From contig NZ_CP036264.1 in NCBI RefSeq assembly GCF_008035925.1, positions 1,015,774 through 1,079,773 of the forward strand: DNA of 64,000 bases. Direction: 5' to 3'. Below are positions 1 through 64,000 of this stretch, in pieces (position 1 is the first letter of the stretch; every line of letters starts with the position of its first letter). Source of the DNA: Stieleria maiorica. Its GTDB lineage: Bacteria > Planctomycetota > Planctomycetia > Pirellulales > Pirellulaceae. The notes below the pieces were generated by a model. It saw only the letters and a list, made by a program, of their open reading frames with translations, made no database searches and was not told where the DNA came from. The position numbers and the translations under genes were made by a program.

Positions 1-2
1 GG

Positions 3-1814
3 GCCGCGATCAAGCACGAAGGCGAGGAGGCGACCAAGGTCAACGTCGGGTTTATGTCGACGGTCCGTGCCATGGTGGCCACCTTCGTCACCGCCATGGT
101 TTGGCCGGCGTGTTTGGGAACCTTCGCGTTTCTGTTGGTCAAAACCTCGCCGGCCGATCCGTTCGTCCGCGGGCTGGGAAACGCGTTGGCCATGGTCGCG
201 CTGTACGTGTCGTCGCGTGAACTGCTTTCGAAAGTCTGTCGCGACAAGGGGGTCGCCGAGTGCCATTTCGGATGGTCGGAAAAGCTGCGACGACATCTTC
301 GTCGGCATCTGCGTTGGTACACCTGGGTGGGCGGGGGCATCGTCCTGACCATGGGCGTCTTCTATGAGCATCCGGATGCCGAAGTTCGGATCTTCGCGAT
401 CCGGATCATGTCGACGGCACTGTTTCTGGTGACGGCCGCCTTTCATCATCTGATGCTACGTCAGAAGAGCCCGCTGCATGTCGAATTCGTTCTTTACAAT
501 CCGAGTTCGTTGTTCTACCGCATGCGAAAACTGATCTGGGCGATCGCCGTGCTGGCGCCCATCGTGTTCGCCTTCATGGCGTTGGCCGGGTACCTGGAAA
601 CCACCTTCCGATTGGGGCATTCGTTGCAGTCGACGTTCCTGCTGTTGGTGGTGATCGTCCTCGGCCACGGATTGCTTTCTCGCTGGCTGATGCTGCGGCG
701 ACGCGATCTGGCACGCCGCCGAGCGATGGAGCAACGCGATCGAAAGCTGAAGGAATTGCAAGGCAGCGAAGACAAGGCGATCGCCGATCAGGTCGGCATC
801 GTGCTCGAAGAAGAAAGCGCGGGCGATCTCGAAAAACTGGACGAACAGGGTCGGCAGACCGCGGTGGTGTTCGCTTCGACGCTGGGGCTGATCGGGTTCG
901 GGCTGATCTGGCACGACCTCGTTCCCGCACTGGCGTTTTTCGACGACTTCTCGCTGGGGACCGTTGGGACGGGAGAGAATATCGAGTCGGTCAGCCTGTT
1001 GGATGTGATTTACAGTCTGCTGTGCATCGCGCTGATGGTCTACGCGACCGGTGTGGTCCCGCGTGTCTTTGAATTGCTGGTCCGCGGCAGGACGGAGCTC
1101 GATCCCGGGGCACGCTACGCGATCTCGACACTGTTGCGATACGTGATCATCATCGCCGGCAGTTTTATCGTCATGAACTTGCTGAGCGTCCCCTACAACC
1201 AACTCGGTTGGCTGCTGGCCGCCGCCTCGGTCGGTCTGGGATTCGGATTGCAAGAAATCGTCGCCAACTTCGTCTCGGGGATCATCCTGTTGCTGGAACG
1301 CCCGGTCCGCGTCGGCGATGTCGTCACCATCGGCGACACCACCGGAATCGTCTCGCGGATTCAGATGCGCGCCACCACCGTGACCAACTGGGATCGCAAA
1401 GAGTTGGTGATTCCCAACAAAGACCTGATCACCGAAAAACTGCTCAACTGGTCGCTCACCAACGTGATCAACCGACTGACCATCAACATCGGTGTGGCCT
1501 ATGGCAGTGACCCCGATCAGGTCCGCGAGCTACTTTATCAAGTCGTAAAAAACCATCCGCAAGTGCTGACCGATCCCGCGCCGTTGATCAATTTCGACAC
1601 CTTCGGCGACAGTTCGCTGAATTTCGTCGTCCGCTTTTTCCTCGAAAAATTGGACAACCGAATCGAGGTCACGCATCAGATCAATCGTGAGATCGCCGAG
1701 GCGCTGGCCAAGGCCGGGATCACGATTCCGTTCCCCCAGCGCGACGTGCACCTGGACATCAACGGCGACGACGCCGCGCTGCCGCTGTCCCTGCGACGCG
1801 GCCGCGATCATTAG
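3..1814 (+). CDS. MscS-family mechanosensitive ion channel (5' end outside window)
   Basis: Inner-membrane mechanosensitive channel of the MscS/MscK type, which releases solutes on osmotic downshock. The frame is open to the left edge, so the ATG at 54 is probably internal and the N-terminus is missing. The visible protein has several hydrophobic segments, a charged region around nt 700-860, and more membrane spans. It then has the pore-lining helix and beta domain typical of MscS: GFGLQEIVANFVSG near nt 1237-1278, then RPVRVGDVVTIGDTTGIV, and a C-terminal alpha/beta domain ending in FPQRDVHLDI. The long multi-span N-terminal part fits the large MscK-like class rather than minimal MscS. Family assignment is firm; gating stimulus and ion selectivity cannot be read from sequence. 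Confidence 0.93.
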   Translation, partial: AAIKHEGEEATKVNVGFMSTVRAMVATFVTAMVWPACLGTFAFLLVKTSPADPFVRGLGNALAMVALYVSSRELLSKVCRDKGVAECHFGWSEKLRRHLRRHLRWYTWVGGGIVLTMGVFYEHPDAEVRIFAIRIMSTALFLVTAAFHHLMLRQKSPLHVEFVLYNPSSLFYRMRKLIWAIAVLAPIVFAFMALAGYLETTFRLGHSLQSTFLLLVVIVLGHGLLSRWLMLRRRDLARRRAMEQRDRKLKELQGSEDKAIADQVGIVLEEESAGDLEKLDEQGRQTAVVFASTLGLIGFGLIWHDLVPALAFFDDFSLGTVGTGENIESVSLLDVIYSLLCIALMVYATGVVPRVFELLVRGRTELDPGARYAISTLLRYVIIIAGSFIVMNLLSVPYNQLGWLLAAASVGLGFGLQEIVANFVSGIILLLERPVRVGDVVTIGDTTGIVSRIQMRATTVTNWDRKELVIPNKDLITEKLLNWSLTNVINRLTINIGVAYGSDPDQVRELLYQVVKNHPQVLTDPAPLINFDTFGDSSLNFVVRFFLEKLDNRIEVTHQINREIAEALAKAGITIPFPQRDVHLDINGDDAALPLSLRRGRDH

Positions 1815-1824
1815 CCAAGACGCA

Positions 1825-1909
1825 ACGACGTTGACATCGCGACGCTTGATGCGAGCGTGAAAAGCCCCGGAGATCCACCTTCTGGCGAAGGTAGCTACGT
1901 TTGACCGGT
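1825..1909. repeat. Dispersed intergenic repeat, 'TGGCGAAGGTAGCTACG' family, copy 1
   Basis: The gap between the MscS and ThrE-like genes carries a segment ending in CCACCTTCTGGCGAAGGTAG. It recurs at 14303-14383 with similar flanks (GCGACGCTTG ... CCACCTTCTGGCGAAGG), and in shorter form at 42118-42152. It contains the small inverted repeat CCTTCTGGCGAAGG. No coding function is visible. Confidence 0.7.
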
Positions 1910-1948
1910 GATTCACGATGTCATTCGTCCCTGACCGCTTGTCGCGAA

Positions 1949-3163
1949 TCACAAAATCCGCTTGGGCGAAATGATCACGTTGGACACGATCAGCCCGCCG
2001 ACCAGGCTGGAGGCGATCACGATCATTTCAAAGCCGTACTGGACCGCTTCGACGGTTTGCTGCTGTGAGAGTGCCGACAGCGATCGATAGCCCAGCGAAC
2101 CGGGGACCAGGATCAACATCCCGGGGGTCAACGCGACCAGCGCGGGAATGTCTCGAATCCGCGCGTACAGATTGCTGCCACACCCGACCGAAAGTGCGCC
2201 TAGAAACGAGGCGACTTCGATACCGTACCGTGGGCCGGTTGCCCAACTGACGACGACGCCCAGGACCGAGACCAAACCGATGATTGGCCATTGCCGCCAA
2301 CCGGCGCGAAACACGATGGCAAACGCGATCGGCGCAACCGCCAACGCGACCCATTGCCAATCCGATGCCACCGGTAACCGTGGACCCAATTGCGGCTGAA
2401 AACGGTCCAACAATCGCCACACCAAGATCGCACCGACGAACAACGTCGCCAGCGAAACCAGGGCGCCGGACAATCGGGCCACGCCCGCCGACAAGTGTCC
2501 GACGGCCAATTCGGTCAACGCGACCGTAAGACGCAAACCCGGGATCAAGATGATCAGACCCGCCAACGTGACCAGGCGGTGATCGATCGGAACGACATAA
2601 CAGGCCACCAGCAGCGAACTGGTGGCCGCCACGACTCCGGCCAACAGTTCCAACAGCCCTAATTCCAGGCCCCAATGCTCATACAGCAACTCGATTCCCG
2701 CGACGAGTGCACCGACCAATCCGGCCAGCGCGATTTCCCAAGGCGTCCCGGAAAAGAACACCGCAACGGCGGCACAGGCCACCGCGCAGGCCACGATGTA
2801 GACCGGCGGGCCGTACAACGCCTTGGCCTGTTCGATCTGTTTCATTTCCTCCATCGCGGCATCGACCGAGGTCTCCCGACGCTCGACGCGACTGAGCAAT
2901 TCGTCGAATCGAATCAGCTTGTCGACGTTGACCGGCCCGCTGTCGACACGCCGGATGACGGTCATTTCCTCGCCCGATGAATCGCGGAGCGAAATCACCA
3001 GCGCCGTCGGCGTGTACAAGAATTCGCCGTGAATGCCCAGCGCAACGGCGACTTTCCCCATCACACGTTCCAGTCGGTGTGACGGCGTGCCGAAACGATG
3101 CAGCATCATCGCGGCGTCGATCAAAAAAGTCTGCGAAGGAGCTGATTTCAGTGAGTTTCCCAT
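1949..3163 (-). CDS. Threonine/serine exporter (ThrE) family membrane protein
   Basis: Integral membrane protein of the ThrE family (DUF1212 plus DUF3815), which exports threonine or serine. The 404-residue protein starts with a soluble part (AAMMLHRFGTPSHRLE, a typical N-terminal motif), followed by about ten hydrophobic segments in two blocks, with VGCGSNLYARI and LTPGMLILVPGSLGYR in the second. I chose the ATG at 3163 (MGNSLKSAP) because the 72 codons before it are low-complexity and run through a dispersed repeat. It is a lone gene downstream of an unrelated kinase. Substrate is inferred from the family only. Confidence 0.85.
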   Translation of the reverse strand: MGNSLKSAPSQTFLIDAAMMLHRFGTPSHRLERVMGKVAVALGIHGEFLYTPTALVISLRDSSGEEMTVIRRVDSGPVNVDKLIRFDELLSRVERRETSVDAAMEEMKQIEQAKALYGPPVYIVACAVACAAVAVFFSGTPWEIALAGLVGALVAGIELLYEHWGLELGLLELLAGVVAATSSLLVACYVVPIDHRLVTLAGLIILIPGLRLTVALTELAVGHLSAGVARLSGALVSLATLFVGAILVWRLLDRFQPQLGPRLPVASDWQWVALAVAPIAFAIVFRAGWRQWPIIGLVSVLGVVVSWATGPRYGIEVASFLGALSVGCGSNLYARIRDIPALVALTPGMLILVPGSLGYRSLSALSQQQTVEAVQYGFEMIVIASSLVGGLIVSNVIISPKRIL

Positions 3164-3228
3164 CCGCGGCGTTGTAGCCCGCCGCACCCGTTGGTGTCTA
3201 GCCTTGGGGCGAACGCCTAGCTTCGACG

Positions 3229-3335
3229 GTCGCTCTGCCACGGACGACAGCCCTTCCGGGCCGTCGTCCGTGGGACTCGGTCTTCGATGTACGATGGCCC
3301 TTCCGGGCCGTCGTCTGTGGGACTCAGCAAGACGA
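3229..3335. repeat. Palindromic 'GACGGCCCGGAAGGG' element, two hairpins
   Basis: The 254-bp gap between the ThrE-like and kinase genes has two similar stem-loops. In the first, GGACGAC pairs with GTCGTCC and GCCC with GGGC around a TTCC loop; the second repeats CCCTTCCGGGCCGTCGTC. The same core appears at 38412-38492 and as a 40-bp tandem array at 49211-49520. This resembles REP-type elements. No gene is seen in the gap. Confidence 0.7.
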
Positions 3336-3417
3336 CCTAGAAACGACGTCGTGCACCCCTTCCGCCGACCGCCTCTCAACCAATCGGCCAGTTCATCGGG
3401 ATTTGTCCTTTCCGGCC

Positions 3418-4602
3418 CTAAAACAGAAACGCAACGAGCAACAGTCCGATCAACACGATCCCCAGGCCGAGCAGGACGAGGGACAGCGGAGACGGTCGCC
3501 CCACCCCAGTCGGAATCGCTGACGTGGGAACAGGACTTGGATCCGGCGACGCCAGATCCGCGGTTTCGGTCAGACTTTGTCGCCGCGCGTTCGCTTCATG
3601 CTCGGCTTCGAGTTGTTTTTCGATTTCAGCCAGATTCAGCGCCACTTCGCGGGCCGACTGTGGGCGTTTGTCCGGGTGCTTGGCCAGCAGCGCGTTGACC
3701 AAGCGGGCAAGCTTCGGATTCAGGTTCGGACAGACCTTCTGGATCGGTGCAAAGTCGGCCTGGGTGACCTTGATCAGCGTGGCCGCCGAATCGCTGCCCC
3801 CGAACGGTTCGGTGCCGCTAAGCAGGTGGTACAGCACGCTGCCCAGGCTGAACAGGTCGCTGCGGTGATCGACCGTTTTTGCAGTCGCTTGTTCGGGCGA
3901 CATGTACTTGGGCGTCCCCAGAACAACGCCCGACTTCGTCAGTCGCATGTCGGTTTCCTGCGACCGGGCGAGTCCGAAATCAAGAATCTTGACACGACCG
4001 GTTTCCGCTTCCAGCCAAAGGTTGTCCGGTTTGATGTCGCGGTGGATCAGACCGATGCCGTGGGCCGCGGCGAGTCCCGTGGCGACCTGACGGCCGATGT
4101 TGGCAACGAGCCGGGGCTCAATTCGGCCTTCGCGTTTCAATCGTTCTCGCAGCGATTCTCCGCTCAGATAACGCATCGCGATGTACGGCACACCTTGGTG
4201 CCGGCCGACCTTGTGCTGGCCGACCTTGTGCTGGCCGACTTGATAGATCGTCACGATGTTTTCGTGATCGATGCGTGCGGCCGATTCGGCTTCGCGCAGA
4301 AAACGTTTCCGGAACGTCTCATTGGACGCGACTTCGGGTTTCATCACCTTTAACGCGACCGTCCGTTTCAGCATCACGTCTTCGGCTCGATAGACGATGC
4401 CCATTCCACCGACCCCGATGACGTCGACGATGCGATAGTCACCGACCCGATCCGCTTCCAACACCCGTTGTGGGTCGACCGATGGTCCGGCGTGTTCACC
4501 GGTCTTGTGGGTCGAATCGTCGCCATCGAACGGTTCCGAGACGATGGTTTCGTCATCGTCCGGAGACCGCCCATCGCTTTGATTAGGGCCTTGTTGTGTC
4601 AT
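3418..4602 (-). CDS. Hanks-type serine/threonine protein kinase with C-terminal membrane anchor
   Basis: Signal-transduction kinase that phosphorylates Ser/Thr on unknown targets. From the ATG at 4602 (394 aa): glycine loop GVGGMG at residues 63-68, catalytic lysine K85 in VALKVM, HRD at 177-179 with KPDN at 181-184, DFG at 198-200, and GTPKYMSPEQ in the activation segment. All catalytic residues are present. The last ~22 residues (LVLLGLGIVLIGLLLVAFLF) form one transmembrane helix, so the kinase domain is probably cytoplasmic and tethered. Unusual: GQHKV is repeated about 2.5 times (residues 123-134) between subdomains IV and V, encoded by a 15-bp DNA repeat. The upstream ATG at 4635 adds 11 atypical residues. 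No sensor domain is visible. Confidence 0.93.
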   Translation of the reverse strand: MTQQGPNQSDGRSPDDDETIVSEPFDGDDSTHKTGEHAGPSVDPQRVLEADRVGDYRIVDVIGVGGMGIVYRAEDVMLKRTVALKVMKPEVASNETFRKRFLREAESAARIDHENIVTIYQVGQHKVGQHKVGRHQGVPYIAMRYLSGESLRERLKREGRIEPRLVANIGRQVATGLAAAHGIGLIHRDIKPDNLWLEAETGRVKILDFGLARSQETDMRLTKSGVVLGTPKYMSPEQATAKTVDHRSDLFSLGSVLYHLLSGTEPFGGSDSAATLIKVTQADFAPIQKVCPNLNPKLARLVNALLAKHPDKRPQSAREVALNLAEIEKQLEAEHEANARRQSLTETADLASPDPSPVPTSAIPTGVGRPSPLSLVLLGLGIVLIGLLLVAFLF

Positions 4603-4912
4603 TCGGTCGTCATCCCCCCAGCATTTTAAAAGCATAATGCTTGGTGGGGCTGGCGTTCCCCATGAAATCCGCTGACTCGGCAGATTAGTTTGATTACATG
4701 ATGCCGGTCGGAATCACTCGGCCAACGAATCTGCGTTCATTTTAGGCGGCGATCAGTTTTCGGGAGCAATCGACCGGCATGCGGTCGGGGACGCTGGTTT
4801 GGGACGGGGAGCGTCTTGGGGTGGCGAAGCTCATTCCGACGATGTGAGTGCCCCTCGCGGACGCGGCGGGATGGAATCCCACGGCAAGACCGGAGTACGC
4901 TTGGTTGCCGGG
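4603..4912. other. Intergenic region without recognised feature
   Basis: About 310 bp between the start of the kinase gene and the stop of the DMFase-like gene. I see no coding frame, no convincing terminator and no member of the repeat families found elsewhere in the window. Confidence 0.5.
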
Positions 4913-6484
4913 TCAGCCGCCCTTCCCGATCGCCCGTCGCAGCAGGTTGTGGGTGATCTGCTGCACACGATCGTCGGGACCATGAGGGCGGCTCCAATGC
5001 GACCAGGGGAGCCAGTGTCCCGGCGGGCTGGCTAAGCCTTGGCACCACCAGATCGTCGACGCGTTGAAGACGAAGTTGCCGTGTGGGCCGGGATAGATCG
5101 TCGACGTCCATGTTTGCGGATTGACGCCGCCTTGCAGCGCCGTGCCTGTGCCGACGATCTCCAACCCGGCAATGTCGCTGGGCGGATCGCCGTGATACTC
5201 CCAGCCGATCAGCCCCGGAATCGCCTCGTCTTGCTTCATTCCCGTGCCTTCGAAGATCCAGTGATCCGGTGACGCGCAGACCCAATCGCCGCCTCCATTG
5301 ACCGGTTCGACGTTTCGAGATCCCATCAAGTAGCCTTCGTCGGGACCGCGATGCGGGAACGGTCCGTGCTGTTGCTCACGAAGTTCGGCCCACTTGTGGT
5401 CACCGCCATACGGCCCGCCGCGAAACAGGATTCGGTTGTCGCGGCCGTGGGCGCTGGCGCGAAATGGGCTGACCCAGCACACCGAGTTGCCCGATAGAAA
5501 CATCAAACTGACGCCTGCATCACGCAGCTGAACGACGCTGTGGTATTGCCGGATGTCCCAGTATTCGTCGTGCCCGTTGCTGATGAACGTCTTGCACTTC
5601 AGTCCCCGGTCGGGTGTCAACATGTCGCTGTTGGAACAATACGTCACGTCATAGCCGTGTTTTTCCAACCAGTACGCCAACGGGAACTCAAAGCACAGCC
5701 ACTCGCCCGAGCCGATCGTTTGCGGATTTTCAAAGATCTGAGGATACATGCCGTAGGGGCGATCAAAGCTGACGTCGGCCCAAGGCCCCTGGTTGCCTTG
5801 GGGGTGCGTGTAGACCGAATCGTTGTCGGGCCACTGATTGTACGCCTGCCAGGTGTTGTCGCTGCACTGCAGCAGAATGTCAGCGGGGCGGTCGTCACGG
5901 ACAATGAAGACGACATAGTTTTGCCAGTAACCGAATCCGGTCGAATCGGTGGTCGTTGTCAGCCGTCCCAAGTACACACCGCTGGGCCAGTCGTCGGGGA
6001 TCGTCAGTGTCACCGCGGGCGCCCAGGTGCACTCGCGAAGTCGCTTTTCGCCGCGCCGGGGTGTCGGTTGCACGATGCCGTCAAACGGTCCAAGCTTAGT
6101 CATCAACCGCGCCCCGCGACCGCCGTAGTATCCGGTGCGAAAGATTTCGATCACATACTCCTGGGCCGGGTCGGTGGAGACCATGATGTCGATCGATTCA
6201 CCCGCCGCCACGCTCTGTCGCGAGCAATAGCCTTCGATCTTCGCTGCGCGGACTGAGTCGCGTGAATCCAAACGCACGCGCGTCAGTTGCCAATCACGCG
6301 AACCCGGCTTGGCGTTCTCCTCGCGAATCAACGACGGGGCAGATTGTCCGGCGGCCTCGCCAGCGGCCGCAGCGTCTCTGTCATCGGCCATGACGCTTGA
6401 TGACAACGCGCCCATGGCGGAGATCGCCGAGACGCTCTTGATCACTTCACGCCGGTTGGGGGTGGATCGGTTCGGTGTGGTCAT
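4913..6484 (-). CDS. Tat-exported protein with N,N-dimethylformamidase beta subunit-like domain
   Basis: 523-residue protein with a twin-arginine-like leader ([18 protein letters not shown], residues 10-27) and a probable cleavage site near 32, so export to the periplasm is likely. The body matches the large-subunit C-terminal domain of dimethylformamidase-like proteins: [40 protein letters not shown] and [10 protein letters not shown]. That family includes amidohydrolases of small amides, but many members are uncharacterised. Its start overlaps the stop of the upstream sulfatase by four bases (ATGA, 6481-6484), so the two are translationally coupled and probably act together on extracellular or periplasmic substrates. 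Exact reaction unknown. Confidence 0.82.
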
Positions 6485-7983
6485 GGTGTCCAGTTCGGAT
6501 GCGGGGTGTGGGCGTCGGCCATCATCGCCTCCAGACGCTCGACGACCCCGGGATTCTGGTTCGCCAGATCGTTGGTCTCGCCGATGTCGTTGCTGAGATC
6601 ATACAGCTGTGTCTTTCCGTTGCCCCAAGGCATGCGGATCGCTTTCCAGCTGCCGGCGCGAACGGCTTGCTTTCCACCGCGTTCGTAAAACTCCCAGTAC
6701 AAGTAATCATGCTTGGCCTGATTTGCGGCGTTGCCGGTGATCGTCGGGACAAAGCTGACCGAGTCGGTGTTGTCGGGGCAGTCGACGCCGGCCAGTTCGG
6801 CGGCGCTGGCCATCAGGTCGCCGAAATAGCCGATGTGATCGGACGTGGTACCGGCCGGTGTGGTACCGGGCCAACGGACGATAAACGGCACGCGGATGCC
6901 GCCTTCATACAAGTCGCGTTTCATCCCACGTAGCGGTCCGGCCGGATCAAACCGCTCGGTATCGTGCCCGCCCTCGTCGTGCGGGCCGTTGTCGCTGGAA
7001 AACATCACCACGGTGTCTTCGGAGATCTGCAATTCATCCAGCAGGTCCAGCAGTCGACCGACGTCACCGTCCATTCGCGTGATCATCGCCGCCTGGCCCT
7101 TGTCGTTGTCGCTCCAGTCCTTTTCCGCATAAGGCCCGTAGTCCGGGACTTCCTGACCGTTTCCGGTGCCTCGCGTGCCTTCGTTGTTGGCATGCGGAAT
7201 CGTCAGCGACAGGTAGAGAAAGAACGGCGTGTCCTTCTTTGCGGCACTCTGCCTGATAAAGCCCAACGCCTCTTCGGCGATCAAATCATGGCTGTAATCA
7301 ACCCGCTCGGTCGCCCAACCGCCGGTGAATCCGCCGTAGCTGCGATCGTTCGGCTGGACCACGTTCCGCAGTAGCGATTTGGTTTCATTGCGCCACAAGA
7401 ATTCGGGATAGTAGTTGTGGGCGTGGACTTGATTCAGATAACCGTAGAAGAAATCGAATCCTTGTCGCCGCGGCAATCCTTCGCGTCCGCCGAGCGCGTC
7501 ATCGCCCAGGCCCCACTTGCCGCACAGTGCCGTTTGATAGCCCGCGTGTTTCAAAACTTCCGCCACCGTGACGTCTTCGCTGCGCAAGGATTGTTTCGAC
7601 ATGTCCGGCCCACCCGCGTTCCCGCGGACGTGTGTGTGCCCCATGTGTTGCCCGGTCATCAAGACGCTGCGCGAGGGCGCACAAACTGTGTTGCCGGCAT
7701 AAAAGTCTGTAAACCGCATTCCCTCGGCGGCCATCTGGTCCAAACGCGGTGTCTGGATCAGCTTCTGGCCATAGCAACCCAGATCTCCGTATCCCAAGTC
7801 GTCGACCAGAATGAACACGATGTTGGGGCGATCGGAGGACGCCGCCTGCAGACTCGAGGCCGCGACGGCGTGCGCCACAAGCATCGTTATGACGGCAATG
7901 GAGAGAGTCGCGATGCTGCGAATCGATTTTCGTAAACGCGAGCGGCGGCAATTGCCACGCGTCGAGACAATTGACTGAGTCAT
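6481..7983 (-). CDS. Secreted arylsulfatase-type sulfatase
   Basis: Hydrolyses sulfate esters, probably of algal or other sulfated polysaccharides as in marine planctomycetes. The 500-aa protein has a basic N-terminus and a hydrophobic signal segment at residues 23-45. It has the metal-binding pair D61-D62 in [13 protein letters not shown], and the sulfatase signature CAPSR at 101-105, whose cysteine is converted to formylglycine. MFSSDNGPH and [13 protein letters not shown] are further family motifs. First gene of a two-gene unit with the DMFase-like gene (4-base overlap). The substrate cannot be deduced. Confidence 0.95.
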
Positions 7984-8127
7984 GTTGAATCCACTGGATG
8001 AACAGAATGAAACCGAATCTCCTTCCGGCGAATAGTCTCTTCGGTACGACTTCGCAAGTCAAATTGTGGCGGCTTCGGCAGGTGACGATCGCCTTCGGGC
8101 CGGAACAACAGAGGCCGGGGCCGTGAT

Positions 8128-8185
8128 CAATAGGACCAATAGGGCAGAGGGGACCCATAAGTCCTATGCGTCCGATTGGTCCCAT
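8128..8185. repeat. Palindromic 'AATAGGACCAAT' element, solo copy
   Basis: Arms AATAGGACCAAT and ATTGGTCCCATT flank a short centre. This is the same family as the paired elements around the four-helix-bundle gene at 32847-32991 and 33631-33768. It lies in the ~540-bp gap upstream of the sulfatase gene (minus strand) and the cupin gene (plus strand). No extra gene is seen in the gap. Confidence 0.75.
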
Positions 8186-8212
8186 TGCATGATCGTTGCT
8201 TCATTCTCGAAG

Positions 8213-8280
8213 GAACGGCAAAACAATGGGGGCAAAACAATTTCAGGCTGTAATCGTTTTGCCCCATCGTTTTGCCCACT
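8213..8280. repeat. Palindromic 'GTTTTGCCCCATCGTTTTGCC' family element, solo copy
   Basis: Left arm GGCAAAACAATGGGGGCAAA and right arm CGTTTTGCCCCATCGTTTTG are complementary around a short centre, giving a hairpin of about 68 bp. The family recurs around the GxxExxY gene (11709-11904 and 12751-12795) and in degenerate form near 26736-26762. Confidence 0.75.
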
Positions 8281-8525
8281 GTTCAGTGCCCAATCATGCA
8301 ATCCACACCGAAGACCGACGACACGTGAAATGCATCGACCGCTGCGCCGAAAAAAAGCGATCGGCTATTCGGCGGCCGTCGCTGTTGGCATTCAATGGGA
8401 GTGCCAAACGCTCTTCACAAGCGACCTTGGATCCCTCTTGACGTGTCAGCTTAAAGCTATACCTTGGGGTGCATAAAAAGGGCCGCAGCCTTGGTGCGGT
8501 TCGTCTTCCACACGAGTCGATCCTG

Positions 8526-8852
8526 ATGAATATCGCCAATTTGTGCACCGAAATCGAAATCCAAGACGGGAGCACCGTCAGCAAAACGTTGCACCAAGAC
8601 GGCTCGCTGAAAGTCGTGCTGTTCGGATTCGACGCCGGTCAGGAATTGTCCGAGCACACCGCAGCGGTTCCGGCGATCATGCACTTCATCGATGGCGAAG
8701 CGGACGTGACCGTTGGCGACGATGCATCCAAAGCCGGGCCGAATAGTTTTTACCAGATGGACGCAAACGTGCCCCACAGCATCACCGCCATCAAACCGAC
8801 CAAAATGCTGCTTCTGCTGCTCAAAGGGGCCAACCGTGAAAAGTCGCCATGA
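8526..8852 (+). CDS. Small cupin-domain protein
   Basis: A 108-residue single-domain cupin. The conserved beta-barrel pattern is visible: GFDAGQELSEHTAAVPAIMH followed by DGEADVTVGDD and NVPHSITA, with possible metal ligands H44, H53 and H84. I chose the ATG at 8526 (MNIANL), since the frame upstream to 8469 has no cupin character. Its stop overlaps the start of the globin gene by four bases (ATGA at 8849), a strong sign of one operon. Small cupins bind metals or small ligands and act as enzymes or sensors; the function here is unknown. The pairing with a globin hints at a redox, oxygen or nitric oxide context. Confidence 0.85.
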   Translation: MNIANLCTEIEIQDGSTVSKTLHQDGSLKVVLFGFDAGQELSEHTAAVPAIMHFIDGEADVTVGDDASKAGPNSFYQMDANVPHSITAIKPTKMLLLLLKGANREKSP

Positions 8853-9253
8853 ATTCAGACACCCCCAGCGCGATCGTCGCCAGTTACCGACGCTGCATGC
8901 GCGGCGACGGGTTCATTGACACCTTCTATCGACTGTTTCTGGCCAGTTCGGACGAGGTGAGAATCAAATTCCAATTCACCGACATGGTGCATCAGAAACT
9001 GGTGCTCCGGGAATCGTTGCTGATGTTGATCCTGTACAGTGAGAATCAAGATCGCAGCCAAGCCGAATTGATCAAACTTGCCGAGCGTCACGATCGCAAC
9101 CACGCTGATATCGCACCGCATCTGTACGAGCTTTGGCTCGACACGCTCTGCATCGCCGTCGCGCAACACGACCCGGAGTTTACGCCGCAAGTCGAACAGC
9201 TATGGAGAGACGCGATGCAACCGGGGATCGACCTGATGATTTCAAGGTACTGA
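8849..9253 (+). CDS. Single-domain bacterial globin
   Basis: A 134-residue globin-fold protein, translationally coupled to the cupin. Recognisable segments are FIDTFYRLFLASSDEVRIKF (helices A-C), MVHQKLVLRESLLMLI (helix E region), and LAERHDRNHADIAPHLYELW, where H81 is the likely proximal haem ligand. Length and lack of extra domains suggest a haem-binding sensor or gas carrier. No reductase or signalling domain is attached. Distal residues cannot be assigned with confidence. Oxygen or nitric oxide binding is family knowledge, not shown here. Confidence 0.82.
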   Translation: MNSDTPSAIVASYRRCMRGDGFIDTFYRLFLASSDEVRIKFQFTDMVHQKLVLRESLLMLILYSENQDRSQAELIKLAERHDRNHADIAPHLYELWLDTLCIAVAQHDPEFTPQVEQLWRDAMQPGIDLMISRY

Positions 9254-9298
9254 ATTACACGTGGCTATTCTCTTTCAGCGCGATCGATTCCATCGCGA

Positions 9299-11671
9299 CT
9301 ACTTGAGCCAGTGTTCAAAGAACGCGTAGATCATCTCGTTGGAATCGGCGTTGGGGGAATGATCGGGGCGGTTGGTCATCATCACACGATCGTCGTGACC
9401 GAGGATCCGGTTGACGGCAACGGCATGATTCAGGGCTTGCCAGCGGCGGACGGGGTCTTCCGATCCGCCCGAGACCAGAAACGGCCGAGGCGCCATCAGG
9501 GCGTGCAGTTCGTGCAGGTCATGACCGTCGGCGACCAGTCGCGGGTAAAGCCCGCGGGCCGGATTCTGGTCTGTGATCACGCCCCGTTTTCGCCACGGTT
9601 TGGGATGGTAGCCCAGGTACCAAGGTTCCCAGTAATTCACGCTCGGCCGCGACTGGTCAAACACGATTCCGGGATCGGACCATGCAGCACAGGCGAACTT
9701 GTCGAACAGACACGACGCGAACATCGCCCATTTGCCGCCGAACGAATGACCGACGATGCCGATCCGTTCCGAATCGACTTCCGGCCGATCGGCCAGCAAC
9801 TGCCAGGCGTTGGCCGCCGCGTAGGCGAGCATCGACAACGGTTGCACCGCCGCGTCGTCGATCGACGGGTGATAGAGCGCGTACGTCTTTGCTTCACTCG
9901 CTTCGGTCGTTCCGATCGATAGCGTGACAAAGCCGCGACGGGCAAGTTGCAGTGCAAAGTCGCGATGCGGGTTGCCGTCACCGATCGCCGTTTCCGGTTC
10001 GTAGTAAACCGTCACGACCGCCGGGAACGGTCCGGCGCCGTCAGGTCGCAGCAGATATCCGGTCGTCGTCTCAGTCGGCGTCCAGCGGAAACGGATTTTC
10101 TGTTGAGTGAATCCATCGCGTTGCCGGGAGTCAAGGATTTCGACGTCGGGGTCACTGATCAGCGGCGGCCACTCGCCGAGCAGACTCTGCCAGGTCGACA
10201 AGATCTCGGCTCTTCGACGTCCCCAATCTTCAGGGGTCTCGACGCGTGATCCGTCGGCAAAGATCAACGGTGATTTGTAGTTGCCGAAGTCGTTGGCGTA
10301 CGCTTTCGGCGGCCGTGCGTAGGACAGTAACTCGTTCTCCGCCGATGCCTCTGGAACGCCCGCGCCGGCGACATCGACGTCACGATTGGGGCGGTTCCAT
10401 TTCAGTTTGGCGACGAAGATGCTGTTGTCGCTGCCGTGCTTTTCGACGCCCTGCGGTTGCATCCACTCGGTCACCGTCACCCAGGTTTCATCAGGTGAAA
10501 CATCCACGACGCCGAAGTTGCCCAGCCGCGCGCCACGCTCGGGAACCAACACCTGTTCGCTGTCGCGGATCACGTGCAGCGATTCGGGGTCGACACGGGC
10601 GATGAACAACGGCGCGCGATGACGAAAGACGTGGTCGTTGTCGGCACCGCGTCGGGTGTAGACCAGGAACAGCCCCTCGCTGTGGGTGACCCAGTGCTGT
10701 TGCGTGTTGTAGCTGCCCAGGTCGCTGCCGTCGTCGAACGTCCAGGCCCGCTGGGGTTCGAACGTCAACCCGTCGTCGCTGACACTGACGTAGCCGCGTT
10801 CGTCGTTCCGCATGGTCAGATAAAATCGGCCGCCCAGTCGCGTCAGCGAGGGCTCGTACAGCCCCCGTTTGATCGGAACGGTCAATGCGTTGCCGACTTC
10901 GATGAAGTGCAGCGTATCGCCATCGAAGCGACAGCGGCAGACCGCCGTGGAATACTGTTTCGTGTTCGGCTGTTTGAAGTAAAACGGAATCAGGACGTCG
11001 CCGCCAGGCAGATCGACGCGCTGGACGCTGCCCGACCCGGCGTCTTGAAAACGCGGTTGGTCGGGCAGGTCGACGGTCTTCCATTTAGACCAGCGCTCGG
11101 CCGGTGCATCGTAGGCGGCGTAGGCGATGCCTCGCGGGCGAACATGCATCACTCGGTTGTTGCGGTACCAAACCGATTGGCCGATGCCCAGCAAGCGTTG
11201 GCTGGCCGCATGCCACTTGGGCTGGAAATCACAGACCGTGGTTTCGTCGCCCGGCTGCAGCAGATGTGGCGCGATCGACGCGCCGGTGGGAAGGGCGTCG
11301 GAATCGCCGCCGACCGTCTGGCGGGCAAACGAGTCGATCGGTGTCAGGTCGGTCCAACTGGTTGCCAGGTCGTCGGACGTCGAGGAGTGTAGTCGGTAAA
11401 AGACATCCGAACCGGTTAGTAGCAGCTTTTGTGTCGTCATCACGACCAGCGGTTGGCCCGCATCGTTTTCCGTGGCGCCGGCCGGAATCGCGCCGGCGCG
11501 GGCATGGACCCAACACGTCTGGCCGTCAAAACCGCTGTGGGCCACCGTCCGCTCGATGCTGAACGAAAGGTCGTCGCCGCGAGCGGGGATGGCGAATAGG
11601 ACAAGACACAGCGTGAAAATGAAGGTGGCTTGAAGGCGGAATCGGGATGGCGGGGGAGCGGGGGTGGGCAT
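9299..11671 (-). CDS. Secreted two-domain protein: sialidase-like propeller plus alpha/beta-hydrolase esterase
   Basis: 790-residue exported protein. A signal peptide (FRLQATFIFTLCLVLFAIPA) is followed by an N-terminal half resembling sialidase/BNR beta-propellers (repeated aromatic and Asp-box-like blocks such as VSDDGLTFEPQRAW). The C-terminal ~280 residues are an alpha/beta hydrolase with nucleophile motif GHSFGG, DPGIVFD, and a late His in RPDHSPN, resembling acetylxylan or glucuronoyl esterases. I chose the ATG at 11671 because codons upstream run through a 14-bp minisatellite. The combination suggests trimming and de-esterification of a complex glycan, consistent with sulfatases on both sides. 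The substrate is inferred only. Confidence 0.8.
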   Translation of the reverse strand: MPTPAPPPSRFRLQATFIFTLCLVLFAIPARGDDLSFSIERTVAHSGFDGQTCWVHARAGAIPAGATENDAGQPLVVMTTQKLLLTGSDVFYRLHSSTSDDLATSWTDLTPIDSFARQTVGGDSDALPTGASIAPHLLQPGDETTVCDFQPKWHAASQRLLGIGQSVWYRNNRVMHVRPRGIAYAAYDAPAERWSKWKTVDLPDQPRFQDAGSGSVQRVDLPGGDVLIPFYFKQPNTKQYSTAVCRCRFDGDTLHFIEVGNALTVPIKRGLYEPSLTRLGGRFYLTMRNDERGYVSVSDDGLTFEPQRAWTFDDGSDLGSYNTQQHWVTHSEGLFLVYTRRGADNDHVFRHRAPLFIARVDPESLHVIRDSEQVLVPERGARLGNFGVVDVSPDETWVTVTEWMQPQGVEKHGSDNSIFVAKLKWNRPNRDVDVAGAGVPEASAENELLSYARPPKAYANDFGNYKSPLIFADGSRVETPEDWGRRRAEILSTWQSLLGEWPPLISDPDVEILDSRQRDGFTQQKIRFRWTPTETTTGYLLRPDGAGPFPAVVTVYYEPETAIGDGNPHRDFALQLARRGFVTLSIGTTEASEAKTYALYHPSIDDAAVQPLSMLAYAAANAWQLLADRPEVDSERIGIVGHSFGGKWAMFASCLFDKFACAAWSDPGIVFDQSRPSVNYWEPWYLGYHPKPWRKRGVITDQNPARGLYPRLVADGHDLHELHALMAPRPFLVSGGSEDPVRRWQALNHAVAVNRILGHDDRVMMTNRPDHSPNADSNEMIYAFFEHWLK

Positions 11672-11708
11672 GGTGTGATGGACGCGGGTGATGAGATGGG
11701 AGGGATGA

Positions 11709-11904
11709 GTGGGCAGAATGATGGAAGGGCAGAATGATGGGGGCAAGACGATGGGGGCAAGACGATGGGGGCAAGACGATGGGGGCAAGACGATGGGGGC
11801 AAGACGATGGGGGCAAGACGATGGGGGCAAGACGATGGTTCGGGGGGTGTTCGGCTACTCGGTGCTTGGTTATTGTTTTGCCCCCATCGTTTTGCCACCT
11901 TTTC
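11709..11904. repeat. Palindromic 'TTTTGCCCC' element with expanded left arm (14-bp unit, 7 copies)
   Basis: The 14-bp unit ATGGGGGCAAGACG is repeated perfectly seven times from 11737 to 11834. It forms an expanded left arm opposite the right arm TATTGTTTTGCCCCCATCGT at 11871-11890. The element lies just upstream of the GxxExxY gene. A partial copy of the right arm follows that gene at 12751-12795. The tandem expansion should be prone to length changes. Confidence 0.9.
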
Positions 11905-11926
11905 ACTCACAACGAGAGGTATCGTC

Positions 11927-12730
11927 GTGCCTATCGAAGTTGATTCCGACATTCAGGTGCTTGGCCGCGATGAGTTCCAGGCATTCGCATACCAAGTCAT
12001 GGGGATCATCTTCTCCGCTCACAATGACTTCAGTCGACTGATCGACGAGACACCGTTCAAGAATATCATTCGTCGACGCTGTGAATTGGCAGGTGTTTTG
12101 CCCGCCCGACGCGAAGTCGAAATCAGGCTGTCGCACAAACACTTTCGCAAGTCGTATTTCATGGATTTGCTTCTCGGGCATGCGTTGATGGTGGAAGCCA
12201 AAACCGTTGATTGCCTGACTCCCGCTCATGAAGCTCAAGCCATCAATTATTTACTGCTGACGGGAATGAGACATGGGCTATTGGTGAATCTGCGAACACC
12301 GCGTGTCCAAAAACGTTTCATTTCAACGAATCTCGATTCAGCCGCACGTCACCGATTTGCTGTCGATGCGAAAAGGTGGCGGGCCGTCAATGACGCGAGC
12401 GTGCGTTCGCGAGAGGTTGTCGAGGACCTGCTTGATGATTGGGGCGTCTTCTTAAACGCATCCCTTTATCGCGAAGCCGCCATGTATTTGCTCAAAGGGA
12501 CCCAGTGTGGATCAGTTCGCGTTCCAATCTTTGACGGCGACCTTCAGGCGGGAATGCACGATGTGTTACTCATCGACAGAGAAACAGCAATGTTTATCTC
12601 AACTTTGACCGACGGAATCACTGAAATGGAGGAACAACTCAAACGACTGCTGTGCCACACCAGCCTTCGCTGCATCCAATGGACGAATCTAAATCACCAC
12701 GATGTCCAAATGGCAACACTTGAGTATTAA
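11927..12730 (+). CDS. GxxExxY-family protein (PD-(D/E)XK nuclease-like), divergent
   Basis: A 267-residue protein of the GxxExxY family, which is related to PD-(D/E)XK nucleases and has no established function. The N-terminal part (AYQVMGIIFSAHNDFSRLID, then IRRRCELAGVLPARREVEI) and the core MDLLLGHALMVEAKTVDCLT, AQAINYLLLTGMRHGLLVNL fit the family, with the likely active-site D and E-x-K in DLLL and VEAK. The signature is degenerate (GIIFSAHNDF rather than GxxxExH), and a C-terminal ~130-residue extension is unusual. I chose GTG at 11927, preceded by GAGAGG, because upstream codons are minisatellite. It is the only plus-strand gene between minus-strand genes and is flanked by related repeats. 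Confidence 0.8.
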   Translation: MPIEVDSDIQVLGRDEFQAFAYQVMGIIFSAHNDFSRLIDETPFKNIIRRRCELAGVLPARREVEIRLSHKHFRKSYFMDLLLGHALMVEAKTVDCLTPAHEAQAINYLLLTGMRHGLLVNLRTPRVQKRFISTNLDSAARHRFAVDAKRWRAVNDASVRSREVVEDLLDDWGVFLNASLYREAAMYLLKGTQCGSVRVPIFDGDLQAGMHDVLLIDRETAMFISTLTDGITEMEEQLKRLLCHTSLRCIQWTNLNHHDVQMATLEY

Positions 12731-12750
12731 CCACATCTGCGTCCCACGGT

Positions 12751-12795
12751 GGTGCCTATTGTTTTGCCCCTCCCGCCTTCATTATTCTGCCCTCC
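12751..12795. repeat. Partial 'TTTTGCCCC' element downstream of the GxxExxY gene
   Basis: GGTGCCTATTGTTTTGCCCC followed by ATTATTCTGCCCTCC matches the right arm of the element upstream of the GxxExxY gene (11861-11890) in the same orientation, 886 bp away. This gives the gene an imperfect direct-repeat flank. Confidence 0.6.
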
Positions 12796-12799
12796 AGCC

Positions 12800-14224
12800 C
12801 TACTTCTTCTGCTTCCTGCGTCGGTCGAGCCAGGATTTGTATTCCCAGCGGTTTTGCCATTGTTTGAGGTGGGGCTGGTAGTCGGCGCGGTCGACCCAGA
12901 ACATGGGTTGGGGATGGTCGGAGGCGACCGTCCCCTCGGGGTAGTCTCGGCCTGCTTCGCTGGCATCGGTTGACTCCAGCCAGCTGCGTAGCTGTCGCCG
13001 CAGGGATTCAAAACGCTGGGGATGTTGTTCGGCGACGTTGTCGGATTCGGTGACATCCTCGACCAAGTTGTACAACTCGAACGCGTCTCGGTTGAAGTTT
13101 CGTGTCAGCAGTTTCCAATCGCCGTCGACCACCGCCGCGGACGTCTTGTAGCGAAAGTAGATCGGCTCGTCACGCTCTGCCTCCGCGTCCGATGGTCCGT
13201 CAAACAGATGCGTCAAACTGATGCCGTCGCGTGGGCGTTGCGGTGCCGGGTGCGGTTGATCGGCCAGTTCCAGCAGGGTCGGCATCATGTCCATCACGCT
13301 GGCCGGGTAATCGGTTTGCCGCGGCTGGATTGTCCCGGCCCATTCGATGATGCCCGGCACCCGCAAGCCGCCTTCAAAAATCGTCCCCTTGTTCCCGCGC
13401 AGTCCACCGGTCGTGGCCGGCGTGATGTTCGGCAGCCCGCCGTTGTCGCTGCAGTACCAAACCAAGGTTTGTTTTTCGATTCCCAGTTCACGCAATCGGC
13501 TTCGCAGGGCTCCCACGCTGCGGTCCAGCGCCACCAGTTCGCCGTAGTGATGCATCGACGTTTCATTCAAGTCGGTAAACGGCGCGTTGTCTTCGGCAGA
13601 CGCTTTGAAGGGGGAGTGCGGCGTGCCGTACCAGATGACGGTGAAGAACGGTTGGTCGGCGGCGGCTTGTTGTTCGATGTGCTCGAGCGCTTGTTGCATG
13701 ATCACGTCCGACGAATCCCCACGATGATCTTCGATCGCTCCTTGGCGGCTGAGCAACGGATCGCGATCGAAAAAGTTGGTCACCGACAGCCAGTGGTCAA
13801 AACCGAACGTGCCGGGATGAAATCGGTCGTGCTGCAGGATCGGTGCGCCGGGACCACGCAGTCCATTCAGGTGCCACTTGCCGAAGTGAGCGGTCTGGTA
13901 GCCCGCATCGGAGAGCACCTCGGCCAGCGTGATCTCTTGGTGACGCAGCGCGTAGCCGTGTTCGGGAACGCCGACGCGGTAACACGATCGTCCGGTCAAC
14001 ACCGCCGCGCGGGTGGGCGAACAGACCGGGGCGCCGGCGTAAAACCGATCCAATCGCAACCCCGAACGACTCATCGCATCCAAGTGCGGCGTTTGCAGTC
14101 GCGGGTGATGGTTGTAACCCGTTTCGCCCCAGCCCTGGTCGTCAGCCATCACCAAGACGATGTTCGGACGGGCGGCGTGGGAGGCGAGGGGAATCAACGC
14201 CAGGATCAACAGCAAGTAACGCAT
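12800..14224 (-). CDS. Secreted sulfatase
   Basis: 474-residue sulfatase with a clear signal peptide (MRYLLLILALIPLASHAARP). Metal ligands D28-D29 are in NIVLVMADDQGWGETGY, and the formylglycine signature CSPTR is at residues 68-72. WYCSDNGGLP and GGLRVPGIIEWAG are further family motifs, and the C-terminus is basic. I chose the ATG at 14224 because it begins the signal peptide; an upstream extension to 14353 has none. It differs clearly from the sulfatase at 6481-7983. A lone gene, probably for polysaccharide desulfation; substrate unknown. Confidence 0.95.
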   Translation of the reverse strand: MRYLLLILALIPLASHAARPNIVLVMADDQGWGETGYNHHPRLQTPHLDAMSRSGLRLDRFYAGAPVCSPTRAAVLTGRSCYRVGVPEHGYALRHQEITLAEVLSDAGYQTAHFGKWHLNGLRGPGAPILQHDRFHPGTFGFDHWLSVTNFFDRDPLLSRQGAIEDHRGDSSDVIMQQALEHIEQQAAADQPFFTVIWYGTPHSPFKASAEDNAPFTDLNETSMHHYGELVALDRSVGALRSRLRELGIEKQTLVWYCSDNGGLPNITPATTGGLRGNKGTIFEGGLRVPGIIEWAGTIQPRQTDYPASVMDMMPTLLELADQPHPAPQRPRDGISLTHLFDGPSDAEAERDEPIYFRYKTSAAVVDGDWKLLTRNFNRDAFELYNLVEDVTESDNVAEQHPQRFESLRRQLRSWLESTDASEAGRDYPEGTVASDHPQPMFWVDRADYQPHLKQWQNRWEYKSWLDRRRKQKK

Positions 14225-14302
14225 CACGGGCTCCGGGGCAGGGGAGGGAAGCCGTAGTGTAACGGCAACTGATGCATCCGACGTCCACTTCGGATGACAG
14301 CG

Positions 14303-14383
14303 ACATCTTGACGTCGCGACGCTTGCCCGGGCGTGGGAATCCCCGTGGACCACCTTCTGGCGAAGGTAGCTACGTTTGACCGG
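14303..14383. repeat. Dispersed 'TGGCGAAGGTAGCTACG' repeat, copy 2
   Basis: Near copy of the segment at 1825-1909, sharing GTCGCGACGCTTG and CCACCTTCTGGCGAAGG. It sits between a sulfatase start and the stop of the next gene, reaching within a few bases of that stop. Confidence 0.7.
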
Positions 14384-14386
14384 CTG

Positions 14387-16816
14387 CTACCGCGATCGGA
14401 AGCCCAGGATTCGAGCCCGCGGGGCCAAGCCGCCGGTGGCGATCGGTTGGTCCAGCAAGTAGCTGCCCGTGTTACCCGCCTGGTCGGTCGCATCGATGCG
14501 CAAATAGATTTCGTGCGGCAACTTCGGATCGGCCGGCCAAACGTACAGCCCGTCGTTGCGGAGCCCCGCGGCGATGGTCGTCCACGGACCGTCCAGCGAA
14601 TCGCTAAACGCGATTGCGACGGGGCGATTCATCAGGTTTTCATCGCTGCACTCATAGCGAATGATCAATGAACCCGTGCGGTCTCCTTCGCCGTAGCGCG
14701 CCGAAGTGATTTTGATCTTCGGCAAGGTCTGGTCGACGATCACCGCGATGTCGGGTTGGTCGCCGGGCAGTGGTCGGGGACTGGCCAGGCCGTTGTTCCC
14801 CAGCACCACGATCCGGAACGCGAACACACCTTCGCCCTTGGTTTCGATATCAAACGGACTGGTTCGATCCGGATCGGCGCCCCATCGTTTCCAGGTTCGA
14901 CCGGCATCCAGGCTGCCGTACAATTCGACCGCTTCGACACCGGACGCCCCGACGGCTTCGAGTTCATATTCCAAGCTGAAACGGTTCGAGTCGCTCCAGC
15001 GAAAGGGAACGGTTCGGGCCAATTGGGCGCGGTCGTAACGCTGTTGTTGCTCGCGACTGAGTTCTGCGGCACGCTCGGCTCGATAGCGACGCTGGTCCTC
15101 CGGCGTGCTGCTGGGAGCCGGTGTGGGAATTGTTTCGGGTGCCGATTCCGACGCCGGTTGGTTTGGCGTCTGCGGGGCACCGGGCGTGATCGGGCGCATG
15201 GCTTCTTCCAGCGTGCGCGATCGTCGGACTTCTGTTTGCGGATCCGCTTCGGCAGCCGGCAGCGGAAGCGACTCGGTGATCGGGTCACCCGGCGATGTCG
15301 GCGGCGTGAGATTCATCGTCGGCCCAGCGACCGCTTCCGGCGTGGGTGCGGGTGCCGGCAGCATTTCGGGGGCCGGCGCTGGAGCTGCTGCGGGTGGCGA
15401 GTTTGTTACCGGCGAGTTCTTTGCCGGCGGGGCGTCGGTTGCTGATGCGTCAGGCGCTGGATCTGCCTGAGGCGTCGGCAAGACCTCGATGCCTTCGGGG
15501 GTCAGTTTTGCCGTCAGCCCCGAAGCCGGTAGCGTTCGGGGACCGGTTTCATTTCCGGCGCTCGCATGGGCAGTGGTGTGATCGCGAGGCGGCGTCGATT
15601 CGATCGGTTTGGTCACCGGCCGGTTCGCGGCACCGAAGGCCGAACCGAAGGTGGACAGTGAACGCGGGGTGGTGCCTTCGTCACGGGTTGGCGGCGTGGT
15701 CCGCATCGGGTTACCGTCGGCGGGCGAGCGCAGCGTGCCGGCCGACGGCCGCAGCGGCCCCGCGCCGGGGGACTGCAACGCAAACCGGTTCGGTGAGGTC
15801 GCCGCCTGGGGCAGCCCGCGCGGGTTGCTGTTGCCGGTGGTTGGATGCATCGCGCCGGCGGCAGAAGGAGTCGCGCCGGCGGCAGATTGGTTTGCGCCGG
15901 CGGCAGATGGAGTCGCGCCGGCCGGTCCGAGCAGGTAGCTCGGCGGGTCGCTCGGGCCCGCGACGGTTCGGGCGCGTAGCTGATTGCCCACCGCGGCGGT
16001 CGCTTCGGCTCGATGGTCTGCGACCTGATTGTGCAACGCGTCGGTATTGTGCAACGCGTCGGTGCCCGCTTGCGGATCTTGCCCCGCGTCCGATGTTGGC
16101 GGCGTCGGATCCCGGGGCGACACGGCCAGATGAGGCATTTTGGTTGCGGCGACACGCGGGCGGCGGAACGTCTTTGCCTGGACCGATGCGTTGCCGATCG
16201 AATCGGTGGCCGTGATGTGGACCGACATCTGTTGCCAGTCTTCCTGGGGCCGGATCGCGAAACGGCCTTCGTGATCGATTTGGGCGTTGGTGACGGTGAC
16301 CCACTGACGTTTGACGTCGGTCGCGTACAGGACGCGCAGCGTGGCAATCTGGTGCGGGTCGGTCAGTTTCAGTTGCGCCGAGAGGTTTCCATCGGCGTCG
16401 GCGCCACCTTGCAATTCGATTTCCGGCCCGGTGGTGTCGATAAAAATCTTGCGTTCCGGAGCCAGATCGGCCGTCGGTTGGGGGGGCGAGTCCAGGTCGG
16501 TCGCGTGCGTGAACCAATAGTCGCCGTCGGCGGTCGCTTCAAAGTGGAATTTCTTGATCGGCAGCGGTTGTTCGGCCGCTTGGGTCCAGGTTTTTCCGCG
16601 GTCGGCCGAGACGTACAGCCGCACCAGACGCGCTTTGGTGTCTCGATCCATCTGAAATGGGATGTCAAAAACGCGAGATGTGAGGACAATGGCGTCCGGG
16701 TCGACCTCCGCCGCGGCGGCCGGTCCGGTCCAGACGGCGGACATCGCCAGGGATACAAGCACGGCCAGCAGGACGCCTGGCGAAGGTGTTGCACGTGCGT
16801 TCGAGACGACCGGCAT
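14387..16816 (-). CDS. Large exported protein with Pro/Ala/Thr-rich central region
   Basis: Function not recognised. From the ATG at 16816 the protein has 809 residues and a good signal peptide (LLAVLVSLAMSAVWTGPAAA). The start at 16888 would give a long N-region, so I prefer 16816, but neither has a clear ribosome site. The N-terminal ~220 residues (VRLYVSADRGKTWTQAAEQ, then ITATDSIGNAS) and the C-terminal ~220 (VELYGSLDAGRTWKRWG, IDATDQAGNTGSY) look like two beta-rich modules with BNR-like 'GKTW' turns. They are separated by ~380 residues of low complexity with short repeats such as SAAGA and NTDALH. It is probably periplasmic or cell-surface. A role in glycan binding is only a guess from the turns. 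Confidence 0.8.
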   Translation of the reverse strand: MPVVSNARATPSPGVLLAVLVSLAMSAVWTGPAAAAEVDPDAIVLTSRVFDIPFQMDRDTKARLVRLYVSADRGKTWTQAAEQPLPIKKFHFEATADGDYWFTHATDLDSPPQPTADLAPERKIFIDTTGPEIELQGGADADGNLSAQLKLTDPHQIATLRVLYATDVKRQWVTVTNAQIDHEGRFAIRPQEDWQQMSVHITATDSIGNASVQAKTFRRPRVAATKMPHLAVSPRDPTPPTSDAGQDPQAGTDALHNTDALHNQVADHRAEATAAVGNQLRARTVAGPSDPPSYLLGPAGATPSAAGANQSAAGATPSAAGAMHPTTGNSNPRGLPQAATSPNRFALQSPGAGPLRPSAGTLRSPADGNPMRTTPPTRDEGTTPRSLSTFGSAFGAANRPVTKPIESTPPRDHTTAHASAGNETGPRTLPASGLTAKLTPEGIEVLPTPQADPAPDASATDAPPAKNSPVTNSPPAAAPAPAPEMLPAPAPTPEAVAGPTMNLTPPTSPGDPITESLPLPAAEADPQTEVRRSRTLEEAMRPITPGAPQTPNQPASESAPETIPTPAPSSTPEDQRRYRAERAAELSREQQQRYDRAQLARTVPFRWSDSNRFSLEYELEAVGASGVEAVELYGSLDAGRTWKRWGADPDRTSPFDIETKGEGVFAFRIVVLGNNGLASPRPLPGDQPDIAVIVDQTLPKIKITSARYGEGDRTGSLIIRYECSDENLMNRPVAIAFSDSLDGPWTTIAAGLRNDGLYVWPADPKLPHEIYLRIDATDQAGNTGSYLLDQPIATGGLAPRARILGFRSR

Positions 16817-17066
16817 CCACGGGGATGCGGGCAGAATCGATTGCGGGCGATGCCCGATCGCCCTGACGAATTGGCCGAATACGCCCATCGGAAATGCCGG
16901 AGTCGAAAGAAACGGATGTACCTCATCTTCCGGTTCGGCAAAATGGTGGGCCGATCTTGATCGGGAAGCAGGAAAAAGTGATGCATCGATCGTTTCGCAC
17001 CCTGACGGGAGTTCGCCAAGCGGACCAGATCAAACGGGCCATCCGATTTGACGATGCGTTCGGAGT

Positions 17067-17219
17067 GTCGCCGTGTTCTCCGAACTCGGCGAGCTGCGAA
17101 AAGTCGCCGTGTTCTCCGAACTCGGCGCGGGCGCGAAAAAGCGAAGCTTTGCGCCGCGCCGACCTCGGAGAGGACGGCGACTGTCCCGCCCAATCGAAAA
17201 CGAAACTGCAGTAGACTTA
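17067..17219. repeat. Hairpin element 'GTCGCCGTGTTCTCCGAACT', one and a half copies, upstream of mnmG
   Basis: A half copy at 17067-17091 is followed by a full element at 17103-17181. In the full element GTCGCCGTGTTCTCCGAACT pairs imperfectly with CTCGGAGAGGACGGCGAC, with an inner AAGC/GCTT stem. The tail TGTCCCGCCCAATCGAAAAC and GTAGACT reach to within 14 bases of the mnmG start. A full copy with the same tail is at 25067-25182 and a half copy at 19081-19105. The rest of the gap (16817-17066) shows no gene. Confidence 0.8.
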
Positions 17220-17232
17220 CGAGTGAGAGTTG

Positions 17233-19068
<1,836 letters not shown>

Positions 19069-19080
19069 TGCGGTCGGACC

Positions 19081-19105
19081 GTCGCCGTGTTCTCCGAACT
19101 CGGCG
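19081..19105. repeat. Half copy of the hairpin element after mnmG
   Basis: Identical to the left arm of the elements at 17103 and 25067 (GTCGCCGTGTTCTCCGAACT, then CGGCG) and lacking the right arm. It starts 12 bases after the mnmG stop. Confidence 0.75.
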
Positions 19106-19165
19106 GGTCGAACGTTGACCGTCCATCACGATCGATCGCCGGCCAAAGATCGCCGCCAAGCGATC

Positions 19166-19193
19166 TTGACCTAGCCTGGGGATTCGGTAAGAT
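19166..19193 (+). promoter_or_regulatory. Possible sigma70-type promoter for the HTH-receiver gene
   Basis: TTGACC and TAAGAT are separated by 16 bases in the ~360-bp gap before the regulator gene. This is a pattern match only; planctomycete promoters are often poorly conserved. The leader from here to the start codon would be about 260 bases. Confidence 0.3.
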
Positions 19194-19384
19194 TCGTTGG
19201 TCGGGCAAGATCGGCAAGCTTGAGGGTTTTGGAGTTTGCTGTTGCCTACGTTTTTGACGCAAATTGGCGATGAAATGCTCTTGTGCGGAAGCGTGGGGGT
19301 TTTGCTAAAAGAACCGTGTCGTGCTGGTTTGGTGACCGGCACAAGTGTGCTGGCAATTGCGAGCACCGAAGGACATGGAACAGG

Positions 19385-19406
19385 GTGAACCTGGTTGAGG
19401 GTTCAC
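19385..19406 (+). promoter_or_regulatory. Hairpin in the leader of the HTH-receiver gene
   Basis: GTGAACC (19385-19391) and GGTTCAC (19400-19406) form a perfect 7-bp stem with an 8-base loop, about 60 bases before the start codon. It could be an operator or an RNA structure; nothing more can be said. Confidence 0.3.
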
Positions 19407-19464
19407 TCACGACAAACGCACAGGTTGGGAAACGGCTCGTCCTGCAGGGAGGATGGTTTCTGCG

Positions 19465-20052
19465 ATGACCACGAAGACGGTCTTTACGACAGGCGAAGCG
19501 GCTAAGATCTGCAAGGTCAGCCAGCAGACGATCATTCGTTGCTTTGACAACGGATCGCTTAAGGGATTCCGGGTTCCCGGAAGCAAGTTTCGGCGGATTC
19601 CACGTGAGCAGCTTTATCTGTTCATGAAAGACAACGGGATCCCGACCGACGCACTCGAGAGCGGCAAGAAGAAATTGTTGATCGTCGATGACGACCAGGA
19701 TTTGGTCGAATTGATGAAAGACGGCTTTGAACGCGACGGTCGATTCGACATCCGCACGGCCAACAATGGGTTTGATGCCGGGATGGGGGTCAAGGAGTTC
19801 CGTCCGGACCTGGTGGTTCTGGATGTGATGTTGCCCGATATCAACGGCAAAGAGGTCTGCCAGCGGGTCCGCAGTGATCCGGCGTTGGACATGGTCAAGA
19901 TTCTTTGCATTTCCGGGATGGTCGAGCACAACAAGGTGGATGCGCTGCGTGCCGCCGGTGCGAACGATTTCATGCAGAAGCCGTTTGCGATCGACGACTT
20001 GGTGTTGCGATCCTGCGATCTGCTGGAAATGGAACGCAAAGTCACCAATTAG
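19465..20052 (+). CDS. Response regulator with N-terminal excisionase/MerR-like HTH and C-terminal receiver domain
   Basis: 195-residue DNA-binding regulator with domains in an uncommon order. A helix-turn-helix of the excisionase/MerR type is at residues 5-55 (FTTGEAAKICKVSQQTIIRC, then FRVPGSKFRRIPRE). A receiver domain is at 68-190, with acidic D75-D77, phosphoacceptor D120 in LVVLDVMLPD and K172 in QKPF. I chose ATG 19465: the GGGAGG at 19447-19452 is well spaced for it but abuts the alternative ATG at 19453. The histidine kinase gene begins on the next base after the stop, so the two are probably a cognate pair. Target genes are unknown. Confidence 0.92.
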   Translation: MTTKTVFTTGEAAKICKVSQQTIIRCFDNGSLKGFRVPGSKFRRIPREQLYLFMKDNGIPTDALESGKKKLLIVDDDQDLVELMKDGFERDGRFDIRTANNGFDAGMGVKEFRPDLVVLDVMLPDINGKEVCQRVRSDPALDMVKILCISGMVEHNKVDALRAAGANDFMQKPFAIDDLVLRSCDLLEMERKVTN

Positions 20053-21369
20053 ATGAATGCGGTGACGAGTCTCCGCGACCAATCGAACGAATCCCCGTTT
20101 CCGGCCTCGGCGCTCGAGCTCGGTTGGTGGGGTGTTTTGCCGCCGATCGACCGCGCGGGCAAACGTTGGTGGTTGCCGTTGTCCGATACGGCGATGGTCG
20201 CTGTCGCGACGGCGATTTCCGCGTCGGATGCGCAGTGGAGCGATTCGAATCCGCTGGTGACCCGCCGAGTGACATCGGCATTTCTAGATGATCCACCGCT
20301 GTTGTTGTTTGCGCTGCTGCGTTGGCCCGGTGACGACTTTGTTTCGGCGACCGAATTGGCTGAGTGGTTCATCGGCGTCGCACCGAGCGAATTTTCCGCC
20401 GGGGAGTGGATCGTTTCGGCACCGAGAATCACCAAGATGCACCAGCATCGTTGGTCGCGTCTGATGGCCCGCAGCCGGACGACCGAGCCCAAGGACTGGA
20501 TCGCATCGGCGGCCGAGTGGTTACAAGTCTTGGGACCGGTGGTGGAATCGGATTGGATCGAACGCTTGCCGGCGGTGATCTGGGACGGCAGCCCCGAGCC
20601 GAAACCGAAACTCGAAGGCAGTCGCTTGTTGCAGCGGTTGGCGCGAGCACGCGAGCGGGAATTGGCGACCGAGAATAGCCTGTCGGTGCTGGCCGAGACG
20701 CGGAAGTTGGCTGCGGCAAAACAATTGGCGTATGGGTTGAGCCACGAGATCAACAACCCGTTGGCAAACATTTCGGCGCGTGCCCAGCAGCTTGCCCGCG
20801 ACGAAGCTGATCCACAGCGCCAGCAATCGCTTCAGCAGATCGTCCAGCAGGTCTATCGGGCGCACGAGATGATCGCGGGGTTGATGTTTTTCGCCAACCC
20901 GCCGGAAACCAATCGAGAACGCATCGACTTAAATGAGTTGGTCCGGGAAGCCGGGGACGAGTTCCGCTCGATCGCGTCGGGCGTCGACATCCGGTTGTTG
21001 GTCGAGACGGCTTCCGATCCGGCGCTGGTGATGGCCGACCGTGCGATGATGCTGGAAGCGATCCGCGTTCTGTTGCGGAATTCGATCGAGGCGATCGGCA
21101 GCGGCGGAACGGTGGTGTTGTCGATGGAGCGAAAGGAGGCCCCGTCGCGAAATCCGCAATGGTTGATCCACATCGCCGACAGCGGGCCGGGGCTGAGTGT
21201 GGATGCGTCCAAGCATGCGTTTGATCCGTTCTACAGCGGCCGCGAGGCCGGACGCGGTTTGGGACTGGGGCTTTGTCGTGCCTACCGCGTCGCCCAATTG
21301 CATGACGCCACGATCCGACTTTCCGGTGGCCTGGCCGGTTGCGTCGCGACGATCGCGATCTCGGAGTGA
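20053..21369 (+). CDS. Soluble sensor histidine kinase
   Basis: 438-residue histidine kinase encoded immediately after the HTH-receiver gene with no gap (TAG followed by ATG). No transmembrane segment is visible, so it should be cytoplasmic. The N-terminal ~190 residues are a domain I do not recognise. A helical segment follows, then the H box LSHEINNPLANI with phosphoacceptor H231, N box LLRNSIEAIG, G1 box IADSGPGLSV, and G2 box GRGLGLGLCRAYRV. It likely phosphorylates D120 of the upstream regulator. The input signal is unknown. Confidence 0.93.
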   Translation: MNAVTSLRDQSNESPFPASALELGWWGVLPPIDRAGKRWWLPLSDTAMVAVATAISASDAQWSDSNPLVTRRVTSAFLDDPPLLLFALLRWPGDDFVSATELAEWFIGVAPSEFSAGEWIVSAPRITKMHQHRWSRLMARSRTTEPKDWIASAAEWLQVLGPVVESDWIERLPAVIWDGSPEPKPKLEGSRLLQRLARARERELATENSLSVLAETRKLAAAKQLAYGLSHEINNPLANISARAQQLARDEADPQRQQSLQQIVQQVYRAHEMIAGLMFFANPPETNRERIDLNELVREAGDEFRSIASGVDIRLLVETASDPALVMADRAMMLEAIRVLLRNSIEAIGSGGTVVLSMERKEAPSRNPQWLIHIADSGPGLSVDASKHAFDPFYSGREAGRGLGLGLCRAYRVAQLHDATIRLSGGLAGCVATIAISE

Positions 21370-21381
21370 ACGGGTTGCGCT

Positions 21382-21540
21382 GGTGTCCAGGCTTTAGCCA
21401 AATACCGCTAAGTTAAGCGTCGTTTCCTCGGGGGAGGGCCCGTAGGCTCGCGCCAAACGGCTGATATTGGTTTGACATCAGCCGGTTCGCGCAAGCGCCC
21501 GGGCCTTAACTTAGCGGTATTGGCCTGAAGGCTAAACACC
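21382..21540. repeat. Long imperfect palindrome, family with 'TACCGCTAAGTTAAG' arms, copy 1
   Basis: ATACCGCTAAGTTAAG (21402-21417) pairs perfectly with CTTAACTTAGCGGTAT (21505-21520). Outer arms near GGTGT...TTAGCC and GGCTAAACACC extend the structure to ~159 bp, and the centre holds CGTAGGCTCGCGCCAAACGG facing GCCGGTTCGCGCAAGCG. A near copy lies at 38242-38393. No gene is seen between the kinase stop and gatA. Confidence 0.85.
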
Positions 21541-21634
21541 AACGTGCGCCGGTTCATGCCCGGTGGTCGATCGAGCGGTGATGGTCGATAATCCGGCTCT
21601 GTCATCCATTTGGTCGTAACGGGTCACCCTCTTC

Positions 21635-23095
21635 ATGCTTGATTCTGCTTTGGAAGTGCTGCGATTGCAGGCCGCCGGTGAGGCATCGGCGGTAGAAATT
21701 GCCGAGCGCGCGATGGACGCGATCGAGGCTTCTCAGGCCGTGCACAACGCCTACACGCACGTCGATCGCGAGTCGGCGATCGCGAGCGCCAAATCCGTCG
21801 ATGCCAAGCGTGCCGCCGGGCAACCGCTCGGGGCGCTGGCCGGCGTGCCGATCGCCGTCAAAGACGTGCTCTGCACCTCCGACATGCCGACGACCTGTTC
21901 CTCGGAGATGTTGCGTGGATTTCGTCCACCCTACGATGCAACGGTCATCGAAAAATTGCGCGCCGCCGATGCCGTGATCGTCGGCAAGACGAACATGGAC
22001 GAGTTCGCGATGGGGGCGAGCACGGAGACGAGCGCCTTTGGGATCACGAAAAACCCGTGGGACACCACCCGCACCCCCGGCGGCAGCAGCGGCGGGGCGG
22101 CCGCGGCGGTGGCCGCCGGCACGGTGCCGCTCAGCCTGGGGACCGACACCGGGGGCTCGATCCGACAGCCGGCGGCGTTTTGCGGCGTGACCGGGTTAAA
22201 ACCGACCTACGGTCGGGTCAGCCGGTACGGGTTGGTCGCCTTTGCCAGCAGTTTGGACCAGATCGGCCCGATCGCCTGGTCGGCCGACGATTGCGCGTTG
22301 TTGATGAACGTGATCGCCGGATTTGAGCCGCGGGATTCCACATCGCTGGACCAGCCCGTTCCCGATTACACCTTGGCGACCGAATCCAATGACCTTCGCG
22401 GCCTGCGGATCGGCGTGTTGCGTGAATCGTTGCAGGCCGAAGGGATCGACGAATCGATTCGCACCACGCTTGCGCACGCGATCGGCGTGTTGGCAGAACT
22501 GGGGGCCGAGATCATCGATGTGGATCTGCCCCACCGCGAGTACTGGGTGCCGACCTATTATGTGATCGCGCCCAGCGAAGCGAGCAGCAATCTGTCTCGG
22601 TATGACGGCGCCCATTACGGGCATCGTGCCGGTGAAGAGGCCAAGGATCTGGTGACGATGTATTGCCGCAGCCGTGCCGAAGGGTTCGGGGCGGAGGTGA
22701 AACGCCGCATCATGGTCGGGACCTATGCGCTCAGCGAGGGGTACGCCGACGAGTATTACAACAAGGCGCTGAAGGTGCGGCGGCTGATTCGCGGTGACTA
22801 TGACGCCGCGTTCTCGCAAGTCGATCTGCTGTTGGGGCCGGTCACACCGACGCCGGCGTTCAAGTTGGGCGACAAGGTGGACGATCCGATCCAGATGTAT
22901 CTGTGCGACCTGTTTACCGTCGGCGCGAATCTGGCCGGTGTGCCGGCGATCTCCTTGCCGGGCGGATTTGACCCGGCGGGATTGCCGATCGGGATTCAAT
23001 TGCAGGCGCCGACGCTCGAGGAAAGTCGCTTGCTGTTTGCCGCATCCGCCTTCCAATCGGCGACCGACTATCACACCCAACGACCGAAGCAATAA
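21635..23095 (+). CDS. gatA: Asp-tRNA(Asn)/Glu-tRNA(Gln) amidotransferase subunit A
   Basis: Amidase subunit of GatCAB, which releases ammonia from glutamine to convert misacylated Glu-tRNA(Gln) or Asp-tRNA(Asn). The 486-residue protein has the complete Ser-cisSer-Lys triad: K76 in VPIAVKDVL, S151 in GGSSGG and S175 in DTGGSIRQPA, with the usual 75 and 24 residue spacing. The N-terminal AVHNAYTHV and C-terminal GNLAGVPA-like (GANLAGVPAISLPGG) motifs fit. gatB follows after 3 bases. No gatC is present upstream or downstream, so it must lie elsewhere. Confidence 0.97.
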   Translation: MLDSALEVLRLQAAGEASAVEIAERAMDAIEASQAVHNAYTHVDRESAIASAKSVDAKRAAGQPLGALAGVPIAVKDVLCTSDMPTTCSSEMLRGFRPPYDATVIEKLRAADAVIVGKTNMDEFAMGASTETSAFGITKNPWDTTRTPGGSSGGAAAAVAAGTVPLSLGTDTGGSIRQPAAFCGVTGLKPTYGRVSRYGLVAFASSLDQIGPIAWSADDCALLMNVIAGFEPRDSTSLDQPVPDYTLATESNDLRGLRIGVLRESLQAEGIDESIRTTLAHAIGVLAELGAEIIDVDLPHREYWVPTYYVIAPSEASSNLSRYDGAHYGHRAGEEAKDLVTMYCRSRAEGFGAEVKRRIMVGTYALSEGYADEYYNKALKVRRLIRGDYDAAFSQVDLLLGPVTPTPAFKLGDKVDDPIQMYLCDLFTVGANLAGVPAISLPGGFDPAGLPIGIQLQAPTLEESRLLFAASAFQSATDYHTQRPKQ

Positions 23096-23098
23096 ACG

Positions 23099-24571
23099 AT
23101 GTCACAGCTACCGACCACGACGATCATCGGACTGGAAGTCCACGTCCAATTGAAGACGGCAACCAAGTTGTTTTGCGGTTGCAGTACCAAATTCGGCAGC
23201 CCACCGAACACCCAGGTCTGTCCGGTTTGTTTGGGATTGCCCGGCGCGTTGCCGGTGATCAATGAACACGCGATCGAACTGGCCATCCGGGCCGGGTTGG
23301 CGATCCGTTGTGACATCCCGCCGCTGACCAAATGGGACCGCAAGCAATACTTCTATCCCGATTTGCCCAAGGGCTATCAGATCAGCCAGTTTGATCTGCC
23401 GATTTGTGCCGACGGCTGTTTGGAGATCACCGATCCGGCCGATCCCGATGCCATCCGTCGCATCGGGATCATCCGCGCCCACCTGGAAGAAGACGCCGGC
23501 AAAAGCATGCATGACGAAGCGGCCGGTCGTGCCGACAGCCGCATCGATTTGAATCGCTGTGGCACGCCGCTGTTGGAAATCGTCAGCGAGCCGGACATGC
23601 GAACGGCCGACGAAGCGCTGGCCTATCTGACGAAGCTGAAGGAGATCATGACGCACCTGGGCGTTTCGGATTGCGAAATGCAAGAGGGCAGTTTGCGCGT
23701 CGACGCGAACGTCAACCTGCACATCGACAAGCACGGCCAGCGGATCGCCACCCCGATCGTCGAAGTCAAGAACATGAACAGTTTTCGCAACGTCGCGGCG
23801 GCGCTCGACTATGAAGTCGAACGCCAATACGCCGAGTGGGAGGAAACCGGGCACACGATCCAGACCCACGGCAAACGCACCTTCGGCTGGGACGACGTCA
23901 AGTGCGTGACGTATCCCCAGCGCGAAAAAGAAGAGTCGGCGGACTATCGCTATTTTCCCTGCCCGGACCTGTTGCCGATTCGAATCCCCCGCGAGCGTGT
24001 CGAAGAGATCCGCGCGTCGCTGGGGGAAACACCCGAGGAGACACGCGAGCGGTTGCAATCACAATACGGCATCAAGGCTTATGACGCCGATGTGATCGTG
24101 TCTCAAGGCCGCGCGATGGTCGAGTACTTTGACGCCGCCGCGATGGCCAGCGGCGACGGGAAACGGACCAGCAGCTGGATTCAGCAGGATGTCATGCGGA
24201 CGCTGAAAGAGCAGGGCAGTGACATCGAATCCTTCGGCGTCTCGGCGGAACAACTCGGCCAGCTGCTGTCCAAAGTCAAGTCCGGCGAATTGACCAACGA
24301 CCGTGCCCGCGACGTGTTCAAACACGTCAGCGAAAACGGCGGCGGTATCGAAGATGCGATCAAGGCGTTGGGGATCGAAGCGGTCGACGATTCGGAAATG
24401 GAAGCCTTGGTCAAGGAGCTGCTCGCGGCCAACCCCAAGGTCGTCGACGATGTCAAAAACGGCAATCAGAAAGCCGTCGGTTCGTTGATCGGTCAGGCCC
24501 GCGGCAAGAACCCCAACGCCAACCCACAAAAAATCCGCGAGATCGCCCTGCGATTGATCGATCAGGCGTGA
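23099..24571 (+). CDS. gatB: Asp-tRNA(Asn)/Glu-tRNA(Gln) amidotransferase subunit B
   Basis: Kinase/tRNA-binding subunit of GatCAB, which activates the misacylated tRNA carboxylate for amidation. 490 residues, normal length. GLEVHVQLKTATKLFCGCS with paired cysteines, VCPVCLGLPGALPVIN, YFYPDLPKGYQISQ and CGTPLLEIVSEPDMR are GatB signatures. The C-terminal YqeY-like tail domain (NPKVVDDVKNGNQKAVGSLI) is complete. It starts 3 bases after gatA, so the two are co-transcribed. The zinc-type cysteine set in CGCS and CPVC is retained. Confidence 0.97.
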   Translation: MSQLPTTTIIGLEVHVQLKTATKLFCGCSTKFGSPPNTQVCPVCLGLPGALPVINEHAIELAIRAGLAIRCDIPPLTKWDRKQYFYPDLPKGYQISQFDLPICADGCLEITDPADPDAIRRIGIIRAHLEEDAGKSMHDEAAGRADSRIDLNRCGTPLLEIVSEPDMRTADEALAYLTKLKEIMTHLGVSDCEMQEGSLRVDANVNLHIDKHGQRIATPIVEVKNMNSFRNVAAALDYEVERQYAEWEETGHTIQTHGKRTFGWDDVKCVTYPQREKEESADYRYFPCPDLLPIRIPRERVEEIRASLGETPEETRERLQSQYGIKAYDADVIVSQGRAMVEYFDAAAMASGDGKRTSSWIQQDVMRTLKEQGSDIESFGVSAEQLGQLLSKVKSGELTNDRARDVFKHVSENGGGIEDAIKALGIEAVDDSEMEALVKELLAANPKVVDDVKNGNQKAVGSLIGQARGKNPNANPQKIREIALRLIDQA

Positions 24572-24627
24572 GACGGGTTGATCGACCGTAGGTCATGCTG
24601 TGCAGGCCATCCACTGACGGTTAAATA

Positions 24628-24700
24628 CCCACGGATGGCAGCGCGAACCCACGGATGGGAAGCAGCCAGCGATCCGTGGGTTCGCTCTGCCATCCGTGGG
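24628..24700. repeat. Palindrome 'CCCACGGATGGCA', 29-bp arms, beside the Uma2 remnant
   Basis: A 29-bp left arm starting CCCACGGATGGCAGCG pairs with a right arm ending GCCATCCGTGGG with a single mismatch, around a 15-base loop. A more diverged copy is at 42026-42098. The element abuts the point where Uma2 homology begins, so it probably marks the truncation breakpoint. Confidence 0.9.
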
Positions 24701-24710
24701 CCGATCCATT

Positions 24711-25023
24711 CCGCGACGATGTGATGGTCGCCTGTGCGCTGAATCCACTGGACGAGACGTTTCAAGACTCTCCAGTCATCATCATTGAAGTGCTCTCCGA
24801 GAGCACGCGGCGGACCGACGAGGCAGAAAAACGCGAGGCGTATTTGGCGATTGAGACGTTTGAAGCGTATGTGCTGATGGAACAAACCGTGAAATCGGCA
24901 GTGGTCTACACCCGCGGGGATTCGGGCTTTGTTCGGCGCGAGTACGGTGCAGGGCAGGCCGCTCGGTTGCCGATTGAGAACCTGACGCTCGATCTTGATC
25001 GGGCGTATGAGGGCGTGGGATAG
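24711..25023 (+). pseudogene. Uma2-family (PD-(D/E)XK-like) endonuclease, C-terminal fragment
   Basis: Only the C-terminal ~105 residues of a Uma2-type protein (normally ~190 residues) are present: DDVMVACALN, PVIIIEVLSESTRRTDEAEK, EAYLAIETFEAYVLMEQ and VVYTRGDSGF. The E-V-L and E-x-K active-site region is included. In frame upstream there is no family sequence, only a palindromic repeat up to about 24700. The frame could start at an ATG at 24655 inside the repeat, but the N-terminal half of the fold is missing, so I call it a truncated, non-functional remnant. Function of full-length Uma2 proteins is not established. Confidence 0.75.
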
Positions 25024-25066
25024 TCCACCGCAACTCGATTTGCGAACCCGACGATACATTCGAACA

Positions 25067-25182
25067 GTCGCCGTGTTCTCCGAACTCGGCGCGAGCGCGA
25101 AAAAGCAGAGCTTTGCTCCACGCCGACCTCGGAGAGGACGGCGACTGTCCCGCCCAATCGAAAACGACGTTACGGTAGACTA
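25067..25182. repeat. Hairpin element 'GTCGCCGTGTTCTCCGAACT', full copy
   Basis: Full copy of the element found before mnmG, with left arm, inner AAGC..GCTT-type stem, right arm ending GGACGGCGAC, and the tail TGTCCCGCCCAATCGAAAAC then GTAGACTAAT. As at mnmG, it ends shortly before a start codon (25231). Confidence 0.8.
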
Positions 25183-25230
25183 ATCGGTTACGTCAACAAA
25201 AACGCTCGTGACGATGAAACGGAGGATGTC

Positions 25231-25713
25231 ATGGACAGTAACGAACCGCATTCCCGTCGCGATCCGCTGTTCGTTCTGATCCTGCTGGGCGTCGGCGTCG
25301 TGTCCGTGTGGTTGTTGTTGATGCCGTTCTCTCCCGCGATCGCGCGGGCGACGATGAAGCGCTTTCATCTGTCCACCGATTCGTTCGCGTGGTGGGCTGT
25401 CCAAGCTCCGGTTCCGGCGATGTACAACTTTGGCAATCGGTATGAGATCCGCGATTTGCCCGAAGGGTTGATTACGCCGGTGATCGATGCCAGTCGCCCC
25501 CGCTACATCAACCACTTTCCGACGCGGGTGCTGACGTTCGCCAACGGGCGTTATTCGTTGTTGCATCCCGGTCAGGACCGCTGGGTGACGCTGTGGTCGT
25601 CCTATCGCGGGCAAACGCTGATCACAAAGATTCATGCCAAACCGATCGGCGAAGGAAGGTTCAAGTGGATTCGTGAGTCCTCCACGTTTTCGTCGCCCGA
25701 GGAGATGCCGTGA
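25231..25713 (+). CDS. Hypothetical membrane-anchored protein
   Basis: 160 residues, not recognised. One hydrophobic segment near the N-terminus (PLFVLILLGVGVVSVWLLLM) precedes a soluble part of about 120 residues that is beta-rich and tryptophan-containing (YINHFPTRVLTFANGRY, VTLWSSYRG). The ATG at 25231 follows a good site (GGAGG). The stop overlaps the start of the next membrane protein (TGATG at 25711-25715), so the two are translationally coupled and probably form one functional unit. It could be an accessory subunit of that protein. Confidence 0.75.
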   Translation: MDSNEPHSRRDPLFVLILLGVGVVSVWLLLMPFSPAIARATMKRFHLSTDSFAWWAVQAPVPAMYNFGNRYEIRDLPEGLITPVIDASRPRYINHFPTRVLTFANGRYSLLHPGQDRWVTLWSSYRGQTLITKIHAKPIGEGRFKWIRESSTFSSPEEMP

Positions 25714-26552
25714 TGGAGACTGCGGTTCCAGCCGATCAGCGGGCGAGCGATCGCGAAGCCGGAACACCGATTGCGGGGCGGGTGTTGTGGGCTTACTTGA
25801 TCGTTCAAATCGGCGTGTTCGGCTCGCTGGCATGGAAGTACGAATTCTTCATGCTCGCCGATCAGGTCTATCATCGCTTGCCATTGTTGGATCCGTTCTT
25901 TCCCGCGTGGTTGCAGTCGGCCGAGGTCGTTCGTTGGGCTTACCTCGGATCTCTCGCCGCGATCATCTTGGGCGTCTTCGGCGTGATGCCTTGGCTTCGC
26001 ATTTCTAGTGCGCTCGGGCAAGTGGGTTGCCTTGGCGTCATGTTGGTCCACCAAGCCAGCCACAACGACATGACGTTTGCGACCAGCTTGTGGGCATCGA
26101 TCTGGGTGTTCTGGTTTACGACGCGGATGGATCGCGACGAGCCGAATGGCTTGCTGCGCCGCGCGGCGTTTCTGTCTCGCGCGATCGCATCGATGATCTT
26201 GCTGGGCGGTGCGGTCGGAAAGTGGACGCCGGAGTATTGGTCGGGGGAAGTGTTCTTCGATATCTATTTTCTCGATCGCGACTTCTGGGTGTTCAACTAT
26301 CTGCGCGAGACCTATGACGCCGAAACGTTGCGTGGGATTGCAACCTGGTACAGTCGCAAGGTGATCGTGGTCGAGACGCTGTTCGGGTTTGGGCTGTGGT
26401 TGTTCCCGCCCAAATGGGCGGCCGCCATCGGTGTGGCGATCTTCTTTTCGATCGCGTTCTTTTCCAATCACCTGCTGTACTCGGTGTTGCTGTGTCTGGT
26501 CGGGCTGTCTTCGGTCGGGTTTTTTGTGGCGAAGGCCAAGAACGACACCTAG
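25713..26552 (+). CDS. Polytopic membrane protein, HTTM-like
   Basis: 279 residues with about six to seven hydrophobic segments. Segments such as GGAVGKWTPEYWSGE, FWVFNYLRE, and VVETLFGFGLWLFPPKWAAA then SNHLLYSVLLC give a pattern like HTTM or DoxX-type membrane proteins, a weak match made by eye. The start overlaps the stop of the preceding gene. A GTG at 25710 is a possible alternative start. Role unknown. Confidence 0.7.
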   Translation: METAVPADQRASDREAGTPIAGRVLWAYLIVQIGVFGSLAWKYEFFMLADQVYHRLPLLDPFFPAWLQSAEVVRWAYLGSLAAIILGVFGVMPWLRISSALGQVGCLGVMLVHQASHNDMTFATSLWASIWVFWFTTRMDRDEPNGLLRRAAFLSRAIASMILLGGAVGKWTPEYWSGEVFFDIYFLDRDFWVFNYLRETYDAETLRGIATWYSRKVIVVETLFGFGLWLFPPKWAAAIGVAIFFSIAFFSNHLLYSVLLCLVGLSSVGFFVAKAKNDT

Positions 26553-26569
26553 ACGCACGGCATTTGTCC

Positions 26570-26820
26570 GCAGGCTCTGCCTGGGCGGTGCAAGACCTGG
26601 ATTTCGCGGTGGTTCAGAACTCCCGCGAAATCATTCCGCAATCGTGGGTGACGGACCGCAGCCATCGGGCGACAAAACACGAGTGACTTCAGCCGATTCG
26701 CGCAAGCGTTCGGGCCCCAGCCGACGGGCACCTCATCATTCTGCCCCGAATCATTCTGCCACCGCGTCACGGTTGGTCGCTGCATCGCAGCGACCGGGAA
26801 TCGCCTAAAGGCTAAACACC
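26570..26820. repeat. Composite degenerate repeat region
   Basis: The gap after the HTTM-like gene holds fragments of several families: ATTTCGCGG facing CCCGCGAAAT, GACTTCAGCCGATTCGCGC (compare 21478-21495), CATCATTCTGCCCCGAATCA (the TTTTGCCCC family), and GGCTAAACACCAACG (outer arm seen at 21529). No coding frame is convincing. Confidence 0.55.
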
Positions 26821-26855
26821 AACGATTCTCGGTTCGGGCCGTTCGGTTGAATGGT

Positions 26856-27767
26856 CTACTTCATCATCTCGCGGAGCGTCGCCAAGTCCTGTTCGATCGC
26901 GGCGAGGTGTTGGGGGACGAGTTCCGGTTTGCGGTGATCCAGGTATTCTTCGTGCAGTGAGATCGGGCCGGTGAAGTCGCTGTCGGCGAGCATCTTGAAG
27001 AAGGCTGGGTTGACCCGTCCTTGGCCGAGGGGCACGTTGGCCATCTTTGCCCCCTCCCAAACGAAATCTTTGACGTAGACCGTGTCGATGTGGTCGCGGA
27101 TCATGCGAAAGGTCGTCGGCCAGCTGGTGCCTCCTTCGACGGTGGCATGCCGGATGTCATAGGCCATGCCGATGTCGGTCGGCGCGATACCGGCAAGCAC
27201 GCGATCCAAGTCCCAAATCGCCGCGCCCATGTACTTGTTGCCGGCGTGGTTTTGGTACAGGCCGGTGATCCCGAAATCATGGTTCAATGCGGCAAGATCG
27301 ACGAATTGATCGTGCCAATTGGCGATTTGGTCGTCGATCGTCAGGTCCGGATCATAGTGAACATATTTCATGCGGTAGCGTCGGATGCCCAGGGTCGCGG
27401 CGGTACGCAACACACGCTCGGTCGACGGATCGCCGGGGTCGTTGATGTCGGAGGTCATGACGGTGATTTTCAGGCCGTATTTGGCCAGCGCCTCGACCAA
27501 TTTGGGCAATTCATCGGCGCATTGCTCCGGTTCGATGTGGCCGCCGCGTCGGATCGGGGCTTCGATCCCGTCGTAGCCGATCGCCGCGATCTTTTCGGCC
27601 AGTTCCTCAAAGGAAAGCGAGTTAAACGGTTTGGTGAACACGCAGATGGTATTCTTAGGTGTGGCCGCCGCATCATTTCCGAGCGTTGATTGAGCGGCGG
27701 TAGCGGTCACCGCAGCGGTGAAGCTGGCGGCGGATGCGGCGAGGAAGCGACGGCGGTTGGTGGTCAT
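26856..27767 (-). CDS. Tat-exported sugar phosphate isomerase/epimerase-like TIM-barrel protein
   Basis: 303 residues. A twin-arginine leader (NRRRFLAASAASFTAAVTA) is followed by a xylose-isomerase-like TIM barrel: YDGIEAPIRRGGHIEPEQ, IRRYRMKYVHYD, GITGLYQNHAGN, IGMAYDIRHATVEGG, VYVKDFVWEG and ISLHEEYLDH, where E, D, H and E residues are the likely metal ligands. Similar exported proteins are numerous in planctomycetes, and their substrates are unknown. It diverges from the AmmeMemoRadiSam fusion gene with 43 bp between start codons. Confidence 0.88.
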   Translation of the reverse strand: MTTNRRRFLAASAASFTAAVTATAAQSTLGNDAAATPKNTICVFTKPFNSLSFEELAEKIAAIGYDGIEAPIRRGGHIEPEQCADELPKLVEALAKYGLKITVMTSDINDPGDPSTERVLRTAATLGIRRYRMKYVHYDPDLTIDDQIANWHDQFVDLAALNHDFGITGLYQNHAGNKYMGAAIWDLDRVLAGIAPTDIGMAYDIRHATVEGGTSWPTTFRMIRDHIDTVYVKDFVWEGAKMANVPLGQGRVNPAFFKMLADSDFTGPISLHEEYLDHRKPELVPQHLAAIEQDLATLREMMK

Positions 27768-27810
27768 CGATGGTGGATTCGGTTGGTGTGGTCAGTGAGG
27801 GACGGGACTC

Positions 27811-30800
27811 ATGATAACTCAAACGCACTGGTACACGGAGACAGACGACGGGCGGATTCTGTGTCAGCTCTGCCCGCGGGCCTGCCGGATGAAGGATGGC
27901 GATCGAGGGTTTTGTTTTGTTCGCAAGAACGTCGGCGGCCGGATGGTGTTGGACACCTATGGCAAGAGCACGGGATTTTGCATCGACCCGATCGAAAAGA
28001 AGCCGCTGAATCATTTTTTGCCCGGGACGCCGGTGCTGAGTTTCGGAACGGCCGGCTGTAATTTGGGCTGCAAGTTTTGTCAAAACTGGGACATTTCCAA
28101 AAGTCGTGAAGTGGCCCGGCTGAGCGACCGGGCGATGCCCGACGAGATCGCGGTGGCGGCGCAACGATCCGGTTGCCGCAGCGTCGCGTTCACGTACAAC
28201 GATCCGGTGATTTGGGCCGAGTATGCGATCGACACGGCACAGGCTTGTCGCGATCTCGGGATCAAGGCCGTCGCGGTGACCGCCGGTTACATCACGCCCC
28301 ATGCCCGCGGTGATTTTTTCGCTGCGATGGACGCAGCCAACATCGACCTGAAAGCATTTTCCGAAGACTTTTATTACAAGGTGACTAGTTCGCACCTGCA
28401 GCCGGTATTGGACACCATCGAGTACGTCTGTAACGAAACCGATTGCTGGGTCGAGCTGACCAATCTGATCGTTCCCCGTGAGAACGATTCGGCCGATGAG
28501 ATCCGGCAGATGTGTACTTGGGTCATGGACCATGTGGGGCCCAACGTGCCGATTCATTTCACGGCCTTTCATCCCGATTTCCGCATGACCGATCGTAACG
28601 GGACGGATTCGGCGACGCTGGTGATGGCTTACGAGATCGCCAAACGATGCGGGTTAAACTATGTGTACGTCGGCAACGTGCACGATGTCGCCAGGCAGAG
28701 CACGTATTGCCACGGTTGCGGCACGGTGCTGATCGAGCGTGATTGGCACCAGTTGGGACACTACACGTTGTCGGGAAATCGATGTTCCAAGTGTGGGGAG
28801 ACGATCCCGGGGGTGTTTGAAAAGGTGCCCGGGGATTGGGGCGGACGGCGGCAGCGTGTCCGGATCGAGCCGCTTGAGCGACCTGAGCGGCCTGAGCAGC
28901 AGCAAGCTGAGCAGCAGCAAGCTGAGCAGCAGCAAGCTGAGCAGCAGCAAGCTGAGCAGCAGCAAGCTGAGCAGCAGCAAGCTGAGCAACCGCCGCCGAC
29001 GGTTCAACCGACGCGTGCACCGAGCGATGCGGCGGGATCGGGACGCGACGAAATCAAACGGCAACCAACGGTGGAGGAGAGTGCAGTGACGATGACAGAC
29101 CTTAACGATCTGACGAAGTTAACCGAGGATCAGAAGCAGACGATCTTGAAAGCGGCGTCGGCGATGGTTCAGGCCGCGGTCGGCGGATTGGATCTGTCCA
29201 CGACGATCGATTCGCTGGGTGAACTGGCCGAGTTGCCGATCGACGGCGTCTTTGTGACCGTCAAGCGTGGTGAAACGCTGCGCGGCTGTTGCGGACGTCA
29301 GGGCGGGGCGATGAAGCTGGGCGAAGCGATGGCGGATTCCGCGGCGCGGACCGCACGCGACCCGCGGATGGCGCCGCTGTCGATGAGCGAATTGCCGTAC
29401 CTGGATCTGTCCGTTTCCCTGCTCGGACCCCTGCGTCCGATCGGTGTCCAAGGCGATCAACGTGAACAGGCGGTCGAAGTCGGCAGGCACGGCTTGCGAA
29501 TCGAATTCGGTCACAACAGCGGGTTGTTGCTGCCTCAGGTCGCGACCGAACAAGGTTGGAACGCACGCCAATTTCTCGATGCCGTGTGTCGCAAGGCAGG
29601 GTTGCCGGCCGGCGTTTGGTTGCGAGACGATGCCCAGGTGATGTTGTTCGACGGCGTTCATTTCGGGTGTAAGTTTGAAACGGATCCTTCGCTGTTGCGA
29701 CACGAGAAGGACCTGCTCAGCAAACATGAATTGTCACTTTGTCGCGATTGGGTGCGCAGCAATTTGATCGCGCTCCAGATCGGAGCGACGCCGATGTATT
29801 ACGCGATGGGCGTCAGCGATCTGGAGGTCCTGGGGTTGATCCTCTCGGTTCGCCATCCCACCCACGGTTCGCATCAGTGGTTGCAGTTGAGCATCAAGGA
29901 CACACGGCCGATGCAAACGTCGTTGTACCAGATGACCGAACATGCATCGCTGTGGTTTGATGAACGTGTGTTTTCGGCGAACGAATGTGAGGTCGAGTTG
30001 GCCGTGTTAAGCGACTGCGTCCATCACGGTCCTGTCGGGGATGCGGACATGCGCGGGACGGATGGTGGAACACGCGCGATGGTGCTGACCGATGGTCGGC
30101 GTTGGGCGATTCAGTACGACCGTGGCCGGGAACCTCAGGCCTTGATCGATGCGGCGCGGGCGATGGAGGCGTTTCGTGGTGAAGAACAACTGTATTCGAT
30201 GCACTGTGATTGTTCGTGCGATTCCATTTCGGTTTCGCTGGGGCCGCGTGCCGACGCCGAATTCACGGTCCGAAAGCCCGCCGTGGCCGGGGCCTTTTAT
30301 GCGGCCGAGGATGCCGGGCGCGAAGCGGAAGTCGATGGGTTGCTGGACGGGTTGCCGCCTTGCGAACAACGCAAGGCGTTTGCCGTGATGGTGCCCCACG
30401 CGGGGCTGCGATACAGCGGATGGGTGGCGGCGGAAATTTGGCGGCGGATCGAGGTCCCCGATCGGGTCTTGATCATCGGACCCAAACACACCGCCGATGG
30501 CGTCGATTGGGCCGTCGCACCGCATCACCATTGGCAACTCAGTGCATCGGTCCAGATCGCCGGCGACGAAGAGCTGGCCCGCGAATTGGCCGAGCAGATT
30601 CCCGGCATGGAACTCGATTCGCGGGCGCACGCGAGAGAACATGGGATCGAAGTCCAATTGCCGTTGATGAATCGGCTGTGCCCCGATGCCCGGCTCGCCG
30701 CGATCGCAATGCACGGTGGCGATTTACAGGCCGTTGAAGCAGCGGCATCGGCATTGGCGGATTGGATTCGGGAACAGGATGAACCTCCGCTGTTGGTGAT

Positions 30801-31086
30801 CAGCAGCGACATGAATCATTTTGCCGAAGATGGCGAGAACCGTCGCCGCGATCGTTTGGCGCTCGACGCGCTGGCCACCGGGGACGGTGCAGAATTGTTG
30901 CGCGTTTGCGGACAGGAAAACATCAGCATGTGCGGTCAGATTCCCGCAGCGATCGTGTTGATGGTGATGCGCAAGCTGGGCAAAACGGCCAAGGCGGAAG
31001 AAATCGCCTATGCGACCAGCGCCGACTACGGTGGTGGAAAAGACCGCGTGGTGGGGTATGCCGGGGTGATTTGGCAGGATGCGTAG
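27811..31086 (+). CDS. Three-part AmmeMemoRadiSam protein: radical SAM enzyme, AMMECR1 and MEMO domains fused
   Basis: 1091-residue cytoplasmic protein. Residues ~1-345 are the AmmeMemoRadiSam radical SAM enzyme with the [4Fe-4S] motif C83-NLG-C87-KF-C90, related to PflA-type activases, plus a C-terminal CxxC pair set (YCHGCG and CSKCG). Residues 362-391 are six EQQQA repeats, a flexible linker. AMMECR1 spans ~445-640, with its hallmark LRGCCG (490-495). Residues ~640-815 are not recognised. MEMO spans ~820-1091, with KPAVAGAFY, VPHAGLRYSG, EHGIEVQLPL, SSDMNHF and MCGQIP, all family metal-site motifs. In most genomes these are separate genes. The system's reaction is unknown; a protein or metabolite modification is presumed. 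Confidence 0.92.
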   Translation: MITQTHWYTETDDGRILCQLCPRACRMKDGDRGFCFVRKNVGGRMVLDTYGKSTGFCIDPIEKKPLNHFLPGTPVLSFGTAGCNLGCKFCQNWDISKSREVARLSDRAMPDEIAVAAQRSGCRSVAFTYNDPVIWAEYAIDTAQACRDLGIKAVAVTAGYITPHARGDFFAAMDAANIDLKAFSEDFYYKVTSSHLQPVLDTIEYVCNETDCWVELTNLIVPRENDSADEIRQMCTWVMDHVGPNVPIHFTAFHPDFRMTDRNGTDSATLVMAYEIAKRCGLNYVYVGNVHDVARQSTYCHGCGTVLIERDWHQLGHYTLSGNRCSKCGETIPGVFEKVPGDWGGRRQRVRIEPLERPERPEQQQAEQQQAEQQQAEQQQAEQQQAEQQQAEQPPPTVQPTRAPSDAAGSGRDEIKRQPTVEESAVTMTDLNDLTKLTEDQKQTILKAASAMVQAAVGGLDLSTTIDSLGELAELPIDGVFVTVKRGETLRGCCGRQGGAMKLGEAMADSAARTARDPRMAPLSMSELPYLDLSVSLLGPLRPIGVQGDQREQAVEVGRHGLRIEFGHNSGLLLPQVATEQGWNARQFLDAVCRKAGLPAGVWLRDDAQVMLFDGVHFGCKFETDPSLLRHEKDLLSKHELSLCRDWVRSNLIALQIGATPMYYAMGVSDLEVLGLILSVRHPTHGSHQWLQLSIKDTRPMQTSLYQMTEHASLWFDERVFSANECEVELAVLSDCVHHGPVGDADMRGTDGGTRAMVLTDGRRWAIQYDRGREPQALIDAARAMEAFRGEEQLYSMHCDCSCDSISVSLGPRADAEFTVRKPAVAGAFYAAEDAGREAEVDGLLDGLPPCEQRKAFAVMVPHAGLRYSGWVAAEIWRRIEVPDRVLIIGPKHTADGVDWAVAPHHHWQLSASVQIAGDEELARELAEQIPGMELDSRAHAREHGIEVQLPLMNRLCPDARLAAIAMHGGDLQAVEAAASALADWIREQDEPPLLVISSDMNHFAEDGENRRRDRLALDALATGDGAELLRVCGQENISMCGQIPAAIVLMVMRKLGKTAKAEEIAYATSADYGGGKDRVVGYAGVIWQDA
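28894..28983 (+). repeat. 15-bp coding tandem repeat, 6 copies
   Basis: GAGCAGCAGCAAGCT repeated six times without change, coding for EQQQA in the linker between the radical SAM and AMMECR1 domains. Copy-number changes would keep the reading frame. Confidence 0.95.
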
Positions 31087-31194
31087 ACTGGCGAGATTGC
31101 CAGCCGGCAGCAATAAGTCTTGCGGGCAAGTCCAGGATTTCGGTATGGCGTAAGGTTTCACCAGAAGATCAGCCACGAAAAGGATTTTGTGTCG

Positions 31195-31878
31195 ATGCGA
31201 TTGTCTCGTTTTCATTCCTCGGGCCGACGGTCTCGCCTGGTCGCAAGCCTCGGCTTGACGGCGGTCGTCTGCGTTCTCATTTCCAGCCAAGCCGGTTGCC
31301 TGGGCCTGCTGTCCAACTTGATTCATGCCTCCGGGGCCGATAAGATCCCCGCCGCTTATGACGGGTTGGAGGAGTCACGGGTTGCCGTGGTGACGCTCAC
31401 GGAGAACAGCCAGTTCAGCGATGATATTTCGGCGCGGATTCTGGGACGCAACGTGATGCAGTGGTTGGCCAAGGAGGTGGATGACATCGAACTGGTTCGC
31501 GAAGACAAAATCGCCAACTGGCGCGACACGCACGGATGGGACCAGATCGAATTTGCCGAAATCGGCCGTGGCGTCGACGCCGAAAAGGTGCTGGCGATTG
31601 AAGTGATGAATTTGAAACTTCGCGACGGAGCGACCTTGTACCGAGGCCGAGCCGATGTTCACATTTCCGTGATCGATGCAAAGACCGGCGAAGAATTGTT
31701 CAGTCGAGACATCGACGACTTTACGTACCCCAATACCGCCGGGGTTTACACCAACGAAACGACCGAAGCCCGGTTCCGCAAACTGTACTTGGGCATTTTG
31801 GGCAAGCGAATCGCGCGGCAGTTCTATCCGTACGACCGACATGACGATTTTGCACTCGATTCGATTATCGCACGCTAG
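31195..31878 (+). CDS. Predicted lipoprotein
   Basis: 227 residues with a lipoprotein signal peptide whose lipobox-like QAGC puts the lipidated cysteine at C35. The mature part (VAVVTLTENSQFSDDISARI, AEKVLAIEVMNLKLRDG, DVHISVIDAKTGEELFSR) resembles outer-membrane-associated lipoproteins of planctomycetes with no assigned role. I chose the ATG at 31195, preceded by AAAGGA and followed by the signal peptide; a longer frame from 31120 lacks one. ppnP follows after 17 bases on the same strand. Confidence 0.82.
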   Translation: MRLSRFHSSGRRSRLVASLGLTAVVCVLISSQAGCLGLLSNLIHASGADKIPAAYDGLEESRVAVVTLTENSQFSDDISARILGRNVMQWLAKEVDDIELVREDKIANWRDTHGWDQIEFAEIGRGVDAEKVLAIEVMNLKLRDGATLYRGRADVHISVIDAKTGEELFSRDIDDFTYPNTAGVYTNETTEARFRKLYLGILGKRIARQFYPYDRHDDFALDSIIAR

Positions 31879-31895
31879 GACGAACAACAACGAAA

Positions 31896-32174
31896 ATGAA
31901 AGTCAACGAGTACTTTGACGGAAAGGTCAAATCGATCGCGTTTGAGAATGGTGAAGGCCGAGCGACGGCTGGTGTGATGGCCGTCGGCGACTATGAATTC
32001 TCAACCAGCGAACCCGAACTTATGAAAGTCGTCTCGGGTGAATTGAAGGTGAAGCTGCCCGGTGCGGACGATTTTGCATCCTACCCGACCGGGACAGAGT
32101 TCCGTGTCGCCGCAGGAGAATCATTTCAACTGCAGGTCAAACAGGCGACGGCTTACCTTTGCTTTTACGGCTAG
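31896..32174 (+). CDS. ppnP: Pyrimidine/purine nucleoside phosphorylase PpnP
   Basis: 92-residue cupin-fold enzyme (formerly DUF1255/YaiE) that splits nucleosides with phosphate into base and ribose-1-phosphate in the cytoplasm. NEYFDGKVKSIAFENGEGRA, VGDYEFSTSEPELMKVVSG and the C-terminal QATAYLCFYG match the family end to end, at the usual length. It ends 3 bases before the convergent hisB stop. Confidence 0.95.
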   Translation: MKVNEYFDGKVKSIAFENGEGRATAGVMAVGDYEFSTSEPELMKVVSGELKVKLPGADDFASYPTGTEFRVAAGESFQLQVKQATAYLCFYG

Positions 32175-32177
32175 TCG

Positions 32178-32765
32178 CTACAGCACACCTTTGGTGCTGG
32201 GAACGCTGTCGGAGCGTGGGTCGGATTCGGCGGCCATGCGAATCGAGCGGGCGACCGACTTGAACACGCACTCGGCAATGTGGTGTGCGTTGCGACCGTG
32301 ATGCAGCACCACGTGCAGGTTGCAGTTCGCATTGGCGGCAAAGGACTGCCAAAAGTGTTCGACCAGTTCGCTGTCGAAGGTCCCGATCTTGGGCGCCGCG
32401 ATCGGTGCGTGGTACTCGAACGCGTAGCGTCCACCCAAATCGACCGCCGCGGTGACCAGACATTCGTCCATGGGCAGCGTGAAGTGGCCGTAGCGACGGA
32501 TGCCCGCGCGAGTGTCCAGGGCTTTGTCGACCGCTTGGCCGAGCGCGATCCCGATGTCTTCGGCGGTGTGATGGTCGTCCACATGCAGGTCTCCCTTGGC
32601 GTCGACGTCCAGGTCGATCAACGCGTGTTTGGCCAGCAAGTCGAGCATGTGATCGAGAAACCCGATCCCCGAGTTGCGTGTCCCCGAGCCGTCACCGTCC
32701 AGATTGATTGAAAGACGGATGTCGGTTTCACCGGTGGTGCGTTGAATGGTTGCGGAGCGTGACAT
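32178..32765 (-). CDS. hisB: Imidazoleglycerol-phosphate dehydratase
   Basis: Sixth step of histidine synthesis: dehydrates imidazole glycerol phosphate to imidazole acetol phosphate. 195 residues, a monofunctional IGPD without the phosphatase domain. GFLDHMLDLLAKHALIDL, VDDHHTAEDIGIALGQA and LHHGRNAHHIAECVFKSVAR contain the histidine and glutamate manganese ligands. I chose the ATG at 32765 (MSRSATIQRTT) because upstream codons run through a palindromic repeat. It is third in the order hisD, hisC, hisB but separated from hisC by the plus-strand four-helix-bundle cassette. Confidence 0.96.
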   Translation of the reverse strand: MSRSATIQRTTGETDIRLSINLDGDGSGTRNSGIGFLDHMLDLLAKHALIDLDVDAKGDLHVDDHHTAEDIGIALGQAVDKALDTRAGIRRYGHFTLPMDECLVTAAVDLGGRYAFEYHAPIAAPKIGTFDSELVEHFWQSFAANANCNLHVVLHHGRNAHHIAECVFKSVARSIRMAAESDPRSDSVPSTKGVL

Positions 32766-32846
32766 GGGGCGCGAATTTGTAGTCGTTGGGGATAGGAGAC
32801 GCCTGTGGTGTGGGAGACGCCCGCGGTGCGGAAAATATAGCGGTGG

Positions 32847-32991
32847 AATAGGACCAATGGGACCTAGGGGACATATAGGTCGTCTATGTCGCATTGGTCC
32901 TATTTTCCCAGCGGTCGACAGCCAGACCGAATAGGACCAATGGGACAGATGGGACCCATATGTCGTCTATGTCCTATTGGTCCTATTTTCG
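32847..32991. repeat. Left flank of the four-helix-bundle cassette: two 'AATAGGACCAAT' palindromes
   Basis: Two hairpins, each with arms AATAGGACCAAT and ATTGGTCCTATT, are separated by a spacer containing GGTCGACAGCC. The same two-hairpin arrangement recurs after the gene at 33631-33768 in direct orientation. Corresponding bases are exactly 784 apart (for example GTCGACAG at 32914 and 33698), with near identity. Confidence 0.9.
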
Positions 32992-33074
32992 CCGATCGCC
33001 CCCTCTGCAGGGCGGTCCTGGTCTGCTAAGATCGTTGACCTCATCTTTTCTTCAATGCCAACGGAGTATCGGCC

Positions 33075-33635
33075 ATGCCCGGCGGATTCATTCCAGCTCA
33101 TGGCGGTTATCAGGATCTGCGGTCCTACCAGAAATCAGTGATCGTCTATGACGTGACGGTCCGCTTTTGCGATCGCTTTCTGTCCAAATTTGACCGCACG
33201 GTAGATCAAATGATCCAAGCGGCGCGGAGCGGCAAGCAGAACATCATCGAAGGCAGCATGGCGTCGGGGACATCGAAGGAAACGGAAATCAAATTGACCA
33301 ACGTCGCCCGCGCGAGCCTGGAAGAGCTGCTGGAGGACTATCGCGATTTCATCCGCAATCAAGACGGCCAATTGTGGGACAAGGGTTCGCAGCAAGCGTC
33401 GTACGTGCGGCGATTGGGGCGGCAAAAGCGAGAAAGCTATCAGACGTACCGGACGTTCGTGGAAACTCGCGACGGGGTTGTGGTAGCCAACATCGCGGTG
33501 TGTTTGGTTCATCAAGCGAACTATTTGCTTGACCAGCAGATTCGACAATTGGAACAGGCATTTCTCGAAGAAGGCGGACTGCGGGAGCGGATGCACCGGG
33601 CCAGGACCGCCGCCCGCGGGCGGCGACCGCGATAG
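33075..33635 (+). CDS. Four-helix-bundle protein (four helix bundle suffix type)
   Basis: 186 residues, mostly helical, of the four-helix-bundle family that includes 23S rRNA intervening-sequence proteins and the 'suffix' subfamily. DLRSYQKSVIVYDVTVRFCD, QMIQAARSGKQNIIEGSMAS, GTSKETEIKLTNVARASLEE and the Arg-rich C-terminus are typical. Function is not established. It lies alone on the plus strand between the minus-strand hisC and hisB, with direct repeats of a palindromic pair on both sides. Its stop codon (TAG, 33633-33635) lies inside the first palindrome of the right repeat. No reverse transcriptase is nearby, so a DGR accessory role is not supported. Confidence 0.88.
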   Translation: MPGGFIPAHGGYQDLRSYQKSVIVYDVTVRFCDRFLSKFDRTVDQMIQAARSGKQNIIEGSMASGTSKETEIKLTNVARASLEELLEDYRDFIRNQDGQLWDKGSQQASYVRRLGRQKRESYQTYRTFVETRDGVVVANIAVCLVHQANYLLDQQIRQLEQAFLEEGGLRERMHRARTAARGRRPR

Positions 33636-33768
33636 GACCGATGAGTCAGATGGGACATATAGGTCGTCTATGTCGCATTGGTCCTATTTTCCCTGTGGTC
33701 GACAGCCCGACCGAATAGGACCAATAGGACAGATGGGACCTATGTGTCCTATAGGTCCGACCCACCGG
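33631..33768. repeat. Right flank of the four-helix-bundle cassette: second copy of the paired palindromes
   Basis: Direct repeat of 32847-32991 with offset 784, including the shared run ACATATAGGTCGTCTATGTC and spacer GGTCGACAGCC. The first arm is slightly changed (GATAGGACCGAT) and supplies the stop codon of the upstream gene. It ends 5 bases before the hisC stop. Confidence 0.9.
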
Positions 33769-33773
33769 CCGCC

Positions 33774-34838
33774 CTACAGCGATTCGAGGAACCGCTGGAT
33801 CATCATCAAACACGCTTCGCTTTGCTGGTCGGTTCCGACCGAGATTCGCAGCCCGTCGCCCCAATCGGGGAAGTCCATGTAGCGGATCAGGATTTGGTGT
33901 TTTTTGAGGAACTGGTGCAGGTCGGCGTGGCGGCCGCTGGGGTGTTGGCACCAAACAAAGTTGGCGTGTGAGGGCGTCACGTTGAATCCCATCTCCGACA
34001 ATTGCGTCTGTATGTTGGCCCGCGTGGCATTCATTTTCGCCACGACCTCGGCCAACCAGTCTTGCGAGTTGATCGCGGCGGTGGCCGCGATCGTTGCCAG
34101 GTAGTCACAGTTGTAACTGTCTTTGATGTTCGACAGTTTTGCGATCAGCGACGGCTGGGCGACAAGGAACCCGAAGCGGATACCGGCCAAACCGTAGGAT
34201 TTGCTGAGCGTTCGTGTGACGAGGATGTTGTCATGGCGCTGGACCAGGTCCAGGCAATTGAACTCGGCGAAATCCGCGTAGGCTTCGTCGACGACCAAGG
34301 GGCAGGGCAACGAGGCGGCGAGCTGCTCGATCTGCTCGGGCGGGACAACGGTTCCGCTGGGGCTGTTCGGATTGGGCAGCAAGACCAGACGCAGGTCGGC
34401 GTCGCCTTGGCCGAACATCGCCGGCAGGTGCCAGCCATCCAGGAACGGAATCTGTTCCCAGGATGCACCTTGGATATCGGCTAAGGTTCGGTAGAGGATG
34501 TAACTGGGGTAGGGCAGTCGCAACTTCTGGCCTTCGCCGACAAACCCGCGGACCAGGATGGTCAGGATTTCGTCGCTTCCGTTGCCGGCCAAAATCCAAT
34601 CGGGACCGGGCAGACCGAGCGCCTCGGCAGCCGCGCGGCGGAACAGGCTGGCCGTCGGATCGGGGTAGCGATTGAGGGGCCCGGCGGCGGCATCTTGGAT
34701 CGCCGAGACGACCGCCGGCGGTGGCGGGTAAGGATTCTCGTTGGTGTTCAGCTTGATGTACTTGCCCGGCGGCGGTTGCTCGCCCGGCGTGTAGGGCAAC
34801 ATCCGCGAAAGGGCAGGGCGGAGGTCGGTTTTTGACAT
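33774..34838 (-). CDS. hisC: Histidinol-phosphate aminotransferase
   Basis: PLP-dependent transamination of imidazole acetol phosphate to histidinol phosphate. 354 residues. [31 protein letters not shown] and the PLP lysine K213 in [11 protein letters not shown] are all present, as is the C-terminal phosphate-binding arginine region (DGLRISVGT). The start codon at 34838 directly abuts a 7-bp minisatellite that fills the whole hisD-hisC gap, so no purine-rich ribosome site exists (the sequence just before ATG is CAACTCC repeated). Translation may depend on coupling to hisD. Confidence 0.96.
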
Positions 34839-34907
34839 GGAGTTGGGAGTTGGGAGTTGGGAGTTGGGAGTTGGGAGTTGGGAGTTGGGAGTTGGGAGTT
34901 GGGAGTT
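34839..34907. repeat. TTGGGAG heptamer minisatellite filling the hisD-hisC spacer
   Basis: About ten tandem copies of GAGTTGG run from the base after the hisC start codon into the hisD stop codon (TTA at 34906-34908 on the plus strand). The same heptamer forms a second array at 62911-62963. Seven is not a multiple of three, and slippage here would change the intercistronic spacing. Confidence 0.95.
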
Positions 34908-36270
34908 ACTTCCGGATCGAGACGCTGCGGGCGTGGGCGGTCAGGCCTTCTTTTTCGGCCAGTCGTTCGACGTCGGGGGCGATCTGTTTCATCGCCGCTT
35001 CGTCAAACTCGGTGACGCTGCCGCTGCGGAGAAAGCTGTTGCTGGACAGTCCCGCGGCCCAGGTGCAGGTGCCTCCGGTCGGCAGGACGTGGCTGGGGCC
35101 GGCGGCGTAGTCGCCCAAGGCGACCGGGGTGTGGTGTCCCAGGAAGGCGGCGCCGCTGTTTTTAATGTTTGCGATCTGGTCGCGTGGGTTGGCCGTTTCG
35201 ATGTGCAGGTGTTCCGGGGCGAACGAATCGGTCAGCTCACAGGCCTGGGCTTCGTCGCGGACCAGGATCAACGCCCCAAAGGCTTCCAAACTGTCGAGCG
35301 TCAATTCGGAGCGTTCCAGTGAGGCGAGTTGCTTGGCGACTTCATTGCTGACCGCGTCGATCAACGATTCGTCCCAGGTGATCAGGATCGCGCTGCCGGG
35401 GGAGTGTTCGGCCTGGGCCAACAGATCGGCGGCAATGAAATCGGGGCGGGCGGTGCCGTCGGCGATCACGATGACTTCGCTGGGGCCGGCAAAGGAATCG
35501 ATGTCGACGGTGCCGTAGACGTGCTTTTTGGCCAGCGCGACGAACAGGTTTCCGGGGCCGACGATCTTGTTGACCGCCGGGACGGTGTCGGTTCCATAGG
35601 CCAGCGCTGCGACCGCTTGGGCCCCGCCCATGCGATACACCTCGGTGACGCCGAGTTCGTGACAGGTCGCCAGCATGTCTTGGTTGTACGCTCCGAAGGG
35701 TGTGGGGGGAGCGACGACGGCGATTTCCGCGACGCCGGCGACCTGGGCCGGAACGACGGTCATCAGCACCGTGGACGGGTAGGCCGCCGCGCCGCCGGGG
35801 ACACAGACGCCGACACGTCGCAACGGCACATAACGCTGGGTCAGTGTCACGCCGGGCTGGGGCTGGATGGTGACGTCGCGATGCAGGATCGCCTTCTGAA
35901 ATGTGGCCACGTTGTCGCGGATACGGCGAATCGATTCGATCAATTCCGGGTCGGCGGCGGCGTGTGCGGCGGCCAGGTCGGCGGCGGGAACGCGCAATTG
36001 GTCGGCGGTCAGGTCCGCTTTGTCGAGCTGGCGGTTGAATTTCAGCAGCGCCTTTGTGCCGCCGCTTTGGACTTCCTGGCAGATGCGTCCGACGACTTCG
36101 ATCGGCGTCAGCGGCGCGCCGAACACCTCTTCGGTCAACGCCCGTCCGCGGGGGGAGACGACGTCGCCTTGCGGGCTGAGTTTGTCGCGGAGTTGTTGCA
36201 GGATTTCAGCGGATCCGACGCGTGCATCGACGCGTTGCAGGTTCACGGTTCGGATTTCGGAGGCGGACAT
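34906..36270 (-). CDS. hisD: Histidinol dehydrogenase
   Basis: Last two steps of histidine synthesis: NAD-dependent oxidation of histidinol to histidine, zinc-dependent, cytoplasmic. 454 residues, slightly longer than usual at the N-terminus. [79 protein letters not shown] and FAPEHLHIE are HisD signatures, including the catalytic Glu-His region. First of the hisD-hisC-hisB set; hisN (48327) is encoded separately. The C-terminal stop falls in the heptamer array. Confidence 0.97.
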
Positions 36271-36484
36271 CGCAGGTTTCTTTCGACTCGAATGATGGAC
36301 CCGGAGGCGGACGGGGGCATGGCGATCCGGGCGGAGTCCCTATGATAGCGCCCAACCCCGGTTGTAACCATGCGGCGATGCGACACGCGCGGCCGCAGCC
36401 TGGCTTGGATCGAACGGGGATGGATGGAACAAAGCACAACAACGATAGAGAATCACAGCGGCGTTGAGATCAACGGAGAACTGA

Positions 36485-38188
36485 ATGGCGGCGGCGGATC
36501 AGTGCGAGCGGACGGAGACCGAGATTGGAAAGATCGATCGGAGGGCGATTTGGTTCGCGATGCTTCTGGTCGGTGGGGTCGCGTTGGCGTTTCGGCTGCC
36601 TTCGTGCCGCGAGAGTTTTTGGCTCGATGAGCTTCATTCGGCGTGGGCGGTCGCGGACAATTTTTCTCTCGTGGCGCCCCGCGCGGCGGCGGGCAACCAG
36701 ACCACCGGCTACTTCCATTTGCTGTGGGCTTGGTCGGCGCTGGTCGGGCCCGACGAATTTCCGATGCGGCTGAGCAGCGTGTTGGCGAGTGTGCTGGCGT
36801 CGGTCTTGTTGGTCGTCGGAGTGGCCCGGCGGACGGGGAACGTGTCGGCCGGCGTGGTCGCCGGAGGAATGTTGGCGATCGATCCCAACGGGGTGTTTTT
36901 CGGTTGCGAGTTGCGCGCGTACGCGTTTGTCATGCTGTACGCCGTGCTGGCCGTCTGGTCCATGATGGCCTGGCTGGGAGCGTCGCCGGAACGACGTGAC
37001 CACGGGGCGACGATGGGACGTCGTCACGGTAGCGAGCGGAGCCACGGCGGTGCGCGGTGGCGGCTGGCGATGCTGTTTTGGATTTGCGTTGCCGCACTGG
37101 TGCACCCGACGTCGTTGGGCGTGCTGGCGTTGCTGGTTCCGTTCGCGGTGTTGGTCGCCTGGAATCGGCAACGATTGCGATTATGGCGCGCGGATTTGAT
37201 CGCCGTCGTGATCGTATCGGCGACCTTGGCGGCTCTGGTGATGTCGTCGCTGCCCGAATCGTGGGAGCGGCGGGGGTTGTGGAAGGCGTTCGGGCAGGCG
37301 ACCACATGGTGGCAGCTTTGGTACGCCTGGTCCTGGGGGCCGATCGTGATGTTGCCGGTGGGCGCGGCGGTGGTCACGTTCATGGCAAGTCGACTCGTCG
37401 ACGCGTTGCGTCCCTTTCGGAAGGTGCAAGATGAAGACGGGCCTGCACAAGTGGATTGGATCGGAATGATTCCCGGATCGGTCGGGGTGATCGGGACGGC
37501 GCTGTTCTTTTGCGCCTCCTACTTCGAGTGGGTGCCGTTGTGGCATCGTCGTTACTTCGTGGCCGCGCTTCCATTGATGGCGTGGACGGCCGGTGAGTCG
37601 AGTGCGATCTGTGTTGCCGCGGTCGGCGGGATGTTACGACGATGGAGCGGTCAACGCAGTGGCGTGAACAGAATCATGACGCGGGCAATCGGAATCGCCG
37701 TAGCGGCGTTGCTGGTCGGCCACATGCTCTGGTACCAGGGCACGTTGCAGACACTCGCGGCCGGTCGTTGGCCGGTCCAGTGGCGTGGGGAGCACTGGCG
37801 CGGTGCGGTCGCGGAGATCCGCGAGGAAATCCGCGATGGCGACGTGGTCTGGTTGGACAGTCAGCTGATCGAGGCGAGTTTTCTGCGGCAGCCGATTTCA
37901 AGTTCTGGGACGATCAGTGAGCGCCAGTGGGAGTACTTGGCGTTTCCACTCCGCGGGCCGTACACGCTCGATCCCGTTGTGGTGGTTGGTGCCTACGAGC
38001 ATGAAAGTTGGATCAGGCATCACCTGGAGAATCTGCCGCGGCCCGGGGCGAGGGTTTGGCTGATTTCCCGATCGGGGGTGCGGCCGACCGAGCGATTCAT
38101 TGACCGTCTGAATCGTTATCGGCCTGTTACGGCGGAACAAGTGTTCCCGGGCCGGCCGGTGGTGTATCGATTGGTTTTTGTCGAGTGA
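36485..38188 (+). CDS. GT39/ArnT-like membrane glycosyltransferase
   Basis: 567-residue polytopic membrane protein of the dolichyl-phosphate-mannose mannosyltransferase superfamily. The first loop has the catalytic-type acidic pair in RESFWLDELHSAWAV, and AVADNFSLVAPR and TTGYFHLLWAWSALVG fit lipid-linked-sugar glycosyltransferases. About ten to twelve hydrophobic segments follow, with ELRAYAFVMLYAVLAVWS as a family-like segment. The C-terminal ~130 residues are soluble. The ATG follows GGAGAA. Donor and acceptor are unknown. Confidence 0.85.
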   Translation: MAAADQCERTETEIGKIDRRAIWFAMLLVGGVALAFRLPSCRESFWLDELHSAWAVADNFSLVAPRAAAGNQTTGYFHLLWAWSALVGPDEFPMRLSSVLASVLASVLLVVGVARRTGNVSAGVVAGGMLAIDPNGVFFGCELRAYAFVMLYAVLAVWSMMAWLGASPERRDHGATMGRRHGSERSHGGARWRLAMLFWICVAALVHPTSLGVLALLVPFAVLVAWNRQRLRLWRADLIAVVIVSATLAALVMSSLPESWERRGLWKAFGQATTWWQLWYAWSWGPIVMLPVGAAVVTFMASRLVDALRPFRKVQDEDGPAQVDWIGMIPGSVGVIGTALFFCASYFEWVPLWHRRYFVAALPLMAWTAGESSAICVAAVGGMLRRWSGQRSGVNRIMTRAIGIAVAALLVGHMLWYQGTLQTLAAGRWPVQWRGEHWRGAVAEIREEIRDGDVVWLDSQLIEASFLRQPISSSGTISERQWEYLAFPLRGPYTLDPVVVVGAYEHESWIRHHLENLPRPGARVWLISRSGVRPTERFIDRLNRYRPVTAEQVFPGRPVVYRLVFVE

Positions 38189-38241
38189 AACGAATCAGGT
38201 TCGTTGTGTGTCGGAACTGGGCACGGTCGTATACTGAAGCT

Positions 38242-38393
38242 GGTGTCTAGGCTTTCGCCCAATACCGCCAAGTTAAGCGTCGTTTTCTGCGGGGAGGGCC
38301 CGTAGGCTCGCGCCAAACGGCTGATAGTCGTTTTACATCAGCCGGTTCGCGCCAGCGCCCGGGCCTTAACTTAGCGGCGTTGGGCTTTAGCCG
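38242..38393. repeat. Long imperfect palindrome, 'TACCGCTAAGTTAAG' family, copy 2
   Basis: Near copy of 21382-21540: AATACCGCCAAGTTAAGCGT on the left, GGGCCTTAACTTAGCGGCGT on the right, and the same central CGTAGGCTCGCGCCAAACGG. Arms remain complementary although both differ slightly from copy 1. Together with the next element it fills most of the 382-bp gap before the cytochrome gene, in which no gene is seen. Confidence 0.85.
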
Positions 38394-38411
38394 GTTTTCG
38401 GTCTGTGAAGG

Positions 38412-38492
38412 TGATGGACCGTCGTACGACGTCCTTTCCAGGGCGTCGCGGAGAGTCCTGCGGACGACGGCCCGGAAGGGTCATCGTACGTG
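38412..38492. repeat. 'GACGGCCCGGAAGGG' element, single copy
   Basis: GGACCGTCGTACGACG on the left and GGACGACGGCCCGGAAGGGT with ATCGTACGTGG on the right. It shares the core of the 40-bp tandem array at 49211-49520 and the hairpins at 3229-3335. Confidence 0.65.
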
Positions 38493-38570
38493 GTGCATCG
38501 AACGGCTGGACACCTGCGTGAGTCGTATCCTGTGGAATTTCGAGCCATCGTTCACATTCATATTCTTTTG

Positions 38571-39965
38571 ATGAAACCGTCTTTAATTGTCGCACTGACC
38601 ATCGCGTTGGGGATCGGCGCGGCATGCCTGTTTCCGACCAGCGTGCCTGCGGCCGATTCAGACGTGTCGGTGGATTCCGAGGCCGCTGCGCGGGGGTATC
38701 GGTTTTTGACCGAAACGGCGGTGTTGCCGAGTGATTTTCACCAATCGACGTTTGATGCACTGTGGACGGTGTGGCCCGAACCACTGCGGAGTGAAGCCGA
38801 GAAGGCATCGCCACAGCGGCGCCGCGAGATGGCGTTCGAGCGTTACGGTTTGACGACCCGGCCGGGAGACGATTCCGGAAAACCGCTGCAGTACGTCGTG
38901 GATTCCACAGGCGCGTGGACGATGAACTGTTTCTCCTGCCATGGCGGAACGGTGTACGGCAACGTCACTCCGGGCGCCCCCAACAACCGGTTCGCATTGC
39001 AGACGCTGACCGAGGAGATCGGCAAGGCGAAATTGAACTTGGGCTTATTGCCCGGGCGGATGGAACTGGGGGCGATGTTCGTGCCATTGGGGACGACCAA
39101 TGGGACGACCAACGCGGTCGTGTTTGGGATGGGGCTGATGAACGGTCGCGACGAAAAGTTGAACCTGGTCATTCGGACGCCAAAGTTTTTCACCCATCAC
39201 GACATGGATGCGCCGCCGTGGTGGCACTTTCACAAGCGGCCCAACATCTACATCGATGGTTTCGCCGCCAAGGGGCATCGCGGGCTGATGCAATTCACCC
39301 TGGTGCCCGAGAACGGTCCGGATTTTTATCCCCGTCACGAGGCGGATTTTAAGGATGTGTATGCGTATTTGAGTTCGCTGCGGACGCCGGTTTTTGACGG
39401 CGTGATCGATTCAACGTTGGCAGAGCAGGGCAGGGCGGTTTTCCGATCCAATTGTGCCGAGTGCCATGGGACCTATGGCGCCGAGGGCGACTATCCGAAT
39501 CGAAGGGTCCCGATCGACGAGCTCGGTACCGACCCGGTGCGGTTGAACGCGTTGACGGTGGAGGGGCGCAAGAAGTACGCACGCAGCTGGTTCGCCCATG
39601 CCGGCGAGGCGGATCAGCAGGAGACGGTGATCGATCCCGACGGCTATGTCGCACCGCCCCTGGACGGCGTTTGGGCCAGCGCTCCGTATTTTCACAACGG
39701 CAGCGTGCCGACATTGTGGGACGTGCTGCATCCCCAAGAACGGCCCGTGGTCTGGCGGCCGACGTCGACCGAAATGGACGCCGAAAAGATCGGGTTGACG
39801 GTGGAGGTTGTTCCGCGGATCCCCGACAGTGTCACGGACATGGCGGTGCGGCGAAGTTACTTTGACACGCGGAAATTCGGCAAAAGTAACCGCGGCCACG
39901 ATTTTCCCGACGCGCTTGGCGAGAGCGAGAAGCGGCAGGTGCTGGAGTATCTAAAAACGCTTTAG
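38571..39965 (+). CDS. Periplasmic di-haem c-type cytochrome
   Basis: 464 residues with a signal peptide (LIVALTIALGIGAACLFPTS). Two CxxCH haem sites are at C120-C123-H124 (NCFSCHGG) and C295-C298-H299 (NCAECHGTYG), so it is a periplasmic cytochrome. The C-terminal part (PPLDGVWASAPYFHNGSVPT) is typical of the cytochrome c peroxidase/MauG/RoxA-like superfamily. Which oxidation it performs is not clear. I chose the ATG at 38571, which begins the signal peptide. Maturation would use the ResB-CcsA fusion encoded at 53415-56999. Confidence 0.88.
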   Translation: MKPSLIVALTIALGIGAACLFPTSVPAADSDVSVDSEAAARGYRFLTETAVLPSDFHQSTFDALWTVWPEPLRSEAEKASPQRRREMAFERYGLTTRPGDDSGKPLQYVVDSTGAWTMNCFSCHGGTVYGNVTPGAPNNRFALQTLTEEIGKAKLNLGLLPGRMELGAMFVPLGTTNGTTNAVVFGMGLMNGRDEKLNLVIRTPKFFTHHDMDAPPWWHFHKRPNIYIDGFAAKGHRGLMQFTLVPENGPDFYPRHEADFKDVYAYLSSLRTPVFDGVIDSTLAEQGRAVFRSNCAECHGTYGAEGDYPNRRVPIDELGTDPVRLNALTVEGRKKYARSWFAHAGEADQQETVIDPDGYVAPPLDGVWASAPYFHNGSVPTLWDVLHPQERPVVWRPTSTEMDAEKIGLTVEVVPRIPDSVTDMAVRRSYFDTRKFGKSNRGHDFPDALGESEKRQVLEYLKTL

Positions 39966-40048
39966 CTGGTCAGCGCCACTTTGGCGTAGCTACGCTCGCT
40001 AGAGCGTGGCCGCAGAAAAGGTTTCAGGTACGAATGGCACGGGCTTAG

Positions 40049-40126
40049 TGAGCCGACGGCGCTAGCCGCGGGCCTTGATGCGCCTTAAACACGGCAGTAA
40101 GGCCCGAGGCTAGCGCCTACGGCTCA
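40049..40126. repeat. Palindrome 'TGAGCCGACGGCGCTAGCCG', copy 1, upstream of thiC
   Basis: TGAGCCGACGGCGCTAGCCG pairs with CGAGGCTAGCGCCTACGGCT plus CA, with GGGCCTTG / TAAGGCCC as the inner stem. A second copy is at 57042-57128. Apart from this, the 297-bp gap before thiC shows no gene and no recognisable TPP riboswitch. Confidence 0.8.
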
Positions 40127-40238
40127 GCGTATTGGCTTATGCCACTGCCCCCTTTTCCCCGGCCGGTGGGGATCTACTCTCGATCGCCGTCCAGGCGTAT
40201 AACAGAGCCTCCCACTTTTGAGCTTTTTCCCCGCGTGA

Positions 40239-41974
<1,736 letters not shown>

Positions 41975-42025
41975 AGTTCGCGGTGGATGATCTGCTCGGC
42001 TGACGCCGGAATAGAGCTGAACCTG

Positions 42026-42098
42026 CCCACGGATGGCAAAGCGTACCCACGGATGTGAAGCAGTCAGGGATCCGTGGGGACGCGCTGCCATCGGCGGG
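42026..42098. repeat. Palindrome 'CCCACGGATGGCA', copy 2
   Basis: Same layout as 24628-24700: CCCACGGATGGCAAAGCG, then CCCACGGAT, loop, ATCCGTGGGG and GCTGCCATCGGCGGG. About five mismatches between arms, so it is older or less constrained than copy 1. Confidence 0.8.
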
Positions 42099-42117
42099 TA
42101 TTCTTTGAGGCAGGGGG

Positions 42118-42152
42118 CCACGTTCTGGCGAACGTAGCTACGTTTGGGACCG
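42118..42152. repeat. 'TGGCGAACGTAGCTACG' repeat, short copy 3
   Basis: CCACGTTCTGGCGAACGTAG followed by CTACGTTTGG. It differs from copies 1 and 2 by CCTT to CGTT on the left and AAGG to AACG on the right, so the inverted repeat around TCTGGC is conserved by paired changes. Confidence 0.7.
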
Positions 42153-42177
42153 CATCTGTGCGACGCGTAGGCCCTCG

Positions 42178-43488
42178 CTACCCGGCCGGCTGTTCGCTCG
42201 GTTTGGTGCCGATCAGGATTCCGGTGCCACGCAGTTTCCAGAGGAAGAACAGCGCGCCGGCGAGCATCAGCGCGCTGGAGACGTAGAACATGCTTTGCGG
42301 GCGATCGGTAAACGCGGGCATGGCGGCCCAGTACAACAGCCCCGCGACGGTCATGAAGGCGAAGGAGACGGCGTTGGCGGTGCCGAGGAATTGGCCGCGT
42401 TCGTCATCGGGCGACAGTTTCTGCAACAGTGCTTGGAGCGGGATGATGTAAAACCCGGCAAAGAAGCCGGCACAGAAGATGAAGAACGCGACGTTGCTGA
42501 GCGCGACGCGGACCATCGGCCGGGCGTCGGGCATCCACGGTGGAACCGCGGCCAGTAGAAAGAAAAAAACGACCAGACCCGCGGCGCCGATCGTCGTCAG
42601 TCGCGGTTCGATTTTGTCGCCCGAGATGAAACCGGCAACGGCACAACCCAGGCCGATCGCAACCCCCAGCACGCCCATCAGCACGCTGGCTTCGTCGTCC
42701 CCCACGCCGAGCACCTCGGGGTAACGAAACAGGGTCGACAGGGCCAGGCCGGCCAGCAGATAGAAGTAGCCCCAGGCCATCATCACCGTCAGCAATCGCG
42801 TTTGGCCCATCTTGCGGATCGTTTCGATGTAGATCGCAAACGGGTTGTAATCGATCTGCAGGTCACGATCGCCCGGTTGCAGACGAGTGATCATCAAACT
42901 GGCGACGAACCCGAGGACCGCGGTGGCGACAAACAGCGCGCCCGGAAGCCAGGCGACTCGGGGCACGCCCTCGGCGCCGTGATAACGAACGCTTGCCGAT
43001 CCGGCGATCACCGTGCCCAGGATCACGGCGATGTTGGTCATCATGTTGATCGATCCGTTGGCACGGCTGAGATGCCGGTCGCTGACAAGTTCGGGAATCA
43101 TGCCGTACTTTGCCGGGCCAAAGAACGAGCTTTGGCACGTCAGGGCGATCAGCGCCAGGAGCGTCAGGTACAGGTTTTCGAAATAGAACCCCAGGCCAGC
43201 GACGAGCGCGATCGGGATCTCGGCGATCTTGACCCCCAGCGTCACTGTGCGTTTGGAATAGCGGTCGGCGATTTGGCCGGCGAATCCCGAAAGCAGAAGA
43301 AACGGCAAGGTGAAGCATATGCTGACGATGCCTTCGCCTCCGTCGCCGAGCCGGCCTTCCCAAACTCCTCGAACGACGGCGAAGGCCAGGATCACTTTCA
43401 GCAAGTTGTCGTTCATGGCCCCGAAGAACTGAGCCACCATCAGGCCCAGGAATCCGGCATTGAACAACTTGGGAGAGGATGCTTTCAC
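42178..43488 (-). CDS. MFS transporter, LplT-like
   Basis: 436-residue major facilitator with about twelve hydrophobic segments. The N-terminal FGAMNDNLLKVILAFAVVRG and GFAGQIADRYSKR, with TCQSSFFGPAKYGMIPELVS and LSRANGSINMMTNIAVILGT, match LplT and the MFS half of Aas-type lysophospholipid transporter-acyltransferases. Here there is no fused acyltransferase domain. Substrate is inferred from the family; lysophospholipid flipping is plausible. Confidence 0.85.
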   Translation of the reverse strand: MKASSPKLFNAGFLGLMVAQFFGAMNDNLLKVILAFAVVRGVWEGRLGDGGEGIVSICFTLPFLLLSGFAGQIADRYSKRTVTLGVKIAEIPIALVAGLGFYFENLYLTLLALIALTCQSSFFGPAKYGMIPELVSDRHLSRANGSINMMTNIAVILGTVIAGSASVRYHGAEGVPRVAWLPGALFVATAVLGFVASLMITRLQPGDRDLQIDYNPFAIYIETIRKMGQTRLLTVMMAWGYFYLLAGLALSTLFRYPEVLGVGDDEASVLMGVLGVAIGLGCAVAGFISGDKIEPRLTTIGAAGLVVFFFLLAAVPPWMPDARPMVRVALSNVAFFIFCAGFFAGFYIIPLQALLQKLSPDDERGQFLGTANAVSFAFMTVAGLLYWAAMPAFTDRPQSMFYVSSALMLAGALFFLWKLRGTGILIGTKPSEQPAG

Positions 43489-43736
43489 GGCTGGTTTGGA
43501 TGCAGTTGGGGGCGATGCGTCGGTCGGGTGTGGGCCGATTCTAGCATCCGGCCGATCTCGCGATCAGATCGGTTTTTGCATGTGGGATGCCAGCGGGAAG
43601 CGTTCCGGCCAGTTGATTTATGAGCCCGCGGCGCGAGCAAGGTGGCGCCGCAGATCCGCTCGTTTGCGTTTCGGGCCACGTCTTGTTCTGTTCGTTCGTC
43701 GAAAACGATTCAATCGGCAGGCCGTGATGCTTTCCG

Positions 43737-44054
43737 CCGGCATCTGGGGCCGGTCGATCGTGCATTCCGCTGGCATCTGGGGGGCCGCTCGCTGACGCGT
43801 CCCGCTGGCATCTGTGGCCGCTCGCTGACGCTTCCCGCTGGCATTTGGGGCCGCTCGCTGACGCGTCCCGCTGGCATCAGAGGCCGCTCGCTGACCGGCC
43901 TGTTGATTTAGTCCGGTCACACGTGGGATCAGCCGTTTCGCGCGAGCGTACGGGCTTCCTGTACCAAGCTTCCTGTACCAAGAAAACGCTCTGGCGCCCG
44001 TAGGCTCGCGCCAAACGGCTGATTAAATCGACAGGCCGTGACGCGTCCCGCTGG
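43737..44054. repeat. ~37-bp tandem repeat (CCGCTCGCTGACGCGTCCCG) and companion inverted repeat
   Basis: About four or five degenerate units containing GCATCTGGGGCCGCTCGCTG and ACGCGTCCCGCTGG run from 43737 to ~43900. They are followed by facing segments TCAGCCGTTTCGCGCGAGCG and CGCGCCAAACGGCTGA (compare 21450-21495). The whole 43489-44147 gap is repeat sequence; no gene is seen. Confidence 0.8.
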
Positions 44055-44063
44055 CAGGGGCGC

Positions 44064-44094
44064 ATAAAAAACCCTGCCCGGGGTGGGCAGGGTT
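44064..44094 (-). terminator. Intrinsic terminator of the DUF1559 gene
   Basis: On the minus strand AACCCTGCCC pairs with GGGCAGGGTT around an ACCCC loop and is followed by a T run (TTTTTT). It lies ~55 bases after the stop of the DUF1559 gene, in the correct orientation. This is the clearest rho-independent terminator in the window. Confidence 0.85.
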
Positions 44095-44147
44095 CAGCGT
44101 GGGCAGGGTTCAGCGCTGGGTCGGCGGACCTGAAAGCTGGTCCCGAA

Positions 44148-45380
44148 TCACTGGTTCAGCGATTCACTGATGACTTCCTTGCCTGAACGGGTGCCGAGGG
44201 CGCCCCACAGGCCGTAGGGGCTTTCGACGCCAGGGGCGGGTTGGGGGGCGTTGACGTTGCCGGATTCGACCGAGTCGGTGATGAAGACGACGGCGCCGTC
44301 GCCCATCAGGACGTGGCAGCCGCCGGGATGCCGGCTACCCGGAGGCGCGATCGCTTCGTTTTCCGGGAACGAGTTGGTGCACAGTCCCTTGTTGGGCGGC
44401 AGGATGCAATTGACTTCGGTGTAGATCGGGCGGGCGTTGCACCAGCGGAACCCTCGACCTTCGGAAAACGCGGTCGGCCGAGGTTGGTCGCCGGGGAAAT
44501 TCCCCGAAAGAACACCGTCCGGATCGAGCCAAAACTGCGGGTCTTCGGGATCGATGAAGTTTTCTTCGCAGTAGTTTGGGTTGGTGGCGATGGAGCTGGA
44601 GAGGGTGACCGCGGGCGTGGTGCGTTTGTCCCCATCGCTCAGGTCGGTGACGATCTCGCCCATCGCGATGGTGTTGGAAAGGCCGTCCAGCACGTCGCGA
44701 AAACGTGTGAATTCACGCGGCAGGAAGAATCCGCGGTTCACTTTGCCGTTTTGGTCTTCCAGTTGGTTGTTGATGGTCAGGTCGGGGTATTTGACGCCGA
44801 ATGTCAAGCTGCGATTGTCCCCACACTGCGGACCGTAGTTGGAACGTCCCATCGCGGGACGGCCCATGCCGGGGTCGCTGGGGCAACGCAGCGCGGGGAT
44901 GTCGGTCCACCACGGGTCATAGCTGTTGCGGGCCGGATCGGCGGCATTGCCGGGATTGGGGGTCGGCCCCATCGGTGGAAACGTGAATGCGACCGGCGTG
45001 GTGATCGGGAACGGTTGGCTGATCGATTCCCAAAGCGCTTGCTGCTCCATGTAGGGCGTCAGCGGGACCAGCATGCTGAGCTGTTCGTGGTTGCCGAAAT
45101 TGTTGTTTTCCCACCAATTCATCACCCCGCCGGGACCGTCGACCAGCGGCGCGACCGGGGTCGTCCCGCCGTAATTCATCGGCAAGCGTTGGTAGGCGGA
45201 GTGGTAGTTGTGCAGCGCCAGCCCGATTTGCTTGAAGTTGTTGCTGCAACTCATTCGTCGCGCCGCTTCACGTGCCGCCTGGACGGCGGGCAGCAGCAGT
45301 CCGACAAGGATGCCGATGATGGCGATCACCACCAACAGTTCGACCAGCGTAAAGCCGGCACGTGTCGAATCACGTCGCAT
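44148..45380 (-). CDS. DUF1559 domain-containing pseudopilin-like protein
   Basis: 410 residues with a type IV prepilin/pseudopilin N-terminus (GFTLVELLVVIAIIGILVGL at 9-28) and the C-terminal H-X9-DG region (RHPGGCHVLMGDGAVVFITD). This is the hallmark of the very large DUF1559 family of planctomycetes. It is anchored in the inner membrane and faces the periplasm or cell surface; function unknown. I chose the ATG at 45380 with GGAG upstream; a TTG at 45392 is the alternative. The small lipoprotein gene lies just upstream on the same strand, a common planctomycete pairing. Confidence 0.93.
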   Translation of the reverse strand: MRRDSTRAGFTLVELLVVIAIIGILVGLLLPAVQAAREAARRMSCSNNFKQIGLALHNYHSAYQRLPMNYGGTTPVAPLVDGPGGVMNWWENNNFGNHEQLSMLVPLTPYMEQQALWESISQPFPITTPVAFTFPPMGPTPNPGNAADPARNSYDPWWTDIPALRCPSDPGMGRPAMGRSNYGPQCGDNRSLTFGVKYPDLTINNQLEDQNGKVNRGFFLPREFTRFRDVLDGLSNTIAMGEIVTDLSDGDKRTTPAVTLSSSIATNPNYCEENFIDPEDPQFWLDPDGVLSGNFPGDQPRPTAFSEGRGFRWCNARPIYTEVNCILPPNKGLCTNSFPENEAIAPPGSRHPGGCHVLMGDGAVVFITDSVESGNVNAPQPAPGVESPYGLWGALGTRSGKEVISESLNQ

Positions 45381-45455
45381 AAAACACTCCAAGGTTACGG
45401 AGACAAAATAACAGGATTTCTATTCTGACGAGCGGAAGGCTCGCGTGGGGCAAAA

Positions 45456-45641
45456 CTATTGGCCCATTTGCTTCGCCATTTCTTTCTCGTACTCCGCCTT
45501 TTCGGCGTCCGACATGGCGTCGTATCCCGAAGCCGTCGCGTCCGCACCGGTGGGCTTGTCGACCGTTGGCGAGCTACCGCACCCTGCGACCGCGAAACCA
45601 GCGATCACCAAGCAAAGCAGAAGGGGCACTGAACGCGTCAT
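45456..45641 (-). CDS. Small lipoprotein paired with DUF1559 protein
   Basis: 61 residues with a lipoprotein signal (LLLCLVIAGFAVAGC, lipidated C21) and a short acidic mature part (YDAMSDAEKAEYEKEMAKQM). Tiny lipoproteins of this layout occur next to DUF1559 genes in planctomycetes. It precedes the DUF1559 gene by 75 bp on the same strand. Confidence 0.8.
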   Translation of the reverse strand: MTRSVPLLLCLVIAGFAVAGCGSSPTVDKPTGADATASGYDAMSDAEKAEYEKEMAKQMGQ

Positions 45642-45948
45642 GGGGTATCCGGTGAAGAGACGAGTCGCGGGAGGGTGGTTGCGACGACTGGAAAAGAGCA
45701 GAAATCCTCATCATTAGACTACACTTCGCCAGATCGCACATCAAGCCGCGCCCGCATCCACTTCGAAAACCGGTCGGGTAAATCGACAAGCCGCCAGCGA
45801 GTTCCGAGACCCCGTGGTCAAACGTAAACGGATGGTCGCAGGCAGTGGCGCGAAGGCAGTTCGCCAAAGCAGATGCGCAATCGGGGCAGGCATGCCGCAT
45901 CGATTTCGACCACTTTTCTTCACGATTGTTGAACATTCCCCGTCACGG
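45642..45948. other. Intergenic region without a supported gene
   Basis: About 307 bp between a small protein gene and the small lipoprotein gene. A minus-strand frame (45574-45936) contains two Cys pairs (ACPDCASALANC) but overlaps the lipoprotein gene and has no recognisable family; I do not call it. Confidence 0.4.
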
Positions 45949-46317
45949 CTACTGCGAGCGGTAGTGCCGGATCGCTTCGGGCAACGGGTATTCGGTCAGG
46001 TCGCGGTCGCCGGGCCAGTCGGCGATTTCGCGGAGCCGCCGATAGCCGCGTGAGACCAGCTGGCGTCGCTGGGCGACGAATTCACCGTCCAGATGGGCCA
46101 GTGCCATGGGGCCATCAATGACCACCGGTTCGAATCGCTGGTCATCGATGAATTGAGCCAGGACGGGGTTGCAACGGATGTGTCGCTCCGCGGCGGTGTG
46201 CAGGGTTTCCGGATCGAGCTCGCCGATGACGTAACGCAGGTACAAGTCGCTTTCGACGATCGAGGTCACGTCTTGGCCGCAGACGTCACAGCGGTAACCC
46301 TCGTCACACTTCATCAC
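45949..46317 (-). CDS. Small conserved-looking protein coupled to dapB
   Basis: 122 residues, not recognised. An N-terminal Cys set (C4, C10, C13 in MMKCDEGYRCDVC) may bind metal; the rest is charged with segments IVESDLYLRYVIGELDPETL and ERHIRCNPVLAQFIDD. Its start overlaps the dapB stop by four bases (46314-46317), so it should be translated with dapB. No link to lysine or peptidoglycan synthesis is visible beyond that position. Confidence 0.75.
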   Translation of the reverse strand: MMKCDEGYRCDVCGQDVTSIVESDLYLRYVIGELDPETLHTAAERHIRCNPVLAQFIDDQRFEPVVIDGPMALAHLDGEFVAQRRQLVSRGYRRLREIADWPGDRDLTEYPLPEAIRHYRSQ

Positions 46318-47117
46318 ATTTCCAGCACGTCGAACATGTCGTACATGCCTTCGGGTTTATCGCTCAGCCATTTGGCGGCGGCCAGGGCACCGGCGGCGTA
46401 GCAATCGCGGCTGCTGGCGGCGACGTTCAATTCGATCCGTTCACCCAGCATGCCGAAGACGATCGTGTGTTCGCCGGGATTATCACCGACGCGGACGGCG
46501 TGGTAACCGATTTCATTGCGGGTTCGCTGGCCGGTGTGACCTTCGCGGCCATGGACGTGTTTGGTGTCGTCGCCGAGTTTTTCGGCAATCAGGTCACCGA
46601 ATTTCAGCGCCGTTCCGCTGGGCGCATCCGCCTTGTATCGGTGGTGCCGTTCGATGATTTCGATGTCCAGTCCGCCCGGAACGTCCAGCAGTTTTTCGGT
46701 GATCTGTTGGGCAAGTTTCATCGACAGGTTGACCGCCAGTGACATGCTGGGGGCCCAGACGATCGGAATGCTTTCGGATGCTTCGTTAAGCCGCTCGACT
46801 TGCGCATCGGTCATTCCCGTGGTGGCCACAACGAGCGCCGTTTCGTGGAGCACACATTTTTCGATGCAGCGATCGATTGCCTCGGGCAACGAAAAATCAA
46901 TCACGACGTCGGCGTCATTGGGCCACTTGGACGACAGGGCGATGTCCAGTGTGTCGACGCCCGCCAAGTCGCCGGCGTCCTGGCCGAGCAGCGGGTGTTG
47001 GTCGTTTTCCATCGCCGCGACCAGTTCCAGCGCGCTGTCTTCCGATGCCAGCGCGACGACTCGGCGACCCATGCGACCGGCCGCTCCGTGGACGGCAATT
47101 TTCAGTGGAGTGGACAT
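46314..47117 (-). CDS. dapB: 4-hydroxy-tetrahydrodipicolinate reductase
   Basis: Lysine/diaminopimelate pathway enzyme that reduces HTPA with NAD(P)H. 267 residues. The Rossmann motif VHGAAGRMGRRV is at the N-terminus; VVIDFSLPEA, VVATTGMTDAQ, WAPSMSLAVNLS, and IEIIERHHRYKADAPSGTAL with the His-His-Lys catalytic region are all present. I chose the ATG at 47117, as the codons before it run through a dispersed repeat. Diaminopimelate for peptidoglycan is a plausible use, but the window cannot show it. Confidence 0.96.
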   Translation of the reverse strand: MSTPLKIAVHGAAGRMGRRVVALASEDSALELVAAMENDQHPLLGQDAGDLAGVDTLDIALSSKWPNDADVVIDFSLPEAIDRCIEKCVLHETALVVATTGMTDAQVERLNEASESIPIVWAPSMSLAVNLSMKLAQQITEKLLDVPGGLDIEIIERHHRYKADAPSGTALKFGDLIAEKLGDDTKHVHGREGHTGQRTRNEIGYHAVRVGDNPGEHTIVFGMLGERIELNVAASSRDCYAAGALAAAKWLSDKPEGMYDMFDVLEM

Positions 47118-47214
47118 GATGGTGTTGCGTCTCTGCGGGGGAAGCGGGATCAAAGTGGAGCCGAGCAGTAATGTAACCCCTGGGGCCGCGGGGTGGCAGG
47201 GATGCGGATCGGGC

Positions 47215-47330
47215 GGGCGTTCCGCAGCAAAGGCGCCCACGTCTCCTCGTTCCAAGGATCCTCCGTGGAACGCACTGCAGGTGTGGCTCCCGCCGCACAC
47301 ACCGCGTCCACCCCCGAGGCGGAGCCTGGA
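47215..47330. repeat. 'GTTCCAAGG...CCTTGGAAC' type element upstream of dapB
   Basis: CCTCGTTCCAAGGATCCTCC with GTGGAACGCACTGCAG and GTGGCTCCCGCCGCACAC. The same order, inverted, is found in the 61122-61447 array (GTGGCGGGAGCCAC, CTGCAGTGCGTTCCAAGG). Downstream, 47401-47545 holds short direct repeats GGCCTCCATCATCGCTGG (twice) and GGGGCCCGAACG (twice), plus TTTGACGCC/GGCGCGAA-like facing sequence. No gene is seen in 47118-47649. Confidence 0.65.
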
Positions 47331-47649
47331 CTGCGCAGGATCGTTCGATTCGTTCGCGTTTGCATTTGTAAGGTTTTGCGTGTTTTCGATTCCGCAAAAC
47401 CCTCTTGGGACCAGCCGTTTGACGCCAGCCTACGGGCCTCCATCATCGCTGGGGCCTCCATCATCGCTGGAGCCTCCATCGACTCTGGGGCCCGAACGTT
47501 GCTGGGGCCCGAACGCTGGCGCGAATCGGCTGATGTCACTCGTGTTTCGACGCCCATCGGCAGGTTGATCTGGGCAAGCGGGGCGAACGATTCTAACGTG
47601 TAGGGTCTTCCCAGCTTTTACTGGGCAACCTTACAACGCGGGCGAAGGA

Positions 47650-48330
47650 ATGCTGGCAACGTTAAAACAAGATCACAGCAAGACGATGAATCAGGCGGAA
47701 CCGACAATCGACGACTCCGAAACCGCACCCGTCGCCGTGACGTCTCGGGCGCCGGCGTCGCTGGTGGGCCGATTTTGGGTTTTTCTGGGGATCGCCTTGG
47801 TCGGCGGATGGCTGGATTTGTGGAGTAAAGCGGCGGTGTTTCGCTGGCGCGGGCTGCCGGCCCAAAGCGACATCTGGTGGGTGTGGGAGCCCTATTTCGG
47901 GATCGAGACGGCCGTCAACATCGGCGCGGTGTTTGGGGTCGGGGCGGGCCGCGGCAGCTTTTTCGCCGCCATGAGTGTCGTCGCCGCGATCGGCATCGTG
48001 ATCTGGTTGTTTTGGTTTCGGGCGGCCGAATCCCGGTGGCTGACCGTCGCGCTGGGGATGGTCGGCGGCGGGATCATCGGCAACCTTTACGATCGGCTGG
48101 GATTGTGGTGGCAACCCGGCTACCCCGAACAGTGGCAGAGTGGCGTGCGCGACTGGATCCTGTGGCGGATCAACGAACAGTGGACCTGGCCCAATTTTAA
48201 TATTGCCGATTCGTTGTTGGTGGTCGGCGCGGGGATGTTGCTGTACCAGAGTTTCTTTCCGGGGCAGTTCATCGAGTCAGCGGGGAACGACGGGGAACCG
48301 CAAGAGCACGAGACGACAAATACCGCATGA
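47650..48330 (+). CDS. lspA: Lipoprotein signal peptidase LspA
   Basis: Inner-membrane aspartic peptidase that cleaves lipidated prolipoproteins. 226 residues with four hydrophobic spans and an N-terminal extension of ~35 residues. Catalytic D148 (GNLYDRL) and D187 (NFNIADSLL) are both present, as is the conserved NIGAVFGV. Lengths between motifs are larger than in E. coli because of a WWQPGYPEQWQSGV insertion. The start is ATG 47650 with GAAGGA adjacent; 47686 is possible. hisN overlaps its end by four bases. It serves the lipoproteins seen in this window. Confidence 0.94.
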   Translation: MLATLKQDHSKTMNQAEPTIDDSETAPVAVTSRAPASLVGRFWVFLGIALVGGWLDLWSKAAVFRWRGLPAQSDIWWVWEPYFGIETAVNIGAVFGVGAGRGSFFAAMSVVAAIGIVIWLFWFRAAESRWLTVALGMVGGGIIGNLYDRLGLWWQPGYPEQWQSGVRDWILWRINEQWTWPNFNIADSLLVVGAGMLLYQSFFPGQFIESAGNDGEPQEHETTNTA

Positions 48331-49181
48331 CGGATTCAAACATGGACTCAACGACATTGAAGGGACCCGCCGACTGGTCGGCGCTGGAATCGGGGCGGCT
48401 TTCGGCCATGATTTCCATCGCCAGAGCGGCTGGTGAGCACACGCTCACATATTTCGGTTCGGGGGATTTGCACGTCGATGCGAAAAGCGATGATTCGCCG
48501 GTGACGATCGCCGATCGGGAAGCGGAGCAGCTCGTCCGCCGGCAAATCGCCGAGTCCTTTCCCGAGGACACGGTCCAAGGCGAGGAGTTCGCCGAGAAAG
48601 CCGGCCGGTCCGATTACCGTTGGGTGGTCGATCCGATCGACGGGACGAAGTCGTTTGTGTGCGGCGTGCCGCTGTATTCGACGTTGTTGGCGCTGGAGAA
48701 AGACGGCCAACCGATCGGCGGCGTGATCTTCATTCCCGCACTCGGCGAAATCGTGGTCGCGGCGCTGGGGCAGGGGTGTTGGCACCAGCGACGACAGACC
48801 GATGGATCGCTGGCCGAATGGACCCGGGCCCGTGTCTCCGAGCGGAGTGAGCTTTCGCAGGCCGTGTTCGTGACCAGCCAAGTCGACTCGTTTGATGCCC
48901 GCGACCGCGCCGAGACGTACAAGCAGGTCGAGCGCGCGTGCTGGATCACTCGCACCTGGGGCGACGGCTACGGTTACCTGATGGTCGCGACCGGGCGGGC
49001 CGACGTGATGGTCGATCCGATCTGTAACGCCTGGGATGTCGCCGCGATCCTGCCCGTGATGGTCGAATCGGGCGGCCGTTTTACTGATTGGAAGGGCGTT
49101 GCAACCGTTCGGGGCGGCGACGGCGTGGGTACCAATGGGGTGCTTCACGATGCCGTTTGTCGGATCTTGGGTTGCGATTGA
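48327..49181 (+). CDS. hisN: Inositol-monophosphatase-family histidinol-phosphatase
   Basis: 284-residue Mg-dependent phosphatase of the inositol monophosphatase family. EEFAEKAG, VVDPIDGTKSFVCGVPLYST (D102, D105) and NAWDVAAILPVMVESGG are the metal- and substrate-site motifs. The TKSFVCGVP stretch is typical of the HisN type, which removes phosphate from histidinol phosphate. With hisB lacking a phosphatase domain, this enzyme could supply that step. Start overlaps lspA (ATGA). Other IMP-family substrates cannot be excluded. Confidence 0.88.
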   Translation: MTDSNMDSTTLKGPADWSALESGRLSAMISIARAAGEHTLTYFGSGDLHVDAKSDDSPVTIADREAEQLVRRQIAESFPEDTVQGEEFAEKAGRSDYRWVVDPIDGTKSFVCGVPLYSTLLALEKDGQPIGGVIFIPALGEIVVAALGQGCWHQRRQTDGSLAEWTRARVSERSELSQAVFVTSQVDSFDARDRAETYKQVERACWITRTWGDGYGYLMVATGRADVMVDPICNAWDVAAILPVMVESGGRFTDWKGVATVRGGDGVGTNGVLHDAVCRILGCD

Positions 49182-49210
49182 CCGCGGCGGGTTGGTATTC
49201 GGTCGATAGC

Positions 49211-49520
49211 GACGGCCCGGAAGGGACCGTCGTACGTGGCGGCTTGGGGCGACGGCCCGGAAGGGACCGTCGTACGTGGCGGCTTGAGGCGACGGCCCGG
49301 AAGGGACCGTCGTACGTGGCGGCTTGGAGCGACGGCCCGGAAGGGACCGTCGTACGTGGCGGCTTGAGGCGACGGCCCGGAAGGGACCGTCGTACGTGGC
49401 GGCTTGGGGCGACGGCCCGGAAGGGACCGTCGTACGTGGCGGCTTGGGGCGACGGCCCGGAAAGGACCGTCGTACGTGGCGGCTTGAGGCGATGGCCCGG
49501 AAGGGACCGTCGAGGCGGCG
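49211..49520. repeat. 40-bp tandem repeat, about 7.5 copies
   Basis: Unit GACGGCCCGGAAGGGACC then GTCGTACGTGGCGGCTTGRGGC, 40 bp, repeated from 49211 (starts at 49211, 49251, 49291, 49331, 49371, 49411, 49451) with a degenerate eighth copy at 49491. Copies differ mainly at one G/A near the end. Each carries a small stem-loop (GACGG...CCGTC). Related single elements are at 3229 and 38412. No gene is seen in the 49182-49607 gap. Confidence 0.95.
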
Positions 49521-49607
49521 CAAAGACGGGCGGAGAAGATCAGGAGATGGGGGCTGGCGATCTGCCGGCGGCAAGTTGACGCCCCCGCAAATTCAGGAGC
49601 ATTCAGG

Positions 49608-50054
49608 ATGCATTGGCGAGTCGGATTGCTGGGATTGGGATTGCTTTCGGCCTTGGTCGTTGGCGGTGTTGCGGACCAGCCCGGGACGTACGGAATGCCG
49701 GGAAACACCGATGTGGAACGCTTCGAACCCGGGTTGCCCCCCGAACGAATGTCCCCCGAACAGGTGTCGCAGCCGGGCGGAGTGTCGCTGATGCAGTTGA
49801 CCGCTTCGGAAAAGGGGCCCCAAGTCGCTGCGGCGGGGGAGTTGATCGGGTTTAACGGATTTACCGGCTCGGGAAGTCAAACAATTACGCTGGTTCATAC
49901 CGGAAAAATGCAAATCGCCGTGTATCATATCGATAGGTCGGGCCAGATCCGCTTGGTCAGCAGCCGCCCGATCGATGCCGACTTCTCCTTATCGCTTAAC
50001 CTGACGAAGCCACTTCCCGGACAAATCCGGCAACTTGGCAGTCCGGCCAAGTAG
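49608..50054 (+). CDS. Small exported protein of unknown function
   Basis: 148 residues with a signal peptide (VGLLGLGLLSALVVGGVADQ). The mature part is beta-rich (SGSQTITLVHTGKMQIAVYH, IRLVSSRPIDADFSLSLNL). AGGAG about nine bases before the ATG supports the start. No family recognised; it resembles small periplasmic proteins of planctomycetes. The next gene follows after about 80 bp on the same strand. Confidence 0.75.
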   Translation: MHWRVGLLGLGLLSALVVGGVADQPGTYGMPGNTDVERFEPGLPPERMSPEQVSQPGGVSLMQLTASEKGPQVAAAGELIGFNGFTGSGSQTITLVHTGKMQIAVYHIDRSGQIRLVSSRPIDADFSLSLNLTKPLPGQIRQLGSPAK

Positions 50055-50137
50055 CGACTGCCGGTGATCCGAGCGATAGGGAAACAGGGCAATCATTGTC
50101 AACTTTGTCTCTCCCCCGCTCGAATCAATCCTCGCCC

Positions 50138-51835
50138 ATGTCTTATCTGTCACTTGAAGAAGCTGCTTCGAAACTTGGCATCAGCACCGATCGCCTGGTC
50201 GAACTTCGCAGCCAAGGCCAAGTCCGTGGTTTTCGTGACGGTTCCAGTTGGAAATTCCCCGAGACGGAGATCGACCGTTTGGCCGACGAGCTGGCCGACG
50301 GCGCCGGGTCGGGGATCCTGGTCGACGAATCGGGGATGGGATCGGGCAGCGTGATCGGGGGCGATTCACCGGGCGAGGGTGACGGCAGCGATCTGGGGAT
50401 CGGCAGCGAAGCGACCGGCGAGGGCAGCGACGTGAACCTGGTCACGGGATCGAAAGAGGATGGCAGCGACGTCGAACTGGTCGCTTCGGATAGTGGCAAG
50501 CTGGGCGACGATCTGGAGCAGGATTCGCTGTTTGAGAGTGACGAAAACGCGCTGCAAGAAATCGACTCGGCCGAATTGAAACTCAATGACCCGGCGTTGA
50601 TGGACGACAGCATCGATTCGATCGACATCGCCATCGATCCCAAAGAGGGCAGCACCGGACCGGTCGCGAAGGCGGAGATCAATGCCGAGGCGGAAAAAAT
50701 CTCGATCAGCGACGTGGATGTCGCCGACGATGCCAGCTCGGACGAAGAGTTCGCGTTTTCCGGATCGCTGGACGAAGACGACAGCGACGATCTGCTGTTG
50801 GGCGAAGATAGCGACAGTTTGGATCTGGATTCGCTGTCCGAGGATGAGCTGCAGGTCAAAGCGGCCGGGGCGAGCAGTTTGGAACTGATGAACGAACTCG
50901 ATTCGCCGGATTCGGGCGAGAAGATGAAATCGTCCGGTGCGGATGTCTTGAGCGAGTTGGATCTGCTCGGTGCCGAGCAATCCGGCAGCGGCAGCGGGCT
51001 GATTTCGGGCGACAGCGAAAACCTGCTGACCTCCTCCGGGCTGGGCAGCGGGCTCGGGTCCAGCGTGATCAATGAAATGGATGACGCCCTGGACGAAGAT
51101 GACGACCTGGTGATCGCAGACGACGACGCCGATTTGATGTTGGACAGTGTCAGCGACATCTCGGTTGCCGGGGACAGCGGGATCAATCTGATGAGCCCCA
51201 GCGACAGCGGGTTGTCGCTCGAAAGCGAACCGTTGGATTTGGCCGGCAGCAGTTTGTCGGCGCTGGACTTGGGGGCCGAACTGACCGACGGCAGCGGGAT
51301 TTCAGGGTCCAGCGGCAAGAATGCCGGCGGCAGCGGTTCGGGATCGGACGAGGAATTCCAACTCTCGCCGTCCGGCGTCGGGCTGGATGCCGATCTGGAA
51401 AGCAGCTCGCAGGTCATCGAAGTCGAAGATTCCGAAATGGTCGGCGACGCCGTCGATTTCCAAGATGATTTTGGTGACGACGCGGGGTTTGCCGACGGCG
51501 GATTTGGTGACGCCGAAGCGGTCGCCGTCGACGCCTTCGACGAAGCACCGGTGGCAGAAGGCGGGCTCGGCGAGGACCCCATGGCTGGGGAGGCGATCGA
51601 GATGGACGACGTCGACGAATCGCCCGCGGTCGGCGCGGCCGTCGCCGGGGTGGGCTACGAAGTCCCCTTCTCGTTGATGCAGTGTCTGTCGCTGATGTTC
51701 ATCATCCTGACGCTCTCTTTGGGCGGCATGTTGATGTCCGATCTGGTCCGAAACATGTGGGCGTACAACGATATCTCCGCGCCGGTGAGTGCCCTGACGG
51801 ATTCGCTGATTGGCTTGATGGGCTGGGATTCCTGA
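50138..51835 (+). CDS. HTH-domain protein with long acidic Ser/Asp-rich region and C-terminal membrane segment
   Basis: 565 residues. An N-terminal excisionase/MerR-like helix-turn-helix is at residues 3-45 (YLSLEEAASKLGISTDRLVE, FRDGSSWKFPETEIDRL). A ~450-residue stretch dominated by D, S, E, G and L follows (for example SDDLLLGEDSDSLDLDSLSE) and is strongly acidic. A hydrophobic segment near the C-terminus (LMQCLSLMFIILTLSLGGML) probably spans the membrane. The ATG at 50138 follows no strong ribosome site; a TTG at 50096 adds 14 residues. A membrane-tethered DNA-binding protein is an unusual combination; its target is unknown. Confidence 0.82.
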   Translation: MSYLSLEEAASKLGISTDRLVELRSQGQVRGFRDGSSWKFPETEIDRLADELADGAGSGILVDESGMGSGSVIGGDSPGEGDGSDLGIGSEATGEGSDVNLVTGSKEDGSDVELVASDSGKLGDDLEQDSLFESDENALQEIDSAELKLNDPALMDDSIDSIDIAIDPKEGSTGPVAKAEINAEAEKISISDVDVADDASSDEEFAFSGSLDEDDSDDLLLGEDSDSLDLDSLSEDELQVKAAGASSLELMNELDSPDSGEKMKSSGADVLSELDLLGAEQSGSGSGLISGDSENLLTSSGLGSGLGSSVINEMDDALDEDDDLVIADDDADLMLDSVSDISVAGDSGINLMSPSDSGLSLESEPLDLAGSSLSALDLGAELTDGSGISGSSGKNAGGSGSGSDEEFQLSPSGVGLDADLESSSQVIEVEDSEMVGDAVDFQDDFGDDAGFADGGFGDAEAVAVDAFDEAPVAEGGLGEDPMAGEAIEMDDVDESPAVGAAVAGVGYEVPFSLMQCLSLMFIILTLSLGGMLMSDLVRNMWAYNDISAPVSALTDSLIGLMGWDS

Positions 51836-52034
51836 TCCCCGATTGGCTTTTCAGCGCCCGTGAGTTTCTGGACGGATTCGTTGAGGGGGCTGATGGGCTG
51901 GGATTCTTGAGCCCCGATCGGATCTGGCGGGTACGAAGAACGGTGGTGGCGCGTCTATACTGACAATGCCAGGATGCACCTTCCCACCGGAAACGGATTT
52001 CACCCTCCCGCCCGCCCCGCTTTTGACCGCGCCC

Positions 52035-53195
52035 ATGATTCCGGATCTGACAGAGAACTTGCACCGCCACGGTGGTGGGATCCGACGCCGGTTGGCCGTG
52101 CTGCCGATGCTGATTCTGGCGCTGGTCGCCCTGGCCGGTTGTGAGCAACCCGAAGGAATCGTCACCTACAAGATCCCCAAGAAGGTGCCCGAGCAGCTGG
52201 CCCCGGGCAAGGATCGCCTGCTGGCGGTGATGGTTCCCCGCGGTGAAAAGGTTTGGTTCTTCAAGGTCCTGGGCCCCGAAGACGCGGTCGCACGGATCGA
52301 CGACGCCTTCAAAGCGTTTGTCAAAAGTGTCCAGTTCGATGCCAATGACGAACCGGTGCTCGAGTCGTTGCCCGACGGCTGGCGTCGCGGCGGCAAAAAG
52401 CCGATGCGTTTCGCAACGATCGATATCAATACGCCCGAAAAGCAACTTGATCTAAGCGTTTCCAATCTGTCCGTCCCCGGCACAATGGACGATGCCGCCT
52501 GGGACGATTATGTCCAGCAAAACGTCAACCGATGGCGCGGCCAAGTCGGCTTGGACCCGTCGACCGAAAAATGGTCCGGCGGCGAAGCGATGGAAGTCGA
52601 CGCGGCCCAGGGCAACGCCGTCTGGGTCGATCTGGTCGGTGTCCCCGGGGCCGGTGGGGCCGGCCCCATGGGGATGATGTCGGGTGCCGGGATGCCAAAC
52701 GGCGGAATGCCCGGTACTGGAATGCCGAGCGCCGGTCCCCTGACGAGTCCATCGGGCGGGGCAACCGCAGCGGCGGCGCCGCCATCACCGCTGGAGTTTG
52801 AAACCCCTGACGGTTGGAACAAGCTGGAGGTCCGGCCCGGCGGGATGCGTGAAGCGGCCTTCAGCGTCGATGAGTCCGAAGTCACGGTGATCACCGCCGG
52901 AGGTGACCTGCGTAGCAACGTCGCACGTTGGATGGGTCAGGTCGCCGGAGGATCCCCCGAGGATACGGCGGTCGATGAGATGTTGGCCGGGGCAAAGAAA
53001 TTCGATGTTTCCGGCCGTCCGGCCCAGCGGTTTATCATCGCAGGCGACGCCGAAAAAGGCCAGAAATCGATCGATGCGACAATTGTTGAAATGGCAGGCG
53101 GACGCAGCAAGTTCATTAAAATGACCGGTGACGCGAAAACGGTCGCGGAGCAATCCGACGCGATGCAAGCGTTTTTGGATTCACTTTCGTTTTAA
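52035..53195 (+). CDS. Predicted lipoprotein with Gly/Met/Pro-rich linker
   Basis: 386 residues. Lipoprotein signal with lipobox LAGC, lipidated C36. The mature protein has two similar-looking soluble halves separated by a low-complexity linker (PGAGGAGPMGMMSGAG, then PNGGMPGTGMPSAGP). The first half begins EGIVTYKIPKKVP, and each half ends with a short helix. Function not recognised. The start at 52035 gives a normal signal peptide; the frame also opens at 51966. Confidence 0.78.
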   Translation: MIPDLTENLHRHGGGIRRRLAVLPMLILALVALAGCEQPEGIVTYKIPKKVPEQLAPGKDRLLAVMVPRGEKVWFFKVLGPEDAVARIDDAFKAFVKSVQFDANDEPVLESLPDGWRRGGKKPMRFATIDINTPEKQLDLSVSNLSVPGTMDDAAWDDYVQQNVNRWRGQVGLDPSTEKWSGGEAMEVDAAQGNAVWVDLVGVPGAGGAGPMGMMSGAGMPNGGMPGTGMPSAGPLTSPSGGATAAAAPPSPLEFETPDGWNKLEVRPGGMREAAFSVDESEVTVITAGGDLRSNVARWMGQVAGGSPEDTAVDEMLAGAKKFDVSGRPAQRFIIAGDAEKGQKSIDATIVEMAGGRSKFIKMTGDAKTVAEQSDAMQAFLDSLSF

Positions 53196-53221
53196 AACCC
53201 ACGCACCTCGTTCCCAGGCCT

Positions 53222-53345
53222 CGTCTGGGACCGCGACTAATGTGAGGCTCCGCCTCACGCGACGGAATCGAAGGCGGAGCCTTCGGGAAAGTGCGTTCCA
53301 AGGCGGAGCCTTGGAACGAGGGCAAAAAGCCTTGGAACGAGGGCG
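53222..53345. repeat. 'GGCGGAGCC' element between lipoprotein and resB-ccsA
   Basis: GTGAGGCTCCGCCTCAC (near-perfect inverted repeat), AAGGCGGAGCCTTCGG, and GTTCCAAGGCGGAGCCTTGG followed by AACGAGGG twice. It shares the GTTCCAAGG core with 47215-47330 and 61122-61447. Confidence 0.75.
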
Positions 53346-53414
53346 ACGGAGATGACTGGCTGGACGCCTCTCCCAATTCACTTGAGCCGAACAAAACTCA
53401 ACCGCAGAAAGAAC

Positions 53415-56400
53415 ATGGCGACACTCCCCAATCCCTCCGGCCAGTTCCCCCAAGAACGCGATGAATCGACGGTGATTTCGTCAGCCGACGTGCTCTCGGC
53501 GATCGGGTCACTGAAGTTGACCGTCGGTCTGTTCGCGGCTTCCTTGATCATCGTCCTGGTCGGGACGCTGGCCCAGGACGAGATGAACATGCAGGACGTC
53601 AAGGAACGGTACTTCGTTTCTTGGATCGCTTGGATGCACTTCGACGATTTCGTCCCCCAAGCGTTTTATCGCCACGCCAATCCGATTCCGGGAATCATTC
53701 CGTTTCCCGGCGGGGCGTTGATCGGCGTGTTGTTGATGCTGAATTTGATCGCGTCCAAGGCGACTCGGTTCCGCGTCTCCGCGTCGGGTGGTCGATTGGC
53801 AGCGGGCATCCTGTTCATCTTGGCCGGCTTTGTCGTGGCCGGGTTGATCATCGCCAGCGGTCACAACAGCGACGGGTTGCAGGGCGCGCCGCCGATCTCC
53901 TACCCCGCGCTGTGGAAGGTGTTGCAGGGAATCGGTGTCGCCGGCGCGATCGGTCTGACCGCCGTGTCGACCAACGTCCAACACCGTTCGCTGCGTCTCC
54001 TCGGTTACATCGGCGCGGCCTCGTTGGCCGCCGTGATCGTTTACACGTTGTTCAGCGGCGCGCGGATCGGCGATCCCGGGCTGCGGATCGTTTGGCAGCT
54101 GGCCAAGGGGCTCGGTGCCGGCGTGATTCTGTTGATCGGATGTTTGCTGATCTTCGGACGTCAGGGCGGCAACTTGTTGTTGCACTTCGGCGTCGGGCTG
54201 TTGATGTTCGGGCAATTCGCCTTCGGTGATCGTCAGTTGGAACAGCGGATCAGTTTGGTCGAGGGCCAATCGACCAACGCGTTGATCAATCTGGACAAAA
54301 TCGAACTGACCTTCGTCGTTCCCGGTGAAGCAGAAGACACGGTGACGGCGATTCCGGGGACGCAGATCGGCGAGGCACTGTCCAGCGGGGAACTGATCCG
54401 CGACGATGCCTTGCCGGCGGATGTGAAGGTGGTCGCCTTTTACGAAAATTCGGATCTTGTCAATCCGAAACCGACCGGCAATCCGGCGACCAAGGGTGTC
54501 GGGTTGGAAGTCCAGGCCGTCCAGGCGCGCAAGCGTGGTGGGACGGATGGGGAAGTCAACGTGGCTTCGGCGTACATCGAATTGATCGACAAGCAGTCCG
54601 GTGAGTCGCTGGGGACGCATTTGGTCAGCCAAATGTTGTCCGATCGAGAGACGTTGATCCCCGGCGGAACGGCCAAGGATGTTTTTGACGAAGTCACGAT
54701 CGGCGAGAGCGAGTACAAGATCGGGCTGCGGTATCACCGCGAGGTGAAACCGTATTGGGTTCACTTGGAAGACGTCCAGCGTCGTAACTACAGCGGGACC
54801 GAAACACCGCGAGATTACAGTTCGTACATTCGCATCGTCGACACGGAAACCGGCGAGGATCGGCGTGAACGTGTTTGGATGAATAATCCGCTGCGGTATC
54901 GCGGCGAGACGTTTTTTCAATCCAGTTACACGCCGTTGCCCGGTGGCAAAGAGTTGACGGGGCTGCAAGTGGTGCGCAACAGCGGTTGGCTGATCCCCTA
55001 CGTCGCCTGCAGCATCATGGCGCTGGGCATGCTGGCACACTTCACCGGAACACTGAAACGTTTCGTCGGACGACGCGAACGCGAACGGGCCAAGGAAATG
55101 GCGGCGATGAGCGCCGATGAACGACAGGTGATCACCTCCTCGCGACCGGCCGTGATCGCGTTCAACATCGCCGCCCTGCTGGCTTTGATGATGCTGATCC
55201 CCTGGTCGGCCGCGATGACGACGCTGCGCCCCGCTTCGCGTGACACCGGCTACGATTTTTATACCGCCGGCAAGATCCCTGCCCAATTCGGCGGACGGGT
55301 GTTGCCGCTGGATGCCTTTGCCCGCCAAACGCTCAAGGCGATCAGCAATCGGGAATCGCTGCCGATGGAAAATGCTCCCGGCGCGATCAAGAGCCGTGTT
55401 GATAAGAAGAGCATGTCCGCGATGCAGTGGTTGATGGAAGTTGCCATCGACGATCCGGCACTTCGCTACCTGCCGATGTTCCGGGTCGATGCGGAGGAAG
55501 TCCGCAGTCAGCTGAAATTGGACCGGCGCAAGAGCAAACTGTACTCGCTCGATGAGCTGTTGGCCGAGTGGCCCAAGGCGGATGCGTTGATCAAAGCGGC
55601 AAGGGGCAAAGACGAAGCGGCGTTGTCGTTTAAAGAACAGAAGCTGTTGGAATTGGATCTTCGCACGCGTCAGTACATGGTGACCGCCGAAGCGTTTCAA
55701 CTGCCGCGGCCGCCGGAGATCCCGACGGACAACTTGCCCGAAGGCATCACCGAGGAAATGGTGCAGCGGTTCGCGCTGAGTGAATTGCAGCGACGGATGG
55801 AGTCGATCCAGACGATGCGGACGGCCCGAATCATCCCTCCGACCGCTGACGAGGCGGCCGACGCGGTCAATGATCCCGATTGGACCGCGTTTGCCCCCGC
55901 GTTTTTTGACGATGCCGCCAAGGGACCGTCGCAGGACGCCGATCGCGCGCTGGCGTCGGATCCGTTCAGCCGAATGATCGAAACCTATCGCGACGAAAAG
56001 AAGGATTTCGAAGGATTCAACCAGGCCGTCGATGACCAACTGGCGCTGTCGACCGCGTATCCGATTCCGGGGTTGAAATCCAACAAGGTGGCACTGGAAC
56101 GTTGGATGGAATCCAATTCGCCTGAGGTGCGGTCGACGATCCTGTACATCCTGTCGATGGTCATGGCGTTGGCATTCCTGGCCGTCGGAGACCACCGCTT
56201 AAGAAATGCGACCTGGGGCGTGTTGCTGGTCGCGGCCCTGATCCACACGGTCGCCATCCTGAGTCGGATCTATATCACCGGCCGCGCTCCGGTGATCAAC
56301 ATTTATTCGTCTGCGGTGTTCATCGGTTGGGCAGCGGTCTTGGGCGGATTGGTGATCGATCGGATCTTCCGTTTGGGATTCGGTAACCTGGTCGCCGCGA

Positions 56401-56999
56401 CCGCGGGAACGCTTTCGCTGTTGGTCGCCCGAGGCCTCGCGAGCGGCGACACGATGCCGGTGTTGCAAGCGGTTCTGGATACCCAGTTCTGGTTGGCGAC
56501 GCACGTGATCAGCGTTTCGTTGGGTTACGTCGCAACGTTGGTCGCCGGGATGCTGGGTATCGGGTACCTGATCAGCAATTGGGTCGGGGCGGAAGAGAAA
56601 GCGGGGCGATCGCTGTACCGGATGGTGTACGGGGCGGCTTGCTTCGGGATCCTGTTCAGCACCGTCGGGACGATTCTCGGCGGGCTGTGGGCCGATGACA
56701 GTTGGGGCCGATTCTGGGGCTGGGATCCCAAAGAAAACGGCGCGTTGTTGATCGTGATTTGGAACGCGTTGATGTTGCACGCCCGTTGGGACGGAATGGT
56801 CAAGGCGCGCGGTTTTGCGATTTTGTCCATTGGCGGCAACATCGTCACCGCATGGAGCTGGTTCGGGACGAACGAACTGGGCATCGGATTGCACAGCTAC
56901 GGCTTTACCGAAGGCGTATTGATGTGGCTGATGGTCTTCATGGCCACCCAGTTCGCGTTTCTGATCGCGGGGCTCCTGGCCTGGCGCAAGCCGGCGTGA
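53415..56999 (+). CDS. Fused ResB-CcsA cytochrome c synthase (System II)
   Basis: 1194-residue membrane protein for attachment of haem to apocytochromes at the periplasmic face. The N-terminal part (~1-570) is ResB-like with four hydrophobic segments and a large periplasmic domain (VWMNNPLRYRGETFFQSSYT is a ResB motif). The C-terminal part is CcsA-like with about eight spans and the haem-handling WWD-type motif SWGRFWGWDPKEN (W1101, W1103, D1104). Between them lies a ~350-residue segment without spans, longer than in typical fusions (roughly residues 610-910). ATG 53415 precedes a normal start region. Serves cytochromes such as the di-haem protein at 38571. Confidence 0.92.
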   Translation: MATLPNPSGQFPQERDESTVISSADVLSAIGSLKLTVGLFAASLIIVLVGTLAQDEMNMQDVKERYFVSWIAWMHFDDFVPQAFYRHANPIPGIIPFPGGALIGVLLMLNLIASKATRFRVSASGGRLAAGILFILAGFVVAGLIIASGHNSDGLQGAPPISYPALWKVLQGIGVAGAIGLTAVSTNVQHRSLRLLGYIGAASLAAVIVYTLFSGARIGDPGLRIVWQLAKGLGAGVILLIGCLLIFGRQGGNLLLHFGVGLLMFGQFAFGDRQLEQRISLVEGQSTNALINLDKIELTFVVPGEAEDTVTAIPGTQIGEALSSGELIRDDALPADVKVVAFYENSDLVNPKPTGNPATKGVGLEVQAVQARKRGGTDGEVNVASAYIELIDKQSGESLGTHLVSQMLSDRETLIPGGTAKDVFDEVTIGESEYKIGLRYHREVKPYWVHLEDVQRRNYSGTETPRDYSSYIRIVDTETGEDRRERVWMNNPLRYRGETFFQSSYTPLPGGKELTGLQVVRNSGWLIPYVACSIMALGMLAHFTGTLKRFVGRRERERAKEMAAMSADERQVITSSRPAVIAFNIAALLALMMLIPWSAAMTTLRPASRDTGYDFYTAGKIPAQFGGRVLPLDAFARQTLKAISNRESLPMENAPGAIKSRVDKKSMSAMQWLMEVAIDDPALRYLPMFRVDAEEVRSQLKLDRRKSKLYSLDELLAEWPKADALIKAARGKDEAALSFKEQKLLELDLRTRQYMVTAEAFQLPRPPEIPTDNLPEGITEEMVQRFALSELQRRMESIQTMRTARIIPPTADEAADAVNDPDWTAFAPAFFDDAAKGPSQDADRALASDPFSRMIETYRDEKKDFEGFNQAVDDQLALSTAYPIPGLKSNKVALERWMESNSPEVRSTILYILSMVMALAFLAVGDHRLRNATWGVLLVAALIHTVAILSRIYITGRAPVINIYSSAVFIGWAAVLGGLVIDRIFRLGFGNLVAATAGTLSLLVARGLASGDTMPVLQAVLDTQFWLATHVISVSLGYVATLVAGMLGIGYLISNWVGAEEKAGRSLYRMVYGAACFGILFSTVGTILGGLWADDSWGRFWGWDPKENGALLIVIWNALMLHARWDGMVKARGFAILSIGGNIVTAWSWFGTNELGIGLHSYGFTEGVLMWLMVFMATQFAFLIAGLLAWRKPA

Positions 57000-57041
57000 A
57001 GTGATCAGCCGTATGGCGCGACCCCAATGCCACCTAGTCGA

Positions 57042-57128
57042 TGAGCCGACGGCGCTAGCCGCGGGCCTTGCACTGCGCTTCGAGACTTGTAAGGCCTTGT
57101 AAGGCCCGAGGCTAGCGCCTGCGGCTCA
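57042..57128. repeat. Palindrome 'TGAGCCGACGGCGCTAGCCG', copy 2
   Basis: Same arms as 40049-40126 (TGAGCCGACGGCGCTAGCCG and CGAGGCTAGCGCCTGCGGCT plus CA). The centre differs by a short direct duplication TTGTAAGGCC. It lies between the ResB-CcsA stop and the convergent PutA gene. Confidence 0.8.
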
Positions 57129-57210
57129 GTTTGTGATCGACAGATCGTTGCCCGGACGCTTGCGCGAACCGGCTGAAATCGATTGATGATCAGCCGTCAT
57201 CACCCGACCG

Positions 57211-60200
57211 CTACTCCGCGGTTTGTCGCCGACCCAGGTTGCCGTAGCGGTGGTAGTCGTCGGAGATCGATTGTTCGTTCAGGTAACGCAGCATTTCGAT
57301 CTCCGCGTCATCGACCACCGTTTCGGCGATGATGCTGATGAATTCAGTCCTGCAGGCGTCGTGGATCAGCTTGGGAAGCGACTTGGTGGGCAGCAGCAGA
57401 CGCAGACGATCGACGCGACCGTCGGAGATCTCCTCGGCCAGCGACTCGTCGGATTCTTGCACCCATTCGCAGCGCCACGTGGAACGGGCGTTTTCGATCA
57501 GGTGATCTGAGATCGCTTCCAACGTCGGGATTAACTCGTCGGCGTTCTCGGCAACGGAATAGGTCACGGCGCAGTTGGCCGCCGCCGCGGCGAGCATGGA
57601 GTTGGCCAGATCGCCCGCCGGTTCGTCGCCCAGCAACCGCACGCGAAGCTGGCCGACCGGCAGGTAACGTCGCCAATTGTCTTGGCCGATCAATCCGACG
57701 TGGTCGTGCATCGTGCCGGTCAAGTTGGTGACGACGTGTTTGGCAGAAGTGGCGAATCGTGACGCACGGCGGATGTCGATGTCGGTAGCACCGATCGACT
57801 CAATCGCGTCATAAGCGTCATCGATCGAAGCGGTGACTGCTGCGGTGGTCGTCGTTGGCGAGGACGTGGCGTCGGAAGAGTCCGTCGTCGCCGAGGTGTT
57901 GTTTTCCAATCGCATCAGCGGCAGGACGTAGTGTGGTCCGCCGGCTTTGGCACCCGGCCCATAACCGCTGCTGCCGATGCCGCCGAAAGGCTGACGCAAC
58001 ACGATGGCTCCGGTCGTGGGGCGGTTGATGTACAGGTTGCCGGCGCGGATGTTGTCACGCCACAGTTGTTGTTCGCGATCGTCCAAACTTTCCAGCCCGC
58101 TGGTCAGGCCGTATCCGGTCGCATTGACCATCTCGATCGCTTCTTCGAGTCGAGTGAACGACATCACGCCCAGCACGGGGCCGAACAGTTCGGTGCGATG
58201 GGTGAAATTGCCGCGGCGGACGTTCCACTTGATTCCCGGTCGATAAAGTTGGCGGTTGTCGCCGATCCGACGCGGCATCACCAGCCATTCTTCACCGGGC
58301 TCCAATTCCTTGATGCCCTGTTCCAGCACGCCGCTGGGTGGGCGAATCAACGGCCCGACGCGTGATGACAGGTCCCAAACCGATCCGACCGGCAGGCTTT
58401 CCGCCGCATCGGCCAGCGTGTTTCGGAAGTCCACATCGTTGTAGACCTCTTGGTCGAGCAACAGCAGCGAGGTGGCACTGCATTTTTGTCCGGAGTGGCT
58501 GAAAGCACTGTGCAAGAGATGCTTGATCGCCAGGTCGCGGTCGGACAGCGACGTGACGATCGTCGCGTTCTTGCCGCCGGTTTCGGCGATCAGGTGCAGT
58601 TCGGGCCGCAGCTTGAGCATCGATTTGGCAGTTTCCGTGCCGCCGGTCAGGATCACGGCGTCGATTCGCGGATCGGTGACCAAACGTTTGCCCGCACCCG
58701 ACCCGCTGCAGGGAACCAATTGCAGCGCCGTCTGGGGAACACCGGCGTCCCAAAAGCACTTGGCCAACAGATAGGCCGGCAAGACGGTATCGCTGGCCGG
58801 TTTCAGGATCACGGTGTTGCCGGCGGCCAACGCGGACACGACACCGCCACAGGGAATCGCCAGCGGAAAGTTCCATGGGCTGATCACCGCAACGGTCCCG
58901 CGCGGTGATGCCGAAAACGGGCTTTGCCGACCCCGGGCACGCTGAAGGTACGCTTGGACGGTCAGCGGATAGAACTCGGTGAAATCGATCGCTTCGCTGA
59001 CTTCCGGGTCGGCCTCGCTGATCAGTTTTCCGCCGTCGATCATCATCGCACCGATCAAGTCGCCGCGCCGCTGGCGCATGTTCTGTGCCGCCGCGCGAAA
59101 CAGTTCGTACCGCGCATCCCAGGACATCTGTCGCCATCGATCCGGATCGTTGCTCGCGCACGCGATCGCATCGTCGACGTCTTGGTCGGTCGCCTGGGTG
59201 AATCGACATGCGACGTGATCGGGGCGTGACGGGTCGGCCGATTCTTTCAAGCCGCGGTCGTCCGATCCCGCGGATGAATTCGGATCGCGTGTTTCGCTGC
59301 CGACGTTCAAGGGGACGTGCACGGCGCGGTCATCACAGCGGTCTTTCCAGTCGTTAACGATCGACTCGGCCCACTCGCTGTGCTGCGTGAGCGCCCAGTC
59401 GGTGTCCGGTTCGTTGACGAAGGAACTCCAATGGGCCGCTGCGGCCGGTCGGGCGGGTGGCTGACGCCGGTCTTGGCTGCGCCGGGGTTGCGTCGAAACG
59501 CTGTCGATCATCGCCAGTGAATCGCGAAAACCGTCGGCCAGTCGGTTCCAGGTGTCCGAGTCCGGCGTCAGGCGGAACGAATAGCGCAAGAAGTTTTCTT
59601 TGCCGGTGTTTTCGTCCAAGCGGCGAATCAAGTAGCCGATCGCATTGATAAAGTCTTCACGGCGACAGGCCGGGGCGTACAGCAGCATCCGCGGTGCGGA
59701 TTCAAATAAGGCGCGGCGCTGGTGATTGGCCATCCCTTCGAGCATTTCGAACTGCATCCGCTCCAGCGCCGTTGATCGACCCGAGTCAGAAGTGTCGGCC
59801 GCGGTCAACGGTGTGCGCGATCCCCACAGCATCGCCAGCGCGATGTCGAACAGGTTGTGCGACGCGACGCCGATCACCAAGTGGCCTTGGGCGGCGGCGG
59901 CGATCATCGATCGCAGCATGCGTTTGAAGTTCGCGTCGGTTTGGGTCTTGTCCGTGTACGGCGTTTGCGGCCAGCCGCCCAGCGAGGCTTCGACGCGTTC
60001 CATTTCCATGTTGGCGCCTTTGACCAACCGGACGGTGATCGGAACACCGCCGCGCCGGACTCGCTTGGCCGACCAGGTGATCAGATCGGTCAGAACGTCA
60101 AATGAATCCGGGATGTACGCCTGCAAGGCGATCCCGGCGCGCACCTTTTCCAGCCCCGGTCGATCGAGTGTTTCGACAAACGCGTCGGCGGTCAGATGCA

Positions 60201-60957
60201 AATCGCGGTACTCTTCCATGTCCAGGTAGACGAACTTGGAACTGGACGTGCCGTCGGGACGGTTGAAACGCTCGCGGGCAGCGGCGCGATACAGTAGTTC
60301 CAAGCGATCGGCCACGATGCCGACGGTGTGACGGCGGGCGATCGTCGAAACCTGACTCAACAAAGTCGTCAGTTTGACGCTGATGCATGCGATCTCGGGG
60401 ATCTGCAGCGCGCGCAGGTAGTTCTGCAAGCGACGATTCGCTTCTTCTTCGCCGAGCAACGATTCCCCCAGAAAGTTGACGTTCATCAGCACGCCGGATT
60501 CCTGACGCGCGGCCAAGTGCTCGCGCAGCGGTTCGTCTTCGGCCGGCAGGATCACGTTGGCCGTTTCCTGTCGCATCTTGTCCTTGACCAGCGGCACGGC
60601 GACACCGGGCAGGTAGCCGCCGAAGGTTTGGAACCCACGGAGCATGGTCTGTTCCAGCGGGCTGAAGAAACGTGGCACGCCTTGGACGTCCAGGATGTGC
60701 GTCAACTGATCGGCGACGCGGGCCGGGCTGTGCGTGCGAAAGGCTTGGTCGGTCATCTCCACCAGGGTGGCCTTGTCCTCGGGCCGACCGATCATGCGGT
60801 CCAGCTCGGCTTGCTGGTGGCGTTCCTGAGGGGTTTGCAAGGCACGCGATCGCAGCAAGAGCGCCTTGGCAATCTCGATCGCCGCGGCGGCATCGTCTTG
60901 CGGATGTTGGTTTGCGATTCTTAGCAACGTGCCAAGTTCCAGCGGGGGCTCAGTCAT
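57211..60957 (-). CDS. putA: Bifunctional proline dehydrogenase / glutamate-semialdehyde dehydrogenase (PutA type)
   Basis: 1248-residue enzyme that oxidises proline to glutamate in two steps. The N-terminal FAD-dependent proline dehydrogenase barrel includes VLMNVNFLGESLLG, EIACISVKLTTLLSQVS, RLVKGANMEMER and GVASHNLFDIA. The C-terminal aldehyde dehydrogenase has ISPWNFPLAIPCGG, general base E792 in AETGGKN and catalytic C826 in SGQKCSAT, 34 residues apart as usual. A ~200-residue tail after the ALDH part has no DNA-binding RHH motif visible at the N-terminus, so autoregulation is unlikely. Cytoplasmic or membrane-associated. The gene is isolated. Confidence 0.95.
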   Translation of the reverse strand: MTEPPLELGTLLRIANQHPQDDAAAAIEIAKALLLRSRALQTPQERHQQAELDRMIGRPEDKATLVEMTDQAFRTHSPARVADQLTHILDVQGVPRFFSPLEQTMLRGFQTFGGYLPGVAVPLVKDKMRQETANVILPAEDEPLREHLAARQESGVLMNVNFLGESLLGEEEANRRLQNYLRALQIPEIACISVKLTTLLSQVSTIARRHTVGIVADRLELLYRAAARERFNRPDGTSSSKFVYLDMEEYRDLHLTADAFVETLDRPGLEKVRAGIALQAYIPDSFDVLTDLITWSAKRVRRGGVPITVRLVKGANMEMERVEASLGGWPQTPYTDKTQTDANFKRMLRSMIAAAAQGHLVIGVASHNLFDIALAMLWGSRTPLTAADTSDSGRSTALERMQFEMLEGMANHQRRALFESAPRMLLYAPACRREDFINAIGYLIRRLDENTGKENFLRYSFRLTPDSDTWNRLADGFRDSLAMIDSVSTQPRRSQDRRQPPARPAAAAHWSSFVNEPDTDWALTQHSEWAESIVNDWKDRCDDRAVHVPLNVGSETRDPNSSAGSDDRGLKESADPSRPDHVACRFTQATDQDVDDAIACASNDPDRWRQMSWDARYELFRAAAQNMRQRRGDLIGAMMIDGGKLISEADPEVSEAIDFTEFYPLTVQAYLQRARGRQSPFSASPRGTVAVISPWNFPLAIPCGGVVSALAAGNTVILKPASDTVLPAYLLAKCFWDAGVPQTALQLVPCSGSGAGKRLVTDPRIDAVILTGGTETAKSMLKLRPELHLIAETGGKNATIVTSLSDRDLAIKHLLHSAFSHSGQKCSATSLLLLDQEVYNDVDFRNTLADAAESLPVGSVWDLSSRVGPLIRPPSGVLEQGIKELEPGEEWLVMPRRIGDNRQLYRPGIKWNVRRGNFTHRTELFGPVLGVMSFTRLEEAIEMVNATGYGLTSGLESLDDREQQLWRDNIRAGNLYINRPTTGAIVLRQPFGGIGSSGYGPGAKAGGPHYVLPLMRLENNTSATTDSSDATSSPTTTTAAVTASIDDAYDAIESIGATDIDIRRASRFATSAKHVVTNLTGTMHDHVGLIGQDNWRRYLPVGQLRVRLLGDEPAGDLANSMLAAAAANCAVTYSVAENADELIPTLEAISDHLIENARSTWRCEWVQESDESLAEEISDGRVDRLRLLLPTKSLPKLIHDACRTEFISIIAETVVDDAEIEMLRYLNEQSISDDYHRYGNLGRRQTAE

Positions 60958-61121
60958 CGCACAGGGTTCCGAACGTGAAGGTCGAGAGCGTGGAATTGTT
61001 TTATAGCAGCAATCGAGTGTGTGTCCGTCTGACGTCGATGCCGACCTGTGCGGTCTGTTGATGATCTGCCGTTAAGGGCGAGCGTACGGCATCGAATCAC
61101 TCAAGGGCTCCGGTTTTCCGT

Positions 61122-61447
61122 CCGTGTGTGGCGGGAGCCACGACTGCAGTGCGTTCCAAGGCGGAGCCTTGGAACGAGGGATCGTGTCATCCACTCGTTC
61201 CCGGGCTCCGCCTGGGAACGGGGCTTTCTGGAGGCTCCGCCTCTGGATTTCCGTCCGCGTGTGGCGGGAGCCACGACTACAGTGCGTTCCAAGGCGGAGC
61301 CTTGGAACGAGGGATCGTATCATCCATTCGTTCCCGGGCTCCGCCTGGGAACGGGGCTTTCTGGAGGCTCCGCCTCCGGTTTTTCGACCGTGTGTGGCGG
61401 GAGCCACCGATGCAGTGCGTTCCAAGGCGGAGCCTTGGAACGAGGGC
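61122..61447. repeat. 133-bp tandem repeat, about 2.4 copies
   Basis: Units start at 61122, 61255 and 61388 (CCGTGTGTGGCGGGAGCCAC), and each contains GTTCCAAGGCGGAGCCTTGG, CGTTCCCGGGCTCCGCCTGG and CTGGAGGCTCCGCCTC. The third unit is partial. Each has internal inverted repeats. It fills most of the 536-bp gap between the PutA gene and the next gene; no gene is seen. Confidence 0.92.
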
Positions 61448-61493
61448 ATGCCGCTTGCCCCTCCCTGCCAGTGAGGGTTTGTTCTCCGCTTGG

Positions 61494-62786
61494 CTACTGC
61501 TGGCGGATCGAGGCGTCGCCGTCCAGGTTGCGGACGCTTCGAAATGCTGCTGCAGGCAAAGCGTCGTCAGCGGCGGTGGGGGAAGAGGGCAACAGGATGG
61601 AGTTCCAACCGGCCATCCAGCGGCTCGGCGGTGCCAGCATCGCGGTGATCCGGTCGGCATCAATCAGCTCCGCCGGTGGGGCGGCGATCGGTCGACCGCG
61701 GGAGTACAGCACGACGTTGTCGCCGATGCCGGTCAGCGTCATCGTTTCATCGCGGATGTCAAAGTTCAGGGCCAATTCGCACTCAATTCCGTTCGGATTG
61801 GGAACCAATTCACGCTCGTCGACAGCCATCCCCAGGTGATCACGCATCGCCGCCAGCAGCGGTGTCTTGATCCGCAGGTTCGCTGGCTTGGACGATTTGA
61901 GCGTGCCGACCAGATTGACCGATTCGCCGGGATGGATCACGCAGCGTCGAAACTGGACCTCAGCTTCGCCGATCACGCGGTGCGGCAGATGATCGGTCAG
62001 GTCGTTCAAGCTGAGCTTGGTCAGGGAGGAACTGCCCAGGTCATAGGTCCAGCCGTGGAGCGTTTGACGGCAGGCGATCACGCCGACAAATTCCGCGTTT
62101 GCTCCCAGATGCTTGATCGCCGGCGCGTACTCGGCAAGCGCGGAGCAGGGCAGGGCGGTGCCTTCGGTCGAGAGCACCAATTCGGTCGCCGGCACTTCGC
62201 GGTCGCGATCGCGGAACAATTCGACATGCAGACGTGGGCCGACATGACGTGTGGCATGGCCGGCCCGAGCGATCATCCGAACGCTGTCGCCCTCCGGCGT
62301 GATCTCGGCCGAGACGTCGACCGGCGGCATCGATCCGGTGCGGCTGAGGATGCTGACATCGGTCGCCAGGATCGAGATCGGAACCACCGTCTGGGCCGGA
62401 CGGCTGATCAAACGGTCGTGCAGCATCGTCCAGGCGTGACCCAGCCCGGCCGACTGGAATTCCGGCTGGTGCAAGATGATCGCCGCCCGCTCACGCTCGA
62501 CAAGGTAATCGATCAGACGCACCGTCACGACGTGCTGGCGGGAATCCGGATCGCTGACCCGGACGTTCTCCAGGATGTACTTACCCGGCGCGACACGCTC
62601 GCAACGCCCGATTTCAAACACCAACCCCGTCTGCAGATTCAGATGGTGGGTCAGCTCGGCCAGCTTGTTGGCCTGGTACCACGGCGTCCAGGTGACCAGG
62701 ATCGAAAGAAAGACGATCGACGTCGGGACCGCGCAGCAGAAAACGAACAACAATCGAGCGACGGCTCGCTGGGTCCGTTCATGCAT
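61494..62786 (-). CDS. Membrane-anchored protein of unknown function
   Basis: 430 residues. One N-terminal hydrophobic segment (ARLLFVFCCAVPTSIVFLSI) anchors it, probably with a periplasmic body of ~390 residues, mostly beta strands (GLVFEIGRCERVAPGKYILE, VHPGESVNLVGTLKSSKP-like HPGESVNLVGTLK). The layout faintly recalls AsmA-type proteins, but I see no defining motif. AAGGGG precedes the ATG. The gene is monocistronic by position. Function not recognised. Confidence 0.78.
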   Translation of the reverse strand: MHERTQRAVARLLFVFCCAVPTSIVFLSILVTWTPWYQANKLAELTHHLNLQTGLVFEIGRCERVAPGKYILENVRVSDPDSRQHVVTVRLIDYLVERERAAIILHQPEFQSAGLGHAWTMLHDRLISRPAQTVVPISILATDVSILSRTGSMPPVDVSAEITPEGDSVRMIARAGHATRHVGPRLHVELFRDRDREVPATELVLSTEGTALPCSALAEYAPAIKHLGANAEFVGVIACRQTLHGWTYDLGSSSLTKLSLNDLTDHLPHRVIGEAEVQFRRCVIHPGESVNLVGTLKSSKPANLRIKTPLLAAMRDHLGMAVDERELVPNPNGIECELALNFDIRDETMTLTGIGDNVVLYSRGRPIAAPPAELIDADRITAMLAPPSRWMAGWNSILLPSSPTAADDALPAAAFRSVRNLDGDASIRQQ

Positions 62787-62910
62787 CCATGCAATCCCCT
62801 TCGGTGGCGACAGTTCACCCGAGATTCTAGGTGGCCGGCGGGGCAGAAGGGTAGATCGTTTCGGCCGTGGAAGGTGATTCGAGGAAAGAGAGTTTTGCTA
62901 GCAAATCGGG

Positions 62911-62963
62911 GGAGTTGGGAGTTGGGAGTTGGGAGTTGGGAGTTGGGAGTTGGGAGTTGGGAG
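62911..62963. repeat. TTGGGAG heptamer minisatellite, second locus
   Basis: About seven and a half copies of GAGTTGG in the gap between two minus-strand genes, identical in unit to the array between hisD and hisC (34839-34907). Confidence 0.95.
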
Positions 62964-63017
62964 AAAAATGGGGGGCAGGAAAATGCAGGCAGGAGGCCGT
63001 TCGACAAACCTGAAACC

Positions 63018-64000
63018 TCACTCCACCGGCGTGTCGTAGCTCCAGGCGACGGATTCGATGCCATGGTTCTTGAGCCAGGCGTGGACGGTGGCGTAGCCGG
63101 CGGCGGCGTCGCGGGTGGGGGACAGGTGCAGGTAGACGAGTGATCGGCCATCGCGCTGCAAGGGGAAGGACTCGTCGAGCATCACGTCTTCGTCTTCAGG
63201 TTCCAGGCGGTACGCGTCGACGTTGACACTGGTCGGGCGGAGGGGGTGGTCCGGGTGCAGGTAGCCGAGCTCGGGCAGCAGGGGGGCCAGGGCATCGGGA
63301 AGCGTCGGCGGTGGTCCTTTTTGCTCGTGCGGGCGCTCGTCTTGTCGCCAGGCTTGGGATTCGGATTCGAAGTCCAGGTAGGCGGTGTAAAGTCGGCGGG
63401 CGGCGCCTTCGCTGGCTTGGGCTTGCTCGCGGATCCAATCGATTCGATTCTGTTGGATCTGCTCAAAACGCTCCGCAGACCGGCGCATCAGCTTGCGAAA
63501 GTCGACCGGTTCGTTGTCTTCGGCGGCGTCATCCGGATCGGCCGGAGGGGGCTGTTCCCAGGGCAACGGTTCGGTTTTGCCTTGCAGGACGCGCAGTTTG
63601 GATTGCAATTCCAGTTGGTCTTTGCTCGCTTGGATCTTCGGGGTCCAGGGGGAGATCGCAACCGAGTCGCCGATGTTGTACGGCATGCTTTCGGATGCCT
63701 GGATCATTTCTTCGGCGGTGTCGCTGGAGACGGCGACGATCAATTGTGGGAAATCGCCGTCGAACGATCGCCGCCACTGGGCATCGGTTAGTCGATCGAG
63801 TCGTGGGTCATTGGCCGCGAACGCTTCGAAACCCGTGAAGAAATCTTCGTCGTCGAATCGGGCATCGTTGCCGCTGGCGATCGTGCTGGTGAACACGACG
63901 TTGCCGAGTCTTGCGACCGAGTCATCGGTCGATCCGACCAGCGTGTCATAGGCCGCACGAGCTTGGTCGGCATCCGCAAATCGCCACACCAACAAGTCCA
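63018..64000 (-). CDS. Uncharacterised protein, N-terminus outside window
   Basis: Only ~327 residues are visible; the frame is open to the right edge and the first visible codons (LVWRFADADQARAAYDTLVG) already look like folded protein. No family recognised. Mixed charged protein with an acidic, proline-rich stretch (PPPADPDDAAEDNEPVDF) in the middle; the C-terminus (GYATVHAWLKNHGIESVAWS) is helical and strand-like. Start cannot be chosen. The stop is 55 bases from the heptamer array. Confidence 0.7.
   Translation of the reverse strand, partial: DLLVWRFADADQARAAYDTLVGSTDDSVARLGNVVFTSTIASGNDARFDDEDFFTGFEAFAANDPRLDRLTDAQWRRSFDGDFPQLIVAVSSDTAEEMIQASESMPYNIGDSVAISPWTPKIQASKDQLELQSKLRVLQGKTEPLPWEQPPPADPDDAAEDNEPVDFRKLMRRSAERFEQIQQNRIDWIREQAQASEGAARRLYTAYLDFESESQAWRQDERPHEQKGPPPTLPDALAPLLPELGYLHPDHPLRPTSVNVDAYRLEPEDEDVMLDESFPLQRDGRSLVYLHLSPTRDAAAGYATVHAWLKNHGIESVAWSYDTPVE

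Follow-up and report, generated by a model that had tools for sequence, protein, structure and literature searches.

The window, that is, the whole stretch of 64,000 nucleotides of Stieleria maiorica DNA that was analysed, contains a plus-strand open reading frame (ORF) between the minus-strand genes hisC and hisB. This reading frame is bracketed by two pairs of palindromes. The features are as follows.

8129-8186, no strand: dispersed solo palindrome elsewhere in the window (= G000:C1:1023902-1023959)
32178-32765, minus strand: hisB, the host gene on one flank of the insertion (curated family cut-off passed)
32847-32904, no strand: palindrome 1, hisB side, GGAC/GTCC cores phased at 9 bp (fold test)
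32848-32974, plus strand: left copy of a 127-bp direct repeat (palindrome-spacer-palindrome; self-comparison); one such unit remains in G013
32905-32929, no strand: spacer with GTCGACAGCC, left copy (sequence)
32930-32987, no strand: palindrome 2 (fold test)
33075-33635, plus strand: four-helix-bundle ORF with TIGR04258 suffix domain, 186 aa (ORF and profile match)
33631-33688, no strand: palindrome 3, overlapping the stop codon of the gene (fold test)
33632-33758, plus strand: right copy of the 127-bp direct repeat, 88% identical to the left copy
33689-33713, no strand: spacer with GTCGACAGCC, right copy (sequence)
33714-33758, no strand: palindrome 4, hisC side, the shortest (45 nt; fold test)
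33774-34838, minus strand: hisC, the host gene on the other flank (curated family cut-off passed)

The palindromes (up to 58 bp) are built of a series of GGAC cores and then one of GTCC cores, both set at 9-bp steps; some of the steps are imperfect. When each was folded against 200 dinucleotide shuffles, the z values were -7.6, -6.2, -4.1 and -5.2, and no shuffle equalled the palindrome. A preliminary description of this DNA had quoted the same arms on both sides. These are exact on the left, but on the right the arms of palindrome 3 are imperfect and palindrome 4 is shorter. The matching points that it placed 784 bp apart belong to the 127-bp direct repeat, whose copies bracket the gene at this spacing, and the spacer sequence reported as shared is present in both spacers. 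The stop codon (33633-33635) lies within palindrome 3, as had been described. TTTT directly follows the left palindromes. With regard to the criteria for IS and MITE elements, the 127-bp duplication at the locus is the repeat itself, and the sole gene of the cassette is not a transposase, as judged by its profile matches; no transposase of its own was found. Among Rfam families at 32500-34000 none was above the gathering score, the weak microRNA matches reflecting the long hairpin only. A 7-bp tandem repeat, (GGGAGTT)n, is located at 34838-34907, directly upstream of hisC, and a GTTGGTT run adjoins the cassette of another genome of the genus, G003 (L040).

HisB, HisC and HisD each passed the curated family cut-off. 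The protein encoded between hisC and hisB, correctly described as a four-helix bundle, belongs to TIGR04258 (80 bits against a curated cut-off of 40) and to TIGR02436, four helix bundle protein (27.3 bits; curated cut-off 24). Its score for PF05635 (23S_rRNA_IVP), 25.7 bits, is under the gathering cut-off of 33.8 and does not place it in that family; there is structural kinship nonetheless. The AF2 model (pLDDT 90.3) is predicted to have the Avd/S23 fold and matches the structures 8ub8/8ub7 of Avd, the four-helix bundle of diversity-generating retroelements. This fold match rests on the VIA-align Z and on the lead over unrelated rows, since Foldseek alone gave no E ≤ 0.001. The nearest solved relative is 2gsc, the description of which gives five bundles assembled. 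A profile search of PDB sequences gave no match at E ≤ 0.01, and PADLOC and PHROGs gave no match. The window genome (single contig, 9.89 Mb) has one copy of the TIGR04258 gene. Elsewhere in the window, the large ORF 27811-31086 has, by eye, a radical-SAM-like start and an EQQQA tandem repeat mid-way, and is apparently a multi-domain fusion. No literature on TIGR04258 by name was found, although the family's own annotation may mention repeats.

The window gene and that of G005 differ by a dN of 0.056 and a dS of 0.79; to judge from this comparison, the gene is under purifying selection. Such selection, the strong hairpins, the TTTT and the fact that inward arrays hug both gene ends would suit a regulatory explanation. 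According to this, an ordinary cellular gene is furnished with hairpins that act as operator or terminators, the protein binds them for self-regulation only, and dispersed copies are secondary sites or terminators. We regard this explanation as unlikely in view of the comparisons described below.

The cassette can be compared with the intervening sequence (IVS) of 23S rRNA and its S23 protein (PF05635/TIGR02436). The predicted fold is the same, TIGR02436 being above its cut-off, and in both cases a single ORF is bounded by complementary ends. The two differ in that the window gene is not inside a 23S rRNA gene (Rfam gave no rRNA at 32500-34000), that the cassette goes with a family of phased 9-bp repeats of its own, copies of which are scattered over the genome, and that the protein has the TIGR04258 suffix domain and is below the PF05635 cut-off. 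A report on Coxiella (PMC4990558) describes an IVS which contains an S23p ORF and is excised by RNase III; it was gained horizontally with vertical upkeep thereafter, and is termed selfish. This precedent, the S23/Avd fold and the inverted complementary flanks would be in line with an RNA element: the complementary ends of the transcript pair, RNase III cuts, any movement proceeds via an RNA step with a reverse transcriptase from elsewhere, and the protein is an Avd-like RNA chaperone. We consider this improbable. The window cassette does not lie inside an rRNA gene, and some relatives carry a zinc ribbon named for DNA binding: among long variants chosen for their cysteine-rich tail, seven of seven match the topoisomerase-type zinc ribbon, six of them over the cut-off. 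Furthermore, the Coxiella report states that S23p is apparently not produced in vivo (PMC4990558), whereas the window gene appears to be under purifying selection.

The history of the hisC-hisB site was followed in 14 genomes of the genus, in which G000 is the window genome. In five outgroup genomes (G003, G004, G006, G008 and G011) hisC and hisB are adjacent, with no palindrome or gene between them. This supports the earlier proposal that the cassette was inserted into an older hisC-hisB junction. In G007, G009 and G010 the stretch compared around hisB shows no hisC. The remaining six genomes form one group, ((G001,(G002,(G012,G005))),(G000,G013)), on a hisB tree of 195 codons in which some inner forks are weak. 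A TIGR04258 gene is next to hisB in three of the six (G000, G002 and G005). In the other three the gene is absent but the repeat is kept: one palindrome pair in G013, one palindrome in G001 and two in G012. These three close relatives suit a selfish unit better than they suit a self-regulating cellular gene.

An empty site with one repeat copy had been predicted, and it is present in G013. The window junction collapsed across the direct repeat aligned with G013 at 228 bits over 170 columns, compared with 166 bits for the left copy alone and 196 bits for the right copy alone. The retention of exactly one repeat copy is the outcome expected of clean recombinational loss. The collapsed G005 junction aligned with G001 over 214 columns at 83%, in an alignment without the single-copy control. 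The dS values of the gene and of hisB are equal between G002 and G005 (0.131 and 0.132) and comparable between G000 and G005 (0.79 and 0.56). On this evidence, the simplest reading would be a single insertion, in the common ancestor of these genomes, and about three clean losses through recombination between the repeats. Because the gene and hisB have diverged in similar proportion, an old gain with losses is favoured over recent hopping at this site, and all insertions observed are at least as old as the genus subclade; repeated gain at the one site is a less likely alternative. The proposal of a mobile cassette is therefore supported in part, as to the insertion and the occurrence at another locus (below); at the site itself, the pattern is better explained by an old gain with later losses.

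It should be mentioned that hisC is not beside hisB in G001, G002, G005 and G012. In G005 a DnaK-like gene (324 bits, under the curated cut-off) is beside hisB instead, which means that gene order changed at the repeats. The homology of close relatives ends one-sidedly at palindromes in several places (L005/L274, L013/L276, L026/L275, and the hisB locus of G001, G002, G005 and G012). This suggests that the palindromes serve as recombination sites.

The same type of cassette was found at another locus in G003, outside the six-genome group, as the preliminary description had envisaged. Here four palindromes are on one side of the gene and one is on the other. Of 13 palindrome rows in G003, the seven strongest are at the gene locus, and the remaining six are scattered, weak matches (E 2e-4 to 2e-3). 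In the four genomes nearest to it on the hisB tree (G006, G009, G010 and G011) there are no palindromes, save one row in G009. G003 is a second co-occurrence of the gene and the palindromes. The dS between G000 and G003 is 2.7 for the gene and 1.2 for hisB, both near saturation; the greater divergence of the gene means that the G003 gene may have its own history. A kinase neighbour was tried as an anchor for comparing the G003 locus, and was unusable because of paralogues. G008 and G010 have a different TIGR04258 type with no such palindrome. This different locus within the genus, together with the 18 named phyla described below, again suits a selfish unit better than self-regulation.

The palindrome occurs in about 41 further places in the window genome (72 rows from both strands at E ≤ 10 resolve to at least 43 distinct places, with 40 of 52 candidates scored). 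Of the solo palindromes of G013, 11 are among the matches listed: three are shared with G000 on both sides, three match on one side only, one is at a contig end, and four are without a clear partner among the compared sites. A second repeat, GGGGGCAAAACAATG or alike, is located beside many solo palindromes (window 8129-8240; L010, L014, L015, L017, L019 and others), which suggests a composite element. Phased GGAC cores are also found 3' of unlinked 16S rRNA genes, at distances of up to about 300 bp (L317 and L318 in G000, L319 and L320 in G001), a position that would suit the secondary sites or terminators of the regulatory explanation. A multi-copy 0.9-kb stretch by palindromes was considered as a mobile element and rejected: it is the 3' end of 16S rRNA.

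Dispersed intergenic palindromes, whose genome-wide presence is tied to one gene flanked by them, are known from the REP/BIME elements and RAYT. The window palindromes are likewise dispersed, and their presence goes with the gene that they flank. However, the gene encodes a helix bundle and not an HuH/Y1 transposase, and the repeats are phased nonamers. It might nevertheless be supposed that REP-like palindromes are moved by RAYT or by recombination machinery and that the gene just happened to be caught between two copies. The number of solo copies, the one-sided homology at some palindromes and four Y1-transposase matches in the window genome are all compatible with this. However, no phased cores were found within 1.5 kb of the four matches by an exact pattern test, and the co-occurrence in G003 also speaks against a trapped gene. 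We give this supposition little credence.

The survey of the phylum bears on the same point. A window-type array, ATRGGACNNATRGGACNNATRGGAC, was found in 10 of 392 genomes: in eight of the 30 with a TIGR04258 gene (G000, G069, G120, G179, G203, G218, G313 and G381) and in two of the 362 without it (G156 and G199), with a Fisher p of 2e-8. These counts ignore kinship, and the gene and array searches are taken as covering the same 392 genomes. Six or more matches each, some of them overlapping, are present in five of the eight, and the reversed control of the pattern was found in two other genomes, G166 and G211. A looser GGAC pattern gave a modest separation (15 of 30 with the gene against 85 of 362 without, p 0.004); it also occurs in coding repeats, and its reversed control is common too. 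That eight of ten genomes with window-type arrays have the gene argues against a trapped passenger. The preliminary description had held that repeats common genome-wide, with no link to such genes, would speak against the cassette. The repeats are indeed common genome-wide, but the link to the gene holds across the phylum.

The relation between gene and repeat was followed further in 141 TIGR04258 genes. Set 1 was composed of 64 matches in related genomes, up to phylum level, and the window gene; set 2 was composed of 76 of 80 loci from GTDB species genomes, these 80 being the best of at least 570, after exclusion of L175, L210, L214 and L230, which had no ORF holding the motif. Several of the 141 share a genome or contig, and G028 and L235 are the same locus. 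In self-comparison at lags 4-24 near the gene, 9 and its multiple 18 stand out. With runs of N excluded, lag-9 windows within 300 bp amounted to 24.9 per 1000 upstream and 20.3 downstream in set 1, and to 17.2 and 14.4 in set 2. Beyond 2.5 kb there were 0-0.3 per 1000; between 1.5 and 2.5 kb, set 1 had slight rises, to about 2. In the near bins, lag 8 gave 0 throughout, and lag 10 gave 0 in all but one of the four, a bin of set 1 with 5.5.

Period-9 arrays were present within 300 bp of 43 of the 141 genes, compared with 6 of 217 distant control pairs; at the same per-gene threshold, one gene had a near array at lag 8 and two at lag 10. With one gene per genome, the numbers were 35 of 115 near and 0 of 64 control. 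The arrays point inward in 45 of 58 votes, which means that the ends of the cassettes tend to be complementary. Five four-helix genes of the window genome lack the suffix domain; they have lag-9 maxima of 0.47-0.56 and no phased GGAC core, and some of them have repeats of period 7 or 8. The finding is more general than the preliminary description supposed. Among the literature listings, no paper was found that ties a nonamer repeat to the TIGR04258 family.

The motif changes together with the protein. Three or more phased cores are present in 45 genes, and in these the position two before GGAC is occupied by T (26 genes), A (13), G (5) or C (1). Mapped on the protein tree, this base requires 6 changes, against a mean of 16.9 and a minimum of 13 in 500 shuffles. 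When proteins more than 85% identical were thinned, 6 changes were required for 41 rows (shuffled mean 16.0); with thinning at more than 75%, 5 changes for 29 rows (shuffled mean 10.0, minimum 6). Host phylum requires 44 changes, against a shuffled mean of 49.8 and a minimum of 45 (300 shuffles; 73 rows, 18 named phyla). The tree is a quick tree of 129 rows (12 of the 141 proteins were omitted) with many weak forks and two long branches; 45 rows were usable for the motif and 73 had a named phylum. The phyla were taken from record titles; the hosts are mostly metagenome bins, possibly contaminated, so that some labels may be wrong. On these sequences, host phylum seems to show only slight order on the tree, as frequent horizontal transfer would produce, and the repeat seems to go with the protein. 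The latter is a further argument against repeats that merely trapped a gene. Since linkage by descent and recognition both predict agreement between motif and protein, the agreement supports a unit and not yet a binding site.

Relatives of the gene are also found in defence loci. Within 3.5 kb of the 141 genes, neighbour clusters were labelled Cas1, Cas2, Cas4, Cas5, Cas7 and Cas8c. A cas label was given to 19 genes (two on one contig) and a type I restriction label to 15; these labels are BLAST clusters, of which L215 and L221 (cas, over cut-offs) and L127 and L203 (restriction, under curated cut-offs) were checked by HMM. At L215 (4561-8541) the order is cas5-cas8c-cas7-FHB-cas4-cas1-cas2. 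The family models are over their cut-offs and assign the locus to type I-C; the TIGR04258 gene is flanked by cas7 and cas4, with an overlap at the start of the latter. By BLAST cluster, the gene is beside type I-C cas genes also in L213, L221, L232, G129, G211, G296, G315, G332 and G434. Flanking arrays were present at none of the 19 cas-linked genes, one of the 15 restriction-linked genes and 42 of the 107 with neither label (cas against neither, p 0.0003). The absence of an array at the threshold used from 98 of the 141 genes, including all 19 cas-linked ones, means that arrays are not needed by every member. In some relatives the nonamer array is in frame inside the helix-bundle ORF and encodes three-residue repeats (SDR, QST), with translations such as SDRSDR and QSTESMQS (L115, G152:C655; L136, G034; L111, G313:C214).

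In a CRISPR survey (PMC10910872), the legend of a figure on CRISPR-linked proteins includes "23S rRNA IVP", in that legend as an abbreviation alone. As far as this legend goes, the CRISPR association of such proteins is partly in print. The same protein superfamily is thus near cas genes there, as at L215. The window copy differs: it is not in a cas operon, and its neighbours are his genes. A literature search for a link between four helix bundle proteins and type I-C CRISPR gave no paper.

Taken together, we consider it slightly more probable than the contrary that the gene and its phased repeats are one member of a widespread cassette, the protein of which would recognise the repeats and spread with them. 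In this model, the protein would bind the phased repeats as hairpin DNA or RNA, with about one GGAC per subunit, and the 9-nt period would match the ring of the protein. Binding might control the protein's own transcript and might also maintain the repeats or propagate them as a selfish element, in the manner of RAYT and REP. Loss of the cassette would occur by homologous recombination between the flanking repeats. In TRAP, one triplet is bound per subunit, which is a parallel to counting around a ring. By this analogy, if five bundles form a ring and the step is fixed at 9 nt, each subunit might take up one core. We take the cassette to be a variant of selfish gene-repeat elements that are already known, although there is a fair chance that it forms a separate class. 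A bolder proposal, which we put forward tentatively as the less probable one, is a new selfish class. Its pentameric Avd-like protein would count one GGAC per nine nucleotides around the ring, each protein lineage being tied to its own version of the motif. The protein would have spread across phyla with its repeat, and some lineages would have been recruited by CRISPR loci of type I-C and by type I restriction loci, with their arrays lost or moved into the coding region.

S23/IVP-type four-helix-bundle proteins are common, and to our knowledge they have no established role. Since the motif varies with the protein, binding can be tested directly and cheaply. The cassette may account for a class of phased repeats of nine bases that many genomes carry, these being the partner of a single protein family, and it gives a lead on why such proteins occupy cas and restriction operons.
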